NCBI GenBank assembly: GCA_028875055.1
Contig: JAPPGG010000072.1
Span: forward strand, 1 to 51,031
Direction of reading: 5' to 3'
From: Chloroflexota bacterium
GTDB lineage: Bacteria; Chloroflexota; Dehalococcoidia; Lucifugimonadales; UBA3495
DNA length: 51,031 bases
The position numbers and the translations under genes are program-made. Shown here piece after piece: positions 1-51,031 of this stretch. Positions within the stretch are counted from its first letter, which is position 1. Each line of letters begins with the position of its first letter. The notes below the pieces were generated by a model. That model was given only the letters and a program-made list of their open reading frames with translations. It did not search any database and was not told the DNA's origin.

Positions 1-73
1 TTTCCTGACAACCTTGCTCCTCCAGTTCGCCAATCCATCCATGCGATAGCCCTGTGCCGCGGCCTCGAACCTG
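1..73. other. Window edge, possible gene fragment
   Basis: Both strands stay open for part of this stretch. The minus strand reads through to the window edge without a stop and has an ATG near position 42. The plus strand ends in a TAG near position 96. Neither peptide is recognised, so this may be the edge of a neighbouring gene on either strand, and no product is called. Confidence 0.25.
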
Positions 74-102
74 TTGGCATAGCTGGGCTGTTGTAGTAAA
101 AT
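74..102 (+). promoter_or_regulatory. Sigma70-type promoter of tRNA-Glu
   Basis: TTGGCA at 74-79 and TAAAAT at 97-102 are separated by exactly 17 bases. The predicted transcription start lies about 7 bases downstream, only a few bases before the mature 5' end of the tRNA at 113. The position and the match make this a convincing tRNA promoter. Confidence 0.7.
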
Positions 103-112
103 GCTTTTGCGT

Positions 113-190
113 GCCCCGGTCGTCTAGCCAGGTTAGGACGCCACCCTTTCAAGGTGGAGATCATGGGATCGAAGCCCATCCGGGGTACCA
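113..190 (+). tRNA. tRNA-Glu (anticodon TTC)
   Basis: A complete cloverleaf can be drawn. The acceptor GCCCCGG (113-119) pairs with CCGGGGT (180-186), with one G-U pair at the end. The anticodon stem CCACC/GGTGG (141-145/153-157) encloses loop CTTTCAA, giving anticodon TTC at 148-150. The T stem is ATGGG/CCCAT (163-167/175-179). The 3' CCA (188-190) is encoded, and a short T run follows. It decodes GAA and GAG and could also supply Glu-tRNA for tetrapyrrole synthesis. Confidence 0.95.
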
Positions 191-313
191 TTTTCAACGT
201 ATAAACGTTTCGGCCCACCTCGGCTTCCCAGTCCCAGACTCCAAATCTGGATTATTGTCCGGCTGAATTGCTCGCCCATCGCGGCGAGTTTATTTGTCCA
301 GCCCCATACGGCC

Positions 314-1789
314 ATGACTTTGAAGAACGGCTTGCTCCGACTGAACCGCTTTCTTGGCAAGGCATCCCCCATTGCAGGCAGTCCCGAGGATACTGCGGAA
401 GCCGCCACGTGCCAGAACTGTGGAGCGGCAATTTCCAGGACCCGTCGCTGCCCCGCCTGCAATTATCCTACCAATTACCTGCCTGGCTGGGCCCTGTCCG
501 GACGGGACCGGCGCCTGATTACCCGTCGAAGAGTGATCGTCAGCGGCGTGATTCTGGCCGCGTTGCTGTTCGTCTTCTGGCTGAATTATCCCTTCCTGCC
601 CAACTACCGCATACTGTTATTTCACCAACCCACCACTGAAGCCTCGTCCAACTCACAACTGGGAAGCTGGACGATGGCAGGCGGCGACCTGGCCCAGCGG
701 AAGCTGGTCCCGACCGGTCCCGGGCTGGATTCCCTGCCCTCAGGAACGCTGAAATGGAGCGTACCCACGGGAGAGGGAACGCGGTCAGGGCCCATAGTTG
801 CCGATGGCAAGGTTTATGTGGGCGCTTACTTCCGAATGCTGGCCCTGGACGCGGAGACGGGAGAGGTCGCGTGGTCTCAATCCAGTTCCGGGCCCATTCA
901 GACTTCCGCTGCCCTGGCCGGCAACCGATTGTACGCCGGCTACCTGGACCACAGATTGCGCGCCCTGGACCTGGATACGGGGGAAGTACTGTGGGAGTAC
1001 CGTGCGGGCGACATCATAACCAGTTCCCCGCTGGTCCACGATGGAATCCTGTACTTCGGAGCATGGGATAACAGGCAGTATGCCCTGGACGCCGCCACGG
1101 GGGAGGAAATCTGGCTGTATGAAGCCACCGAGAAAATTGGCTCGCTCAGCCCGGTTTCAGACGGAATTATGGCGGTCGCCGACAAAGGGGGCCGCATTCA
1201 CCTGCTGAACGCCCGAACCGGGCAGAATCGCCTGGTTTACCGCACGCCCAAGTCCACAATTGCCCCTCCGGTCATCGCCCACGATCATGTTTATTTTTCC
1301 GCCGGTGGGCGCCTCTACGCCATTGATGCCCTGGAAAAGGAGGTCCCCGGCCAGTACCAGTTCAAGCGAGTCTGGGCCCAGCTCTGGCTCTGGCAGGTAC
1401 CCGGTGTCCCGCGTCCCGCCGGGCAGCAGGGAGGCCGCTGGCGTTTCTCTCCCGACGGGGCGGATTCCAGCATTGTGGGGTCGCCGGCTGTGTCCAACAC
1501 CCGGGTGTACGTTGGCGACCTGAAAGGCCGTCTGTATGCGGTAGATCCCCTGGCGGGGAAGGAACTGTGGCGGTTTGAAGCCCAGGGAGGCGTTTATGCC
1601 TCGCCGGTTGTGGCAGGAAATACGGTGTACATCGCAACCCAGTATGGCTATGTTTACGCCATAGACGGGAGTACGGGGCGTGAGCTGTGGAAGCTGGAGC
1701 TGGGGTCGGAGGTCAACGAGCCAATGGCCTTCGCCAACGGGACCCTCTATATTCGGACCGCCGACGGCGCAGTCCACGCGGTCGAATAG
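314..1789 (+). CDS. Membrane-anchored PQQ-like beta-propeller protein with N-terminal zinc ribbon
   Basis: The 491-residue product has three parts. A short zinc ribbon carries Cys33, Cys36, Cys46 and Cys49. A basic stretch then leads into one membrane helix at about residues 73-91. A long C-terminal domain is built from repeats of the type 'LYAVDPLAGKELW' and 'VYAIDGSTGRELW', typical of PQQ/BamB-type propellers. The topology suggests a cytoplasmic zinc ribbon and an exported propeller that may act as a scaffold or ligand binder. No dehydrogenase active site was identified, so enzyme activity is not claimed. ATG 314 lacks a good Shine-Dalgarno, so the exact start is less certain than the frame. 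A short coiled-coil gene follows 26 bases downstream on the same strand and may be co-transcribed. Confidence 0.85.
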   Translation: MTLKNGLLRLNRFLGKASPIAGSPEDTAEAATCQNCGAAISRTRRCPACNYPTNYLPGWALSGRDRRLITRRRVIVSGVILAALLFVFWLNYPFLPNYRILLFHQPTTEASSNSQLGSWTMAGGDLAQRKLVPTGPGLDSLPSGTLKWSVPTGEGTRSGPIVADGKVYVGAYFRMLALDAETGEVAWSQSSSGPIQTSAALAGNRLYAGYLDHRLRALDLDTGEVLWEYRAGDIITSSPLVHDGILYFGAWDNRQYALDAATGEEIWLYEATEKIGSLSPVSDGIMAVADKGGRIHLLNARTGQNRLVYRTPKSTIAPPVIAHDHVYFSAGGRLYAIDALEKEVPGQYQFKRVWAQLWLWQVPGVPRPAGQQGGRWRFSPDGADSSIVGSPAVSNTRVYVGDLKGRLYAVDPLAGKELWRFEAQGGVYASPVVAGNTVYIATQYGYVYAIDGSTGRELWKLELGSEVNEPMAFANGTLYIRTADGAVHAVE

Positions 1790-1815
1790 AAGCACCCCTC
1801 GGGAGGCCAGCCATT

Positions 1816-2190
1816 TTGGAATTGGATGAGAACACGTTGAAACAACTGTCTGAGACCGTCCAGAAGCTGGAGCAGGAAAACCGGGAACTCAAGGACGCTG
1901 TTTCCACCCTGCAGAAGCAGGTCCGGCAGCGAGAGCTGGACTCGGCCTACATGTACATTCATTCCAACTGGCTGTGGATTAGCTGGGTGCTGGTCAGGGA
2001 CCAGGACCGGGCGGGAGAGGATGCGGGCCTCAGGGAAAGGGCCAGGGCGGCCGAGACGGTTATCAGGGACCATCTCCCCAGGGGCCTGAAGTCGGTGCAG
2101 TTTGACCCGGAACCGATGCAGGCGGCCTACCGGTGGCGCATTGAGACTACGGTCCTGCTCAACCGCAACGGTTACACCTTCTTCGACTGA
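1816..2190 (+). CDS. Small coiled-coil protein of unknown function
   Basis: The start is taken as TTG 1816 because GGGAGG at 1801-1806 sits 9 bases upstream, and the longer upstream reading overlaps the preceding gene. The 124-residue product begins with a heptad-rich, charged helix (about residues 5-40) of the kind that forms a coiled coil. A tryptophan-rich segment (HSNWLWISWVLV) and an alpha/beta tail follow. It was not recognised as a known family. Its close position behind the propeller gene suggests a shared transcript. Confidence 0.65.
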   Translation: MELDENTLKQLSETVQKLEQENRELKDAVSTLQKQVRQRELDSAYMYIHSNWLWISWVLVRDQDRAGEDAGLRERARAAETVIRDHLPRGLKSVQFDPEPMQAAYRWRIETTVLLNRNGYTFFD

Positions 2191-2343
2191 TTCGGAGTCG
2201 GCAACCCTTGTATCTGGTGGGTACGGCCGCCTCGCCAGGCCGGACCAGCTTCCTGAAAGGAGCAGGACTGGCAGCTATTTTCAGCCGGACGGTATCAAGT
2301 GCCGGCTTGCAATCACCTACACAAGAGGGACAAGGAGCTGGAC

Positions 2344-2535
2344 ATGGCAGGAGACAAGCAGACCTTCGAAATCGACCTGAACCCCGACCAGATGGCTTTC
2401 GTTACGGCAATGAAGGACAAGTACAACCTGCCCGATGAGGGCAAGGCATTGCGGGTCATAATGGACTACCTGATATCCAATGCCGACGTGCACGAAACCG
2501 TATTCACGCAGGTCCGCTGCCTGCGCTGCGGGTAA
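2344..2535 (+). CDS. Small hypothetical protein
   Basis: ATG 2344 is preceded by an AAGGAG ribosome-binding site about 9 bases upstream, so it is preferred over an earlier in-frame ATG. The 63-residue product has an amphipathic helix-rich sequence with a 'GKALRVIMDYLISNAD' segment, reminiscent of ribbon-helix-helix-like small proteins. It ends in a CLRC pair four residues apart. The resemblance is weak and no DNA-binding role is claimed. It converges with the minus-strand gene ending at 2575. Confidence 0.6.
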   Translation: MAGDKQTFEIDLNPDQMAFVTAMKDKYNLPDEGKALRVIMDYLISNADVHETVFTQVRCLRCG

Positions 2536-2574
2536 CCAGGGCAAGCTCTTAATGCTGTGATGCCGGGGCCCAGC

Positions 2575-4155
2575 CTACCGGGAGGTGGTGAGGTCCATTG
2601 GCAGTTCAAGCGAGTCCGGCCCATACCACAGCAGGGTAAACGGCTCGGCGGGTAGTTCCGTGTACGCCTGGGCATCATTTGGGGCGAAGTAAAGGAACCC
2701 TTCTCTCACTTCGCCCATGACCATTCCTTCGAGGTTGATGGCTTCCGCTGGCAATTGACTAACCCAGAGGTGGCTCATTGCCTCAAAGACGTGGCTTATC
2801 CTCCCATGCAGGTCAGGGGGAGTGGACAGCTGGGCATCCACATAATAATTTCTGGGCCCCTGATCGTACCTGGCAACCACCCTCACCGGCACCCGCAGGG
2901 AGATTCCCGTCCTTCGCTGCGGCTCCCCAATTACCGTCAAGTCCATAAATGGGACCCCGTCTGCCTGGTCAAGAATGGTTACCTGGTCGCCTCGCATGGC
3001 CGGCGCCGCGTCAGGCAGATCCGACCAGAAACTGCCCAGGTCCGCGACTCTCTCCCTCAAGTTTGCCGGCAGGGTGGTCGGTGCGGGACGACCGTCGTTG
3101 AACACCGCTCGGGGTTCAGCCGGTGTGGACTTGCCGAGGTCTATTTCCTCCCCTTCGGTCGCCTCGTCCAGGAAGTACAGCTTCTCAAACGTATCTCCTG
3201 GATTGGTGCTGGAGCTGGCCTCGTCACAAGGCTCAAAATACAGGTAGTCTTCGAAAGTGCCGCCCTGAATCAGGACCAAATCCTGGAACGGATCGTCGGG
3301 TTCGCTCTGGCCCGTCAGCAAGTGACGCTCACGAACGCTGCTCCACTCCTGGAATTCCCCGTCCGAATTGGGGGGTGTCCTCAGCATTGCTCCAATTATC
3401 CCGCCACGGTTGTAAGCCCATTTGGAAATCACGCTGGTAATTCGGACCGGCAATCGGACGGTCTCCTGGTCAACTGGCTCCGGCGTCCCCAGCACCGTCA
3501 GAGCGAAAGGTGGCTCCTTGTAATGGAACTCAAGGAGGATGGGCTCTCCGATGCCCAGGGGCCCTTGTTGCGCCACGTCTTCCGCTAGCAAGTCCTCTGC
3601 TTCGTCCAACGAAACAAACCTGGGCTCGCCTTCTCGGGATTTGAAGACCCACTTGCCGCCTTCGTACTCGCACAGCAGCCTCATCAATCCGTTGGGAAGT
3701 ATCCTCCGGGACAGGTAATCGGGGTGAAGAGTCATGCCCTGGGGCCAGTAAGGCTCGCAACCGAGCAGGACCATCATAACTTCCAGCGGAAAATTTTCCT
3801 GGCCGCCGGTGCAGTTTACCCGAACCAGCGCCGCGTACTGACGGTGATCTACACGCGCCGCTGACAGTACCTCCAGGTAAGTCCGGCGAAAAGCGTCTGC
3901 CAGCTCCTCATTTACAGTCAGGCGCAGGTCTCGATAGTACTGATCAGCAATAATCTTCCAGGAGCTTTCAATAGCCCTGGCAACACTCTCATCGTTTCCA
4001 GCGCCCGAAAGAAATTCCTCCACTGCCTTTTCCACCTCTTCTGTCTCTGCGCCCTTGGGCGGCGTCGCCAGAATTCTAACACTAAGGTCGGTTGCTTTTG
4101 TGGGAGCGACACCGAGTAGTGGGGACAGGACGGCGCCCCACCGGCGCCACCACAT
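2575..4155 (-). CDS. Large protein with an internally duplicated module, function unknown
   Basis: The 526-residue reading frame is not assigned to any family. Its C-terminal half contains two alignable copies of one module, at about residues 216-340 and 402-521. Each starts with 'LTVxGxP', runs through a 'LRVPVR'-like strand and 'AxLxTPP', and ends with 'xLYFxPxDxA' and an acidic hydrophobic strand. The N-terminal 200 residues are helical, with a third short copy of the 'ILATPP' signature near residue 28. The N-terminus is basic and only weakly hydrophobic, with no clear Shine-Dalgarno, so the start may be wrong or the 5' end damaged. It lies downstream of the interrupted phosphotransferase gene on the same strand. 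Confidence 0.65.
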   Translation of the reverse strand: MWWRRWGAVLSPLLGVAPTKATDLSVRILATPPKGAETEEVEKAVEEFLSGAGNDESVARAIESSWKIIADQYYRDLRLTVNEELADAFRRTYLEVLSAARVDHRQYAALVRVNCTGGQENFPLEVMMVLLGCEPYWPQGMTLHPDYLSRRILPNGLMRLLCEYEGGKWVFKSREGEPRFVSLDEAEDLLAEDVAQQGPLGIGEPILLEFHYKEPPFALTVLGTPEPVDQETVRLPVRITSVISKWAYNRGGIIGAMLRTPPNSDGEFQEWSSVRERHLLTGQSEPDDPFQDLVLIQGGTFEDYLYFEPCDEASSSTNPGDTFEKLYFLDEATEGEEIDLGKSTPAEPRAVFNDGRPAPTTLPANLRERVADLGSFWSDLPDAAPAMRGDQVTILDQADGVPFMDLTVIGEPQRRTGISLRVPVRVVARYDQGPRNYYVDAQLSTPPDLHGRISHVFEAMSHLWVSQLPAEAINLEGMVMGEVREGFLYFAPNDAQAYTELPAEPFTLLWYGPDSLELPMDLTTSR

Positions 4156-4307
4156 TTCCGACCGGGTCAGGGAGATTGAAAAAATGCCTCGCCACCAAAG
4201 ACGCCTACGCCGGCCTCGGGGGCGGCAGCACCGGCAACAAGAGCAGAATGGGCATGGCCCGGGTCACGGCTGCATCAATATCGGCAAACGAACGGGGCCG
4301 CAACGCT

Positions 4308-4499
4308 TCATCCCAGGGTTTCCTGTACCAGCAGCAGCCCCTCGTGCAGCCTGTCCTCCCAGTCCTGGTGGGGTTGCCTGACCATGTTGGTGCACACCCG
4401 GAAGAGACACATGGCTTCCCGCAGGTCCAGGTCGGGACTCCGCCAGCCGAAACGCTCCAGCGCCTTGTCCCTGAACAGCCGGCGGTATTCGGCACAGTG
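4308..4499 (-). pseudogene. In-frame 3' continuation of the phosphotransferase gene beyond TAG
   Basis: Directly after the TAG at 4500-4502 the same frame stays open for 63 codons and ends in TGA at 4308-4310. The peptide (for example 'YRRLFRDKALERFGW' and 'REAMCLFRVCTN') looks like the helical C-terminal end expected of the aminoglycoside phosphotransferase fold. It has the amino-acid composition of a real coding region. This indicates that the gene was once about 406 codons and that the TAG is a recent nonsense change (for example CAG to TAG), a sequencing error, or a read-through site. Confidence 0.7.
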
Positions 4500-5528
4500 C
4501 TAGGCTGCTTCCGATGAGCCAAAGCGGATGGTCCATCGAAGGTGGGCAAGGAAATTGCCTACGTCCAGCAGTGGGTCCCCTGGGCCCGCTTCTTCAAAGT
4601 CCACCAGCGCCATGCGCCCGTCCGGCGTAACGATGAGCTGGTCGTCATAGAAGTCGTTGTGCGCGATCCCCTGCGGCTTCCACGTTTCGATAAAGGAATC
4701 CAGCACATCCGTAATTTCGTTGAGGACGATTGTGGTCTCAACATTTTCTCGGGCCACATTCTCAAACATGCGCCTGGCGTGCCGGTAGCCGCCCGGCAGA
4801 TTGTAAGGGGTACCGCAGTCCCTTTCACTCTCCAAGGCCCAGAGGGATTCGAGCCCTTTGAACAACGGCTCAGGGTCCGGCCCATTTCCTTTCCGGATGC
4901 TAACCCGCAGGTTCCTGCCAGGAATTTCCGACATCCACACCACGCCCCCTTCTTTCCAGTGACCTGCGACCCGTGGGGCGACAAAGTCGGAACGGCCAAC
5001 AAGCTCCCAACCTTTGAGGAAGGGGGGCAAGGAGTCCGGGGGAATTACCCTGACGAAGAAGCCCGCTCTCCCGATCCGGTGGCGCAGCACCGCCCGACTG
5101 GCAGGCCGGTACCTCACCACCTCAACCCGGGCCCGCCGGGCGCCCACCGCCAAAATGTGCCGGTTCAGCAGCTCCAGGGCGCCTTCGGGGTCTGCGGCCT
5201 TCTTCAGGCCTGGCAGTGAGTCATCGTCCGGAAACCTGGACAGCTTTATCTGCTGTCCCCGTTCCAGCTTTGCCACGACATGCTCGGAGGGCAGGTACTC
5301 CTCGGGATCCCATTCCACCAGGTAACTGATCATCGCCCGCCGGCCCAGGCTGTGGGTGAACTGCCGGATGCGGAAGGTCTGAGGAACCAACTCGCTGGGG
5401 CCAAATTCCTCCTGGTAGGCGTCCCAAAGCCACTCCGAATCAAAGAGCTTGAAAAGCTCGGGCAGCCTGGGATCCGAGGGAAACTCCACAACCGGATAAA
5501 TGGGGACGGTGGTCATCGTGCTGCTCAC
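4500..5528 (-). CDS. Aminoglycoside phosphotransferase-fold kinase, C-terminally truncated by in-frame TAG
   Basis: The 342-residue frame shows the small-molecule kinase signature of the APH/choline-kinase family. 'GIAHNDFYDDQLIV' is the catalytic loop, with Asp in the Brenner-type HNDxxxxQ/N motif. 'MALVDFEEAGPGDPLLDVG' contains the metal-binding Asp. Substrates in this family range from antibiotics to choline and sugars, so no substrate is assigned. The start may be GTG 5528 or ATG 5516. The frame stops at TAG 4500-4502, but coding potential continues downstream in frame (see the adjacent entry), so the active-site half is complete and the last helices are missing. It starts 5 bases after the stop of the gene at 5534, suggesting one operon. 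Confidence 0.8.
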   Translation of the reverse strand: MSSTMTTVPIYPVVEFPSDPRLPELFKLFDSEWLWDAYQEEFGPSELVPQTFRIRQFTHSLGRRAMISYLVEWDPEEYLPSEHVVAKLERGQQIKLSRFPDDDSLPGLKKAADPEGALELLNRHILAVGARRARVEVVRYRPASRAVLRHRIGRAGFFVRVIPPDSLPPFLKGWELVGRSDFVAPRVAGHWKEGGVVWMSEIPGRNLRVSIRKGNGPDPEPLFKGLESLWALESERDCGTPYNLPGGYRHARRMFENVARENVETTIVLNEITDVLDSFIETWKPQGIAHNDFYDDQLIVTPDGRMALVDFEEAGPGDPLLDVGNFLAHLRWTIRFGSSEAA

Positions 5529-5533
5529 AACCG

Positions 5534-5890
5534 TCAGCTGTTGTTATCGCTGTCAGTGTCGTCGCTGCCCGAACCAGCATCAGAAGAAGGCGTGGGGGTA
5601 TCCGGCGTAGGTGTGTCCGGCGTGGGAGTGGGGGTGTCGATGCCGTCGCTGTCCGTGCCGTCATTGTCGGTGGGAGTGGGGGTGTCCGGGTTGTCATCGC
5701 CCGAAAGGAGGTCATCGAACTGGTAGCTGGCGGAAACAGTGCGTGGAAGGAGAACGACCTGCTCCGGCGGACCGGGGACCGGAACAAAAGAAGCCAAACT
5801 CATGGCAGCCCCCAGCAGGACTGCAACAAGCAACTGGATACAAAATCGAAGGATACCCTTGGTGTAAGTCAGGAGGCTCATAGCCGCCAT
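5534..5890 (-). CDS. Secreted Thr-Pro/Asp-rich low-complexity protein
   Basis: The likely product (about 118 residues from ATG 5890, or 115 from ATG 5881) starts with a basic, then hydrophobic segment around 'LLVAVLLGAAMSLASF'. This fits a signal peptide or a single membrane anchor. The remainder is disordered: a proline-containing spacer, then tandem TPTPD/DTPTP units and an Asp/Ser/Gly/Asn tail. Such Thr-Pro-Asp tracts occur in cell-surface linkers and calcium-rich regions of exported proteins, but no function can be assigned. The longer frame to 6325 is not supported by composition. The phosphotransferase gene begins 5 bases downstream. Confidence 0.6.
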   Translation of the reverse strand: MAAMSLLTYTKGILRFCIQLLVAVLLGAAMSLASFVPVPGPPEQVVLLPRTVSASYQFDDLLSGDDNPDTPTPTDNDGTDSDGIDTPTPTPDTPTPDTPTPSSDAGSGSDDTDSDNNS

Positions 5891-6244
5891 CCAAGAGTAT
5901 TGGCCAAGAGTTCTTTGCGCTTTGAACTCGGTCCAGTCAAAGTATAGCAGAGAGAAAAGGGCTAAACGCTCTCCCGGGTTGGTTGTTCGGGGCAATCGCG
6001 TCTTAATGGGTGCAAGCGAGCCCTGCGCCTTCGGAGAGGACCAACGTCGGGTGCGCAAGGACTGCCGCCCGCGAAACATCTCCACCCTCCGAAACATGTC
6101 CCACAATATGCTCAAACGGGAAACCGGCCCGAAGGCGGGCATAAAGGTAAACGTCTGCAAGCCGATTGGAGGGTAGATTGCTTGCAGGAGGTCCTCCGCA
6201 GTTAAGGCGCGATTGCCCTCACCCAACAACTTCCTTTCTGGGTT
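5891..6244. other. Intergenic region without a supported gene
   Basis: Between the divergent low-complexity gene and the broken metallopeptidase gene I see no convincing reading frame. On the minus strand TATACT (complement of 5941-5946) could be a -10 element for the low-complexity gene, but no good -35 partner lies at the right distance. Confidence 0.4.
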
Positions 6245-7408
6245 GCCGATGAGGTGATGCTGGAGGAACGGCTGGGGCTGCCCCGTATGGAAGAAATAGC
6301 GCGGCAGGACCCGGCCCTGGCGCAAAGGGTCGTTGCATCGCCCTGGCTGAAATTGCGGAAGAGGACCTTGACCTGGCTAATCGCCTGGCGGATCTCCCCT
6401 GGCTTTCGGACGAGATAGTGTACTCCAAGGCCAGGGCCTTCACCATCATGGGCTCCCTGGCCAAACACAACGCCAGGAACATGGACCACCTCATCAGCCA
6501 GGCGTGGTTCCAGGATGGGCTTAGCCTGGAGGAAGCGGCCGTCATCGTCGTCTCCGGAGCCGGGTGCGGGAACGCAGGTCAGTTCCGGGAGCCTGTCGGC
6601 GAGAACCTCCAGGTACGCTCCGAAGTCCTTTCACTGCCCCGGGCGATGTAACCCTATTGGCCGTGAAGCGGGGGTGCCGGAGCCCCATCGACGACAGTGT
6701 TTTCCAGGGGATGCGCACCTCCATTACGGTCAAGTCAGGATCCTTGGGGCAGCCCTGGCCCCGGGACCTGGCAATCGCCCATATTGAACCTGACTTCGTT
6801 TCCTACACAGACCCCGATGGGTTGTATGCCGGGGAGTTCACAATCGTCAGGGATGAAAGCCTGAAGAATGTGATTTACCACGAAATGGCCCACCACTATC
6901 GCTTTGGCCCTGACTGGGTCAACGAGGTAGGGGCGGAATTCCTCGAGAGCCTGGTCCACTTGAGGGTGGATTCCAACGAACTGGCCGGGCCCTTGCAGCC
7001 CGCGCTGGGAAGTTTGTCCAACCTGGAAGTGCTGGACCTGGGCTACAACCATATCACCTGCGAAGTACCGCCAGCACTGGGCAGCCTGCCCAATCTCGGC
7101 TACTGCAGCTTGACGTGAACCAGTTGACCGGCGCCATACCCGGTGAACTGGGGAATCTCACCGGCCTGCAATACCTGGACCTGTCCTACACCGGGCTCAG
7201 CGGCCCGATTCCGGAGGAGTTGAATTTCCTTCCTTCAGATACCCAGCTAATCCTGGTGGATAGTGACCTGACCGGCTCTCTACCGGAGGCCTGCAGGGCC
7301 GGGATACAGTGGCATTCCGGGCCTCCCAGATTCCCGGCCCCGAATACGCCACTTCCTACCCGGGGGGCTGGGGGCCCGCCGGGCGTTCCTTGGCGGCCAG
7401 TAGGGTAA
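6245..7408 (+). pseudogene. Broken metallopeptidase (HExxH) / leucine-rich-repeat gene
   Basis: Coding character moves through the reading frames. It is in frame 2 from about 6245 (helical-repeat text such as 'IARQDPALAQRVVA'). It moves to frame 1 from about 6330 to 6630 ('AEEDLDLANRLADLPWL', 'ISQAWFQDGLSLEEAAV'). It moves to frame 3 from about 6635 to 7098, then to frame 2 again to the stop at 7408. The third segment contains the zinc-peptidase motif HEMAHH (6879-6896) followed by NEVGAEF, with a likely third ligand. The text then changes abruptly into plant-type leucine-rich repeats (LxxLxxLxLxxNxLxGxIPxxLG), which continue across the last frameshift near 7099. At least three indels are needed, so the gene is dead or the assembly is poor here. 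Intact relatives probably encode exported helical-repeat peptidases. Confidence 0.7.
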
Positions 7409-7899
7409 ATGGACCGGACTAATACCTGGATGGAGACTATCTCAACATCATTAACAGCAGCCTTCCCGGGGAGTCCACCGGGAAGAGATTGTGCCAGATT
7501 GCAACACTTGGCTGCAGGTAACGTGTGGGACACATTCTGCTGGGGCTGCGATGCGAGTCGTTTCCGATCCGCCGCTTCTGGAAATTTTCCAGGCCGGTCC
7601 TCTCTTGGTTCTCGTAATTCCTGGCAGGCTGTCGTGCCCATTCCTCGGAAGGTTACCTGGACCGGGCCGGGCCCAGGGGTAATTTGCGAATCCGCTAGGG
7701 CAGTGGCTGCACGCTGGCCGCTTGCCAGGACCCCCTCTCCGACGGCGGTCGGACACAACCGGGCAATTCAGGTTGATTGACGCAGGGAACCTGGCCAGTG
7801 TAGATTTGTGCCAGGTTGCTCCCTGGAACACCGGGATAACGGGCAAGGGGCAATCTCGGAAAAGACATCGTTAATTTCTCTTGAAGAGGAAGGCCAGCT
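7409..7899. other. Intergenic region with candidate promoter for the MaoC gene pair
   Basis: No reading frame here looks coding. A short peptide from about 7429 to 7519 on the plus strand (YLDGDYLNIINSSLP...) may be a remnant of the broken gene upstream. Near the right edge, TTGACG (7777-7782) and TAGATT (7801-7806) with an 18-base spacer make a fair sigma70-type promoter. It would drive the gene starting at 7900, whose GAGGAAGG ribosome-binding site is visible. Confidence 0.4.
7777..7806 (+). promoter_or_regulatory. Candidate promoter for the MaoC pair
   Basis: TTGACG, 18 bases, TAGATT. The expected transcript would start near 7813, giving a leader of about 87 bases before ATG 7900. Spacing and match are fair rather than strong. 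Confidence 0.4.
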
Positions 7900-8319
7900 A
7901 TGGTTGAGGCGGACGACAGAATTCTGCTGGACTGGGACGCGCTGCAGGTTGGCGAAACCTTTGACTCCTACGAGTATGTGCTTACCCAGGATATGATTGA
8001 CACCTATCGCCAGGGGGTAATGGACTCGGAGGCCAGCTTTCCCACCATCTCCCACAAGGTGGATGTGAAACAGTACAACGCGCGGTACCGGGACGCAGGC
8101 TCGGTGAACGCCCGGTGCGCCTTCTATTGCTACAATCCCCCCGTTCCCGGCAAACGAATAACGGTGCGAGCCTGGATTGCGGACAAATACCTGCGGCGTG
8201 GCAAAAATTACATTGTCACTGAGGCGGTGTCGGTGGACGAGGACGGGAGGCTGATAGACCGGGTAATTACCCACGAGCTGAAACAGCCGACGGAGGTGGG
8301 CAAGAAATGGGGGGGCTGA
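7900..8319 (+). CDS. MaoC-like hotdog-fold protein, subunit A
   Basis: The 139-residue product has the single-hotdog layout of MaoC-type (R)-enoyl-CoA hydratases. It opens with 'WDALQVGETFDSYEYVLTQDMI', of the N-terminal type, followed by strands around 'PPVPGKRITVRAWIADKY'. The classical hydratase-2 catalytic motif (GDxNPxH) is not seen, so it may be the non-catalytic partner of a heterodimer or a different acyl-CoA-binding protein. A GAGGAAGG site precedes ATG 7900. It overlaps the next gene by 13 bases, strong evidence for coupled translation and a complex with that protein. Confidence 0.8.
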   Translation: MVEADDRILLDWDALQVGETFDSYEYVLTQDMIDTYRQGVMDSEASFPTISHKVDVKQYNARYRDAGSVNARCAFYCYNPPVPGKRITVRAWIADKYLRRGKNYIVTEAVSVDEDGRLIDRVITHELKQPTEVGKKWGG

Positions 8320-8759
8320 ACCGTTCCTACGCCGTGGATGATGAGCTGCCGCCCCTGGTCAAGGAAATGACCCAGGAGGCCATCAACCTGTTTGAGGGCA
8401 GCGCGGGAGAATCGGGGCCCTCCCAGTTCACCGACGAAGAGACTGCCCGGGAAACACTGGGTACCGAGGGGACGGTGGCATCGGGGAGGATGTCCCTGTC
8501 CTTCGCCATAGAGTTGCTGCGCAGGTATTTTGGCAGCGATGTCTATAATCACACCGGCTCAGTAGATTTGCGCTTCCTGAGGCCCGTGCGCCCCGGGGAC
8601 ACGATAACTTTCACCGGAAGGATTACGGGCGTCACCAGGGAGGTCAACGGCAGCCGGGTGTCGGTGGAGATAAAGGCCGAAAATCAACGTGGAGACACCA
8701 CGGGCGCCGGGCAGGGCAGCGCGGTAGTTCCCAACGCCTACCTGCCTTCCGACGAGTAG
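8307..8759 (+). CDS. MaoC-like hotdog-fold protein, subunit B
   Basis: The 150-residue product carries the C-terminal MaoC features: a central helix after 'VASGRMSLSFAIELL' and the strand pair 'DLRFLRPVRPGDTITFTGRI', which is the family hallmark. As in its neighbour, the GDxNPxH catalytic signature is not evident. Together the two genes resemble split double-hotdog dehydratases, in which two short chains form one enzyme in acyl-CoA, steroid or branched-acid breakdown. It starts inside the preceding gene and is followed 108 bases later by an MFS carrier. Confidence 0.8.
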   Translation: MGGLNRSYAVDDELPPLVKEMTQEAINLFEGSAGESGPSQFTDEETARETLGTEGTVASGRMSLSFAIELLRRYFGSDVYNHTGSVDLRFLRPVRPGDTITFTGRITGVTREVNGSRVSVEIKAENQRGDTTGAGQGSAVVPNAYLPSDE

Positions 8760-8867
8760 TTTCCGCATCGTGGGACCCTTCCCATCCGCTCCGTGATTCT
8801 TGCCCGGCAAGGAGTTCTTGCTTCGAATAGATAGAGCCCAGTTTCCAGATCCGGCAGAGCTGCTCTC

Positions 8868-10169
8868 ATGACTTTGCTTGGCAAGCGGCTGCACTACGCC
8901 TGGGTAATTGTGGGCATAGCCGCGTCCATGGGCTTCATTACTTCGTCCATGAGGTTTGCGGCCGCCGCCCTGGTCCCGCACCTGAGCGATCCCGTCAATG
9001 GGTTCGGGTGGAACTACGGGTCCATCAGCCTGGCCTTCAGCCTGCAGTGGATCGTACTGGGGCTGGTGAGTCCCTACGTGGGCTGGCTGGGCGACCGGTA
9101 CGGCGCGCGTCTGCTTCTGCTGCTGGGCGCCGTCCTCTTTATTGTCGGGATGATGGTCACGGGCATCATGACCGACCTCTGGCAGTTCTACCTCTTCTTC
9201 GGCGTGGTTATCGGCGTTTCGACCGCCATTTTCACGGTCTTGCCCGTCTCCGGGGTCAGCCTGTGGTTCCGGAGGCACTTGGGAGCCGCCATGGGGATCG
9301 TGTGGTCCTTCCAGGGATTCGGCACCATCGTGCTCCTCCTCCTGATCGGCGTGGCCTTTGATAACCTGGGGATGAAGTGGGTGTTCTGGCTCCCGGGAAT
9401 AACCGGCGGCGCCATCCTGCTGTTGATGGTCAGGTTCTTCTATAACGTACCCGCCGATATCGGGCTGCGGCCCCTGGGGGTGTCCGAGGACGAACCGGTC
9501 CAAATCCCGCGAAGGGACGAGGCTGCCAAGATACGGGCCAGGGTCTTTATCCAGCGGGCCAGACGCACCGTCACCTTCTGGAACCTGATTGGCATCCACT
9601 ACTGGGGATGCATGGGCCACAACATCATCAACGTGCTGCTGGTGGCCATTGCCGTGGACCGGGGGTTGTCGCTGGGAGTTGCCGCCGGGGTGCTGGCTGC
9701 CCAGCAGGGCGCCGGGGTTGTAACGCGGGGCGTTATCCCCGTGGTGGCAGAGCGGGTAGGCTGCAGGACGGTTTGGGTAGTGGGAATGTCCCTGCAGGTC
9801 TTTCCCATGTTCATAATTCTGTTCTCCCACGACGCATGGGCCTTCTACCTGTTTGCCATTCTCTTTGGTATTGGACAGGGCTGCGAGGTACCTACATTCC
9901 CCATCGCCAACCGGCAGTACTACGGAAACGTTCCGCAGGGCAGCCTTTTCGGGTGGCAGAACCTGGGTAATGGCCTGGGAATGGGAATTGCCCCGGTCTG
10001 CGCGGGAGTTTTGTGGGACCTGACGGGGACCTACCTGGCGCCCATACTGATGTCCCTGGTTTTCAGCGCGATGGGGCTGCTGTCTTCCGCCCTGCTTCCC
10101 TCACCCCGAGAGAGGCAGATTCCCGACTGGGAGCAATACCTGCCGGCCCAGATCCAGGCCAGGGAATAG
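8868..10169 (+). CDS. MFS transporter
   Basis: The 433-residue product has about twelve hydrophobic segments and the MFS loop 2-3 signature 'GWLGDRYGARLLLL' near residues 72-85. A hydrophilic central loop (around 'RRDEAAKIRARVFIQ') separates the two halves. It resembles the monocarboxylate/oxalate-formate antiporter branch of the family (start 'LHYAWVIVGIAASMGF'), so an organic acid is a reasonable guess for the substrate, but this is inference. It lies behind the MaoC pair on the same strand. Confidence 0.88.
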   Translation: MTLLGKRLHYAWVIVGIAASMGFITSSMRFAAAALVPHLSDPVNGFGWNYGSISLAFSLQWIVLGLVSPYVGWLGDRYGARLLLLLGAVLFIVGMMVTGIMTDLWQFYLFFGVVIGVSTAIFTVLPVSGVSLWFRRHLGAAMGIVWSFQGFGTIVLLLLIGVAFDNLGMKWVFWLPGITGGAILLLMVRFFYNVPADIGLRPLGVSEDEPVQIPRRDEAAKIRARVFIQRARRTVTFWNLIGIHYWGCMGHNIINVLLVAIAVDRGLSLGVAAGVLAAQQGAGVVTRGVIPVVAERVGCRTVWVVGMSLQVFPMFIILFSHDAWAFYLFAILFGIGQGCEVPTFPIANRQYYGNVPQGSLFGWQNLGNGLGMGIAPVCAGVLWDLTGTYLAPILMSLVFSAMGLLSSALLPSPRERQIPDWEQYLPAQIQARE

Positions 10170-10526
10170 CTCCGGCGCGGGATAGTAGCCCAGCGGAAGC
10201 GGCCCTGCTATGGCGGCATTACCGGGATCGTCATTCCGAACGAGGTTGAAGCTTCCGAATCCGCGCCTGCCAGAAAGGGGCTGGACCTCATGCCCGGCTC
10301 GCAGCCAGGAGATTGGACCCTTGGGCAAGCTCGGGGACAACATAACAACGCTCGAAGTGGCATGGTTCGCTGCTGACAGTAGCGCTGCAGCGCGAACGGC
10401 AGAAATAGCGCCCTTGCCTTGATCTCCGACACTCTGCGTCTGCTTCGGACGGTGGTCATTTGATAGAATCACTCCTGGAACATTCACGCGGCTCCTTTTT
10501 TCGCAGCAAGGGGAGGTAATCCAGTT
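10170..10526. other. Intergenic region, 357 bases
   Basis: No gene is supported on either strand. The stretch has a palindromic CGCTGCAGCG near 10381 and a TAGAAT near 10464 that could be a weak -10 element for the deacetylase gene, but no good -35 box accompanies it. Nothing else stands out. Confidence 0.4.
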
Positions 10527-11390
10527 ATGGCCGGTCATCGCCTTTTGGCATGTTTCGCTCATCCCGATGATGAGGCATTTCCCGTTGGAGGCGCCCTGGC
10601 CGCCCACGCAGCCCGTGGGGTGCAGGTGAGGCTGATTACCGCCACCCTTGGCGAGGAGGGTGAGATTCGGCAGGACGGGGCCGCCACCCGTGAAACCCTG
10701 GGGTCGGTGCGCCGGGTGGAGCTGGCCAGGGCCGTCCGGATACTGGGCCTGGACGACCATATTGTGCTGCACTACCGGGACTCGGGGATGGCGGGAACGC
10801 CCCCCAACGAGCACCAGCGGGCCTTCGTGAACGCCCCCGCCGAGGTTGTCATCGAGAGACTGGTGGAGGAGATCCGGCGCTTCAGGCCGCAGGTAATCCT
10901 GACCTTTGATCCTGACGGTCTCTATGGCCACCCCGACCACATTGCAATCCACAAGCATGCGACCGAGGCATTCAAGCGGGCCCCAAACCCCGATGCTTAT
11001 CCCCAGCACCTGGTAAACGGCGTGAGGCCGTATGGACCACACCGTATCTTTTACAGCGCCCGTCCCCGGGGGTTCAGGATGGAGTGGGCACAAACCCTTC
11101 GCTCTCATGGCATCGACTTTCCGCTGCCGGACCCTAACCGCATCAGCGACGGCGCGCCGCCCGAGAGCATTCACCTGGAGATGGATGTGGCAAGCCAGAT
11201 GGAAGTGAAGATGGGCTGCATTCTCAGCCACCGCACCCAGGTTGCGCCGGACTGGCCCTATGACCGGGTGCCCCGCGAGGCGGCCAACCTGATTCTGGGG
11301 CGGGAATATTACATAAGGGGCTGGCCGCTGGTCAAAAGCGGTGAATCGGTGCCGGCGGACTTTTTCGAGGGCATTGAACCGGAGGGATAG
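10527..11390 (+). CDS. PIG-L/LmbE-family deacetylase
   Basis: The 287-residue product opens with the zinc motif AHPDDE at residues 11-16. It carries the second ligand motif GHPDH in 'DPDGLYGHPDHIAIHKH'. Both are characteristic of N-acetylglucosaminyl deacetylases of the LmbE/MshB/BshB type. The first Asp of AHPDDE is the usual general base. Known relatives act on GlcNAc-Ins, GlcNAc-malate or mycothiol conjugates. No thiol-biosynthesis partner is nearby, so the substrate is unknown. A GGGGAGG site lies about 10 bases before ATG 10527. A bidirectional hairpin terminator follows. Confidence 0.88.
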   Translation: MAGHRLLACFAHPDDEAFPVGGALAAHAARGVQVRLITATLGEEGEIRQDGAATRETLGSVRRVELARAVRILGLDDHIVLHYRDSGMAGTPPNEHQRAFVNAPAEVVIERLVEEIRRFRPQVILTFDPDGLYGHPDHIAIHKHATEAFKRAPNPDAYPQHLVNGVRPYGPHRIFYSARPRGFRMEWAQTLRSHGIDFPLPDPNRISDGAPPESIHLEMDVASQMEVKMGCILSHRTQVAPDWPYDRVPREAANLILGREYYIRGWPLVKSGESVPADFFEGIEPEG

Positions 11391-11473
11391 GCGGGAACAG
11401 GAGCAGAATTTCCGCAGCGTACCCCGCCTGCTATGGAAGTCGCGAAAGGGGTTCCCGCAAGGCCAAAGAAGAA

Positions 11474-11494
11474 GGGCGGACAATCGGTCCGCCC
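11474..11494. terminator. Bidirectional hairpin terminator
   Basis: GGGCGGAC (11474-11481) and GTCCGCCC (11487-11494) form a perfect 8-bp stem with a 5-base loop. On the minus strand the stem is followed by TTCTTCTTT; on the plus strand the tail is weaker. It lies between the convergent deacetylase and LLM genes. Confidence 0.7.
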
Positions 11495-11529
11495 ATTATC
11501 TTGGTGTCAGGAGAGTTAGAGAGCGCCGT

Positions 11530-12621
11530 TTACGATGATTCCCGCATGCGGGGCGCAACTTCCTGGGCGTAGAGCCTTACCGAGTTGAGGACCTGTTCTA
11601 CCGTAAGGCCCCCACCCACGTTTGGCTCCATGATTATTCCGTCCAGACCCAGGCGGTCACGCAACTGGCAGAGCTTTTCCACGACGGTGTCGGGGCTGCC
11701 GTAAGCCAGGCGGTCTTTCAACAGGTCATCGTAGGTAACGTTGGCCAGCCGTTCCGCCCGCTCCCGCCGTTCCTCGGAAAGGGTCGTGCCGGCCTGCCCG
11801 GCGGAGGTGCCGAAGAGTCCGCCCAACCGCCGGTAGGAACGCATGGTGCTCTCCTCCGGTTCCGAGCGACCCAGGTCGTCGGTTTCCGCGACGTAAATGG
11901 GGACGCGGAGGAAGACTTCACCCTTTCCTTCGTGCCCAGCTTCCTCCCTGCCCTGGTGGAACATTTGCATGTGCTCTTCCACCTCGTTGACGTCGAAACC
12001 GCGCAGGCCGGAGATTACGTTGTGGCCGCTGCGGCCAACCTGCGGGAAGGTGTCCCTGGTGGTGGCGGCGATACGGATGGGAGGGTAGGGTTTCTGATAA
12101 GGCTTGGGGAGAACGCAAAGGTCGTTGAACTGGTAAAACTCGCCCTCGTAGGAGAAGCGGTCCTCGGACCAGGCCTTGAGGATGATATCCAGCGATTCCT
12201 GGAAACGTGCGCGGCTTTCCGCGTAGGGAATGCCGTAGCCGTCATAGGAACGGGGGAATCCGCTCCGGCCCACGCCGAACTCCAGCCGCCCGCGGCTGAC
12301 CTGGTCCACGGTGGCGGCTTCCTCGGCTAGCCGGACCGGGTGGCACAGGGGCAGGACGCTCACGCCTGTACCAATGCGGACCCTGCTGGTCCTGCCGGCG
12401 ATGGCGCTGGCCATAACCAGGGGAACGGAAACTACGGAGGGTATGCCGGCACCCATAGGGTCGCCGGGCCGGCGCGGCGCCGCAAAGTGTCTTTCGGCCA
12501 GCCAGACTCCGTCCAGTCCATACTGGTCGGCGGTGTCGGCCATGGCCAGGGCCTCGTCAAAGGCCTCCTCCTGGGTTACCCCCATTCGGTAATCGCATTC
12601 CATTACCAGTCCGACGTGCAT
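11530..12621 (-). CDS. LLM-class flavin-dependent oxidoreductase
   Basis: The product (363 residues from ATG 12621) has the bacterial-luciferase-like TIM-barrel layout. 'GLDGVWLAERHF' lies near the N-terminus, 'RIGTGVSVLPLCHPVRLAEE' on the next strands, 'LEFGVGRSG' follows, and 'YGSPDTVVEKL' comes near the C-terminus. Such enzymes use reduced FMN or F420 to oxidise organic substrates with or without oxygen; the cofactor cannot be told from sequence here. ATG 12621 is chosen because GAGGTG precedes it by about 7 bases; an upstream in-frame ATG at 12669 lacks support. It is the last gene of the acyl-CoA dehydrogenase operon, so a monooxygenase role in the same catabolic route is plausible. Confidence 0.88.
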   Translation of the reverse strand: MHVGLVMECDYRMGVTQEEAFDEALAMADTADQYGLDGVWLAERHFAAPRRPGDPMGAGIPSVVSVPLVMASAIAGRTSRVRIGTGVSVLPLCHPVRLAEEAATVDQVSRGRLEFGVGRSGFPRSYDGYGIPYAESRARFQESLDIILKAWSEDRFSYEGEFYQFNDLCVLPKPYQKPYPPIRIAATTRDTFPQVGRSGHNVISGLRGFDVNEVEEHMQMFHQGREEAGHEGKGEVFLRVPIYVAETDDLGRSEPEESTMRSYRRLGGLFGTSAGQAGTTLSEERRERAERLANVTYDDLLKDRLAYGSPDTVVEKLCQLRDRLGLDGIIMEPNVGGGLTVEQVLNSVRLYAQEVAPRMRESS

Positions 12622-12736
12622 CTCGGGCACCTCACTCTTCCGGAAATCAGAACCGGCCCCAGGGGCCACTGGGATGAAGGGCGGCGTTTACCGCCGGGTT
12701 CCCCGGCCGCCGGTCCTCACCCAACCGGGGAATTGC

Positions 12737-12943
12737 CTATTGCTCCAGGTAGGCTGCCGGGGTGGCCAGGAACTTGGTGCGGCAATCCAGGCAGCAGAAA
12801 TAGAACCACTGGCCGTTGTGGAAGCTGCGGGTCCCCTGTTGTGGGTCAACCTCGGAGGCGCCGTGCATCGTCTGGCCCGTCTGGGCCCGAGCCTCGGCCT
12901 CGTCAATTTCCTTGCCGCATACGGGGTCTTTTGCCATCTTCAT
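12737..12943 (-). CDS. YHS-domain protein
   Basis: The 68-residue product starts with the YHS hallmark 'DPVCGKEID' and later shows 'FYFCCLDCRTKF', so a metal-binding cysteine set is present. YHS domains bind copper or other heavy metals, and they also occur as small accessory proteins of multicomponent oxygenases. A strong AGGAG site lies 5 bases before ATG 12943. It sits 50 bases behind the second acyl-CoA dehydrogenase and 115 bases ahead of the flavin oxidoreductase on one strand, which fits an accessory part in the same pathway. Confidence 0.85.
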   Translation of the reverse strand: MKMAKDPVCGKEIDEAEARAQTGQTMHGASEVDPQQGTRSFHNGQWFYFCCLDCRTKFLATPAAYLEQ

Positions 12944-12992
12944 ATACTCCTGAGTAATGCTAGCGGGGCCGGAGAGCGCGAAAAATCGCGAC

Positions 12993-14168
12993 TCAGGCGG
13001 GTAATTCCAGGTTCATTCCCAGGCGCACGCGGCCGGGCTGGTCAAGCAACCCCCTGGCTATTCGCGATCGGTGCTCGAAGCTGGTCCCGAGGCGCATGGA
13101 CCAGGCGGTAACCCGCCGGTACCACAGGTGAAGGTCAAATTCCATCATGAAGCCCATTCCGCCATGCAATACCTGGGAGGAACGGACCACGGCCTCGCAC
13201 TTGTCGTTGCAGAAGGACTTGGCCTGGGAGACTTCCATGGATGCGGGAAGGCCCTGGTCCATCTTCCAGAGGGCCTCGTAGGTCAGCAGCTGCCCACCGT
13301 CAACCCAGAGGATCATATCGGCGCAGATGTGCTGGATGGACTGGAAGGCGGCAATGGGCCGGCCGAAGGCCACCCGGTTCTTGGCGTAATCGATGCCCAT
13401 CTCCGCATCTTTTCTGGCGGCGCCGACCATCTGGGCACAAAGGAGGGCAGTGCCGCGATCGAGCATCCCCTGGGCAATGGGCCAACCCTGGTGAAGTTCC
13501 CCGACAAGACTGGACCTGGGGACGCGAACGCCGTCGAAGATGACCTTGCTCTGCTTGTCCTTGGCCAGAGTGGTCAGGGGAATCTGGCTGACGCCGGTGC
13601 TGCCCGCGTCCACCAGCAGGAGCGAAATGCCGGCGTTGGCGCCCGATGCGGGCGCGGTGCGGCAGGCCACCAGGCACTTCTCGGCGGCCACAAAGTTGTC
13701 CACGAACATTTTGGTCCCGGTCAGGATGAAGTTGTCGCCATCTTCCACTGCCTGGCACTGGACCGTTTCGGGAAGCAACCGGGGATTCTCCTCGGAGTAA
13801 GCCCAGGTCAGGACCAGTTCCCCCCGCCCGACCCGGGGCAAGAGGTCCTGCTTCTGCGCGTCGCTGCCCGCCTCGGCGATGGTGAGGGCGGCTACCATGG
13901 TGGAGTGGAAGGGCACGGGCGCGATGGCGCGGCCCAGTTCCTCGGTAATCAGCCCCAGGTAGGTCAGGGGCAGGCCCTGTCCCCCGTAACGCTCGGGAAG
14001 GGAAATGCCCAGCCAGCCCAGGTCGGCAAGCTGCTTCCACAGTTCCGGCGGATATCCCAGGTCGTCCTTTTCCATATCCCTGGCCAGCCGGGGCGGGCAT
14101 TCCGCCTCCAGAAACTCCCTGGCCAGGTTTTTCACCATTTGTTCTTCTTCGTTAGGCAGTACGTCCAT
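12993..14168 (-). CDS. Acyl-CoA dehydrogenase (second of pair)
   Basis: The 391-residue product has the three-part acyl-CoA dehydrogenase architecture. There is an N-terminal helical domain ('LADLGWLGISLPERYGGQG'), a middle beta domain ('FILTGTKMFVDNFVAAEKC'), and a C-terminal helical domain ('NRVAFGRPIAAFQSIQH', 'QVLHGGMGFMMEFDLHLWY'). It oxidises an acyl-CoA at C2-C3 with FAD and passes electrons to ETF. The middle-domain FAD motif and the C-terminal arginine differ from typical short-chain enzymes. It lies 39 bases behind another acyl-CoA dehydrogenase gene; such pairs often form mixed tetramers for bulky substrates. Confidence 0.88.
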   Translation of the reverse strand: MDVLPNEEEQMVKNLAREFLEAECPPRLARDMEKDDLGYPPELWKQLADLGWLGISLPERYGGQGLPLTYLGLITEELGRAIAPVPFHSTMVAALTIAEAGSDAQKQDLLPRVGRGELVLTWAYSEENPRLLPETVQCQAVEDGDNFILTGTKMFVDNFVAAEKCLVACRTAPASGANAGISLLLVDAGSTGVSQIPLTTLAKDKQSKVIFDGVRVPRSSLVGELHQGWPIAQGMLDRGTALLCAQMVGAARKDAEMGIDYAKNRVAFGRPIAAFQSIQHICADMILWVDGGQLLTYEALWKMDQGLPASMEVSQAKSFCNDKCEAVVRSSQVLHGGMGFMMEFDLHLWYRRVTAWSMRLGTSFEHRSRIARGLLDQPGRVRLGMNLELPA

Positions 14169-14207
14169 ATGTGTCCTTGATAATCAGCCTTTCTGCTGGG
14201 CTGGAAT

Positions 14208-15410
14208 TCAGTTTCGGGGCATGCCCAGGCCGCGCCGGGCAATCTGGTCGCGCATAACCTGGGTGCTGCCGTGATTGATGCCGGACTGGAAGGAACCCAT
14301 CAGGTTGTGGGCGAATACGCCCTCTTCTACTGCGTCTTCCGAGCCGTTGAGCAGCTGGGCGTAGGGGCCCAGAATCTGGGCGATAGTCTCGGTGGTGCGG
14401 ACGCCGTGTTCCGGGGCGAACACCTTCTCGGCGGAACCCTCGTAGGTGAAATTGCCGCCCTTTTCCACCAGCGACATGCTGCGCATGGTCATCAGGCGGC
14501 ACACCTGGGCCTCAATCCAGAGCTCGGCAATGCGGTCCCGAACCGATGTGTCCTCGGCCAGGTTCATGCCGCCCAGGTCGTTTTCCTTGACATAATTGAC
14601 GATGTCCTCGTCCCGCTGTACCGAGATCAGGTAGCGGCTGGCGCCAACCCTGTCCAGGTTCAGGCCCATGGCGCCTACGTACCAGCCCATGTTCTCTTCG
14701 CCCAGCAGGCAGGATGTAGGCACGCGAACGTCCTCGAAAAAGACCTCGTTGGTTCGGGCGTCGCCGTAAGTGGTCCCGGCCGGAGCCTGGGGCTCGTTCT
14801 GGATGGTCCACAGGGGGCGCACCGTAATTCCCTCCGTGTCCATGGGGATGAGGAAAATGGAGATGCCCCGGTGCTTGGGGGCTTCCGGATCGGTGCGGGC
14901 CATCAGGTAGATGTGGCTGGCGTAATGTGCGGCGGTGGTGAACATCTTCTGGCCATTGATGACGTACTCGTCGCCGTCGCGTACGGCTCGGCACTGGAGG
15001 CTGGCCAGGTCGGCGCCGGCCTGGGGTTCGGTGAAGCCCAGCGCAAAGGAGATTTCGCCATTTATCAGGCCGGGGAGGAAGTATTTCTTCTGTTCCTCCG
15101 TGCCGGCGGCAAGGATTGCCGGCGCGCCGCTGCCGGCCCCGCCGACGGTGATGCCGGCCCGGGCGAACTCTTCCTCAACGATGTACTGGTCGATGCGGCT
15201 GCCGTCCTGACCGCCGTACTCTCTGGGCCAGCTGATGCCTACCCACCCTCTTTCGCCCAGCTTGGCGTAAAGCTCGCGCACCTTGGGGCCCCGACGCCTT
15301 ATGCCCAGGTCTTCAATTTCCTGCCGGACCTCGTCGGACACGTTTTCCTGGATAAAGGTGCGAACATTGTCCCTGAGGGCTTCCTGTTCCGGGGTGTATG
15401 CAAAATCCAT
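14208..15410 (-). CDS. Acyl-CoA dehydrogenase (first of pair)
   Basis: The product (400 residues from ATG 15410) begins 'MDFAYTPEQEALRDNVR', a standard family start, and shows the FAD/substrate loop 'ALGFTEPQAGADLASLQC'. 'YVINGQKMFTTAAHYASHIYLMART' marks the middle domain and is the usual FAD-contacting stretch. An AGAGG site precedes ATG 15410 by about 6 bases; a longer frame to 15461 has no such site. A good promoter lies upstream at 15504-15532. Its tail, 'INHGSTQVMRDQIARRGLGMPRN', resembles FadE-type enzymes for large or branched acyl-CoAs. The electrons would go to the fused ETF encoded just upstream. Confidence 0.9.
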   Translation of the reverse strand: MDFAYTPEQEALRDNVRTFIQENVSDEVRQEIEDLGIRRRGPKVRELYAKLGERGWVGISWPREYGGQDGSRIDQYIVEEEFARAGITVGGAGSGAPAILAAGTEEQKKYFLPGLINGEISFALGFTEPQAGADLASLQCRAVRDGDEYVINGQKMFTTAAHYASHIYLMARTDPEAPKHRGISIFLIPMDTEGITVRPLWTIQNEPQAPAGTTYGDARTNEVFFEDVRVPTSCLLGEENMGWYVGAMGLNLDRVGASRYLISVQRDEDIVNYVKENDLGGMNLAEDTSVRDRIAELWIEAQVCRLMTMRSMSLVEKGGNFTYEGSAEKVFAPEHGVRTTETIAQILGPYAQLLNGSEDAVEEGVFAHNLMGSFQSGINHGSTQVMRDQIARRGLGMPRN

Positions 15411-15734
15411 ATCTAACCTCTTTGCGCCGCGGCTTTGGAGTCGCGGTGGCCGTTGCAGCATCGTTCGGGTTGGGAAGGCTTGTCGGACCTGCCAGCCGAG
15501 GCCATTATATTACGCCGGTATGGGAGTGTCATCCAAATGACGGAGCGACTAACCGTTCAGACCCGGGCGGACCAGGCTGGCGCCCAGGGCCGACTTTCCG
15601 GGGAAGCCGGTATGATAGGGCAGGTGACCGGGAAAACCCGCGGGCCCCGAACCTTTGCCCGGAGTACCCTCGCCGATGGGGTTGGCATATATCATTCCTG
15701 CGATATGGCCTCCGGGCGCTCGCCTGCGCCTGGA
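15411..15734. other. Intergenic region with operon promoter
   Basis: No gene is supported in these 324 bases. The clearest signal is the minus-strand promoter at 15504-15532, listed separately. No intrinsic terminator for the ETF gene ending at 15735 is obvious. Confidence 0.45.
15504..15532 (-). promoter_or_regulatory. Sigma70-type promoter for the acyl-CoA dehydrogenase operon
   Basis: On the minus strand ATGACA (complement of 15527-15532) and TATAAT (complement of 15504-15509) are exactly 17 bases apart. The start would be near 15497, giving a leader of about 87 bases to ATG 15410. Confidence 0.7.
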
Positions 15735-17576
15735 CTACAGGGACTCCGCCAGTACGGGTTTGATGGCCGCCACCAGGGCAGGAAGGTACTCTTCCCAGTC
15801 GCCAACGATTCCAACGTCCGCTGCCTTGAATATGGGATGGCGCCGGTTGCTGTTCAGGGCGATGATGACGCCGGCCTTTTGAATGCCCACCGTGTGGTCG
15901 AACACGCCGCGAATGCCCACGGCCAGGTAAACCCGCGGAGCGATGGTGCGGCCGCTGATGCCCACCTGCACCTGGTGGGGCAGCCAGCCCGCATGCACGA
16001 CATTGCGGGTGGTGGCCACGGTGGCGCCGATCTCAGTTGCCAGGGAGCGGACCCTGGGCAGGTTTTCCGGGCCACCGATGCCCATGCCGGCGCCCAGCAC
16101 AACTTCGGCCTGGGCCAGGGCGATGCCGCCCGGGTCGTCTTCAAAGTGAGTTTCAAGGATGGTGATGTCGTCTCCCTCGAAGGGATTGGCTGCCAGTTCC
16201 TCCAGCACGGCGGAGGCGTCCGCTTCCGGCTGGATGGGAGTCAACAGCCCGGGGCGCAGCGTTACCAGGTTCGGCAGCGTCTTGGACAGGATAGGCGCAA
16301 TGACATTGCCGCCCAGGGCCGGCTTGAGCTGCACCAGCCTTCCTTCGCCGTCAATCTCCAGGTCGATGGCGTCCCCGGTGAGCCCGAGGCCCAGGCGGGC
16401 GGCGATGCGGGAAGCCAGGTCGCGACCGTCGGCGGTGGCGGCAAAAAGCACGGCATAGGGACGCTCGGCGTCCAGGATGCCGGCCAGGGTATTGGCAACG
16501 CTCCGGCCGCACACAGGACCCAGGCTGGAGTTGTCCAGGGTGAGGACCCGGTCGGCTCCGTAAGCGGCCAGGGTTTCAACCGTGTCTGCGTCCGCTTCCC
16601 CGATGAGGACCGCCACCACCTGGCTGCGGGTGGTCTCGGTCAACTGGCGGGCTTTGCCCAGCAGCTCCAGGGTTACCCGCCTGAGGCCTGCCTGGGCGGT
16701 TTCCGCCACCACCCAGATGGCCCGGCCCTTTTCCTCCGGGTAGCGGGTGGCGTCAAGTGCAGAAGGTTGGTCGTCGGCCGGAGTGTCGGTGGATTCCAGG
16801 CCTTCCAGCAGTAACCGGACTACCTGCTGGGCGGCATCCTCCGGGGTCTGTTCCTCAATCATAATGCCCTGGCGGGTGGGCTCGACCAGGCGGATGTCTT
16901 CAACCCAGGTGGGGGAGCCTTCCAGTCCGAACTGGGACAAGTCTTCGGTCAACTGGCTGCAGGTCAGTTCCTCCACCGGCCTTTCCTGGGCCTCTGCCAT
17001 CTGCTGCCTGTTGGCAAAGGTCTCGGCGGCCACACCCTCCGTAACGCAGACCACCGCCGGCAAGGGGCACTCGATCACCTGGTAGCCCTCATCGGTGATG
17101 CGCTCCGCAACCACCGTGTTGGTGTCGGGGCGATAGTCCAGCTTTCTCACCTGGCTGATATGGGGCAATCCCAGGAGCTCGGCCAGTTCCGGCCCCACCT
17201 GCCCGGTTTCCGCGTCGCTGCTGTTGCGACCGCAGACGATAAGGTCGGGCTGCTCCCGCTGCAGCGCCAGGCCCAGCGCGCGGGCGGTCGCCAGGGTGTC
17301 AGAGCCGGCCAGGGCCCGGTCGGTAAGCAGAATGCCGCGGTCTGCGCCCAGGGCCATGCAGGTTACGAGGCCGTCCCGGGCCTGGGGTGGGCCCATGGAT
17401 ACGGCGACCACCTCGTCCCCCGGACCTGATTTCAACTCTACGGCGCGGACGAGGCCCAGGACGTCGAAGGGGTTTACCTCGGAGGGAACACCGTCCCTTA
17501 CGATGGTCTTCTTTTCGTAGTCGAAGGTTATTCGAGAGACGACGGGAACGTATTTGACACAGACGGCCGTCTTCAT
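15735..17576 (-). CDS. Single-chain electron transfer flavoprotein (EtfB-EtfA fusion)
   Basis: The 613-residue product joins two normally separate subunits. Residues 1-265 match EtfB, with 'MKTAVCVKYVP' at the start and the nucleotide motif 'DAETGQVGPELAELLG'. A linker of about 20 residues (DQPSALDATRYPEEK) follows. Residues 285-613 match EtfA: domain I, then the FAD domain with 'GAGMGIGGPENLPRVRSLA' and 'AVGIRGVFDHTVGIQKAGV', ending 'PIFKAADVGIVGDWEEYLPAL'. ETF carries electrons from acyl-CoA dehydrogenases to the quinone pool. The C-terminal FAD loop reads 'VGISGRTIAP' where most EtfA proteins have VGQTGK. It lies between the acyl-CoA dehydrogenase operon and pncB, all on one strand. Confidence 0.92.
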   Translation of the reverse strand: MKTAVCVKYVPVVSRITFDYEKKTIVRDGVPSEVNPFDVLGLVRAVELKSGPGDEVVAVSMGPPQARDGLVTCMALGADRGILLTDRALAGSDTLATARALGLALQREQPDLIVCGRNSSDAETGQVGPELAELLGLPHISQVRKLDYRPDTNTVVAERITDEGYQVIECPLPAVVCVTEGVAAETFANRQQMAEAQERPVEELTCSQLTEDLSQFGLEGSPTWVEDIRLVEPTRQGIMIEEQTPEDAAQQVVRLLLEGLESTDTPADDQPSALDATRYPEEKGRAIWVVAETAQAGLRRVTLELLGKARQLTETTRSQVVAVLIGEADADTVETLAAYGADRVLTLDNSSLGPVCGRSVANTLAGILDAERPYAVLFAATADGRDLASRIAARLGLGLTGDAIDLEIDGEGRLVQLKPALGGNVIAPILSKTLPNLVTLRPGLLTPIQPEADASAVLEELAANPFEGDDITILETHFEDDPGGIALAQAEVVLGAGMGIGGPENLPRVRSLATEIGATVATTRNVVHAGWLPHQVQVGISGRTIAPRVYLAVGIRGVFDHTVGIQKAGVIIALNSNRRHPIFKAADVGIVGDWEEYLPALVAAIKPVLAESL

Positions 17577-17629
17577 TCAGCTTCTCCTTGCCGGCTTGAC
17601 CGGTCGCGGGCCGGCGCAATTACTTTGCT

Positions 17630-19015
17630 TCAGTCTTCAGCGACTCCCTGCTGTTCCATGAGGCTGCCCTGGACCTGGCTGGTCAGGCGCTGCAGGGCCG
17701 GGCTCAGGGTAACCGGATAGCGGGGTGGGCTTACTATTTGCTTGAAGTGGTCTTCCAGGCAGGCAAAGTCGGCAGTGAACCGGTCGCGCATATCAGAGAG
17801 GGCGGGTTCGGGCCGCGTCTTCTTCCCTGCCTCCATGACCGTCTGCAAAAGCCGCTCCCCGGCAGGTAGCTGCTCATCCTGCAGGGTGACCACGTCCCTT
17901 TCGAAACAGCCATTTCCATCCCTTAGCCGGTAAACCTGCTTGGCGCCGGGGGGTGATATCTTGTCGGTGCTGAGTTTCATAACCGGCCGGCCGTCGTAGC
18001 AGGACAGCTTGTAGGACATGTCGGTGTAGGGGGCGTCGGCGGAAGTACCAACCCTGGTCCCCACACCGAAAATGTCGATGGGCGCTCCCGACCGGACAAG
18101 TTTGTGAATCTCATACTCGTCCAGCCCGCCGCTGGCGACGATTTGCACGTAGGGCAGGCCGGCGTGGTCCAGTATTTGACGCACCTGGCGGCTCAGTTCG
18201 CCGTAATCCCCGGAATCCAACCGGACGCCTACCAGGCGATGGCCGTCGTTCTCCATTTCCCGGCCCACCTGGGCGGCGTTGCGCGCCCCCTCGATGGTGT
18301 CGTAGGTGTCCAGCAGCAAGATAGTGCGCTGAGGGAAGGCTCCGGCATAGGCGCGGAAGGCTTCCAACTCGGTGGGGAAGGAAGTGATCATGGAGTGGGC
18401 CATGGTTCCGGCCGGCGGAATTCCGTACCGCCGGGCCGCAAGCACGTTGCTGGTGGACTGGAATCCGGCGATGTACCCGGAGCGGGCCATGGTCAATGCT
18501 CCGTCCACACCCGGGGCGCGGCGGGCCCCAAAGTCTGAGAGAACCCGGCCCTGTGCCGCCCAGAAGCAGCGTGCTGCCTTGGTGGCCTGGAGGCTCTGAA
18601 GGTTCAGGCGATTGATTATAAGGGTCTCCACCAACTGGGCTTCGATTACAGGGGCGGTTACTTCCAGGATGGGCTCGTTGGCAAAAAAGATACGTCCCTC
18701 CGGCAGGGCGCGCACACTGCCGGTAAACCGCAAGTCTCCCAGGTAGTCCAGGAAGTCAGGGGTAAACATGCCGGTTTCGCTGAGGTATTGCCGGGCGCCG
18801 TCGCCGAAGCTGACGCCCTGAAGGAAGTCCAGGGTGTCCTCCAGCCCGGCGCACACCATGTAGCCGCGATCGGGCGGGTAACTCCGGATGAAGAGATCGA
18901 AAGTGGCTTCGGCCGTCATTGCCTGGGCAAAATAGGTCTGGGCCATGGTCAACTCGTACAGGTCGGTGAACAGGCCCAGGTCGGCGCGGGTCGTGTGGTA
19001 TGCCCTCTGGTTCAT
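17630..19015 (-). CDS. pncB: Nicotinate phosphoribosyltransferase
   Basis: The product (461 residues from ATG 19015) makes nicotinate mononucleotide from nicotinate and PRPP in NAD salvage. 'LGLFTDLYELTMAQTYF' is the diagnostic N-terminus. 'GIPPAGTMAHSMITSF' carries the conserved His region, and 'VGVRLDSGDYGEL' with 'GVGTRVGTSADAPY' form the phosphate-binding parts. The longer frame to 19273 runs through the promoter at 19067-19096, so ATG 19015 is the better start even though its Shine-Dalgarno is weak. The ETF gene follows after a 53-base gap and may be read from the same transcript. Confidence 0.92.
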   Translation of the reverse strand: MNQRAYHTTRADLGLFTDLYELTMAQTYFAQAMTAEATFDLFIRSYPPDRGYMVCAGLEDTLDFLQGVSFGDGARQYLSETGMFTPDFLDYLGDLRFTGSVRALPEGRIFFANEPILEVTAPVIEAQLVETLIINRLNLQSLQATKAARCFWAAQGRVLSDFGARRAPGVDGALTMARSGYIAGFQSTSNVLAARRYGIPPAGTMAHSMITSFPTELEAFRAYAGAFPQRTILLLDTYDTIEGARNAAQVGREMENDGHRLVGVRLDSGDYGELSRQVRQILDHAGLPYVQIVASGGLDEYEIHKLVRSGAPIDIFGVGTRVGTSADAPYTDMSYKLSCYDGRPVMKLSTDKISPPGAKQVYRLRDGNGCFERDVVTLQDEQLPAGERLLQTVMEAGKKTRPEPALSDMRDRFTADFACLEDHFKQIVSPPRYPVTLSPALQRLTSQVQGSLMEQQGVAED

Positions 19016-19066
19016 TTTATTGCCATTCAGGCGATGGAAAGGCAGGTTTGAGCCCTGTTTCGGGCT

Positions 19067-19096
19067 ATTATGTTTGGGCCCTCCCAGGTATGTCAA
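19067..19096 (-). promoter_or_regulatory. Sigma70-type promoter for pncB
   Basis: On the minus strand TTGACA (complement of 19091-19096), 18 bases, CATAAT (complement of 19067-19072). The start would lie near 19060, 45 bases before ATG 19015. The match to consensus is strong. Confidence 0.65.
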
Positions 19097-19266
19097 ACGG
19101 TTTGCCCTCGAAGGAGGGGCGTCGCCCAGCCCGGGCTGGTGGCCGGATGGGGCCCGTTCCTCAATCCTGACCGACAGAGGCGTATGTTTGATTGATTCAG
19201 GTGAATTTGTTGCGATATTCGTAATGAAACAAGGTCCGCAGCCTTGACATAGTGCATTGGCGGCAT

Positions 19267-19295
19267 TTGACACTGGTGCCGTCCTTGTTTATTAT
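19267..19295 (+). promoter_or_regulatory. Sigma70-type promoter for the SAM-riboswitch transcript
   Basis: TTGACA (19267-19272), 17 bases, TATTAT (19290-19295). Transcription would begin near 19302, about 40 bases before the riboswitch core. A second TTGACA lies at 19244-19249 without a matching -10. Confidence 0.75.
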
Positions 19296-19339
19296 AGCCC
19301 TGCGCAAATGGCTTAAAAACTTAATACTAATATCTGGGA

Positions 19340-19468
19340 CCCTTATCCAGATCGGCAGAGGGAACGGCCCGATGAAGCCAGGCAACCGGCCCCGGTGGCA
19401 GCGCCGCCAGGGGCGAGGTGCTAAATCCGGCCTCTCCCCGGTTTTGTGGGGAAGAGGAAAGATGAGGG
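19340..19468 (+). ncRNA. SAM-I (S-box) riboswitch
   Basis: This is the aptamer of the S-adenosylmethionine riboswitch. The conserved core is present in order: CTTATC at 19342-19347, GAGGGAACGGCCCGATGAAG (about 19358-19377), CCAGGCAACCGG, then GGTGCTAAATCC, which supplies the P4/J4-1 region. P1 closes with CCCTTATC (19340-19347) against GATGAGGG (19461-19468), 8 bp with one G-T. High SAM should stabilise P1 and allow the terminator at 19488-19513 to form. It precedes mtnA, which fits sulfur/SAM homeostasis. Confidence 0.95.
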
Positions 19469-19487
19469 AGCGGAACTACATTTCTGT

Positions 19488-19513
19488 GCTTCTCTCAACG
19501 GGAAGCTTTTTTT
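19488..19513 (+). terminator. Riboswitch-controlled intrinsic terminator
   Basis: GCTTCTC (19488-19494) pairs with GGGAAGC (19500-19506) around a 5-base loop and is followed by seven T. The 3' strand of P1 (GAGGGAG, 19464-19470) can instead pair with TTCTCTC (19490-19496), making a mutually exclusive antiterminator. This is the usual SAM-I off-switch. Confidence 0.88.
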
Positions 19514-19545
19514 ATGCCCGGAATTATCCGGGGGAGTAACCGGCC

Positions 19546-20601
19546 TTGAACGAAATTCGCCCGATACTGTGGGACGACGGAACCCTGAAACTTCTTGACC
19601 AGACCAGGCTGCCGGCAGAAGAGGTGGTGGTCGAAATCAACGACTATCGCGGCGCCGTGGCCGCCATCCGGGATATGCAGGTGCGCGGGGCTCCCGCCAT
19701 CGGAGTGACTGCCGCATATGCCGTGGTGATGGCGGCAACCGAACTGGCCACCACTGACCATGTCAGCGTTGACCGGGCCAGTTTTCTGGCTGCCCTCAGG
19801 GAGGCGGGAACGGTGATCAACGCCGCCCGTCCCACGGCCGTCAACCTGCAGTGGGCCGTCCGCCGGATGCTGGAAGTAGCGGAGTCGGAGCCGGACCTGT
19901 CGCAGGTGAACCATCGGCTGCTGGCTGAAGCCAAAGGCATCCAGGTTGAGGACGAAGAGATCAACCGGCGGATGGGAGACAACGGCAAGGAGCTGATGCC
20001 CGAGGGCGGCGCCGTGCTGACCCATTGCAACACCGGGGCGTTGGCTACCTCCGCTTTCGGGACGGCCCTGGGCGTCATCCGGGCCGGCTGGGAGTCGGGA
20101 CGCCGGTTCCAGGTGTTCAACACCGAGACCCGCCCCTTCCTGCAGGGCGCGCGCCTTACTTCCTGGGAGTTCCAGCAGCTGGGGATTCCCGCGACGCTGA
20201 TCGTGGATTCCGCAGCGGGGATAATGATGCAGCACGGTGAGATCAGCTGTGTGATTACCGGCGCAGACCGGATTGCGGCCAACGGGGACACCGCCAACAA
20301 GATTGGCACCTATTCGCTGGCCGTGCTGGCCCGGGAGAATGGCATTCCCTTCTACGTTGCCGCTCCTACCAGCACCGTGGACCTGAGCCTGGACACCGGC
20401 GAGGATATTGAAATCGAGCAGCGGGCGGGGTCCGAAGTTACCCACTTCCAGGGAACGCCCACGGCGCCAGTGGGAGTAGAAGCGTTGAACCCGGCATTTG
20501 ACGTGACGCCCCATCGTTACATAACCGCTATCGTCACGGAGAACGGCGTGGCCCGCGCTCCCTTCGTGGAGAGCCTGAAACTGGCGACAGGAAATTCCTG
20601 A
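19546..20601 (+). CDS. mtnA: S-methyl-5-thioribose-1-phosphate isomerase
   Basis: MtnA converts methylthioribose-1-phosphate to the ribulose form in methylthioadenosine recycling. The 351-residue product has 'MQVRGAPAIGVTAAYAV' for phosphate binding. Catalytic Cys161 lies in 'THCNTGALAT' and Asp241 in 'TGADRIAANGDTANKIGTY', both at the positions seen in Bacillus MtnA. The start is TTG 19546; GGGGGAG lies about 10 bases upstream. It is the first gene after the SAM-I riboswitch terminator, so it is the direct target of SAM control. No mtnB, mtnC or mtnD gene is in the window, so the later fate of the product is open. Confidence 0.93.
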   Translation: MNEIRPILWDDGTLKLLDQTRLPAEEVVVEINDYRGAVAAIRDMQVRGAPAIGVTAAYAVVMAATELATTDHVSVDRASFLAALREAGTVINAARPTAVNLQWAVRRMLEVAESEPDLSQVNHRLLAEAKGIQVEDEEINRRMGDNGKELMPEGGAVLTHCNTGALATSAFGTALGVIRAGWESGRRFQVFNTETRPFLQGARLTSWEFQQLGIPATLIVDSAAGIMMQHGEISCVITGADRIAANGDTANKIGTYSLAVLARENGIPFYVAAPTSTVDLSLDTGEDIEIEQRAGSEVTHFQGTPTAPVGVEALNPAFDVTPHRYITAIVTENGVARAPFVESLKLATGNS

Positions 20602-20641
20602 TGTTCCAGCTGAATCATTTACGGCAAGGATGTACGCACAT

Positions 20642-21733
20642 ATGACTGCTTCCGACCAGCAAACCCGCCGGCGCATGGCCCGCACCGGCCTGACCGTTTA
20701 CGACCCGGACAAGGCCTGCGAGGGGTATCTTCTCTATGCCCCCATGGCGGGCGGCGGCGAAGTTTACCTGGTGGACAATAACGGCCAGGAAGCGCACCGC
20801 TGGAACCTGCCGCATCCACCGGGCTTGTACGGTTACCTGCTGCCCAACGGCAACCTGTTTTACGGCGGCAAGACGCGGGACGAGACCTGGGACCGGTTCC
20901 CCTCCTGGAAGCGGTTCAAGGGCGGCGTGATGCTGGAGGCCGACTGGAACGGAAACGTGGTATGGGAACACGCTGACTCCGACCACCACCACGACGCCCG
21001 GCGCACCCCGGAGGGAGGAGCGCTGTATATGACCGTGGAGCTTATGGATCCGGCCCTGGTTTCCCGGGTCAAGGGAGGCGTGCCGGGAACCGATGCCGAG
21101 GGCATGTGGGCGGACGTGCTGGTGGAAGTGGACAGCTCCGGCAACCGGGTCTGGGAATGGCATGCCGCCGAGCATCTGGACCCGGAGCGGCACGTCATTA
21201 CGTTCAATGACCTGAGGGACGAGTGGAGCCACGGCAACACGGTGGCGCCCCTGGACGGCGACCGGGTGATGTTCAGCTTCCGCAACATCTCCACGGTGGG
21301 AATAATAGACAAGAGGTCCGGCGAAATTGTCTGGCAACTGGGGGACACGGTGCTGGCGCAACAGCATGACCCGAACCTGCTGCCCAATGGAAACGTGCTG
21401 ATTTACGACAACGGTTCGCACCGGAAGAACGTCGGCCTGCCTTTTTCGCGGGTGCTGGAGGTAAATCCGGCCAGCAATGAGATCGTCTGGCAGTACCAGG
21501 ACTCGCCGCCGTACAACTTTTTCAGTCCCTACATTTCGGGCGCCCGGCGGCTGCCCAACGGCAATACCTTGATCACCGAGGGCATGTTTGGCCGGATGTT
21601 CCAGGTCACGGCCAAGGGCGAGGTGGTCTGGGAGTATATCAACCCCTACTTCTACGAAGATGCCGAGGGGCAGGTGGTAAACCGGGTGTTCCGTTCGACC
21701 TTCTGCACACCGGACCAGGTACCCAACCTGTAG
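20642..21733 (+). CDS. Arylsulfotransferase-fold (ASST-like) beta-propeller protein
   Basis: The 363-residue product (367 residues if ATG 20630 is used) has repeats of the 'GNVVWEHADSDHHHDA', 'GNRVWEW' and 'GEIVWQLGD' type, plus 'LPNGNVLIYDNG' blades. This is the arylsulfotransferase (ArnS/ASST) propeller pattern, and the His-rich segment HADSDHHHD matches its conserved region. No signal peptide is visible, so it is probably cytoplasmic. ATG 20642 is preferred because AAGGA ends 11 bases before it, while 20630 overlaps that site. It lies 40 bases behind mtnA and 8 bases before the next gene, so it belongs to the riboswitch transcript. Its link to methylthioadenosine recycling is not known. 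Confidence 0.82.
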   Translation: MTASDQQTRRRMARTGLTVYDPDKACEGYLLYAPMAGGGEVYLVDNNGQEAHRWNLPHPPGLYGYLLPNGNLFYGGKTRDETWDRFPSWKRFKGGVMLEADWNGNVVWEHADSDHHHDARRTPEGGALYMTVELMDPALVSRVKGGVPGTDAEGMWADVLVEVDSSGNRVWEWHAAEHLDPERHVITFNDLRDEWSHGNTVAPLDGDRVMFSFRNISTVGIIDKRSGEIVWQLGDTVLAQQHDPNLLPNGNVLIYDNGSHRKNVGLPFSRVLEVNPASNEIVWQYQDSPPYNFFSPYISGARRLPNGNTLITEGMFGRMFQVTAKGEVVWEYINPYFYEDAEGQVVNRVFRSTFCTPDQVPNL

Positions 21734-21741
21734 GAGCGGGC

Positions 21742-22611
21742 ATGGCTGACCAGGGAGCAACTATAGGCGTAATTGGCGGCAGTGGCCTTTACGACATGGA
21801 GGGCATGACCCACGTCGATTACATTGACGTGGACACCCCCTTCGGCCGGCCCAGCGACAGCGTCGTGGTAGGGACGCTGGAAGGGGTGCGGGTGGCTTTC
21901 CTGCCCCGACACGGACGGGGGCACCGGATTAATCCCACGGGAATTCCGGCCCGGGCCAACATCTACGCCATGAAGGTTCTGGGAGTCCGGCGGCTGGTGT
22001 CAGTCAGCGCCGTCGGCAGCCTCAAGGAGGAGTTTGCCCCCCTGGACCTGGTGGTTCCAGACCAGATAATTGACCGGACCAGGCAGCGGGTCAATACCTT
22101 CTTTGATGAGGGCATTGTTGCTCACGTCGGGTTCGCCGAGCCCTTCTGTCCCGAGGCCAGCCAGGTTATTGAGGGCGCGGGCCGGGAAGTGGGCGTCAAT
22201 ACCCACATGGGCGGGACGATGGTCGTCATGGAGGGCCCCGCCTTCTCGACCAGAGCCGAGTCGCACATGTATCGGTCCTGGGGCGCGGGAATAATTGGCA
22301 TGACCGCATTGCCCGAGGCCAAGCTGGCGCGGGAAGCGGAGATGTGCTACGCCACCATGGCCTGGATAACCGACTACGATTGCTGGCACGAGTCTGAAGA
22401 GACGGTGACGGTGGAAATGGTGGTGCAGAACCTGCTGCACAATGTGGCCCACTCCAAGGAGATGCTGCGGCTGGTAATCCCCCGAATGGGGGCGGCCCAC
22501 TCGTGCGGCTGCAATGCGGCGTTGAAGGACGCCATCATTACGGACCCGCGGGGAATTTCGGAAGAGACCAAGCACAAGCTGTCCCCCATCGTGGGACGCT
22601 ACATCAGCTAG
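21742..22611 (+). CDS. mtnP: S-methyl-5'-thioadenosine phosphorylase
   Basis: The 289-residue product belongs to the MTA/purine nucleoside phosphorylase family: 'IGVIGGSGLYDMEGM' at the start, 'PRHGRGHRINPTGIPARANI' for phosphate, and 'EGPAFSTRAESHMYRSWGA' plus 'DYDCWHES' for substrate. It splits methylthioadenosine with phosphate, giving adenine and the methylthioribose-1-phosphate that MtnA uses. It starts 8 bases after the preceding stop with a TAGGAG site. Residues that separate MTA from purine nucleoside phosphorylases were not checked, so a role on other 6-aminopurine nucleosides is possible. Context favours MTA. Confidence 0.9.
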   Translation: MADQGATIGVIGGSGLYDMEGMTHVDYIDVDTPFGRPSDSVVVGTLEGVRVAFLPRHGRGHRINPTGIPARANIYAMKVLGVRRLVSVSAVGSLKEEFAPLDLVVPDQIIDRTRQRVNTFFDEGIVAHVGFAEPFCPEASQVIEGAGREVGVNTHMGGTMVVMEGPAFSTRAESHMYRSWGAGIIGMTALPEAKLAREAEMCYATMAWITDYDCWHESEETVTVEMVVQNLLHNVAHSKEMLRLVIPRMGAAHSCGCNAALKDAIITDPRGISEETKHKLSPIVGRYIS

Positions 22612-22674
22612 GCAGAAGTTGACCGGCTGAAATCTGGGTGAACAGGGTTTTCATCAGGTAAGGAGGTAATGATC

Positions 22675-23031
22675 ATGCCCAGGCAGGAACCCGGCGAGCC
22701 TTATTTCCGGGTAGATTCCAACGAAGCCAGTTCCATCCTCAACGAGGATGCGGAAGGCGCCGTCGTGGTGGACGTCCGCCGCGATGACGAATGGGAGACC
22801 GGTCATATAACCGGCGCCGTTCACATTCCCATAGACGACCTGCCGGACCGTATAGGCGAGGTGCCCCGGGACAAGAAGGTGCTGTTCATATGCGCCATGG
22901 GCGTCCGCAGCGGCCTGGCCTGCGAAGTGGCTTTCTCCATGGGATACGAAACGGACAACCTTTACAACATTGACGATGGCACTCCGGCCTGGATTGCCGC
23001 GGGTCTCCCGACGACATTCCCGGGCCGGTAG
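22675..23031 (+). CDS. Rhodanese-domain sulfurtransferase
   Basis: The 118-residue single rhodanese domain has 'VVVDVRRDDEWETGHITGAVHIP', read as two pieces (VVVDVRRDDEW, GHITGAVHIP), and the active loop CAMGVR with Cys73. Such proteins carry persulfide sulfur from thiosulfate or cysteine. ATG 22675 is preferred because AGGAGG (22661-22666) is 8 bases upstream; ATG 22669 is too close. It sits between mtnP and ahcY in the SAM-cycle cluster, which suggests a role in sulfur transfer linked to methionine or cysteine metabolism. Confidence 0.88.
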   Translation: MPRQEPGEPYFRVDSNEASSILNEDAEGAVVVDVRRDDEWETGHITGAVHIPIDDLPDRIGEVPRDKKVLFICAMGVRSGLACEVAFSMGYETDNLYNIDDGTPAWIAAGLPTTFPGR

Positions 23032-23074
23032 CGTGCTGCCTCAGGCAGCAAATCTGGAGACGAGAAGGAGTTAA

Positions 23075-24349
<1,275 letters not shown>

Positions 24350-24390
24350 CCTCTCCGGGCTGCGGCCCCGCTCTCAACGAAAACAGGAAA

Positions 24391-24445
24391 GTGGCGTCTC
24401 CGTAGCAGGCCTTATCATTGCCGGACTGCACCGCAGAGGCGCCAC
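24391..24445 (+). promoter_or_regulatory. Structured metK leader, candidate cis-regulatory RNA
   Basis: GTGGCGTCTC (24391-24400) pairs with GAGGCGCCAC (24436-24445), 10 bp with one G-T pair. Inside is a second hairpin, GCAG (24405-24408) with CTGC (24426-24429), extended by CC/GG across a mismatch. Internal-loop bases CGTA and ACCGCA remain. The helix ends 10 bases before the Shine-Dalgarno GGAGG (24456-24460), and no T tract follows. I do not match it to a known SAM, SAH or other riboswitch, so it is a candidate only. Confidence 0.4.
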
Positions 24446-24468
24446 CCAGGAAAATGGAGGATAAACCT

Positions 24469-25686
24469 ATGCCGATACAATTTATGACTTCCCCCAAGTA
24501 CCTTCTGACATCCGAGTCGGTAACCGAGGGTCATCCCGACAAGCTATGCGACCAGATTTCCGACGCGGTTCTGGATGCCGCCCTTTCCGGCGACAACATG
24601 AGCCGGGTAGCCTGTGAGACCGTGGCCACCAAGAACCTGGTCATGGTCACCGGCGAAATTACCACCGGCTCGGACCTGGACTTCAATGAAATCGCCCGCA
24701 CGGTAATGCAGGACATCGGCTATACCGATGTGAAGTACGGCCTGGACGGCAACTCCTGTGGCGTGGTGGCCCACGTCAGCAAGCAGTCCCCCGACATCAG
24801 CAGTGGCGTTACCACCTCGCTGGAGCACCGGGGCGACGCGGAGGCGGACGCCCGCCGGGCGACCGGAGCCGGGGACCAGGGTATGATGGTCGGATTCGCC
24901 TGCAACGAGACCGAGGGTCTCATGCCCCTCACCGTTGATCTCTCTCACCGCCTGGTGGAGAGGCTCTCAAGGGTACGCAAGGATGGGGTTCTTCCTTACC
25001 TGGGCCCCGACGGAAAGTCGCAGGTAACCGTTGAATACCGGCACGGTCGCCCCCACCGGGTGGACGCGGTGGTAATCAGCACCCAGCACGAGGACCAGGA
25101 CGACCGTGAGGCCTTCACCAAGCGGCTGCGCAAGGATATAAAGGAGCACGTAATCGATCCCATCGCCGGCGAACTGATGGATGACGACACCAACATTTAC
25201 GTGAATCCCAGCGGCTGGTTCGTGGTTGGCGGTCCTCAGGGCGATACGGGCTTGACGGGCCGCAAGATCCTGGTGGATACCTACGGCGGAATCGCCCGCC
25301 ACGGCGGCGGCGCCTTCTCGGGCAAGGACCCCACGAAGGTTGACCGCTCCGGCGCCTACGCGGCTCGCTATGTGGCCAAGAACCTGGTGGCCGCCGGCCT
25401 GGCGGACCGGGTGGAGGTCATTGTCTCTTACGCCATTGGCGTTGCCGAACCCATATCGGTTTCGGTGGAGACCTTTGACACCAACCACCTGGACAACGAC
25501 AAGATAGAGGAACTGGTCCGTGACAACTTCGACCTTCGCCCCGGCGCGATCATCGAAGACCTCAACCTGCGGCAGCCCATTTACCGCAATACGGCCGCCT
25601 ACGGGCACTTTGGCCGCACCGATGTGGACCTGCCCTGGGAGCGGACCGACAAGGCGGATATGCTGCGGAAGAAGGCCGGCCTTTAG
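24469..25686 (+). CDS. metK: S-adenosylmethionine synthetase
   Basis: MetK makes SAM from methionine and ATP. The product (405 residues from ATG 24469) has '[20 protein letters not shown]', the ATP motif '[15 protein letters not shown]', and the glycine loop '[17 protein letters not shown]' that holds the triphosphate. ATG 24469 has GGAGG at 24456-24460; the frame can extend to 24418 but would include the structured leader. It is the last methyl-cycle gene of the cluster. Confidence 0.96.
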
Positions 25687-25732
25687 GGAAGGTCCCACGC
25701 GGCATAGCTGACATTATCACCGAGGAAAATCT

Positions 25733-25780
25733 GTCCCTCGCCTTGGAGACCCGTATCAGTTCGCGGGCCGGGCGAGGGAC
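25733..25780 (+). terminator. Strong hairpin between metK and the phosphohexomutase gene
   Basis: GTCCCTCGCC (25733-25742) pairs perfectly with GGCGAGGGAC (25771-25780). Between them CCCG and CGGG may form a small inner stem. Only TTT follows, so it may be a weak terminator, an mRNA processing site or a structured leader of the next gene, which starts 26 bases later. Confidence 0.45.
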
Positions 25781-25805
25781 TTTGCGGTTAAGGGGGCACT
25801 CTGCT

Positions 25806-27221
25806 ATGACTTCTGAGATCCGGTTTGGCACCGATGGTTGGCGGGCGATTATTGCCCGCGACTTTACCTTTGCCAACGTTTCCCGATGCTCCCAGGGCCT
25901 GGTGGACTACCTGAAGGAAAGGGGGACGGCCGACCAGGGCCTGGTTGTGGGCTACGATACCCGTTTCCTGTCCAGGGAATTCGCGGAAACGGTAGCTTGC
26001 GTCTGTGCCGGCAATGGCGTCAGGACATACCTGGCAAGGGAGTCGGCGCCGACGCCGGTGGTGAGCCTCAGTGTATTGACCCAGGAGGCCGCCGGCGCAG
26101 CCATCATCACCGCCAGCCACAACCCGGGAATCTGGAATGGTTTCAAGTTCAAGCCCGAATATGCGGGAAGCGCCACCGACGAAATCACCGGCCGCCTGGA
26201 GGATAGAATCGATGCCGTGTCTGAACCCTCAACCATCCCGCTGTCGGAAGGGATTGAAAGGGGCTTGATTGTTGAATTTGACCCCAGGCCCGGCTATGTG
26301 CAGCGCATTGGTTCCCTGGTGGACCTCTCCTTGATTAAGGATTCGGGATTCCAAATCATGGTGGACTCCATGTTCGGCGCCGGCGCCGGCTATATTGGAG
26401 ACCTGTTGAAGGGTGGGACTTCAACCGTCACCGAACTGAACGGCTATCGCAACCCCGCTTTTCCCGGGATGGAACAGCCAGAACCCATCGCACATAACTT
26501 GTCCGGCCTGATGGCCCGAGCCCAGGCCGAAGGCGCGTCGGTGGGCATTGCGCTGGATGGCGACGCCGACCGGGTAGGCATTGTTGACGAGAAGGGCCGC
26601 TTCGTCAGCACCCTGGAAGTATTTTCGCTGCTGGCCTTCTACCTGCTGGAATACAAGGAAATGCGGGGCCCCATAGTGAAGGGTGTAACCTCCTCGACTA
26701 TGCTGAACAAGCTGGCCCAGCGGTACGGAGGGGAAGTCCATGATATGCGGGTGGGATTCAAGCACATCGGGCCCAGGTTCAGCGAGGTGGACGCCGTAAT
26801 GGGGGGTGAGGAGAGTGGCGGATTTGCCTTCAGGGGCCACATTCCCGAGCGGGACGGCGTCTTGAGTGGATTGTACGTCCTGGAATTCATGGCCAGGACG
26901 GGAAAGACGCCCTCACAACTGCTGGAAGAGCTCTTTGCCCTCGTTGGACCCCACTACTACCGGCGGCGGGACGTCGCCTTCGTCCCGTCACAAAGGGAGG
27001 ATATACAGTCCCGCATCGAGTCGGACCGGCTGACCGAACTGGCTGGACAGCCAATTACAAGCTCCGACGAGATAGACGGCAAGCGCCTGTTCTTTGCTGA
27101 CGCCTGGCTGGCCTACCGCTTTTCCGGTACCGAACCCTTGCTGCGCATCTATTGCGAAGCGGGGAGCCAGGAAGACGTTAACGCTCTCCTGGATGCGGCG
27201 GCCAACTACCTGGGCGTGTAA
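25806..27221 (+). CDS. Phosphoglucomutase/phosphomannomutase family protein
   Basis: The product (471 residues from ATG 25806) has the phosphohexomutase layout: 'RFGTDGWRAIIARDFTFANV' at the start, the phosphoserine loop TASHNP with Ser104, the metal loop DGDADR, the sugar loop 'GGEESGGFAF', and the phosphate loop 'RFSGTEPLLRIYCE'. The family moves phosphate between C1 and C6 of glucose, mannose or glucosamine; the substrate cannot be told here. A longer frame to 25743 overlaps the hairpin and lacks a ribosome-binding site. A strong terminator ends the transcript. Confidence 0.93.
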   Translation: MTSEIRFGTDGWRAIIARDFTFANVSRCSQGLVDYLKERGTADQGLVVGYDTRFLSREFAETVACVCAGNGVRTYLARESAPTPVVSLSVLTQEAAGAAIITASHNPGIWNGFKFKPEYAGSATDEITGRLEDRIDAVSEPSTIPLSEGIERGLIVEFDPRPGYVQRIGSLVDLSLIKDSGFQIMVDSMFGAGAGYIGDLLKGGTSTVTELNGYRNPAFPGMEQPEPIAHNLSGLMARAQAEGASVGIALDGDADRVGIVDEKGRFVSTLEVFSLLAFYLLEYKEMRGPIVKGVTSSTMLNKLAQRYGGEVHDMRVGFKHIGPRFSEVDAVMGGEESGGFAFRGHIPERDGVLSGLYVLEFMARTGKTPSQLLEELFALVGPHYYRRRDVAFVPSQREDIQSRIESDRLTELAGQPITSSDEIDGKRLFFADAWLAYRFSGTEPLLRIYCEAGSQEDVNALLDAAANYLGV

Positions 27222-27244
27222 GTCCTTGAGAATCTCGATTCCAG

Positions 27245-27273
27245 GGGGCGGGCGACGAACCCGCCCCTTTTTT
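27245..27273 (+). terminator. Intrinsic terminator
   Basis: GGGGCGGG (27245-27252) pairs with CCCGCCCC (27260-27267) around a 7-base loop, followed by six T. This ends the methyl-cycle/phosphohexomutase transcript. Confidence 0.92.
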
Positions 27274-27657
27274 GATACGGGGCAGTGCGAACTAAATGCT
27301 GCGGTAGGCCCGGTTCGGAGGATTGGGAGAAATTCGGCGACGTTTCAATTCAAGTGGTTTGGTACCAGCACGGCAAGGGGCGTTACGGGACAGGGTGGTT
27401 TGCAAGGCGTTTCGGGAGGAGTTGAGACCACCCGGAAGACATGAGCAAATCCGGCAGCAAGAGTTCAGAGTTAGAGGGTGCTGATCAGGTGAATACTCTT
27501 CGTCAGCGCCCAGGTGGGAACATCGAACTTGGGCAAGTCCTGGGGTGGGTAGGGGCGCATGGCCATCCGCCTCTACGAAGTGGGGGTAGAGGCAAGGTCG
27601 GGGGTAGAGGCAGGCAATCCCCTGAATCGTGAACGGTTAAATCCGATATTCCCCACT
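27274..27657. other. Intergenic region without a supported gene
   Basis: Frames here are short and lack coding character. The visible structure is the palindrome and short direct repeat listed separately near 27549-27612; the promoter of the CcdA-like gene starts at 27658. Confidence 0.45.
27549..27612. repeat. Palindromic element and tandem GGGGGTAGAGGCA repeat
   Basis: GTAGGGGCG (27549-27557) and CGCCTCTAC (27568-27576) form a 9-bp inverted repeat around a palindromic ATGGCCAT. Immediately downstream GGGGGTAGAGGCA occurs twice (27582-27594 and 27600-27612), 18 bases apart, sharing the GTAG-GGC-type core. It looks like a small REP-like intergenic repeat; other genome copies would be expected. 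Confidence 0.5.
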
Positions 27658-27686
27658 TTCTCAAACTGCAGGACGCCGGATATAAT
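27658..27686 (+). promoter_or_regulatory. Promoter for CcdA-like gene
   Basis: TTCTCA (27658-27663), 17 bases, TATAAT (27681-27686). A perfect -10 and a moderate -35. The start would be near 27693, with a 27-base leader. Confidence 0.6.
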
Positions 27687-27719
27687 GGAATCAGCGATAC
27701 TCTTCAAGAAGGAAATGCC

Positions 27720-28598
27720 TTGTCCGTCACAGTTGAAGCAAGCAGGTTTCGAAGTTACCTGGTCACCGGTCTGGTGGCCGCCGGGGCCATCCTGGTGGCC
27801 GTCATCGGGTCCATAACAATCGGTAGCGACACTGACATAGACTTCATAAACCTGTTTGTGGAACGCCTCTCCGGCCGCTCCGGCAGCTTCCTGGGAGGGC
27901 TGGTGGGAACGACCTCCCTCTTTGCCTTTGCCGCGGGGCTGGCATCCGCCGTGAATCCCTGCGGATTTGCAATGCTGCCGGCCTACCTGGGTCTATACCT
28001 GGGGTCCGGCGTGTCGGGTGAGAACGCCGGACCTGCCAGGCAACTGTTTCAGGCCCTTTTGGTGGGGGCGGCGGTGACGGCCGGCTTTGTGGTCCTGTTC
28101 GGGATTGCCGGCTCGGTCATAGGGCTGGGGGCATCCTTTGTGGTCAGTTACATTCCGTGGATCGGGCTGGTGATCGGAATTGTCCTGACCGTGACCGGCG
28201 CATGGCTGATCGGTGGAGGGAAGCTTTACACCGGAATTGCCGCCCAGGCGGCCTCCCGAATCGGCGACCCGGGCCAAGTGAGCGTTAAGGGCTATTTCCT
28301 GTTCGGGATCAGCTACGGGATCGCGTCCCTGAGCTGCACCTTGCCGATATTCCTTGCCGTACTGGGCCTGACGGCGGCGGACGCGGGTGTGTGGAAGACC
28401 CTGACCAACTTCCTGCTGTTTGCCCTGGGGATGGGTGTGGTGATCATGGCGCTGACCCTGGGGATTGCCTTTTTCCGCACCGCCATGGTGGGCGGGCTGC
28501 GGAAAGCCCTGCCCTACATTCAGCCAATCGGGTACTGGCTCATGGTGGCGGCTGGGGCTTACATAATTTTCTACTGGCTGACAATAGGAGGTCTGTAG
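27720..28598 (+). CDS. CcdA/DsbD-type membrane thiol-disulfide carrier
   Basis: The 292-residue product has an N-terminal hydrophobic segment and then about six or seven membrane helices. Cysteine motifs 'ASAVNPCGFAMLPAYL' and 'GIASLSCTLPIFLA' are the redox pair in the first and fourth helices of CcdA-type transporters, which move reducing power from thioredoxin to outside the membrane. A soluble partner (CcsX/ResA or thioredoxin-like) is not beside it. Start is TTG 27720 with AAGGAAA upstream; no better ATG is in frame nearby. It converges with rpsI at a hairpin terminator. Confidence 0.88.
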   Translation: MSVTVEASRFRSYLVTGLVAAGAILVAVIGSITIGSDTDIDFINLFVERLSGRSGSFLGGLVGTTSLFAFAAGLASAVNPCGFAMLPAYLGLYLGSGVSGENAGPARQLFQALLVGAAVTAGFVVLFGIAGSVIGLGASFVVSYIPWIGLVIGIVLTVTGAWLIGGGKLYTGIAAQAASRIGDPGQVSVKGYFLFGISYGIASLSCTLPIFLAVLGLTAADAGVWKTLTNFLLFALGMGVVIMALTLGIAFFRTAMVGGLRKALPYIQPIGYWLMVAAGAYIIFYWLTIGGL

Positions 28599-28633
28599 GG
28601 CGGGCTGTAGCGCCATGCAAAGGTACAAACGGC

Positions 28634-28661
28634 GAGGGGCAGTCACAAACGACTGCCCCTC
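28634..28661. terminator. Hairpin between convergent genes
   Basis: GAGGGGCAGTC (28634-28644) and GACTGCCCCTC (28651-28661) form a perfect 11-bp stem with loop ACAAAC. Flanking T tracts are weak on both strands, but the position between the CcdA-like gene and rpsI fits a shared terminator. Confidence 0.65.
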
Positions 28662-28687
28662 AACACTGTCTGGCAAATTGGGTGACG

Positions 28688-29101
28688 CTAGCGCTTGGTG
28701 TACTGAGGAGCCCGGCGGGCCCGCTTAAGGCCGTACTTCTTGCTTTCCTTGATCCGGGAGTCCCTGGTTACCAGGCCATTCCGCCGCAGGGTGGCCTTCA
28801 GTCCCGCGTCGTACTCGATCAGGGCGCGGGCAATGCCGTGACGAATTGCTTCGGCCTGGGCGTTTACTCCGCCGCCGGTCACCCGGGCAACCAGCTGGAA
28901 CTGGTTTCCGGTATTGGTCACCCGGAAAGGCTCGTTGATAACCGTCTGCCAGGGCAGCCAGTTGAAGTATTCCTCCACCAGCTTGCCGTTGACCAGCATT
29001 GGGCCACCGTCATTTGTCGGGTATAGCCGCACACGGGCAATGGCCGTCTTGCGCTTTCCGGTTCCGTAGAAATACTGCTGCTGTGTTTCCGCCTGCACCA
29101 A
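28688..29101 (-). CDS. rpsI: 30S ribosomal protein S9
   Basis: The 137-residue product starts with 'YFYGTGKRKTAIARVRLYP' and ends in RAPQYTKR, whose basic C-terminal tail reaches the P-site tRNA anticodon region. Its start is TTG 29101 (or GTG 29098); AAGGA lies about 12 bases upstream. It is the last gene of the long ribosomal run, 15 bases behind rplM, its usual partner. Confidence 0.95.
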   Translation of the reverse strand: MVQAETQQQYFYGTGKRKTAIARVRLYPTNDGGPMLVNGKLVEEYFNWLPWQTVINEPFRVTNTGNQFQLVARVTGGGVNAQAEAIRHGIARALIEYDAGLKATLRRNGLVTRDSRIKESKKYGLKRARRAPQYTKR

Positions 29102-29116
29102 AGCTTGTAACCGTCC

Positions 29117-29566
29117 TTAATTTGCTTCTGCCTGTTCGGAGAGCTGGCCTACCTGGGCCTGGTGGGGATGAGTGTCGCCGGCATAGACCTTGAGGCGCTT
29201 CAACATTTCCCGGCCCATCTTGTTGCGGGGCAACATCCCCTTGACCGCCAGTTGCAGTACCCGGTCGGGGTGGTCGTCCATCATGTCCCGCAGGATAAAG
29301 GTCTTGAGGTTGCCCACGTAGCCGCTGTGCCGGTAGTAAGTCTTCTGCAACAGCTTGTTGCCGGTGATCCGTACCTTGTCCATGTTTACCACCACCACGT
29401 GGTCACCCGTAATCACATGCGGGGTGTAGGTGGGTTTGTCCTTGCCCTGCAGGGCCACCGCCACGTCCCGGGCCAGTCTGCCCAGGGACTTGCCCGTGGC
29501 GTCTATGAGTCTCCAGTTTTGCGGGACCTCGCCCGACTTTGGAAAGTATGTGCTGGTTCGCTTCAT
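29117..29566 (-). CDS. rplM: 50S ribosomal protein L13
   Basis: The 149-residue product has the L13 core '[20 protein letters not shown]' and '[19 protein letters not shown]', with '[19 protein letters not shown]' near the end. It is an early assembly protein of the 50S subunit that binds 23S rRNA. Encoded between truA and rpsI on the minus strand with short gaps, as in many bacteria. Confidence 0.95.
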
Positions 29567-29582
29567 AATCTTGTTCGACCTT

Positions 29583-30362
29583 TTACCAGGGATTTGTATA
29601 CTTGACCTCCAGCAGGCAGAGTCCCCTGGCCGGAAGGCTCGGTATCGTATCTATGTTTACCTTGTCGTTGCTGTTCCGTCCCTCATCGAGAATTGCCTTA
29701 ACCGAGTCGGCAGGCAGATTCCCCTTGCCCGTCTCCACCAGGACGGCGTTGGTGCGCCGAATTTGCCGCTGCATGAACCCGTTGGCTTCGCACTCGATAA
29801 TCAGCAAGGACTTATCCTCGGGTGCGGTAGCCACCTCCCAGCGATAGACCTGCCTGACGCTGCTCCGGTCCTCGGGATGGCCCGGCGCGAAGGGGCGAAA
29901 ATCATGAATGCCGATCAGGTGCTGAGCGGCGACGTTCATTTCTTCAATATTTAAGGGCGTTGGAATCCAGCAGTGATGCTGGCGAAACAATGCCGACGGC
30001 CTGGGCCGGTTCAGTATGCTGTACCGGTAAGTACGGCTGACGGCGCCTCTTCGGGAATGGAAGGCTCCAGGAACCTGGCGGGCCTCCAGAACCCGAATAT
30101 CGTAGGGGAGATAGTGATTCAGGGCGCGGATGAAGGTTTCCGTGCTGTGCCGGCTTGCCGATTCAAAGTCCACAACCTGTCCGGTAGCGTGGGCCCCCGA
30201 ATCGGTCCGGCTGGCTCCCCTTACCCTGATTGCTTCTCCCGTAAATTTGTAAAGAGCCTTTTCCAGTTCACCCTGAATGGTTGGTTCGGTCGCCTGGATC
30301 TGGAAACCGGCGTAGGCTGTGCCCTCGTACTCAATCAGCAGGGCCAGCCGCCTCGTCGCCAA
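29583..30362 (-). CDS. truA: tRNA pseudouridine(38-40) synthase
   Basis: TruA isomerises uridines 38-40 in the anticodon stem of tRNAs. The product (259 residues from TTG 30362) carries the catalytic loop '[15 protein letters not shown]' with Asp54, plus '[12 protein letters not shown]' at the N-terminus. '[16 protein letters not shown]' is also typical. The frame is open up to 30467 inside rplQ, but the family length and N-terminus support TTG 30362, or another non-ATG start nearby. Placement between rplQ and rplM is common. Confidence 0.9.
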
Positions 30363-30432
30363 ATACCCCGTTCCACCGGAGATGTTGTCGGTATCCGCCT
30401 TAGGAAGCAATCCCTCTGCGACGGCGCCTGGG

Positions 30433-30786
30433 TTAAACCAGCTCGATGATGGCCATCTGGGCGCCATCTCCCTGGCGCGGGCCCAGCTTGACTATGCGGG
30501 TATAACCGCCGGGCCGGGTCTCGTAACGGTCCGCCAGGTCGTCGAACACCTTCTTGACAACCTGCTTGTTGGGAACCTGCGCCAGGGCCAGCCGGCGGTG
30601 GTGCAGAGTGCCCTTTTTGCCGTGGGTGATCAATTTCTCGGCCACGATGCGGGTTTCCTTGGCCTTGGCCAGGGTAGTGGTGATGCGCTCGTGACGAATC
30701 AACTCACAGGTCAAGCCCCGAAGCAGGGCCTTCCTGTGGTCCTTGTACCGGCTGAGATTGCGGCCGGCCACTCGGTGCGAAGCCAT
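30433..30786 (-). CDS. rplQ: 50S ribosomal protein L17
   Basis: The 117-residue product matches L17: '[19 protein letters not shown]', '[15 protein letters not shown]' and the end '[15 protein letters not shown]'. L17 sits near the peptide exit tunnel. It follows rpoA by 3 bases in the alpha-operon order. Confidence 0.95.
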
Positions 30787-30789
30787 GGC

Positions 30790-31989
30790 CTAGCACTCCT
30801 CCTCATCGTCTTCGAAATCATAATCGAGGTCGTCTTCCAAACTGTCGTCGTCGTCCGTGCCTGCGCCGTCGGCAATGGTGTCAGTGGCAACCAGCAGTTC
30901 GGCAGCGGTGGAGGCCTGAATCAGGGATATGCCTTCCAGACCGCGGTCATCAGCGTCTTCTCCGGCGCCGGCAAGGGCGCCTGCGCCCACTGCGATCAGA
31001 GACCCTTCCGCTCCGTCGGAGCCTTCTCCTACTCCCAGTTCCTCAAGGCGGGAGCGCAGTTCGCTCAGAGACTTCTCACCGAAATTGCGAATTTTGAGCA
31101 ACTCGTCGTCGGACATTTCCAGGACTTCTCCCACCCTCGTAATGTGGGCCCGCTTGAGGCAGTTCAGGGTCCTGTGGGAGAGTTCCAGCCGCTCAATAGG
31201 GGTCTGGTATATTTCGGGCGAAAGGTTCAGGCCGGGACGGGCGGCAGTAGCCGGACCGCCGGTGGCCAGGTTCTTGAACAGGAAGAAATCATCCACCAGC
31301 GCGCTGGCCGCCTCTCCCAGGGCCTCCAGGGGCGCTATCGTCCCGTCGGTCCACAACTCCAGGACCAGGCGCTCGTAATCGGTGCGCTGGCCCACCCGGG
31401 TGGGTTCTCTGGTGTAATTCACCTTCCGCACCGGGTTGAAAATGGCATCAACGGGCAGCACGCCCACCTGCATGCCGGAGCTTCCCTCAGACTGGGTAGC
31501 GGGCCGGTACCCCAGGCCCGATTCCACGTTGAACTCAATGGAAAGGTTGGCGGCAGACCCATCCAGGGTAGCCAGGTGCAATTCAGGATTGACAATCTCA
31601 AAGTCGCTGGACGTGGCGATATCGCCGGCGCACACCCTGCCTTCGCCCTGAACATCCAGGCGCATCTTGCCGGTACGTTCGCTCTCGGCGTGAATCCGGA
31701 TGCGCTTGATGTTGAGGAGGAGGTCCATTACCTCTTCCTTGACACCCTCAATGGCGGTGTACTCGTGCACCACGTTGTCAATTTTCACCCAGGTTATGGC
31801 GCTGCCCCGGATGGAGCTCAGCAAAAAGCGGCGCAGCGGATTTCCAATGGTGTGGGCAAAGCCCGGAACCAGAGGTTCCAGGGCTACGCTGGCATACTCA
31901 CTCGTCGATTCCAGCACCGTAATGCTGGGTTTGATGGTTTCAGTTGCCCCTTCGGGAGGGGCCGCGGGGAGGATATAAGTTTCCAGCAT
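30790..31989 (-). CDS. rpoA: RNA polymerase alpha subunit with long acidic C-terminal tail
   Basis: RpoA forms the assembly platform of RNA polymerase and its C-terminal domain contacts promoters and activators. The N-terminal domain is clear ('EPLVPGFAHTIGNPLRRFLL', 'VKEEVMDLLLNIKRIRI'). The C-terminal domain has the helix-hairpin-helix part 'CLKRAHITRVGEVLEMSDD' and 'LLKIRNFGEKSLSELRSRL'. After about residue 318 an extra tail of about 80 residues follows: Gly/Ala-rich, then strongly acidic (DDDDSLEDD ... FEDDEEEC). The usual length is 310-340, so the tail is unusual. It sits between rpsD and rplQ in the standard order. Confidence 0.95.
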   Translation of the reverse strand: MLETYILPAAPPEGATETIKPSITVLESTSEYASVALEPLVPGFAHTIGNPLRRFLLSSIRGSAITWVKIDNVVHEYTAIEGVKEEVMDLLLNIKRIRIHAESERTGKMRLDVQGEGRVCAGDIATSSDFEIVNPELHLATLDGSAANLSIEFNVESGLGYRPATQSEGSSGMQVGVLPVDAIFNPVRKVNYTREPTRVGQRTDYERLVLELWTDGTIAPLEALGEAASALVDDFFLFKNLATGGPATAARPGLNLSPEIYQTPIERLELSHRTLNCLKRAHITRVGEVLEMSDDELLKIRNFGEKSLSELRSRLEELGVGEGSDGAEGSLIAVGAGALAGAGEDADDRGLEGISLIQASTAAELLVATDTIADGAGTDDDDSLEDDLDYDFEDDEEEC

Positions 31990-31997
31990 GAGACTTA

Positions 31998-32624
31998 CTA
32001 CCTCGAATAGAACTCGACTATCAACCTGGAGTTAATGGTCTGGGTGAGGTCTTCGTCCGAAGGGAGAGCCACAACCTCGCCAACCATTTCGTTTATATCC
32101 AGCGACAGCCAAGAGGGGATGGGGCGCTTGGGTATGCCGTCGGTACGCTCCTTGTAGAAGTCACTGTTCTTGGATGTTTCCTTCCAGCCGATGGTATCGC
32201 CGGCCTTGACCAGGAAGGAGGGAATGTCCGTCTTCACGCCCTTGACCGTAATGTGGCCGTGACGGACCATCTGTCGGGCCTGCTTGCGGGAGTCGGCAAA
32301 TCCAAGCAGGTAAACGATGTTGTCGAGCCGGCGCTCCAGGGTACGGAGCAGGTTGAAGCCGCTGATTCCGGGAGAGCTGAAGGCCTCGCTCATATAGCGG
32401 CGGAACTGGCCCTCCATGACCCCGTAAATCTGCCGGGCCTTCTGCTTCTCTCGCAGGTGGACACCATAATCCGAAGGACGGCGTCGTCGGTTGCTCTGGT
32501 TGCCGGGAGGCGAATGGCGGCGCTCCACCGCACAGCGGGGCGTAAAACACCGGTCGCCTTTCAGGAATAGCTTTTCGCCTGCTCTGCGACAGAGCCTGCA
32601 AGATGGTCCTGTGTATCTTCCCAT
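31998..32624 (-). CDS. rpsD: 30S ribosomal protein S4 (zinc-type)
   Basis: The 208-residue product begins 'MGRYTGPSCRLCRRAGEKL' with Cys9, Cys12, Cys26 and Cys31, a zinc-binding set of the C+ form. The S4 RNA-binding domain follows ('RRLDNIVYLLGFADSRKQAR', 'VRHGHITVKG'). S4 starts 16S rRNA assembly and can repress its operon. It lies 8 bases upstream of rpoA. Confidence 0.95.
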   Translation of the reverse strand: MGRYTGPSCRLCRRAGEKLFLKGDRCFTPRCAVERRHSPPGNQSNRRRRPSDYGVHLREKQKARQIYGVMEGQFRRYMSEAFSSPGISGFNLLRTLERRLDNIVYLLGFADSRKQARQMVRHGHITVKGVKTDIPSFLVKAGDTIGWKETSKNSDFYKERTDGIPKRPIPSWLSLDINEMVGEVVALPSDEDLTQTINSRLIVEFYSR

Positions 32625-32634
32625 AATCCCCTTT

Positions 32635-33018
32635 CTAAACCCTTCGTCGTTTCGGCGGCCTGCAGCCGTTATGCGGTATTGGAGTCACGTCCCGGATGCT
32701 GGTCACCGTCAGTCCGGCTCCCTGCAGGGAGCGGATGGCTGCTTCCCGACCGGCCCCGGGTCCCTTGATATAGACGTCAATCATTCGCATGCCCATATCC
32801 ATGCCCCGCCGGGCGGCCTGCTCGGCGGCTCTCTGGGCGGCAAAGGCAGTGCCCTTGCGCGATCCCTTGAAGCCGACGGTTCCCGCGCTGGCCGAAGCCA
32901 GGACGTTGCCGTCGGAGTCGGTGATGCTGACCAACGTGTTGTTAAAGGTCGAGTAAATGTATGCTCGCCCTTGCGGAACGGACCGCCGCTCTCGCCGACG
33001 AGTTCTTGGTCTGGGCAT
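32635..33018 (-). CDS. rpsK: 30S ribosomal protein S11
   Basis: The 127-residue product has the S11 core '[20 protein letters not shown]', '[20 protein letters not shown]' and '[15 protein letters not shown]', ending '[13 protein letters not shown]'. It helps form the platform of the 30S subunit. Standard position between rpsM and rpsD. Confidence 0.95.
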
Positions 33019-33044
33019 ATAATTCCCTCAATTAAGTCCGGGGT

Positions 33045-33437
33045 TTACTTCTTGCCACCGGTGCGGCGTCCACGTCCGGCAACTGTCCGGCGGGGGCCCT
33101 TCCGGGAGCGGGCATTGGTCCTGGTGCGCTGGCCGTTCACGGGCAGCCCTCTGCGGTGGCGAAGCCCTCGGTAGGAACCGATCTCGATTAGGCGACGGAT
33201 ATTCTGGTTGACATCCCGCCGCAGGTCGCCCTCGGTCAAATACTCCCGGTCCACGATTTCGCGGATCCGGTCCACCTGGGCCTCGTCCAGCTCGTTCATC
33301 CTGGGGGACATGTCCGGATCGATGCCGACCTTCTCCAGAATCTCCGCGGCGATAACCGGCCCTACGCCATAGATGCTTCGCAGGGCAATGTGCGCCCGCT
33401 TGCGGTCGGGCACGTCAACTCCGGCAATACGTACCAT
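33045..33437 (-). CDS. rpsM: 30S ribosomal protein S13
   Basis: The product (130 residues from ATG 33437, GGGAGG 8 bases upstream) starts '[20 protein letters not shown]' and shows '[20 protein letters not shown]'. It contacts tRNA and the 50S subunit at the head of the 30S. A longer frame to 33494 overlaps rpmJ and is not supported. Confidence 0.95.
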
Positions 33438-33465
33438 ATCCTGAACCTCCCGAAATTCCGGTCTG

Positions 33466-33579
33466 CTAACCCTGCCGCTGGGCGTGACGCGCATTGGAGC
33501 AAATCACCCTTACCACGCCCTTGCGTCTGATAACCCGGCACTTGTCGCACCGGGGCTTGACTGAAGCTGTTACTTTCAT
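33466..33579 (-). CDS. rpmJ: 50S ribosomal protein L36 (zinc-type)
   Basis: A 37-residue product begins '[20 protein letters not shown]'. Cys11, Cys14, Cys27 and His32 form the standard L36 zinc site, as in the C+ type. The gene sits in its usual place between infA and rpsM, and its ATG has an AGGAGAG site upstream. Confidence 0.93.
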
Positions 33580-33624
33580 GGTTTCTCTCCTGGCTGCGGA
33601 AGCGAAGGGCAACCAAGGTCCCAA

Positions 33625-33843
33625 CTACTTGAAGCGATAAGTGATTCTGCCCCGGCTCAGGTCGTATGGGGACAACTCCACCAGTACCCGATCGCCAGGC
33701 AACACCCGGATAAAGTGCATCCGGATCTTGCCGGATACGTGGGCCAGAACCTGGTGGTCATTGGGCAGTTCCACGCGGAACATCCCGTTGGGCAATGCTT
33801 CGGTTACCTTGGCTTCTACCTCAATTGCTTCTTTCTTCGGCAT
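33625..33843 (-). CDS. infA: Translation initiation factor IF-1
   Basis: The 72-residue product is a single S1-like OB fold with the IF-1 signature '[20 protein letters not shown]' and '[20 protein letters not shown]'. IF-1 blocks the A site during initiation. Located between map and rpmJ, as in many Gram-positive and Chloroflexota alpha operons. Confidence 0.95.
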
Positions 33844-33900
33844 AACCCTCCTCTTTGCGGGTAGGGACCACCCCTCTCATTTGGTTCAACAGCGAACGAA

Positions 33901-34716
33901 CTAGCTGTGTTTGGTCAGAATTTCCGGGCCATCCTCGGTGATGGCGATGGTATGTTCAAAATGGGATGACAGCGACCCATCGGCCGTAACCACGGTCCAG
34001 TTGTCATCCAGAATCCTGGTATGCCAATCTCCGACGTTGAGCATGGGCTCAATGGCAATGCACATTCCCGCGCGGAGGAGTTGGCCCCTTCCTGGCTGAC
34101 CATAGTTGGGAACCTGGGGATCCTCATGGAGAAAGCGGCCAATGCCGTGGCCCACGAACTCACGAACGATAGCATAGCCCCGGCCTTCGCCGTAGGTCTG
34201 GACGGCCGAGCCAATGTCTCCGATGCGATTGCCAGGCCGAGCTGCCTTTATACCCTCTTCCAGGCTGAGACGGGTGGCCTCCATGAGGTCGGCAGCTTCG
34301 TCGCTGACCTCTCCCACGGCGATGGAGACGGCGGCGTCACCTATAAAGCCGTCAATGGTGGCGCCCACGTCAACCTTAAAAATGTCGCCTTCCTTAAGGA
34401 CACGTTTGCCGGGGATTCCGTGAACTATCTCCTCGTTCACCGAAGCGCATATAGAGCCGGGGAACCCGTGGTAACCCTTGAAGGCAGGCTTCGCGCCGTG
34501 ACGTGTTATTTCCTTGTAAGCTATGTCGTCCAACTCGCGGGTAGTTATTCCAGGTTCCACCGTCCTCTTCATAAGAGACAGGGTTGCTCCCACGATAGAT
34601 CCGGCTACCCGCATTGCGTCCAGTTCCTGGGGAGACTTGATGGTGATGCCACCCGTATATTGCGAGGGGCTGTTCGATGCTGTCTGAACTCTTGGCTTGC
34701 GACTCGTACTTGCCAT
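33901..34716 (-). CDS. map: Methionine aminopeptidase type I
   Basis: Map removes the initiator methionine from new proteins with two divalent metals. The 271-residue product has 'KVDVGATIDGFIGDAAV' and 'FVGHGIGRFLHEDPQVPN', 'CIAIEPML' and 'EHTIAIT', covering the five metal ligands. An N-terminal stretch of about 20 polar residues precedes the catalytic core. Its place between adk and infA is conserved. Confidence 0.95.
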   Translation of the reverse strand: MASTSRKPRVQTASNSPSQYTGGITIKSPQELDAMRVAGSIVGATLSLMKRTVEPGITTRELDDIAYKEITRHGAKPAFKGYHGFPGSICASVNEEIVHGIPGKRVLKEGDIFKVDVGATIDGFIGDAAVSIAVGEVSDEAADLMEATRLSLEEGIKAARPGNRIGDIGSAVQTYGEGRGYAIVREFVGHGIGRFLHEDPQVPNYGQPGRGQLLRAGMCIAIEPMLNVGDWHTRILDDNWTVVTADGSLSSHFEHTIAITEDGPEILTKHS

Positions 34717-34751
34717 GCTTGCCTCAATTTCCTGAATTGCAAAACCCGATT

Positions 34752-35429
34752 TTAGCCTACCTGCGCAGAGCTGTCCAGACCTAAGGCTTCTAAAGCCCTA
34801 GCATTGATGTCTTCGACGGCGCCCACTCCCGATATTTCTTCCAGCAACCCGCGCTCGCGATAAAAGTCCAGCACCGGCGCTGTCTGTTCCTGGTAAACGC
34901 CAATCCTGACCTGGATGGCGTCGGGCCGGTCGTCGTCCCTCTGGTAGAGTTCTCCTGAACACCGCTCACAGCGAGGAGGCGAGGCGAACTGGCTTTCTTC
35001 CAGGTTATACGGCGCCTGGCACACACGGCAGATAAATCTTCCTCCCAGCCTGCGCACCAGTTCTGCCTGTGGAACGCTGACCAGCAGCGCCTTGTCCAGG
35101 GGCTGTCGCCTGGCCCTCAGGGCCGTTTCCAGCGCCGCCGCCTGGTCGCGGGTGCGGGGGAAGCCGTCCAGGATGAATCCGGAACCCTGCTCCAGCCCAG
35201 AGACCTCATCCAGGACCATTTCGATAACCAGATCGTCTGGCACCAGGAGCCCTTTGCTCATGAACTCCGTTGCCCTGGCTCCCAGTTCAGTGCCCTCGTT
35301 GATGTGGTGCCGGAACAAGTCTCCCGAACTGACGTGGGCCACGTTCAGCTTATCCTTGAGCAGCTGGGCCTGGGTGCCCTTTCCGGCGCCCGGGGGCCCG
35401 AACAATGCCAGTCGCAGGGAACCCGCCAT
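34752..35429 (-). CDS. adk: Adenylate kinase (zinc LID)
   Basis: Adk interconverts ATP, AMP and ADP. The 225-residue product has the P-loop GPPGAGKGT (residues 11-19), 'VSSGDLFR' and 'GFILDGFPRTRDQ'. The LID domain carries Cys134, Cys137, Cys154 and Cys157, a structural zinc site as in Gram-positive type enzymes. It follows secY with no gap (secY stops at the next base upstream on the strand). Confidence 0.95.
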   Translation of the reverse strand: MAGSLRLALFGPPGAGKGTQAQLLKDKLNVAHVSSGDLFRHHINEGTELGARATEFMSKGLLVPDDLVIEMVLDEVSGLEQGSGFILDGFPRTRDQAAALETALRARRQPLDKALLVSVPQAELVRRLGGRFICRVCQAPYNLEESQFASPPRCERCSGELYQRDDDRPDAIQVRIGVYQEQTAPVLDFYRERGLLEEISGVGAVEDINARALEALGLDSSAQVG

Positions 35430-36761
35430 TTATCTCAGGAATCCTTCGTAATTTCTCATCAAAAGCTGGGCTTCCAACTGCCGCAGGGTGTCCAGTCCCA
35501 CACCCACCATAATCAACAGGCTGGTGCTGCTGAGCTGGATCGCCTGAACATTGGTAACCAGCGAAGCCAGGTAGGGCACAATGGCGACAAATCCCAGGAA
35601 GAGCGCGCCGCCGGTGGTAATCCTCACAATTACCCGGTTCAGGTACTCCTGGGTGGGCCGCCCGGGTCGAATGCCCAGTACGAACCCCCCGTTCCTTTGC
35701 AGATTCTCGGCCAGGTTCTGCTGCTGGAAGACCACCAGGGTGTAAAAGAAGGTGAAAATCACCACAAGGATAAACACGAACACCCAGTAAATGGCTGAAG
35801 TGGGATTGAACAGGTCTGCGAAGAACCTGGCAACGTCTCCCACGACTCCGGTGCTGGTGGCGAAATAGGTGGCCACGGTTCCCGGGAGAATGACGATGGA
35901 GAACGCGAAAATCAGCGGAATCATTCCTGCCGAGTTTATCCTCAGAGGGATGTAGGTCCCCCCGCTCTGGCGGTACATGCGGCCGCCACGGAAAATGCTG
36001 CGCCCGTATTGCACCGGAATCCTGCGGTGGGCTTCATTGAACAGCACAATAAGCGCGATTATCAGCACCCCGATAATCACAAAGAAGCCAATCCCCAGCA
36101 CATCCTGCCGGTCCAGGAATCCCTGGGTTATCAGCCCGGGGAAACCGGCCACGATACCCGCGAAGATGATGAGAGAAATACCGTTTCCGATACCCCTTTC
36201 GGTAATCAGCTCACCCAGCCAGACCAGGAACATGGTGCCCGCGGTCATCGAAATTATGGCCGCCACCGTCGGCAGCAGGGCGTCGCCCGTAAAGCCCACG
36301 TTGGTCAGCACATTGCTCTGCTGCAAAAGAATCAAATGGCCAAAGCCCTGGGCCACCGCGATGGGCACCGTGAGCCAGTGGACAATGCGGTTAATCTTGA
36401 CGCGTCCGGCCTCGCCCTCACGGGACAGCTGCTGCAGGGTTGGAATTACCGGCGTAAGAAGCTGCATCACGATGGATGCAGTGATGTACGGGAAAACGCC
36501 CAGGGCGACAATGCTCATCCTGCTGAGGGCGCCGCCGCTGAACAGGTCGAGGAAACCCAGAAGCTGGTTGTTCTCGAACAGGTCCTGAAGCTGGGCGTTG
36601 TTGATGCCGGGTATGGGTATGTGGGACACGAAGCGATATATCGCCAGCATGCCCAGGGTAAACAGAATTTTTGCCCTCAGGTCCGGAAGACTGAAGGCGT
36701 CAATTGCGGCTTGAATTAGGCGGGGCCAGCGTCCTCCCCCCTGTGTCTCGGCCGAAATCAT
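35430..36761 (-). CDS. secY: Preprotein translocase subunit SecY
   Basis: SecY is the channel of the Sec translocon. The 443-residue product has about ten membrane helices and the plug/loop parts 'GALSRMSIVALGVFPYITAS', 'QQLSREGEAGR' and 'VFNEAHRRIPVQYGR'. Typical position between rplO and adk in the spc operon. Confidence 0.95.
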   Translation of the reverse strand: MISAETQGGGRWPRLIQAAIDAFSLPDLRAKILFTLGMLAIYRFVSHIPIPGINNAQLQDLFENNQLLGFLDLFSGGALSRMSIVALGVFPYITASIVMQLLTPVIPTLQQLSREGEAGRVKINRIVHWLTVPIAVAQGFGHLILLQQSNVLTNVGFTGDALLPTVAAIISMTAGTMFLVWLGELITERGIGNGISLIIFAGIVAGFPGLITQGFLDRQDVLGIGFFVIIGVLIIALIVLFNEAHRRIPVQYGRSIFRGGRMYRQSGGTYIPLRINSAGMIPLIFAFSIVILPGTVATYFATSTGVVGDVARFFADLFNPTSAIYWVFVFILVVIFTFFYTLVVFQQQNLAENLQRNGGFVLGIRPGRPTQEYLNRVIVRITTGGALFLGFVAIVPYLASLVTNVQAIQLSSTSLLIMVGVGLDTLRQLEAQLLMRNYEGFLR

Positions 36762-36765
36762 CTAG

Positions 36766-37209
36766 CTAGACTTCCTCCGCCGAGCCACCGGCCGCCTCGA
36801 TCTTGGCCCTGGCCGCACCGGTAAACTTGTTGGCGACAACCGTCAGTGATTTGCCGATATCGCCGTTGCCCAGTACCTTGACCGGGGACTTGACGTTGGG
36901 GATTATGCCCTGCAGGTAAAGATCGTTGACAGTGACCCTGGAGCCTGGCTCAAAGCCCTCCAGGTCTGCCAGCTTCACCAGCGAATAGTGGGTCTTGAAC
37001 TTGTTGTTGAAACCCCGCTTCATGGGGAGGCCCTTGATCAGGGGCAACTGACCGCCTTCAAAGCCGGGCCGTATCCGGTAGCCGGAACGGGATTTCTGGC
37101 CCTTCATTCCACGACCGCCGTAGCTTCCGCCGCCGGCTGCGTCCCCCCGGCCTACCCTTTTCCGGTTCTTTCGCGCGCCCGGAGATGGGACTATTTCATG
37201 CTCCATCAT
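36766..37209 (-). CDS. rplO: 50S ribosomal protein L15
   Basis: The 147-residue product has 'RKRVGRGDAAGGGSYGGRG' and 'GYRIRPGFEGGQLPLIKGLP', typical of L15, which bridges 23S rRNA regions late in assembly. ATG 37209 (or 37206) has AGGAG upstream. The gap to rpmD is unusually long (132 bases) and holds a hairpin. Confidence 0.95.
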   Translation of the reverse strand: MMEHEIVPSPGARKNRKRVGRGDAAGGGSYGGRGMKGQKSRSGYRIRPGFEGGQLPLIKGLPMKRGFNNKFKTHYSLVKLADLEGFEPGSRVTVNDLYLQGIIPNVKSPVKVLGNGDIGKSLTVVANKFTGAARAKIEAAGGSAEEV

Positions 37210-37301
37210 GATGGTTGATACTCCTGGATAATTGGCCCCGGAGGACAGGTCGGGCGCATTGCCAGACCGCTTCCGGGGATTCGGTTGTTGCCATGCCGCG
37301 C

Positions 37302-37319
37302 GCGGGACGCCCGTCCCGC
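37302..37319 (-). promoter_or_regulatory. GC-rich hairpin between rpmD and rplO
   Basis: GCGGGAC (37302-37308) and GTCCCGC (37313-37319) form a perfect 7-bp stem with a four-base loop. It lies inside the otherwise compact spc operon. No T tract follows on the minus strand, so a true terminator is unlikely; it may affect mRNA processing or pausing. Confidence 0.4.
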
Positions 37320-37341
37320 CACGAATTACCGCCGGTGGGGC

Positions 37342-37530
37342 TTATCCCTCGGCGATTTCTTCCACAGTGACCAGGTGAGAAACCTTGTTCACCATCCCGC
37401 GGATGGTAGGCGTATCTCCCACGGTTACACTGTGATGCAATCGGCGGAGTCCCAGGGCCTTGACTACCCGCCGCTGGTCCTGGGGTTTGCCGATGCAGCT
37501 CTTCTTCCAGGTAATTTTCAATTGGGCCAT
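37342..37530 (-). CDS. rpmD: 50S ribosomal protein L30
   Basis: The 62-residue product has 'AQLKITWKKSCIGKPQDQRR', 'LGLRRLHHSVTVGDTPTIRG' and 'MVNKVSHLVTVEE', the L30 pattern. Located between rpsE and rplO as expected. Confidence 0.93.
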   Translation of the reverse strand: MAQLKITWKKSCIGKPQDQRRVVKALGLRRLHHSVTVGDTPTIRGMVNKVSHLVTVEEIAEG

Positions 37531-37553
37531 ATTTGCACCTGTTGTTTGCCGGA

Positions 37554-38090
37554 CTAGTCGGCTGCCTGGGTGCCCAACCGTCGGGCGGTCTCGGCCTGCG
37601 GATCCCGCAAGCGCCTCAGGGCCTCCAGGGTCGCCTGTACCGTGTTGATGGGGTTCCGGGAACCCAGCGACTTTCCCACCACGTCGCGCACGCCGCCCAG
37701 TTCCAGGATGGCGCGCATAGCTCCGGCGGCGATTATCCCGGTACCTTCCGGCGCCGGCTTGAGAACAACGATAGAGGCGCCCACCTTGACCGTCATTTCA
37801 TGAGGTATCGAGCTTCCCTTGATAGGAATCTTGACCATGTTGCGGCGGGCAATGGCATTCCCCTTGCGCACTGCATCGGGAATCACCAGGGCCTTGCCCA
37901 TCCCCGCGCCAACATTGCCGTCGCCGTCTCCCACCACCACTAGGGCATTGAAGCGCAGGCGGCGACCGCCTTTGACTACCTTGGCAATGCGGCGGGTATA
38001 GACGACCCGTTCGGTAAAGCCTGACGGGTCCTCTTCTCGTTCCCGGGGTGGCCGATTGGGTCGAGGTCTGTTAGCCGTGCTGCTTACCAT
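37554..38090 (-). CDS. rpsE: 30S ribosomal protein S5
   Basis: The 178-residue product has the double-stranded RNA-binding part 'RRIAKVVKGGRRLRFNALVV' and 'GDGDGNVGAGMGKALVIPDA', 'KPAPEGTGIIAAGAMRAILE'. S5 shapes decoding fidelity. Its ATG overlaps the rplR stop by one base, implying coupled translation. Confidence 0.95.
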   Translation of the reverse strand: MVSSTANRPRPNRPPREREEDPSGFTERVVYTRRIAKVVKGGRRLRFNALVVVGDGDGNVGAGMGKALVIPDAVRKGNAIARRNMVKIPIKGSSIPHEMTVKVGASIVVLKPAPEGTGIIAAGAMRAILELGGVRDVVGKSLGSRNPINTVQATLEALRRLRDPQAETARRLGTQAAD

Positions 38091-38446
38091 CAGAACTGAA
38101 GACCTCCTTCGCGTGCTGCTTCGGCCAGCGCCTTAACCCGGCCGTGGTATTTGTAGCCGCCCCGGTCGAAGACGACCCGGGTAATACCCTGCTCCCTGGC
38201 CCGCTGGGCCAGGAGACTGCCCACAGCTGTCGAGACGGCTGTCTTGGGGCCGGTTGCCTGCTCCGCCTCTCGGCTGGAAGCGGCTACCAGTGTTGTTCCC
38301 GCGGTATCGTCAATAATCTGCGCGTAAATCGATCGCAGGCTGCGAAAGACGCACAGTCGGGGCTGTTCCGGGTTGCCCGACACCTTCTTTCTTACCCGAC
38401 GGTGCCGGACATTCCTCAATTTTCTCGAATTTCTGTCTCTGGGCAT
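38090..38446 (-). CDS. rplR: 50S ribosomal protein L18
   Basis: The 118-residue product shows '[20 protein letters not shown]', '[19 protein letters not shown]' and the end '[20 protein letters not shown]'. L18 binds 5S rRNA. It lies between rplF and rpsE. Confidence 0.95.
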
Positions 38447-38490
38447 ATCCTGAATACGACTCCGAGGAAAAGCGAATTGGGCGACTATAG

Positions 38491-39081
38491 TTAAGCCTTG
38501 CGGGCTGCGGCCTTGCCAGGCTTGAAGTGAAGCACCTCGCCCTGGTACCGGATGCCCTTTTCCTTGTAGGCGTTGGGCGGCCGCACCTTGCGGACTTGGG
38601 CGGCCACTTCACCGACCTTCTGCTTGTCGATGCCGCGGACATGGACCCGGTTGTTGCCTTCAACTTCCATGGTCACACCCGGGCGGGGCATTATCTCAAC
38701 CGGGTGGCTGTAACCCACGTTCAGTACAATGCCGTCACCGGACTGCTGGACACGGTAGCCCACACCCATAAGTTCCAGGGTCTTGGTGTACCCGTCCGTC
38801 ACCCCGACGATGGCGTTGGCGATCAGACTGCGGGTAAGTCCGTGCAGGGAATGATGGAACTTCCGCTCCGACATTCGTTCCACCAGGACCTGTCCATCCT
38901 CCAGCTTGACGCTGACTTCGGGATGGTAGTCCTGCTCCAGCGTCCCCAGGGGTCCCTTCACGGTAACGCCACCGTAACGGACTTCAACCTCTACGCCACT
39001 GGGTATGGGAATCGGCTTGCGGCCGATACGGGAAAGGGTTCGCCCTTCCGGTTGTTCTCGATCTATGGTGCTACCAGACAT
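38491..39081 (-). CDS. rplF: 50S ribosomal protein L6
   Basis: The 196-residue product has '[19 protein letters not shown]' after a 15-residue leader and ends with '[15 protein letters not shown]', the L6 signature. ATG 39081 lies inside the rpsH end (11-base overlap) with a GGAGGAGAG site; an internal TTG before 'SRIGRKP' would give the more usual length. Confidence 0.94.
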
Positions 39082-39469
39082 AACAGAGCAACTCTCCTCC
39101 TATGCCAAGTCGCCAGGCCCGGCGGCCCGTCATGACGCCCTGGGACGTGGACAGAATCGCCACGCCCAGCCCGCCGTAAACGCGGGGGATCTCGCCCTTG
39201 CCCACGTAAACCCGCAGGCCGGGCTTGCTGACCCGCTTGAGTCCCGTAATGACCGGTTCCCGGCCCGTGCGGTATGCCAGGTGCACCCGCATGGTGGGAA
39301 ACTGGTGGCCCCGGGGCATGTCAAAATCCCTGATGTAGCCCTGTTCCTTTAGGATGGTGGCTACCGAAGCCTTGAGCTTGGAGTGGGGAACCAGCACCGA
39401 TTCGTGGCGGGCGTGTATCCCGTTCCGAATCCGTGTCAGCATGTCGGCGACTGGGTCATTGACCGGCAT
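39071..39469 (-). CDS. rpsH: 30S ribosomal protein S8
   Basis: The 132-residue product shows 'DPVADMLTRIRNGIHARHES', 'LKRVSKPGLRVYVGKGEIP' and 'GLGVAILSTSQGVMTGRRA'. S8 binds the central domain of 16S rRNA and represses the spc operon in some bacteria. It overlaps rplF. Confidence 0.95.
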   Translation of the reverse strand: MPVNDPVADMLTRIRNGIHARHESVLVPHSKLKASVATILKEQGYIRDFDMPRGHQFPTMRVHLAYRTGREPVITGLKRVSKPGLRVYVGKGEIPRVYGGLGVAILSTSQGVMTGRRAWRLGIGGELLCYVW

Positions 39470-39523
39470 TTTTCGTAAATCTCCTGAAAATGCAGCTTTA
39501 GCGCGGGATGGGGAAGGTCTGGC

Positions 39524-39709
39524 TTACCAGCTGGCCTTCCTGATGCCCGGAAGTTCTCCCGTGAGGGCCAATTGCCGGAAGCAAATGCGGCAGATTCCGA
39601 AATACCGGATGTAGGCCCTGGGCCTGCCGCACCGGTTGCAGCGGTTGTGCTGCCGCACGGGAAACTTGGGTTCCCGCATCCACTTTTGAATCATTGATTT
39701 CTTTGCCAA
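39524..39709 (-). CDS. rpsN: 30S ribosomal protein S14, zinc-type
   Basis: The 61-residue product from TTG 39709 starts '[20 protein letters not shown]' and carries Cys24, Cys27, Cys40 and Cys43, the short zinc-binding S14 form. GAGGAG lies 5 bases upstream. A longer frame to 39802 overlaps the end of rplE and is not supported. Confidence 0.93.
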
Positions 39710-39743
39710 GGTATCTCCTCTGGGCCCCGCGATGCGTTGCTTT

Positions 39744-40433
39744 CTACTCAGCCCGAATGAAAGGCATCCCGAACAACTCCAGGAGCCGGATCGATTCGGC
39801 ATCGTCCTGTGCGGTGGTGATGATGGTCACCTGCAGGCCCCGGAACCGGTCTATCTGGTTATAGTCGATCTCGGGAAAAATAATCTGCTCCCGAATACCT
39901 AGGGAGAAATTGCCCCGGCCGTCAAAGCCCCGCCTGGAAATCCCCCTGAAGTCGCGGATACGGGGCAGGGCCGTGTTAATCAGCCGGTCCAGGAAGTGGT
40001 ACATGCGCGCCCCTCTCAGGGTTACGCAGGTGCCGATGGGGTTTCCCGCGCGAAGCTTGAATCCCGCTATGGACTTTCGGGCCTGGGTGATAATGGGCTT
40101 CTGGCCGGTGATGATGGTCAGGTCCCGGGTGGCCGCTTCCATGGCTCGCCCGTTGGTCAGCGCTTCTCCCAAACCGATGTTCACGACAATCTTCTGGATT
40201 CTGGGAACCCGCATCGTGTTGTTGAAGCCGAACTCTGACATCATGGCCGGCACAATTTCGTTCCGGTAGGTATCCAGTAGGCGTGGATAGGGAACCGAAG
40301 GGGCGGAAGGAGGCTCGGCTTCAGCCGTCGCGCCGGCCCTGCCTCTCCGGGGCTGGCGCTGCTGGCGGGGAGCTTCCTGTTGTTCCTCGTCCCCCGTGTT
40401 TTCCACCTGGGGTTCCTGTTCGTTATCGGGCAT
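39744..40433 (-). CDS. rplE: 50S ribosomal protein L5 with N-terminal extension
   Basis: The L5 core (from about residue 50) shows '[20 protein letters not shown]', '[19 protein letters not shown]' and '[19 protein letters not shown]'. L5 binds 5S rRNA and touches tRNA. About 48 extra residues precede it, Glu/Gln-rich then Arg-rich, so the total is 229 instead of about 180. The start at 40433 lies within the rplX end (11-base overlap). An internal start would remove the extension. Confidence 0.93.
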
Positions 40434-40743
40434 CGTCTAACACTTCCTTGCACTTGGGGCAGCCCCTCACCCGCTGGCCCGTTTCCAGGGAAACCGACTT
40501 GGCTCGAATGGGCTGGCTGCACTTGTTACATATCAACATGACATTGGAAATGTGAATGGGCGCCTCAATTTGAATGCGACCCGCCTGGCGCAGCCCAGGC
40601 CGCGGCTTGATGTGACGGGTGATGATATTGACACCGTCAACAACAACCCGGTTCTGTTCCGTCAGGCTCCGGGCAACCCTGCCGGTCTTGCCCTTCTCCT
40701 TGCCGGCAATCACCAGCACGTCGTCCCCTGCCCGTATATTCAT
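40423..40743 (-). CDS. rplX: 50S ribosomal protein L24 with zinc motif
   Basis: The 106-residue product has the KOW part 'IRAGDDVLVIAGKEKGKTGR' and ends with Cys72, Cys75, Cys95 and Cys98, a likely zinc site that also occurs in Thermus-type L24. L24 starts 50S assembly. It overlaps rplE and touches rplN by one base. Confidence 0.94.
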   Translation of the reverse strand: MNIRAGDDVLVIAGKEKGKTGRVARSLTEQNRVVVDGVNIITRHIKPRPGLRQAGRIQIEAPIHISNVMLICNKCSQPIRAKSVSLETGQRVRGCPKCKEVLDDAR

Positions 40744-41111
40744 CAGACCACCTCCGGTGCAAGGGAGACTATACGCATAAAGCCCTTGTCTCGCAGTTCG
40801 CGGGCAACAGGTCCAAATATGCGGGTGCCCCGGGGCATCAGGTTATCCTGGATGATAACTGCGGCGTTGTCGTCAAACTTGATGTAAGTCCCGTCGGGCC
40901 TGAGCAACGCCTGGGCCTGGCGCACGACCACGGCCTTGACCACCGTGCCCTTTCGAACCGGCGAATTGGGGACGGCTTCGCGGACGGTGCAGACGATCAC
41001 GTCTCCCACCTTGGCGTACTTTCGCTTGCTGGCGCCGGGGATATTAATCAGCCGGATCAACTTCGCGCCGCTGTTATCGGCCACATTTAGTCGAGTATAT
41101 GTCTGAATCAT
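40743..41111 (-). CDS. rplN: 50S ribosomal protein L14
   Basis: The 122-residue product starts '[20 protein letters not shown]' and shows '[20 protein letters not shown]'. L14 forms part of the subunit interface. It overlaps rpsQ by 4 bases. Confidence 0.95.
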
Positions 41112-41485
41112 TCTTCGGAATCCCCTTCGTCATCGGCCATCTGGACCACCGCCGCTTCCTCCGAGTCCTCGGCCTGGCCGGTGATTTCGGCATCCAGGTC
41201 CGTTTCCAGCTCAATAGGCCGGACCTCCGCCACCTGTCGCCGCTGGAGAATTTCCAGGAGACGCCAGTGCTTGGTCTTCGATATTGGACGGGTTTCCTGG
41301 ATGCGGACCGTATCGCCAACCCGGCACTGGTCCATAGGATCGTGGACGTAGAAGCGGGTAACCCGCCTCATCTGCTTTCGGTAGATGCGGTGGCGCTGCT
41401 TCCAGACCGTTTCCACCACGGCCGTGTGGTCCATGCTGGTGCGGACCACTTCGCCGGTGCGAATCTTTCGCATTTCTTTTGACAT
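41108..41485 (-). CDS. rpsQ: 30S ribosomal protein S17 with acidic tail
   Basis: The first 85 residues are a standard S17 ('[20 protein letters not shown]', '[20 protein letters not shown]'). A tail of about 40 mostly acidic residues follows (ending DDEGDSEE). The usual length is about 80-90. It lies between rpmC and rplN. Confidence 0.94.
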
Positions 41486-41487
41486 AC

Positions 41488-41685
41488 TTAATTCACCGTA
41501 ATGTTGCGCTCTCGCATGACCGTAAGCAGGCGGGCGATGTCCTTGCGTGTCTTTTTGGGTTGATTGGTGTCCACCAACTGGTTCGTTGCTGCCCTGAAAC
41601 GCAGGTTCATCAACTCCCGGTAGGTTTTGCTCAGTTCCTCGGACAACTGGTCGTTTGTCAGGGAGCGTATTTCGTTAATTTCCAT
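41488..41685 (-). CDS. rpmC: 50S ribosomal protein L29
   Basis: The 65-residue helical product shows 'MEINEIRSLTNDQLSEELSK' and 'LRFRAATNQLVDTNQPKKTR', the L29 pattern near the exit tunnel. It lies 2 bases upstream of rpsQ. Confidence 0.94.
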   Translation of the reverse strand: MEINEIRSLTNDQLSEELSKTYRELMNLRFRAATNQLVDTNQPKKTRKDIARLLTVMRERNITVN

Positions 41686-41705
41686 TGCGTGCTGCTACCT
41701 TGAAC

Positions 41706-42140
41706 CTATCGGCTGCCAAGACTGGCGGCTATCTGGTCGCGCTGCACCGTCTTGGTGGTGATGGGCAACTTGTGGGAGGCCAGGCGCAGGGCCTCGACGG
41801 CCTGGTTGCCGGGGACTCCGCCAACTTCGAACAGGATGCGGCCGGGCTTTACCACCGCTACCCAGTGGTCGTTGGCGGCCTTGCCTCCGCCCATTCGGAC
41901 CTCGGCAGGCTTCTTGCTGACGGGCTTGTCGGGAAATACCCGAATCCACACCTGTCCGCCCCGCTGCAGATGGCGGGTGATGGCGACACGGGCCGATTCA
42001 ATCTGGCGGGCCGTAATCCACTCGGCGCCCATGGCCTTCAGGCCGTACTCGCCGAAATGGACACTGTTGCCGGTGGTGGCCATGCCCTTGCGGCGGCCCC
42101 GACCCATCTTTCGGTACTTGGTCCTTTTAGGTTGCAACAT
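41706..42140 (-). CDS. rplP: 50S ribosomal protein L16
   Basis: The 144-residue product starts '[19 protein letters not shown]' and carries '[20 protein letters not shown]' and '[20 protein letters not shown]'. L16 lines the A-site region. It overlaps rpsC by 14 bases. Confidence 0.95.
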
Positions 42141-42909
42141 CGAATGCCCCCCTGGTGGCCACTCCGTCGATCACATCGTCCGCGATGGCCTCGGTCATAT
42201 CTTCATCGTCGGGTCCCGATTCGACCCTGACTTCAATGGTCTCCAGTTCCTCGACTATTTCAGGAGCCGGCGGCAGTATCTCGCCCTTGTAAATCCAGAC
42301 CTTGATGCCGATGCGGCCCATGGCCGTCGCCGCTTCCGCCAGGGCATAATCAATGTCCGCCCGCAGCGTGTGCAGCGGCACCTGGCCCATCATCAGCTTT
42401 TCGGTACGGGCGATTTCCGCTCCGGATATGCGGCCCTTGGCGATGATCTTGATGCCCTGGGCGCCGGCCTGCATTGCTCTTTGCGCCGCCTGCCGCATGG
42501 CCCGCCGGTAGGCAACCCGGCGCTGCAGCTGGTCGGCAATATTGCGGCCTACGAGGTAGGGGTCCAGCTCCGGCTGTTCAATCTCGACAATGTTCAACTG
42601 CACCCGGCGTCGGGTTATCCCTTCCAGCTTGCTGCGCAGGTTCTTCACCCGCTCTCCATCCCGTCCGATCAGTATTCCCGGCCGGGCCGAGTGGATGTTG
42701 ATTACCGTGTCCTGCGCTCCCCGGTCGATTTCGACCTTGGAAATGCCCGCGTCGGAGAAACCCCGGTATTCACCGTGAACGGTATTCCGGAGCTTGAGGT
42801 CCTCAAGCACCAGGTTGCGGTAATTGGTCGCGTTGTTGGCGTACCAATGCGTTTTCCAGTCCTTGATTATGCCCAACCGGAACCCGTATGGATGTGTCTT
42901 GTGGCCCAT
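42127..42909 (-). CDS. rpsC: 30S ribosomal protein S3 with acidic tail
   Basis: The 260-residue product starts '[20 protein letters not shown]' and carries the KH part '[20 protein letters not shown]' and '[20 protein letters not shown]'. It helps guide mRNA entry. The C-terminus is about 40 residues longer than usual, with an acidic stretch '[18 protein letters not shown]'. Confidence 0.95.
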
Positions 42910-42912
42910 AGG

Positions 42913-43260
42913 CTAGGCCTCCCTTTCTATTTCATCTACGACTACGGTTATGTGGCTGGAACGCTTCGTGATTCGTCCGATACGTCCCCGCGCTCGTGGT
43001 CGAAACCTCTTGATGGAGCGGGCAGGGTCGGCCGTAATCCGCACGATGCGGAGATTGTCTCGTTCCATGAACATATTGTTTTCTGCGTTGGATGCGGCGG
43101 ACTCCACCACCTTGTAAACCGTCTTGGCCCAGGGTGAGGGCAGAAGGCTCAACGTGTTCAGGGCGTCCTGCACTTCCTGGCCGCGAACCAGGTCCAGTAT
43201 AGGCTTCAGCCGCTTCTGGGAAGCGCCGATCTGCTTGGCAACCGCTCTTACGGGAGGCAT
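42913..43260 (-). CDS. rplV: 50S ribosomal protein L22
   Basis: The 115-residue product has 'AVAKQIGASQKRLKPILDLV' and 'RIVRITADPARSIKRFRPRA', with the exit-tunnel loop 'RGRIGRITKRSSHITVVVDE'. Located between rpsS and rpsC. Confidence 0.95.
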   Translation of the reverse strand: MPPVRAVAKQIGASQKRLKPILDLVRGQEVQDALNTLSLLPSPWAKTVYKVVESAASNAENNMFMERDNLRIVRITADPARSIKRFRPRARGRIGRITKRSSHITVVVDEIEREA

Positions 43261-43264
43261 ATCT

Positions 43265-43549
43265 TCACCTCACCCGGCTGGTCCGCTCGGAGCGGGAAAC
43301 GTGGCCGCGGTAGGTGCGGGTGGGAGCGAATTCGCCCAGCCGGTGTCCTACCATATTTTCCGTCACGAACACGGGGATGTGGCGCCTGCCGTCGTGCACG
43401 CCGAGAGTCAGTCCCACCATTTCAGGCATAATCATCGATGCCCTGGACCAGGTGCGGATAACCGTCGCCGCGCCCGAGCGCTGCACCGAGTTAACCTTCT
43501 TCATCAGCTTGGGGTGAACGTAGGGCCCCTTCTTTACAGATCTGGACAT
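43265..43549 (-). CDS. rpsS: 30S ribosomal protein S19
   Basis: The 94-residue product starts '[19 protein letters not shown]' and shows '[20 protein letters not shown]' and '[17 protein letters not shown]'. S19 works with S13 in the head. Located between rplB and rplV. Confidence 0.95.
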
Positions 43550-43552
43550 TGT

Positions 43553-44383
43553 TTACCGCCGCCTGCCGCGTATTATGAACTTGCTGGAGGTCTTCTTCTT
43601 GCTGCGGGTCTTGTATCCCAGGGTCGGCTTGCCCCACGGAGTCTTGGGACCGGGCATTCCGATGGGGGATCGGCCTTCACCGCCGCCGTGGGGGTGGTCC
43701 ACCGGATTCTTGGCCACACCCCTTACCTTGGGTCGGCGCCCTAAGTGCCGTTTGGCGCCCGCCTTGCCCAGGCTCTCATTCTTGTGGTCCGGGTTGGACA
43801 GCTGTCCAACGCTGGCCCGACAGCTGAGCAGCACCCGCCGCATTTCGCCGGAAGGCAGACGAATGAGAACATACTCGCCTTCCCGGGACAGTACCTGGGC
43901 TCCCACGCCGGCGCTCCTGACCAGCTGGCCGCCCCGGCCCGGGGTCAGTTCCAGGTTATGCACCACCGTACCGGTGGGAATGTTCCGGAGGGGAAGGGAA
44001 TTGCCGGGGCTGATTTCGGCGCGGGGGCCGGCTTCCACCCAGTTGTCCACTTCCAGTCCCAGGGGAGCCAGGATATAGCTCTTCTCCCCGTCGGCGTAAT
44101 AGATGAGAGCAATGCGGGTGGTTCGATTGGGATCGTACTCGATGGAAACGACCCGACCGGGCACGCCCTCCTTTCGTCGCTTGAAATCAATTACCCGGTA
44201 CATACGCCGGCTGCCGCCACCCCGGGCGCGGGTGGTTATCCGGCCCCGGTTGTTGCGGCCCGCGTGCTTGGCCAGGGGAGTCAGTAACGACTTCTCGGGC
44301 TTCTTGCGCGTGATTTCCTCGAAGGAGGGTCTCACCGCATTGCGTGTACCTGGCGTTATCGGTTTCAGGTTCTTTAACGGCAT
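43553..44383 (-). CDS. rplB: 50S ribosomal protein L2
   Basis: The 276-residue product has '[20 protein letters not shown]' and the peptidyl-transferase-proximal region '[20 protein letters not shown]' with the conserved His. L2 is needed for subunit joining. It lies between rplW and rpsS. Confidence 0.96.
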
Positions 44384-44413
44384 GATAAGTACCTTTGCCT
44401 GGTTTCGGTGTCC

Positions 44414-44698
44414 TTAGAGTCCTTCAATCAGATTGATTCGATCACCGGGCTTGAGGGTCACCACGGCCTTTTTAATGTCGGGCATCTTCTTTATTTTGGG
44501 CCCGTACCGCTTCCGTTTGCCGTGAAGCTTGGTGATGTTCACGTCAATTACGGTGACGTTGAAATTCTTTTCCACCGCCTCCTTTACCAGACCCTTGTTG
44601 GCATCGGGGGCAATCTGAAAGGTATATCGTCCAGACTCCTGGAGAAGGGTACTCTTCTCAGTAATGGTCGGCTTCAGCAATACCTGGTAGATGTTCAT
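44414..44698 (-). CDS. rplW: 50S ribosomal protein L23
   Basis: The 94-residue product shows 'LLKPTITEKSTLLQESGRYT' and 'NFNVTVIDVNITKLHGKRKR', typical of L23 at the exit tunnel where SRP and trigger factor dock. It begins next to the rplD stop. Confidence 0.95.
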   Translation of the reverse strand: MNIYQVLLKPTITEKSTLLQESGRYTFQIAPDANKGLVKEAVEKNFNVTVIDVNITKLHGKRKRYGPKIKKMPDIKKAVVTLKPGDRINLIEGL

Positions 44699-45385
44699 TT
44701 AGGCCTCCTGGGCATCCTCGCCGGCATTCCCTGCCCGCACGGCTGCGGGTCGGCGGTCCGGGCTGGCGGCCCATTGGGCTTCGCCTTTCTTCAACGCATC
44801 ACGGGTAATCAGGACCGTGGTGCGGCGCAACAGTTCGTGGGCGTTCAGTTGGTTCACGGGCAGGGACCAGACCTGCTTCAGGTTGCGTCCCGACTGTGCC
44901 ACGTTGGCAGTGGCTTCTTCAGTCACCACAAGGGTGGTCTTGGACAGCCCCAGCGAAGAGAGCAGCGTAACCATTGACTTCGTCTTTCCGTCCAGGCTGT
45001 CCAGGCTGTCGATGCAGACCAGTCCGCCCTGGCGAATCTTCTCGGAAATGGCGCACTTGAGGGCCAGCTGCCGCATCCGCCGGGGAATTTGCTGCCGGTA
45101 ATCCCTGGGGTGCGGTCCGAATACTGTGCCGCCGTGCCGCCACTGGGGAGAACGGATGCTGCCCTGGCGGGCGCGGCCCGTATGCTTCTGGATCCACGGC
45201 TTGCGTCCACCACCCGAAACTTCGCCCCGGGTCTTGGTGTCGTGAGTGCCCTGTCGCTTGTTGGCCTGGTAAGCGACGACCACCTGGTGTACCAGCGAAT
45301 GGTTCATGGGCACGTCGAAAACTGCTTCGTCAACCTCGACGGTACCCGCTGCCTGTCCACTCTGATTGATAACTGGGATTTCCAT
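44699..45385 (-). CDS. rplD: 50S ribosomal protein L4
   Basis: The 228-residue product shows 'KTRGEVSGGGRKPWIQKHTG', 'GRARQGSIRSPQWRHGGTVF' and 'RDYRQQIPRRMRQLALKCAI'. L4 forms part of the exit tunnel and represses the S10 operon in some bacteria. The C-terminus is about 20 residues longer than usual and polar (GNAGEDAQEA). Confidence 0.95.
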   Translation of the reverse strand: MEIPVINQSGQAAGTVEVDEAVFDVPMNHSLVHQVVVAYQANKRQGTHDTKTRGEVSGGGRKPWIQKHTGRARQGSIRSPQWRHGGTVFGPHPRDYRQQIPRRMRQLALKCAISEKIRQGGLVCIDSLDSLDGKTKSMVTLLSSLGLSKTTLVVTEEATANVAQSGRNLKQVWSLPVNQLNAHELLRRTTVLITRDALKKGEAQWAASPDRRPAAVRAGNAGEDAQEA

Positions 45386-45418
45386 TTCCCTTTCCTTACC
45401 GGTTACTGGTTGGAACGT

Positions 45419-46057
45419 TTACTGGCTGGCGCCGGAAGCTCGCTTCCCGGTACGCCGGATCATCAATAGCCCGTTGGGAGCGCCGGGAACGCCGCCTTTC
45501 AAAAAGAGGAGGTTTCGTTCCGGGTCCACCTGGACGACCTCCAGGTTCTTGACTGTTATGCGGGCGTTGCCCATATGTCCGGCCATCTTGAGTCCCTTGA
45601 ACACCTTGCCGGGGGTGGTGCCTCCGCCGATGGAACCAGGCGCCCGCGCCCGGTCGGACTGACCGTGGGTCCTGGGGCCGCCGCCAAAGCCGTGACGCTT
45701 CATAACACCGGCGAAGCCCCGTCCCTTGGACTTGCCGATAACGTCCACCAGCTCTCCGGGTTCAAAGATGTCAACACCGATTTGCTGGCCCAGTTCAAAC
45801 TCGCCCACATCGTCGGCCTTGACTTCACGGAGATGGCGGACGGGACTTCCTCCCTTCAAATGGCCGCTCTCAGGCTTGTTCAACTTCTTGACCGGGTCGA
45901 AGCCCAATTGGATGGCCTCGTATCCGTCAGACTCGCTGGTCTTTATTTGCGTCACCGAACAGGGGCCGGCCTGGATCATCGTGACCGGAACCACGCGGCC
46001 GTCTTCCCTGAACACGCGACTCATTCCTATTTTCTTTCCGAGGTACCCGCGGAGCAT
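45419..46057 (-). CDS. rplC: 50S ribosomal protein L3
   Basis: The 212-residue product starts '[20 protein letters not shown]' and has '[20 protein letters not shown]' with '[20 protein letters not shown]'. L3 is an early assembly protein near the peptidyl-transferase centre. It follows rpsJ. Confidence 0.95.
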
Positions 46058-46099
46058 GGCTTACACCTGTTTTTCCGCCGGTCGCGATCATGGCCGCGA

Positions 46100-46411
46100 C
46101 TACAGCTTGATTGAAATATCCACACCGGCCGGCAAATTAAGCCGGGTCAGAGAATCTATGGTCTTCGACGTCGGCTCCAGGATGTCAATGAGCCGCTTGT
46201 GGGTCCGAATTTCAAAGTGTTCTCGGGAATCCTTGTCCACGTGGGGGCCCCGTATTACGCAGAACCGGCGAATATGGGTGGGAAGGGGCACCGGCCCTGC
46301 GATGCGGGCTCCCGTCCTTTCCGCAGTCTCCACAATCTGTTCCGTCGAACTGTCGAGGACCTTGTGTTCAAAAGACTTCAGAATGATCCTGACCTTTTGT
46401 CTCGTTACCAT
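46100..46411 (-). CDS. rpsJ: 30S ribosomal protein S10
   Basis: The 103-residue product starts '[20 protein letters not shown]' and shows '[20 protein letters not shown]'. S10 also serves in transcription antitermination as NusE. It lies directly behind fusA (42-base gap) where tuf is usually found. Confidence 0.95.
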
Positions 46412-46453
46412 GCGAACCTAAATCCTGTCCTTCAAAATCCCTGTTTGCCCGGT

Positions 46454-48535
46454 CTATGCGTTTACCAGGGTCCTGACCAGATGATCAGGGACCTGATCGT
46501 AATACTTGAACTCCATGGTGAATGACGCCCGCCCGCGGGTAATCGACCTGAGGGCGGTAGTATAGGAGAAGGTTTCTCCCAGGGGGATCATCGCCGTGAC
46601 GGTCTGAAGGTCCTCTTCGCCGTCAATGCTGCGAATTTGAGCCCGGCGCATCCCCAGGTCTCCCAGCACTTCGCTCAGGAATTCGCTGGGGGTCACCACT
46701 TCCATCTCTACCATGGGCTCCAGAAGTATGGGGCTCGCCTTCCTCGTTCCTTCCCGGATGGCCAGCATTCCGGCGCTGCGGAAGGCCATTTCTGAAGAGT
46801 CCACCGTGTGAAAGCTGCCGTCGTACAGGGTTACCTTCAAGTCCACCAGCGGATAGCCGCCCAGCGGACCGTTGTCCAGCGCCTGCTTCACGCCCGCTTC
46901 CACGGCGGGGATATATTCCCTGGGAATGGTGCCGCCGGTAATTCCGTTGACAAAGGAATTGCCCGTTCCCTGCTCCTGGGGCTCTATGTTCAGCCAGACG
47001 TGCCCGAACTGCCCGTGCCCGCCCGACTGGCGGACGAACCGGCCCTCGCTCTTTATGGGCTGGGTAAGAGTCTCGCGGTAGGAAACCCGGGGGCTGCCCA
47101 CGTTGGCCTCCACCGAAAACTCCCGGCGCATCCGGTCCACCAGAACTTCCAGGTGCAACTCGCCCATGCCGGAAATAACGGTCTGGGCCGTCTCGTCGTT
47201 GTACCTGACCTGGAAAGTGGGGTCTTCGTCGGAAAGCTTGCGCAGGGCGTCGGAAAGACGGTCCTGGTCGGCGCGGGTGGCGGGTTCGATGGCTACGGAG
47301 ACTACGGGTTCGGGGAACTTGGGGGGTTCAAGAATCAGGGGGCTTGATTCGGTGCAGATGGTATCCCCGGTAAAGGTGTCCTTAAGTCCTACGGCGGCGC
47401 AAATATTGCCGGCCTGGATGGCTTCCAGCTCTTCTCGATGGTTGGCATGCATGTGCAGCAGCCGTCCCATCCGCTCGCGACGGCCCTTGCTGACGTTCAA
47501 AACCGACGCCCCTGCCTTGACCGAGCCGGAGTAAATGCGGAGATAGACCAACCGCCCAACATAGGGATCGGTTACCACCTTGAAGGCCAGAGCGGAGAGG
47601 GGGCCGTTTTCGTCCGGAAACCTCAGGCCGGGTTCTTCCGTCTTGGGGTCAGTGCCTTCCACCGGAGGAACATCTCCCGGAGAGGGAAGATAGTCAACAA
47701 TGGCGTCCAGCAACGGGTGTACTCCCTTGCCGGAAATGGCGCTGCCGCAAAGGACCGGGACCAGCTGCCGCTGAATCGTGGCTTCCCGAAGGGCAGACCT
47801 CAGATCGTCTTCTTCCAGGTCCTCGCCTTCGAGATACTTTATCAGCAGGGTCTCGTCGGTCTCCACGATCTTTTCGATCATGGCCTGGCGGTATTCCTGG
47901 TAAGTATCCTCGTATTCGGTCGGGACAGGGATAACCTCAGGTGGCGTCATTCCGCCGCTGTTATCCCTGCCTGCGGGATAGACGGAAGCCCGGCCACCCA
48001 ACAGATCGATAACGCCCACAAATCCGTCCTCTTCGCCCATGGGCACCTGCACGGGGACAGGATTGGCCTTCAGGCGGCGTTTGATGGACTCTATGGTGCG
48101 GGGAAAACTGGCCCCCACCCGGTCCATCTTGTTGACGAAACAGATGCGGGGTACCATGTAGGTGTCCGCCTGTCGCCAGACGGTCTCGGACTGGGACTGA
48201 ACTCCGGCCACGGCATCCAGGACAACGATTCCGCCGTCCAGTACGCGAAGACTGCGCTCCACCTCAGCGGTGAAGTCCACGTGGCCCGGGGTATCAATAA
48301 TGTTTACCCGGTGCTCGTTCCACTCTGCAGTAGTAGCGGCCGCGGTTATGGTTATGCCCCTTTCCCTTTCCTGGGGCATGAAATCCATCGCCGTAGTACC
48401 CTCGTCAACGCCGCCAATCTTGTGAATTCGGCCCGTCAGGTAAAGCACCCGTTCGGTAACGGTGGTCTTGCCCGCGTCAATGTGAGCAATGAACCCAATG
48501 TTTCTGATTTTGTTTATCGGATAAGCAGAGACCAT
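46454..48535 (-). CDS. fusA: Elongation factor G
   Basis: EF-G drives translocation with GTP. The 693-residue product has the P-loop AHIDAGKTT (residues 17-25), 'FMPQERERGITITAAATT' (switch regions), 'DTPGHVDFTAEVERSL' and 'FVNKMDRVGASF'. The later domains include 'ALDNGPLGGYPLVDLKVTL'. The following tuf gene of the usual str operon is missing here. Confidence 0.96.
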   Translation of the reverse strand: MVSAYPINKIRNIGFIAHIDAGKTTVTERVLYLTGRIHKIGGVDEGTTAMDFMPQERERGITITAAATTAEWNEHRVNIIDTPGHVDFTAEVERSLRVLDGGIVVLDAVAGVQSQSETVWRQADTYMVPRICFVNKMDRVGASFPRTIESIKRRLKANPVPVQVPMGEEDGFVGVIDLLGGRASVYPAGRDNSGGMTPPEVIPVPTEYEDTYQEYRQAMIEKIVETDETLLIKYLEGEDLEEDDLRSALREATIQRQLVPVLCGSAISGKGVHPLLDAIVDYLPSPGDVPPVEGTDPKTEEPGLRFPDENGPLSALAFKVVTDPYVGRLVYLRIYSGSVKAGASVLNVSKGRRERMGRLLHMHANHREELEAIQAGNICAAVGLKDTFTGDTICTESSPLILEPPKFPEPVVSVAIEPATRADQDRLSDALRKLSDEDPTFQVRYNDETAQTVISGMGELHLEVLVDRMRREFSVEANVGSPRVSYRETLTQPIKSEGRFVRQSGGHGQFGHVWLNIEPQEQGTGNSFVNGITGGTIPREYIPAVEAGVKQALDNGPLGGYPLVDLKVTLYDGSFHTVDSSEMAFRSAGMLAIREGTRKASPILLEPMVEMEVVTPSEFLSEVLGDLGMRRAQIRSIDGEEDLQTVTAMIPLGETFSYTTALRSITRGRASFTMEFKYYDQVPDHLVRTLVNA

Positions 48536-48578
48536 ACTTGCGGGCTCCTCTGACGCCCTTCCTAATCCTCCCTACCGC

Positions 48579-49049
48579 CTATCTGCGGTAATGGACAAAT
48601 GCGCGGTTTGCTTCCGCCATGCGGTGCAGCTCTTCCCGACGCCTAACCGCCGAACCTTCGCCGCGCGCCGCATCCAGCAACTCGTTGGCCAGGCCGCGCC
48701 TCATGGGCATTCCCGTGCGGGCACGGGCGCCACGGATCAGCCATCGCATGGCCAGGGCCTCGCTGCGATTGGCTCTCAGTTCCGTGGGCACCTGATAAGT
48801 TGCCCCGCCTATTCGGCGGGGTTTAACTTCTACCAGTGGGGTGGCGTTCTTAAGCGCCTGCTCAAAGATCTCCATAGGGTCCCGCCGCGACTCTTCCTGC
48901 ACCAACTCCAGGGCGCCGTAAACTACGCGCTGTGCTGTGCTCTTCTTGCCACGGGTCATCACCCGGTTGATGAACCGGGCCAGGGGAACGCTTTGATACT
49001 TTGAGTCCTCAGGTATTACCCGGGGTACCGCTCTTCTTCTTCGTGACAT
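48579..49049 (-). CDS. rpsG: 30S ribosomal protein S7
   Basis: The 156-residue product starts '[20 protein letters not shown]' and shows '[20 protein letters not shown]' and '[20 protein letters not shown]'. S7 starts assembly of the head and may repress its operon. A 171-base gap to rpsL holds a hairpin. Confidence 0.95.
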
Positions 49050-49107
49050 AGCTCTCGAACCCTGTTGTCGCTTTAGCGCCGTTTTTCAACAAAAAAGTAT
49101 CACTCTC

Positions 49108-49135
49108 GGACAGGTAACCGATAGTCCCCCTGTCC
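49108..49135 (-). promoter_or_regulatory. Inverted repeat in rpsL-rpsG gap
   Basis: GGACAGG (49108-49114) and CCTGTCC (49129-49135) form a 7-bp stem with a 14-base loop. On the minus strand a T6 tract occurs about 11 bases after the stem, too far for a good terminator. In E. coli the S12-S7 gap carries the S7 repressor site, so a similar role is possible here. Confidence 0.4.
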
Positions 49136-49220
49136 AAAAAGTGAACTCCGAGGGTCTGCCTAAAACTACGACCGGAACAGGCTAGTGGCTGGTTCAGGCC
49201 ATATGCTTGGAGGGAAATAG

Positions 49221-49631
49221 CTAGGGCTTGGAAGCGCCGTACTTGCTGCGGCCTCGTCGCCGGTTCTGTACGCCTTCGGTGTCCAGGGCGCTGCGCACCA
49301 CGTGGTAACGTACGCCAGGAAGGTCCTTAACCCTGCCGCCGCGAACCAGCACAACCGAGTGTTCCTGCAGGTTATGCCCTTCGCCTCCAATATAGGCGGT
49401 TACTTCAACGCCGTTGGTAAGGCGGACCCTGGCTATCTTGCGGAGGGCGGAATTGGGCTTTTTGGGCGTCATGGTGCGGACCTGTATGCAGACTCCGCGC
49501 CGTTGCGGACATCCATCGCCCCACTTGACTCGGTTTCGAAGGGAGTTCTGCACCCAGTGCAGCGCCGGCGCCTTGGTTCCTTTCCGGACCGGCTTTCTTC
49601 CTTTCCTGACCAGTTGGTTGACAGTAGGCAT
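49221..49631 (-). CDS. rpsL: 30S ribosomal protein S12
   Basis: The product (136 residues from ATG 49631, AAGGAAGG upstream) starts '[20 protein letters not shown]' and contains '[20 protein letters not shown]', the streptomycin-sensitive core, and '[20 protein letters not shown]'. S12 controls decoding. The long frame up to 50429 is spurious. It is the first gene of the 36-gene run and lies behind a strong promoter. Confidence 0.95.
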
Positions 49632-49686
49632 TCGCAGGCCTTCCTTACGTTCCGCTATTCCGGGGTACCTTTCAACGTAATTCGAT

Positions 49687-49715
49687 ACTCTACCAATCTG
49701 TTCTCCCAATGTCAA
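49687..49715 (-). promoter_or_regulatory. Sigma70-type promoter of the ribosomal super-operon
   Basis: On the minus strand TTGACA (complement of 49710-49715), 17 bases, TAGAGT (complement of 49687-49692). The start near 49680 gives a leader of about 49 bases to ATG 49631. Confidence 0.75.
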
Positions 49716-49789
49716 TGCCCATTCAATGTATTTTCTGTTCGGGTTTCCGGCGGAGGCCCCGGAAGGGGATTGGCCTGCTGTACGACAAC

Positions 49790-49839
49790 GGCCTCCGGAA
49801 AGAGGAGGCCTTTTATAACCTGTGTTGGCAGGACAACAC
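49790..49839. promoter_or_regulatory. Hairpin and operator-like dyad between rpsL and the GYD gene
   Basis: GGCCTCC (49790-49796) pairs with GGAGGCC (49804-49810) around a 7-base loop and is followed by TTTTATAA on the plus strand. Next to it GTGTTG (49822-49827) and CAACAC (49834-49839) form a 6-bp dyad. GTTGGCA occurs twice (near 49824 and 49844). The first looks like a terminator or leader hairpin, the second like a protein-binding site. TATACT at 49865-49870 with TTGGCA 14 bases before may be the weak GYD promoter. Confidence 0.4.
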
Positions 49840-49925
49840 CTATGTTGGCAAGGCGACATAATGCTATACTGTAGCGCGTTGCGGCCAAAGAAGGCTCGCA
49901 CGGATGCGGGAGGGAGCGAGGGTAT

Positions 49926-50285
49926 ATGCCGCTGTATTTCCTGATGGGCAACATAACGGAGAATGGTCAAAGGCGTCTTCGCGACAATCCAGACCTGGTG
50001 GTTGAAGCCGCCAGGGACTGCGATTGTGACGGGGCCGAGATATTGACCCAGTACGCCGTGCTGGGCCGGTTTGACTTTGTCATGCTGGCGGAGGCAGATG
50101 ACAACGACGCCGTTGCCAGGCTTTCCCTGGAGATGAGCCACCGCGTCGGGATGCACATTGAAACCCTTCCCGCCATTGCCCTCAGTCAATTGGCGGAGCC
50201 TGACGATGACAAAGACGACGGGGAACTTGCCTATGCCGATGCGCCCGATACGGAGTGGCAACTTCCCGACCGGGAGGAAGACTGA
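49926..50285 (+). CDS. GYD-domain protein
   Basis: The 119-residue product has '[20 protein letters not shown]' and '[20 protein letters not shown]', the pattern of the short alpha/beta GYD family ('GxYDxVxxxE'). The function of the family is not settled. The C-terminus has an acidic, disordered tail of about 30 residues. A GGAGGGAGCGAGGG stretch precedes ATG 49926. It is divergent from rpsL and 130 bases upstream of thiD. Confidence 0.8.
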
Positions 50286-50414
50286 CTCTCCGCCGGTCCT
50301 CGCTCCGCGCATGTCTGCGAGCAATACGGCCTCTTCCCGGGCGATTCTGCCTGTTTGCCCTTTCCTCTTTTTCCCGTGTCCCCCTAATTCCATATTAACG
50401 TTGGTCTTTTGAGC

Positions 50415-51031
50415 ATGGTTGCAAGACAAGTGCCGGTAGCAATGACAATAGCGGGCTCCGATTCCGGCGGCGGGGCGGGAATCCAGGCGGACCTCAAGAC
50501 ATTTTCCGCCCTGGGCGTTTACGGGGCCTCAACGCTTACCGCCATTACCGCCCAGAATACGGTGGCCGTTACCGCCGTCCACGAGCTGCCCACCGACCTT
50601 ATCGCCGCCCAGATTGACGCGGTTGTCACCGATATTGGTATCGATGCCGCCAAGACCGGCATGCTCTCCAGTTCCTCAATCGTTCGAGCGGTCGCCGCTG
50701 AGATTCAGCGGCACGGGATCGAAAAACTGGTTGTGGACCCGGTAATGGTCGCCAAGAGCGGGGACCCGCTGCTGCAGCAGGAAGCCGTGGATTCCGTCCG
50801 CAACAGCCTGGTTCCCCTGGCGGCCCTGGTCACTCCCAACGTGCCTGAGGCCGAAACTCTGGCAGGGCGGGAAATCGAAACCGATGAGGACATGCGCGAG
50901 GCTGCCCGGCGCATCATTGGCATGGGCGCCGGGGCCGTCGTAGTCAAGGGCGGCCACCGGGATGGGCCCGCCACCGACGTCTTTTATGACGGCAGCTACT
51001 TCACCGAGTTTTCCTCCGAAAGGTTCGACAC
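50415..51031 (+). CDS. thiD: Hydroxymethylpyrimidine/phosphomethylpyrimidine kinase, cut by window end
   Basis: The 205 visible codons show the ThiD start '[20 protein letters not shown]', '[16 protein letters not shown]', 'KTGMLSS', '[16 protein letters not shown]' and '[14 protein letters not shown]', so it belongs to the ribokinase-like HMP-P kinases of thiamine synthesis. It phosphorylates HMP and then HMP-P. The reading frame is open at the window end; about 60 residues are missing. ATG 50415 has no clear Shine-Dalgarno; ATG 50442 is an alternative. Confidence 0.92.

Follow-up and report, generated by a model that had tools for sequence, protein, structure and literature searches.

In the 51,031-nt stretch of DNA analysed here (the window), which comes from Chloroflexota of the class Dehalococcoidia, perhaps of SAR202 type, the leader RNA ahead of mtnA is, judged by its sequence, a genuine and widely conserved SAM-I riboswitch, a member of that class by every testable feature. 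It very probably acts as a transcriptional OFF switch (S-box) for an operon of the SAM cycle and MTA salvage. The aptamer family, the terminator, the competing pairing, their conservation and the gene order all come directly out of computation, and the switch as such is ordinary, well supported and of an already known kind. Its significance lies in its setting: one SAM sensor heads an operon that makes SAM (metK) and clears by-products (ahcY, mtnP, and mtnA), and both sensor and operon arrangement have been kept across a family of Dehalococcoidia.

A cmscan search of the whole window returned a match to RF00162 at 19340-19468 on the forward strand, with a score of 73.5 bits (E 1.9e-15; gathering cut-off 44.4 bits) and an alignment over the full model length, from the first to the last position (model 1-108). 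The first-pass annotation had called a SAM-I aptamer with P1 at 19340-19347/19461-19468; the covariance model bears out the assignment, and its match ends exactly at the outer edges of this helix, in which all eight pairs are standard (one is U-G). The alignment further contains the four-helix junction (P1-P4) with its conserved core letters, and the strongly conserved letters of the model are retained, among them the AGA of J1/2 and, in P3, the segments AGGUGC..AA.UCC. In an alignment of 27 relatives, P3 and P4 covary. The aptamer occupies a leader position ahead of genes of methionine and SAM metabolism (mtnA, mtnP, ahcY, and metK) and is followed by a terminator and an antiterminator, an expression platform predicted to be exclusive with P1. 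From the sequence we infer that SAM is the ligand.

The window's match is the only one in its own genome (whole-genome scan). Exactly one match is likewise present in 42 of 50 family genomes and lies directly upstream of mtnA in all 42, which supports both the SAM-I assignment and the earlier proposal of mtnA as the target. In the order, 110 of 250 genomes carry a match, and outside the own family 44 of the 68 matches over the cut-off sit 57-223 nt upstream of mtnA. SAM riboswitches have been reported in Chloroflexi before (PMC3766115). With other SAM-I (S-box, RF00162) riboswitches, the present one shares a full-model four-helix aptamer, a terminator-type platform, a P1 serving as anti-antiterminator, and SAM/methionine genes downstream; it differs in its host (Chloroflexota), in being a single copy that heads a whole MTA-salvage and SAM-cycle operon, and in an extra 5′ hairpin and leader motif. 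In Bacillus subtilis, the mtn operons have S-box leaders, by which SAM-I controls methionine-salvage genes including mtnA. The placement of SAM-I ahead of such genes is thus common to both, whereas the present operon continues from mtnA to mtnP, ahcY, and metK, in a genome where no PF03079 protein was found.

Transcription of the leader can be assigned to a sigma-70-type promoter on the forward strand, with TTGACA at 19267-19272, a 17-nt spacer, and TATTAT at 19290-19295. This promoter, already proposed in the first-pass annotation, was recovered by the consensus scan, fitting the consensus at 11 of 12 positions in a scan that gave seven promoter-like sites in 7.5 kb (1.8 expected). TTGACA with a spacer of 16-18 nt is kept in nearly all of 70 related leaders. 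At the other end of the leader, the same kind of scan found the claimed intrinsic terminator at 19488-19513 (+), consisting of a stem (19488-19494/19500-19506) and a T7 run (19507-19513). It is modest, with seven pairs and -8.1 kcal/mol. It is conserved: the seven pairs are intact in 27 of 27 aligned relatives, where changes are one-sided only, and each of the 41 family leaders examined has a terminator following the aptamer.

The competing structure emerges when the window's leader is folded (RNAfold, from an assumed +1 at 19303) with the 5′ strand of P1 blocked, upon which an antiterminator replaces both P1 and the terminator. This antiterminator (19463-19497, +) pairs 19463-19469 with 19491-19497 and 19470-19475 with 19482-19487 and excludes both of the other helices. 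The pairing originally drawn, 19464-19470 with 19490-19496, therefore stands in its register (with the P1 5′ strand unavailable) and falls short in its extent, as the predicted antiterminator is longer. In a nearest-neighbour energy model that takes no account of SAM, Mg2+, or the kinetics of transcription, the free ensemble of a transcript reaching 19497 lies at -81.0 kcal/mol versus -73.4 with P1 enforced (7.6 kcal/mol better), and for a transcript reaching 19513 the free ensemble is still 3.1 kcal/mol better than the P1-enforced one. Since the free ensemble is favoured, formation of the antiterminator is the prediction for the SAM-free RNA; the energy to keep P1 closed, and thereby to permit the terminator, would have to come from SAM binding. 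Across the family, 11 of 12 genera have a linker from P1 to the terminator that outperforms shuffled versions of itself in pairing (mean genus z -1.6), with g2 barely better (mean z -0.3) and g11 not at all. In one relative's leader (L044), the terminator persisted when P1 was blocked in constrained RNAfold, and the window's leader, folded as a whole, has a z-score of just -1.5. Taken together, the terminator in 41 of 41 leaders and the preference over shuffles in 11 of 12 genera argue for the transcription-termination mechanism put forward at the outset.

We infer the co-transcriptional timing and the direction of regulation from these structures, as follows. RNA polymerase would start a short way past 19295. 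At low SAM, the 3′ strand of P1 (19463-19468) and the linker would base-pair with the terminator's 5′ arm, and the antiterminator so formed would allow read-through into mtnA-ASST-mtnP-rhodanese-ahcY-metK. When SAM is bound, P1 (19340-19347/19461-19468) would be held closed, leaving the terminator 5′ arm free, so that the terminator (19488-19513) would form and transcription would end ahead of mtnA.

In this genus, the SAM-free RNA probably also sequesters the 5′ strand of P1 in a 5′ hairpin at 19332-19352 (+). The hairpin, absent from the first-pass annotation, is predicted by RNAfold to pair AUCUGGG (19332-19338) with UCCAGAU (19346-19352), which places the 5′ strand of P1 in its loop and 3′ arm. 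Enforcing six of its pairs gives an ensemble that differs by no more than 0.5 kcal/mol from the free one in the absence of SAM. It is found in genera g1, g2, g3, g5, g6, g8, g11, and part of g7, with a double change (CUGUA/UACAG) in genome G024, and is absent from the family leaders of g16, g13, g12, and g4. For the whole family the hairpin reaches -2.6 versus -0.8 for shuffles; its covariation is weak in the mixed family alignment. As a general feature of the order, such a 5′ anti-P1 hairpin was rejected (28 leaders, mean -0.9 kcal/mol versus -1.2 for shuffles). We take it as a lineage-specific refinement and not as a conserved part of the switch. It probably represents a SAM-free state unable to bind the ligand, comparable in concept to apoB of the add adenine riboswitch (PMC5847336), in which a ligand-free alternative pairing likewise yields a ligand-incompetent aptamer. 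The add riboswitch, however, is a translational ON switch of another class, whereas the 5′ hairpin here is only predicted.

Downstream of the leader, six genes follow on the forward strand: mtnA, encoding S-methyl-5-thioribose-1-phosphate isomerase (19546-20601, TTG start; TIGR00512, 433 bits); a gene for an arylsulfotransferase-like (ASST) protein (20630-21733; PF05935, E 2e-25); mtnP, S-methyl-5′-thioadenosine phosphorylase (21742-22611; TIGR01694, 322 bits); a gene for a rhodanese-domain protein (22669-23031; PF00581, E 5e-17); ahcY, adenosylhomocysteinase (23078-24349; TIGR00936, 625 bits); and metK, methionine adenosyltransferase (24418-25686; TIGR01034, 547 bits). A phosphomannomutase/phosphoglucomutase-type gene comes after metK. 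In all 39 family loci uncut by contig ends, the genes run mtnA-mtnP-rhodanese-ahcY-metK, the ASST-like gene being optional: it stands between mtnA and mtnP in g1, g2, g3, and g5 and is absent from the other family loci. Acireductone dioxygenase (PF03079) was not found in the window's own genome (G000), though mtnP and mtnA are present. As this genome does encode two Aldolase_II proteins, the carbon of MTA may take another route.

One alternative concerns how far control extends. The switch could act on mtnA alone, with mtnP to metK having their own promoters, and the spacing of 46-68 nt found in the window from mtnP through the rhodanese gene and ahcY to metK, as well as the much longer intergenic gaps of genus g2, would suit such a division. 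Nevertheless, consensus scans of the window gave no strong forward-strand promoter or terminator inside the operon, and the gene order is kept in all uncut family loci, often with gaps below 70 nt. We therefore consider control of mtnA alone unlikely, and the earlier suggestion of control probably up to metK is well supported.

Another possibility is that the switch acts mainly on mtnA translation. The probable mtnA ribosome-binding site, GGGGGAG (19530-19536, +), lies partly inside a small hairpin at 19517-19532 (CCCGG-AATTAT-CCGGG, pairing 19517-19521 with 19528-19532), and a hairpin is also present here in the minimum free energy fold. Yet this hairpin is located downstream of the terminator, is uncoupled from P1 in every fold made, and can be recognised by eye only in close relatives of this genus, while the terminator is present in all leaders examined; a mainly translational switch is thus very unlikely. 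Hardly more than a trace of probability goes to the third option, a SAM-I-like aptamer with a changed ligand, such as MTA or, as in published SAM-I variants, spermidine. MTA is a by-product of spermidine synthesis, and as a ligand it would suit an MTA-salvage operon in which the mtnA and mtnP products handle MTA and its derivatives. Spermidine-binding SAM-I variants do exist, with the same architecture and OFF switching by termination (predicted here), and what sets them apart lies in J1/2 and in the internal loop of P3 (PMC10853860). The present aptamer, on the other hand, keeps the conserved RF00162 letters at both places and scores far over the cut-off, and metK and ahcY in the same operon suit SAM. 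The altered SAM-contacting letters by which the variant is recognised were not found in J1/2 and the P3 internal loop, and the spermidine variant is rejected in part, in a comparison that covered the conserved letters. A SAM-responsive termination switch ahead of the whole operon hence remains our preferred reading.

Not all members of the family have retained the aptamer, as no RF00162 match was obtained in 8 of the 50 family genomes. In two of these eight the locus is truncated (in G027 the contig ends within the aptamer, and in G026 mtnA is cut), and in two others (G004 and G035) no mtnA was found. The remaining four, G048 and G049 of genus g17 and G033 and G034 of genus g14, retain mtnA, its TTGACA promoter, and a terminator of the GCTTCTC/GAGAAGC type, and have no aptamer (leaders L183 and L184 in g17; L185 and L186 in g14). 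The g17 leaders still contain GGGGGATAGGGTTTGG, similar to the stretch that forms the 3′ strand of P1 and the linker in other members (GATGAGGGGTTTGG in L044). Such leaders suggest that the aptamer was deleted and the terminator left behind. Genera with a terminator but without an aptamer offer a natural test of how useful attenuation is when there is no ligand to sense.

The least ordinary feature of this leader, likewise absent from the first-pass annotation, is a conserved transcribed element of 11 nt, AAAACTTAATA, at 19316-19326 (+), recognised by motif counts (consensus in the order ACAAYTGAATA, or ACAAYUGAAUA as RNA). It stands between the -10 box and the aptamer in most SAM-I leaders of the order, at varying distances to both. 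In other families of the order, 21 of 28 SAM-I leaders agree with it at 10 or all 11 positions (shuffles, 0.3), and in the own family 21 of 42 carry it (0.5 in shuffles); the allowed letters were drawn from these same leaders, so that the SAM-I counts are not independent. In the 60 nt past the aptamer, taken as a 3′ control, it occurs in none of the 28 leaders from other families. Leaders of other riboswitch classes are independent sets: the element is present in 12 of 30 cobalamin leaders (0.8 expected; 3′ control 0/30) and in 8 of 30 TPP leaders (0.5 expected), the latter signal being weak, since the 3′ control also gives 4 of 30. In other Chloroflexota classes the element is partly present in SAM-I leaders, with one exact copy. 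At the loci concerned (19316-19326 in the window; L153-L180, L204, L245, L247, L260-L289, and L290-L319), the element is shared by SAM-I and cobalamin leaders and, weakly, by TPP leaders. A combined search for promoter and element in 147 genomes of the order gave 16 matches, 15 of them SAM-I leaders and the last a leader upstream of a putative threonine synthase gene; reversing the pattern gave none. This last leader (L204:1501-1700) contains the element, a terminator, and a SAM-I/IV match that stays below threshold (34.3 bits against 41.1). The exact 11-mer was also counted in ten genomes selected for having the element in their SAM-I leaders, where it occurs 26 times and the reversed pattern once; 10 of the 26 precede SAM-I aptamers and 4 are at the edge of a cobalamin aptamer.

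Several explanations of the element were set aside. It is not part of the Rfam cobalamin model, the 5′ edge of which reads uauaauua; its distance to the -10 box is too variable for a promoter part; and a general 5′-UTR feature is unlikely, as 10 of the 26 exact matches in the ten genomes precede SAM-I aptamers and 4 precede cobalamin aptamers. Our best guess is a site read in early elongation. More broadly, we tentatively raise the possibility, in our estimation somewhat doubtful, that Chloroflexota riboswitch leaders of unrelated classes share a 5′ element between promoter and aptamer that acts in early elongation independently of the ligand, for example as a site for an elongation or RNA-binding factor aiding leader folding or termination. 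If functional, it would be a leader part independent of riboswitch class and outside the aptamer models. In the open-licence literature we found no account of this leader element or of the Dehalococcoidia operon, and nothing direct on a SAM riboswitch with mtnA, on Dehalococcoides, or on leader elements in Chloroflexi.

Finally, some neighbouring genes of the window deserve a short mention. A nicotinate phosphoribosyltransferase gene diverges from the operon (17630-19273, -). Its family match begins only near residue 93, so its true start is probably near 19000, and a promoter-like site lies on the reverse strand at 19096-19067. The region at 28-49 kb was suspected to be a prophage, given its many short minus-strand open reading frames, and turned out to be the ribosomal-protein, secY, and rpoA cluster; this cluster (29583-50429, -) also includes EF-G, a methionine aminopeptidase-type gene, and a tRNA pseudouridine synthase gene. 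On the other side of the operon, a single open reading frame (15735-17576, -) combines two electron-transfer flavoprotein domains, beta-type then alpha-type, and adjoins acyl-CoA dehydrogenases.
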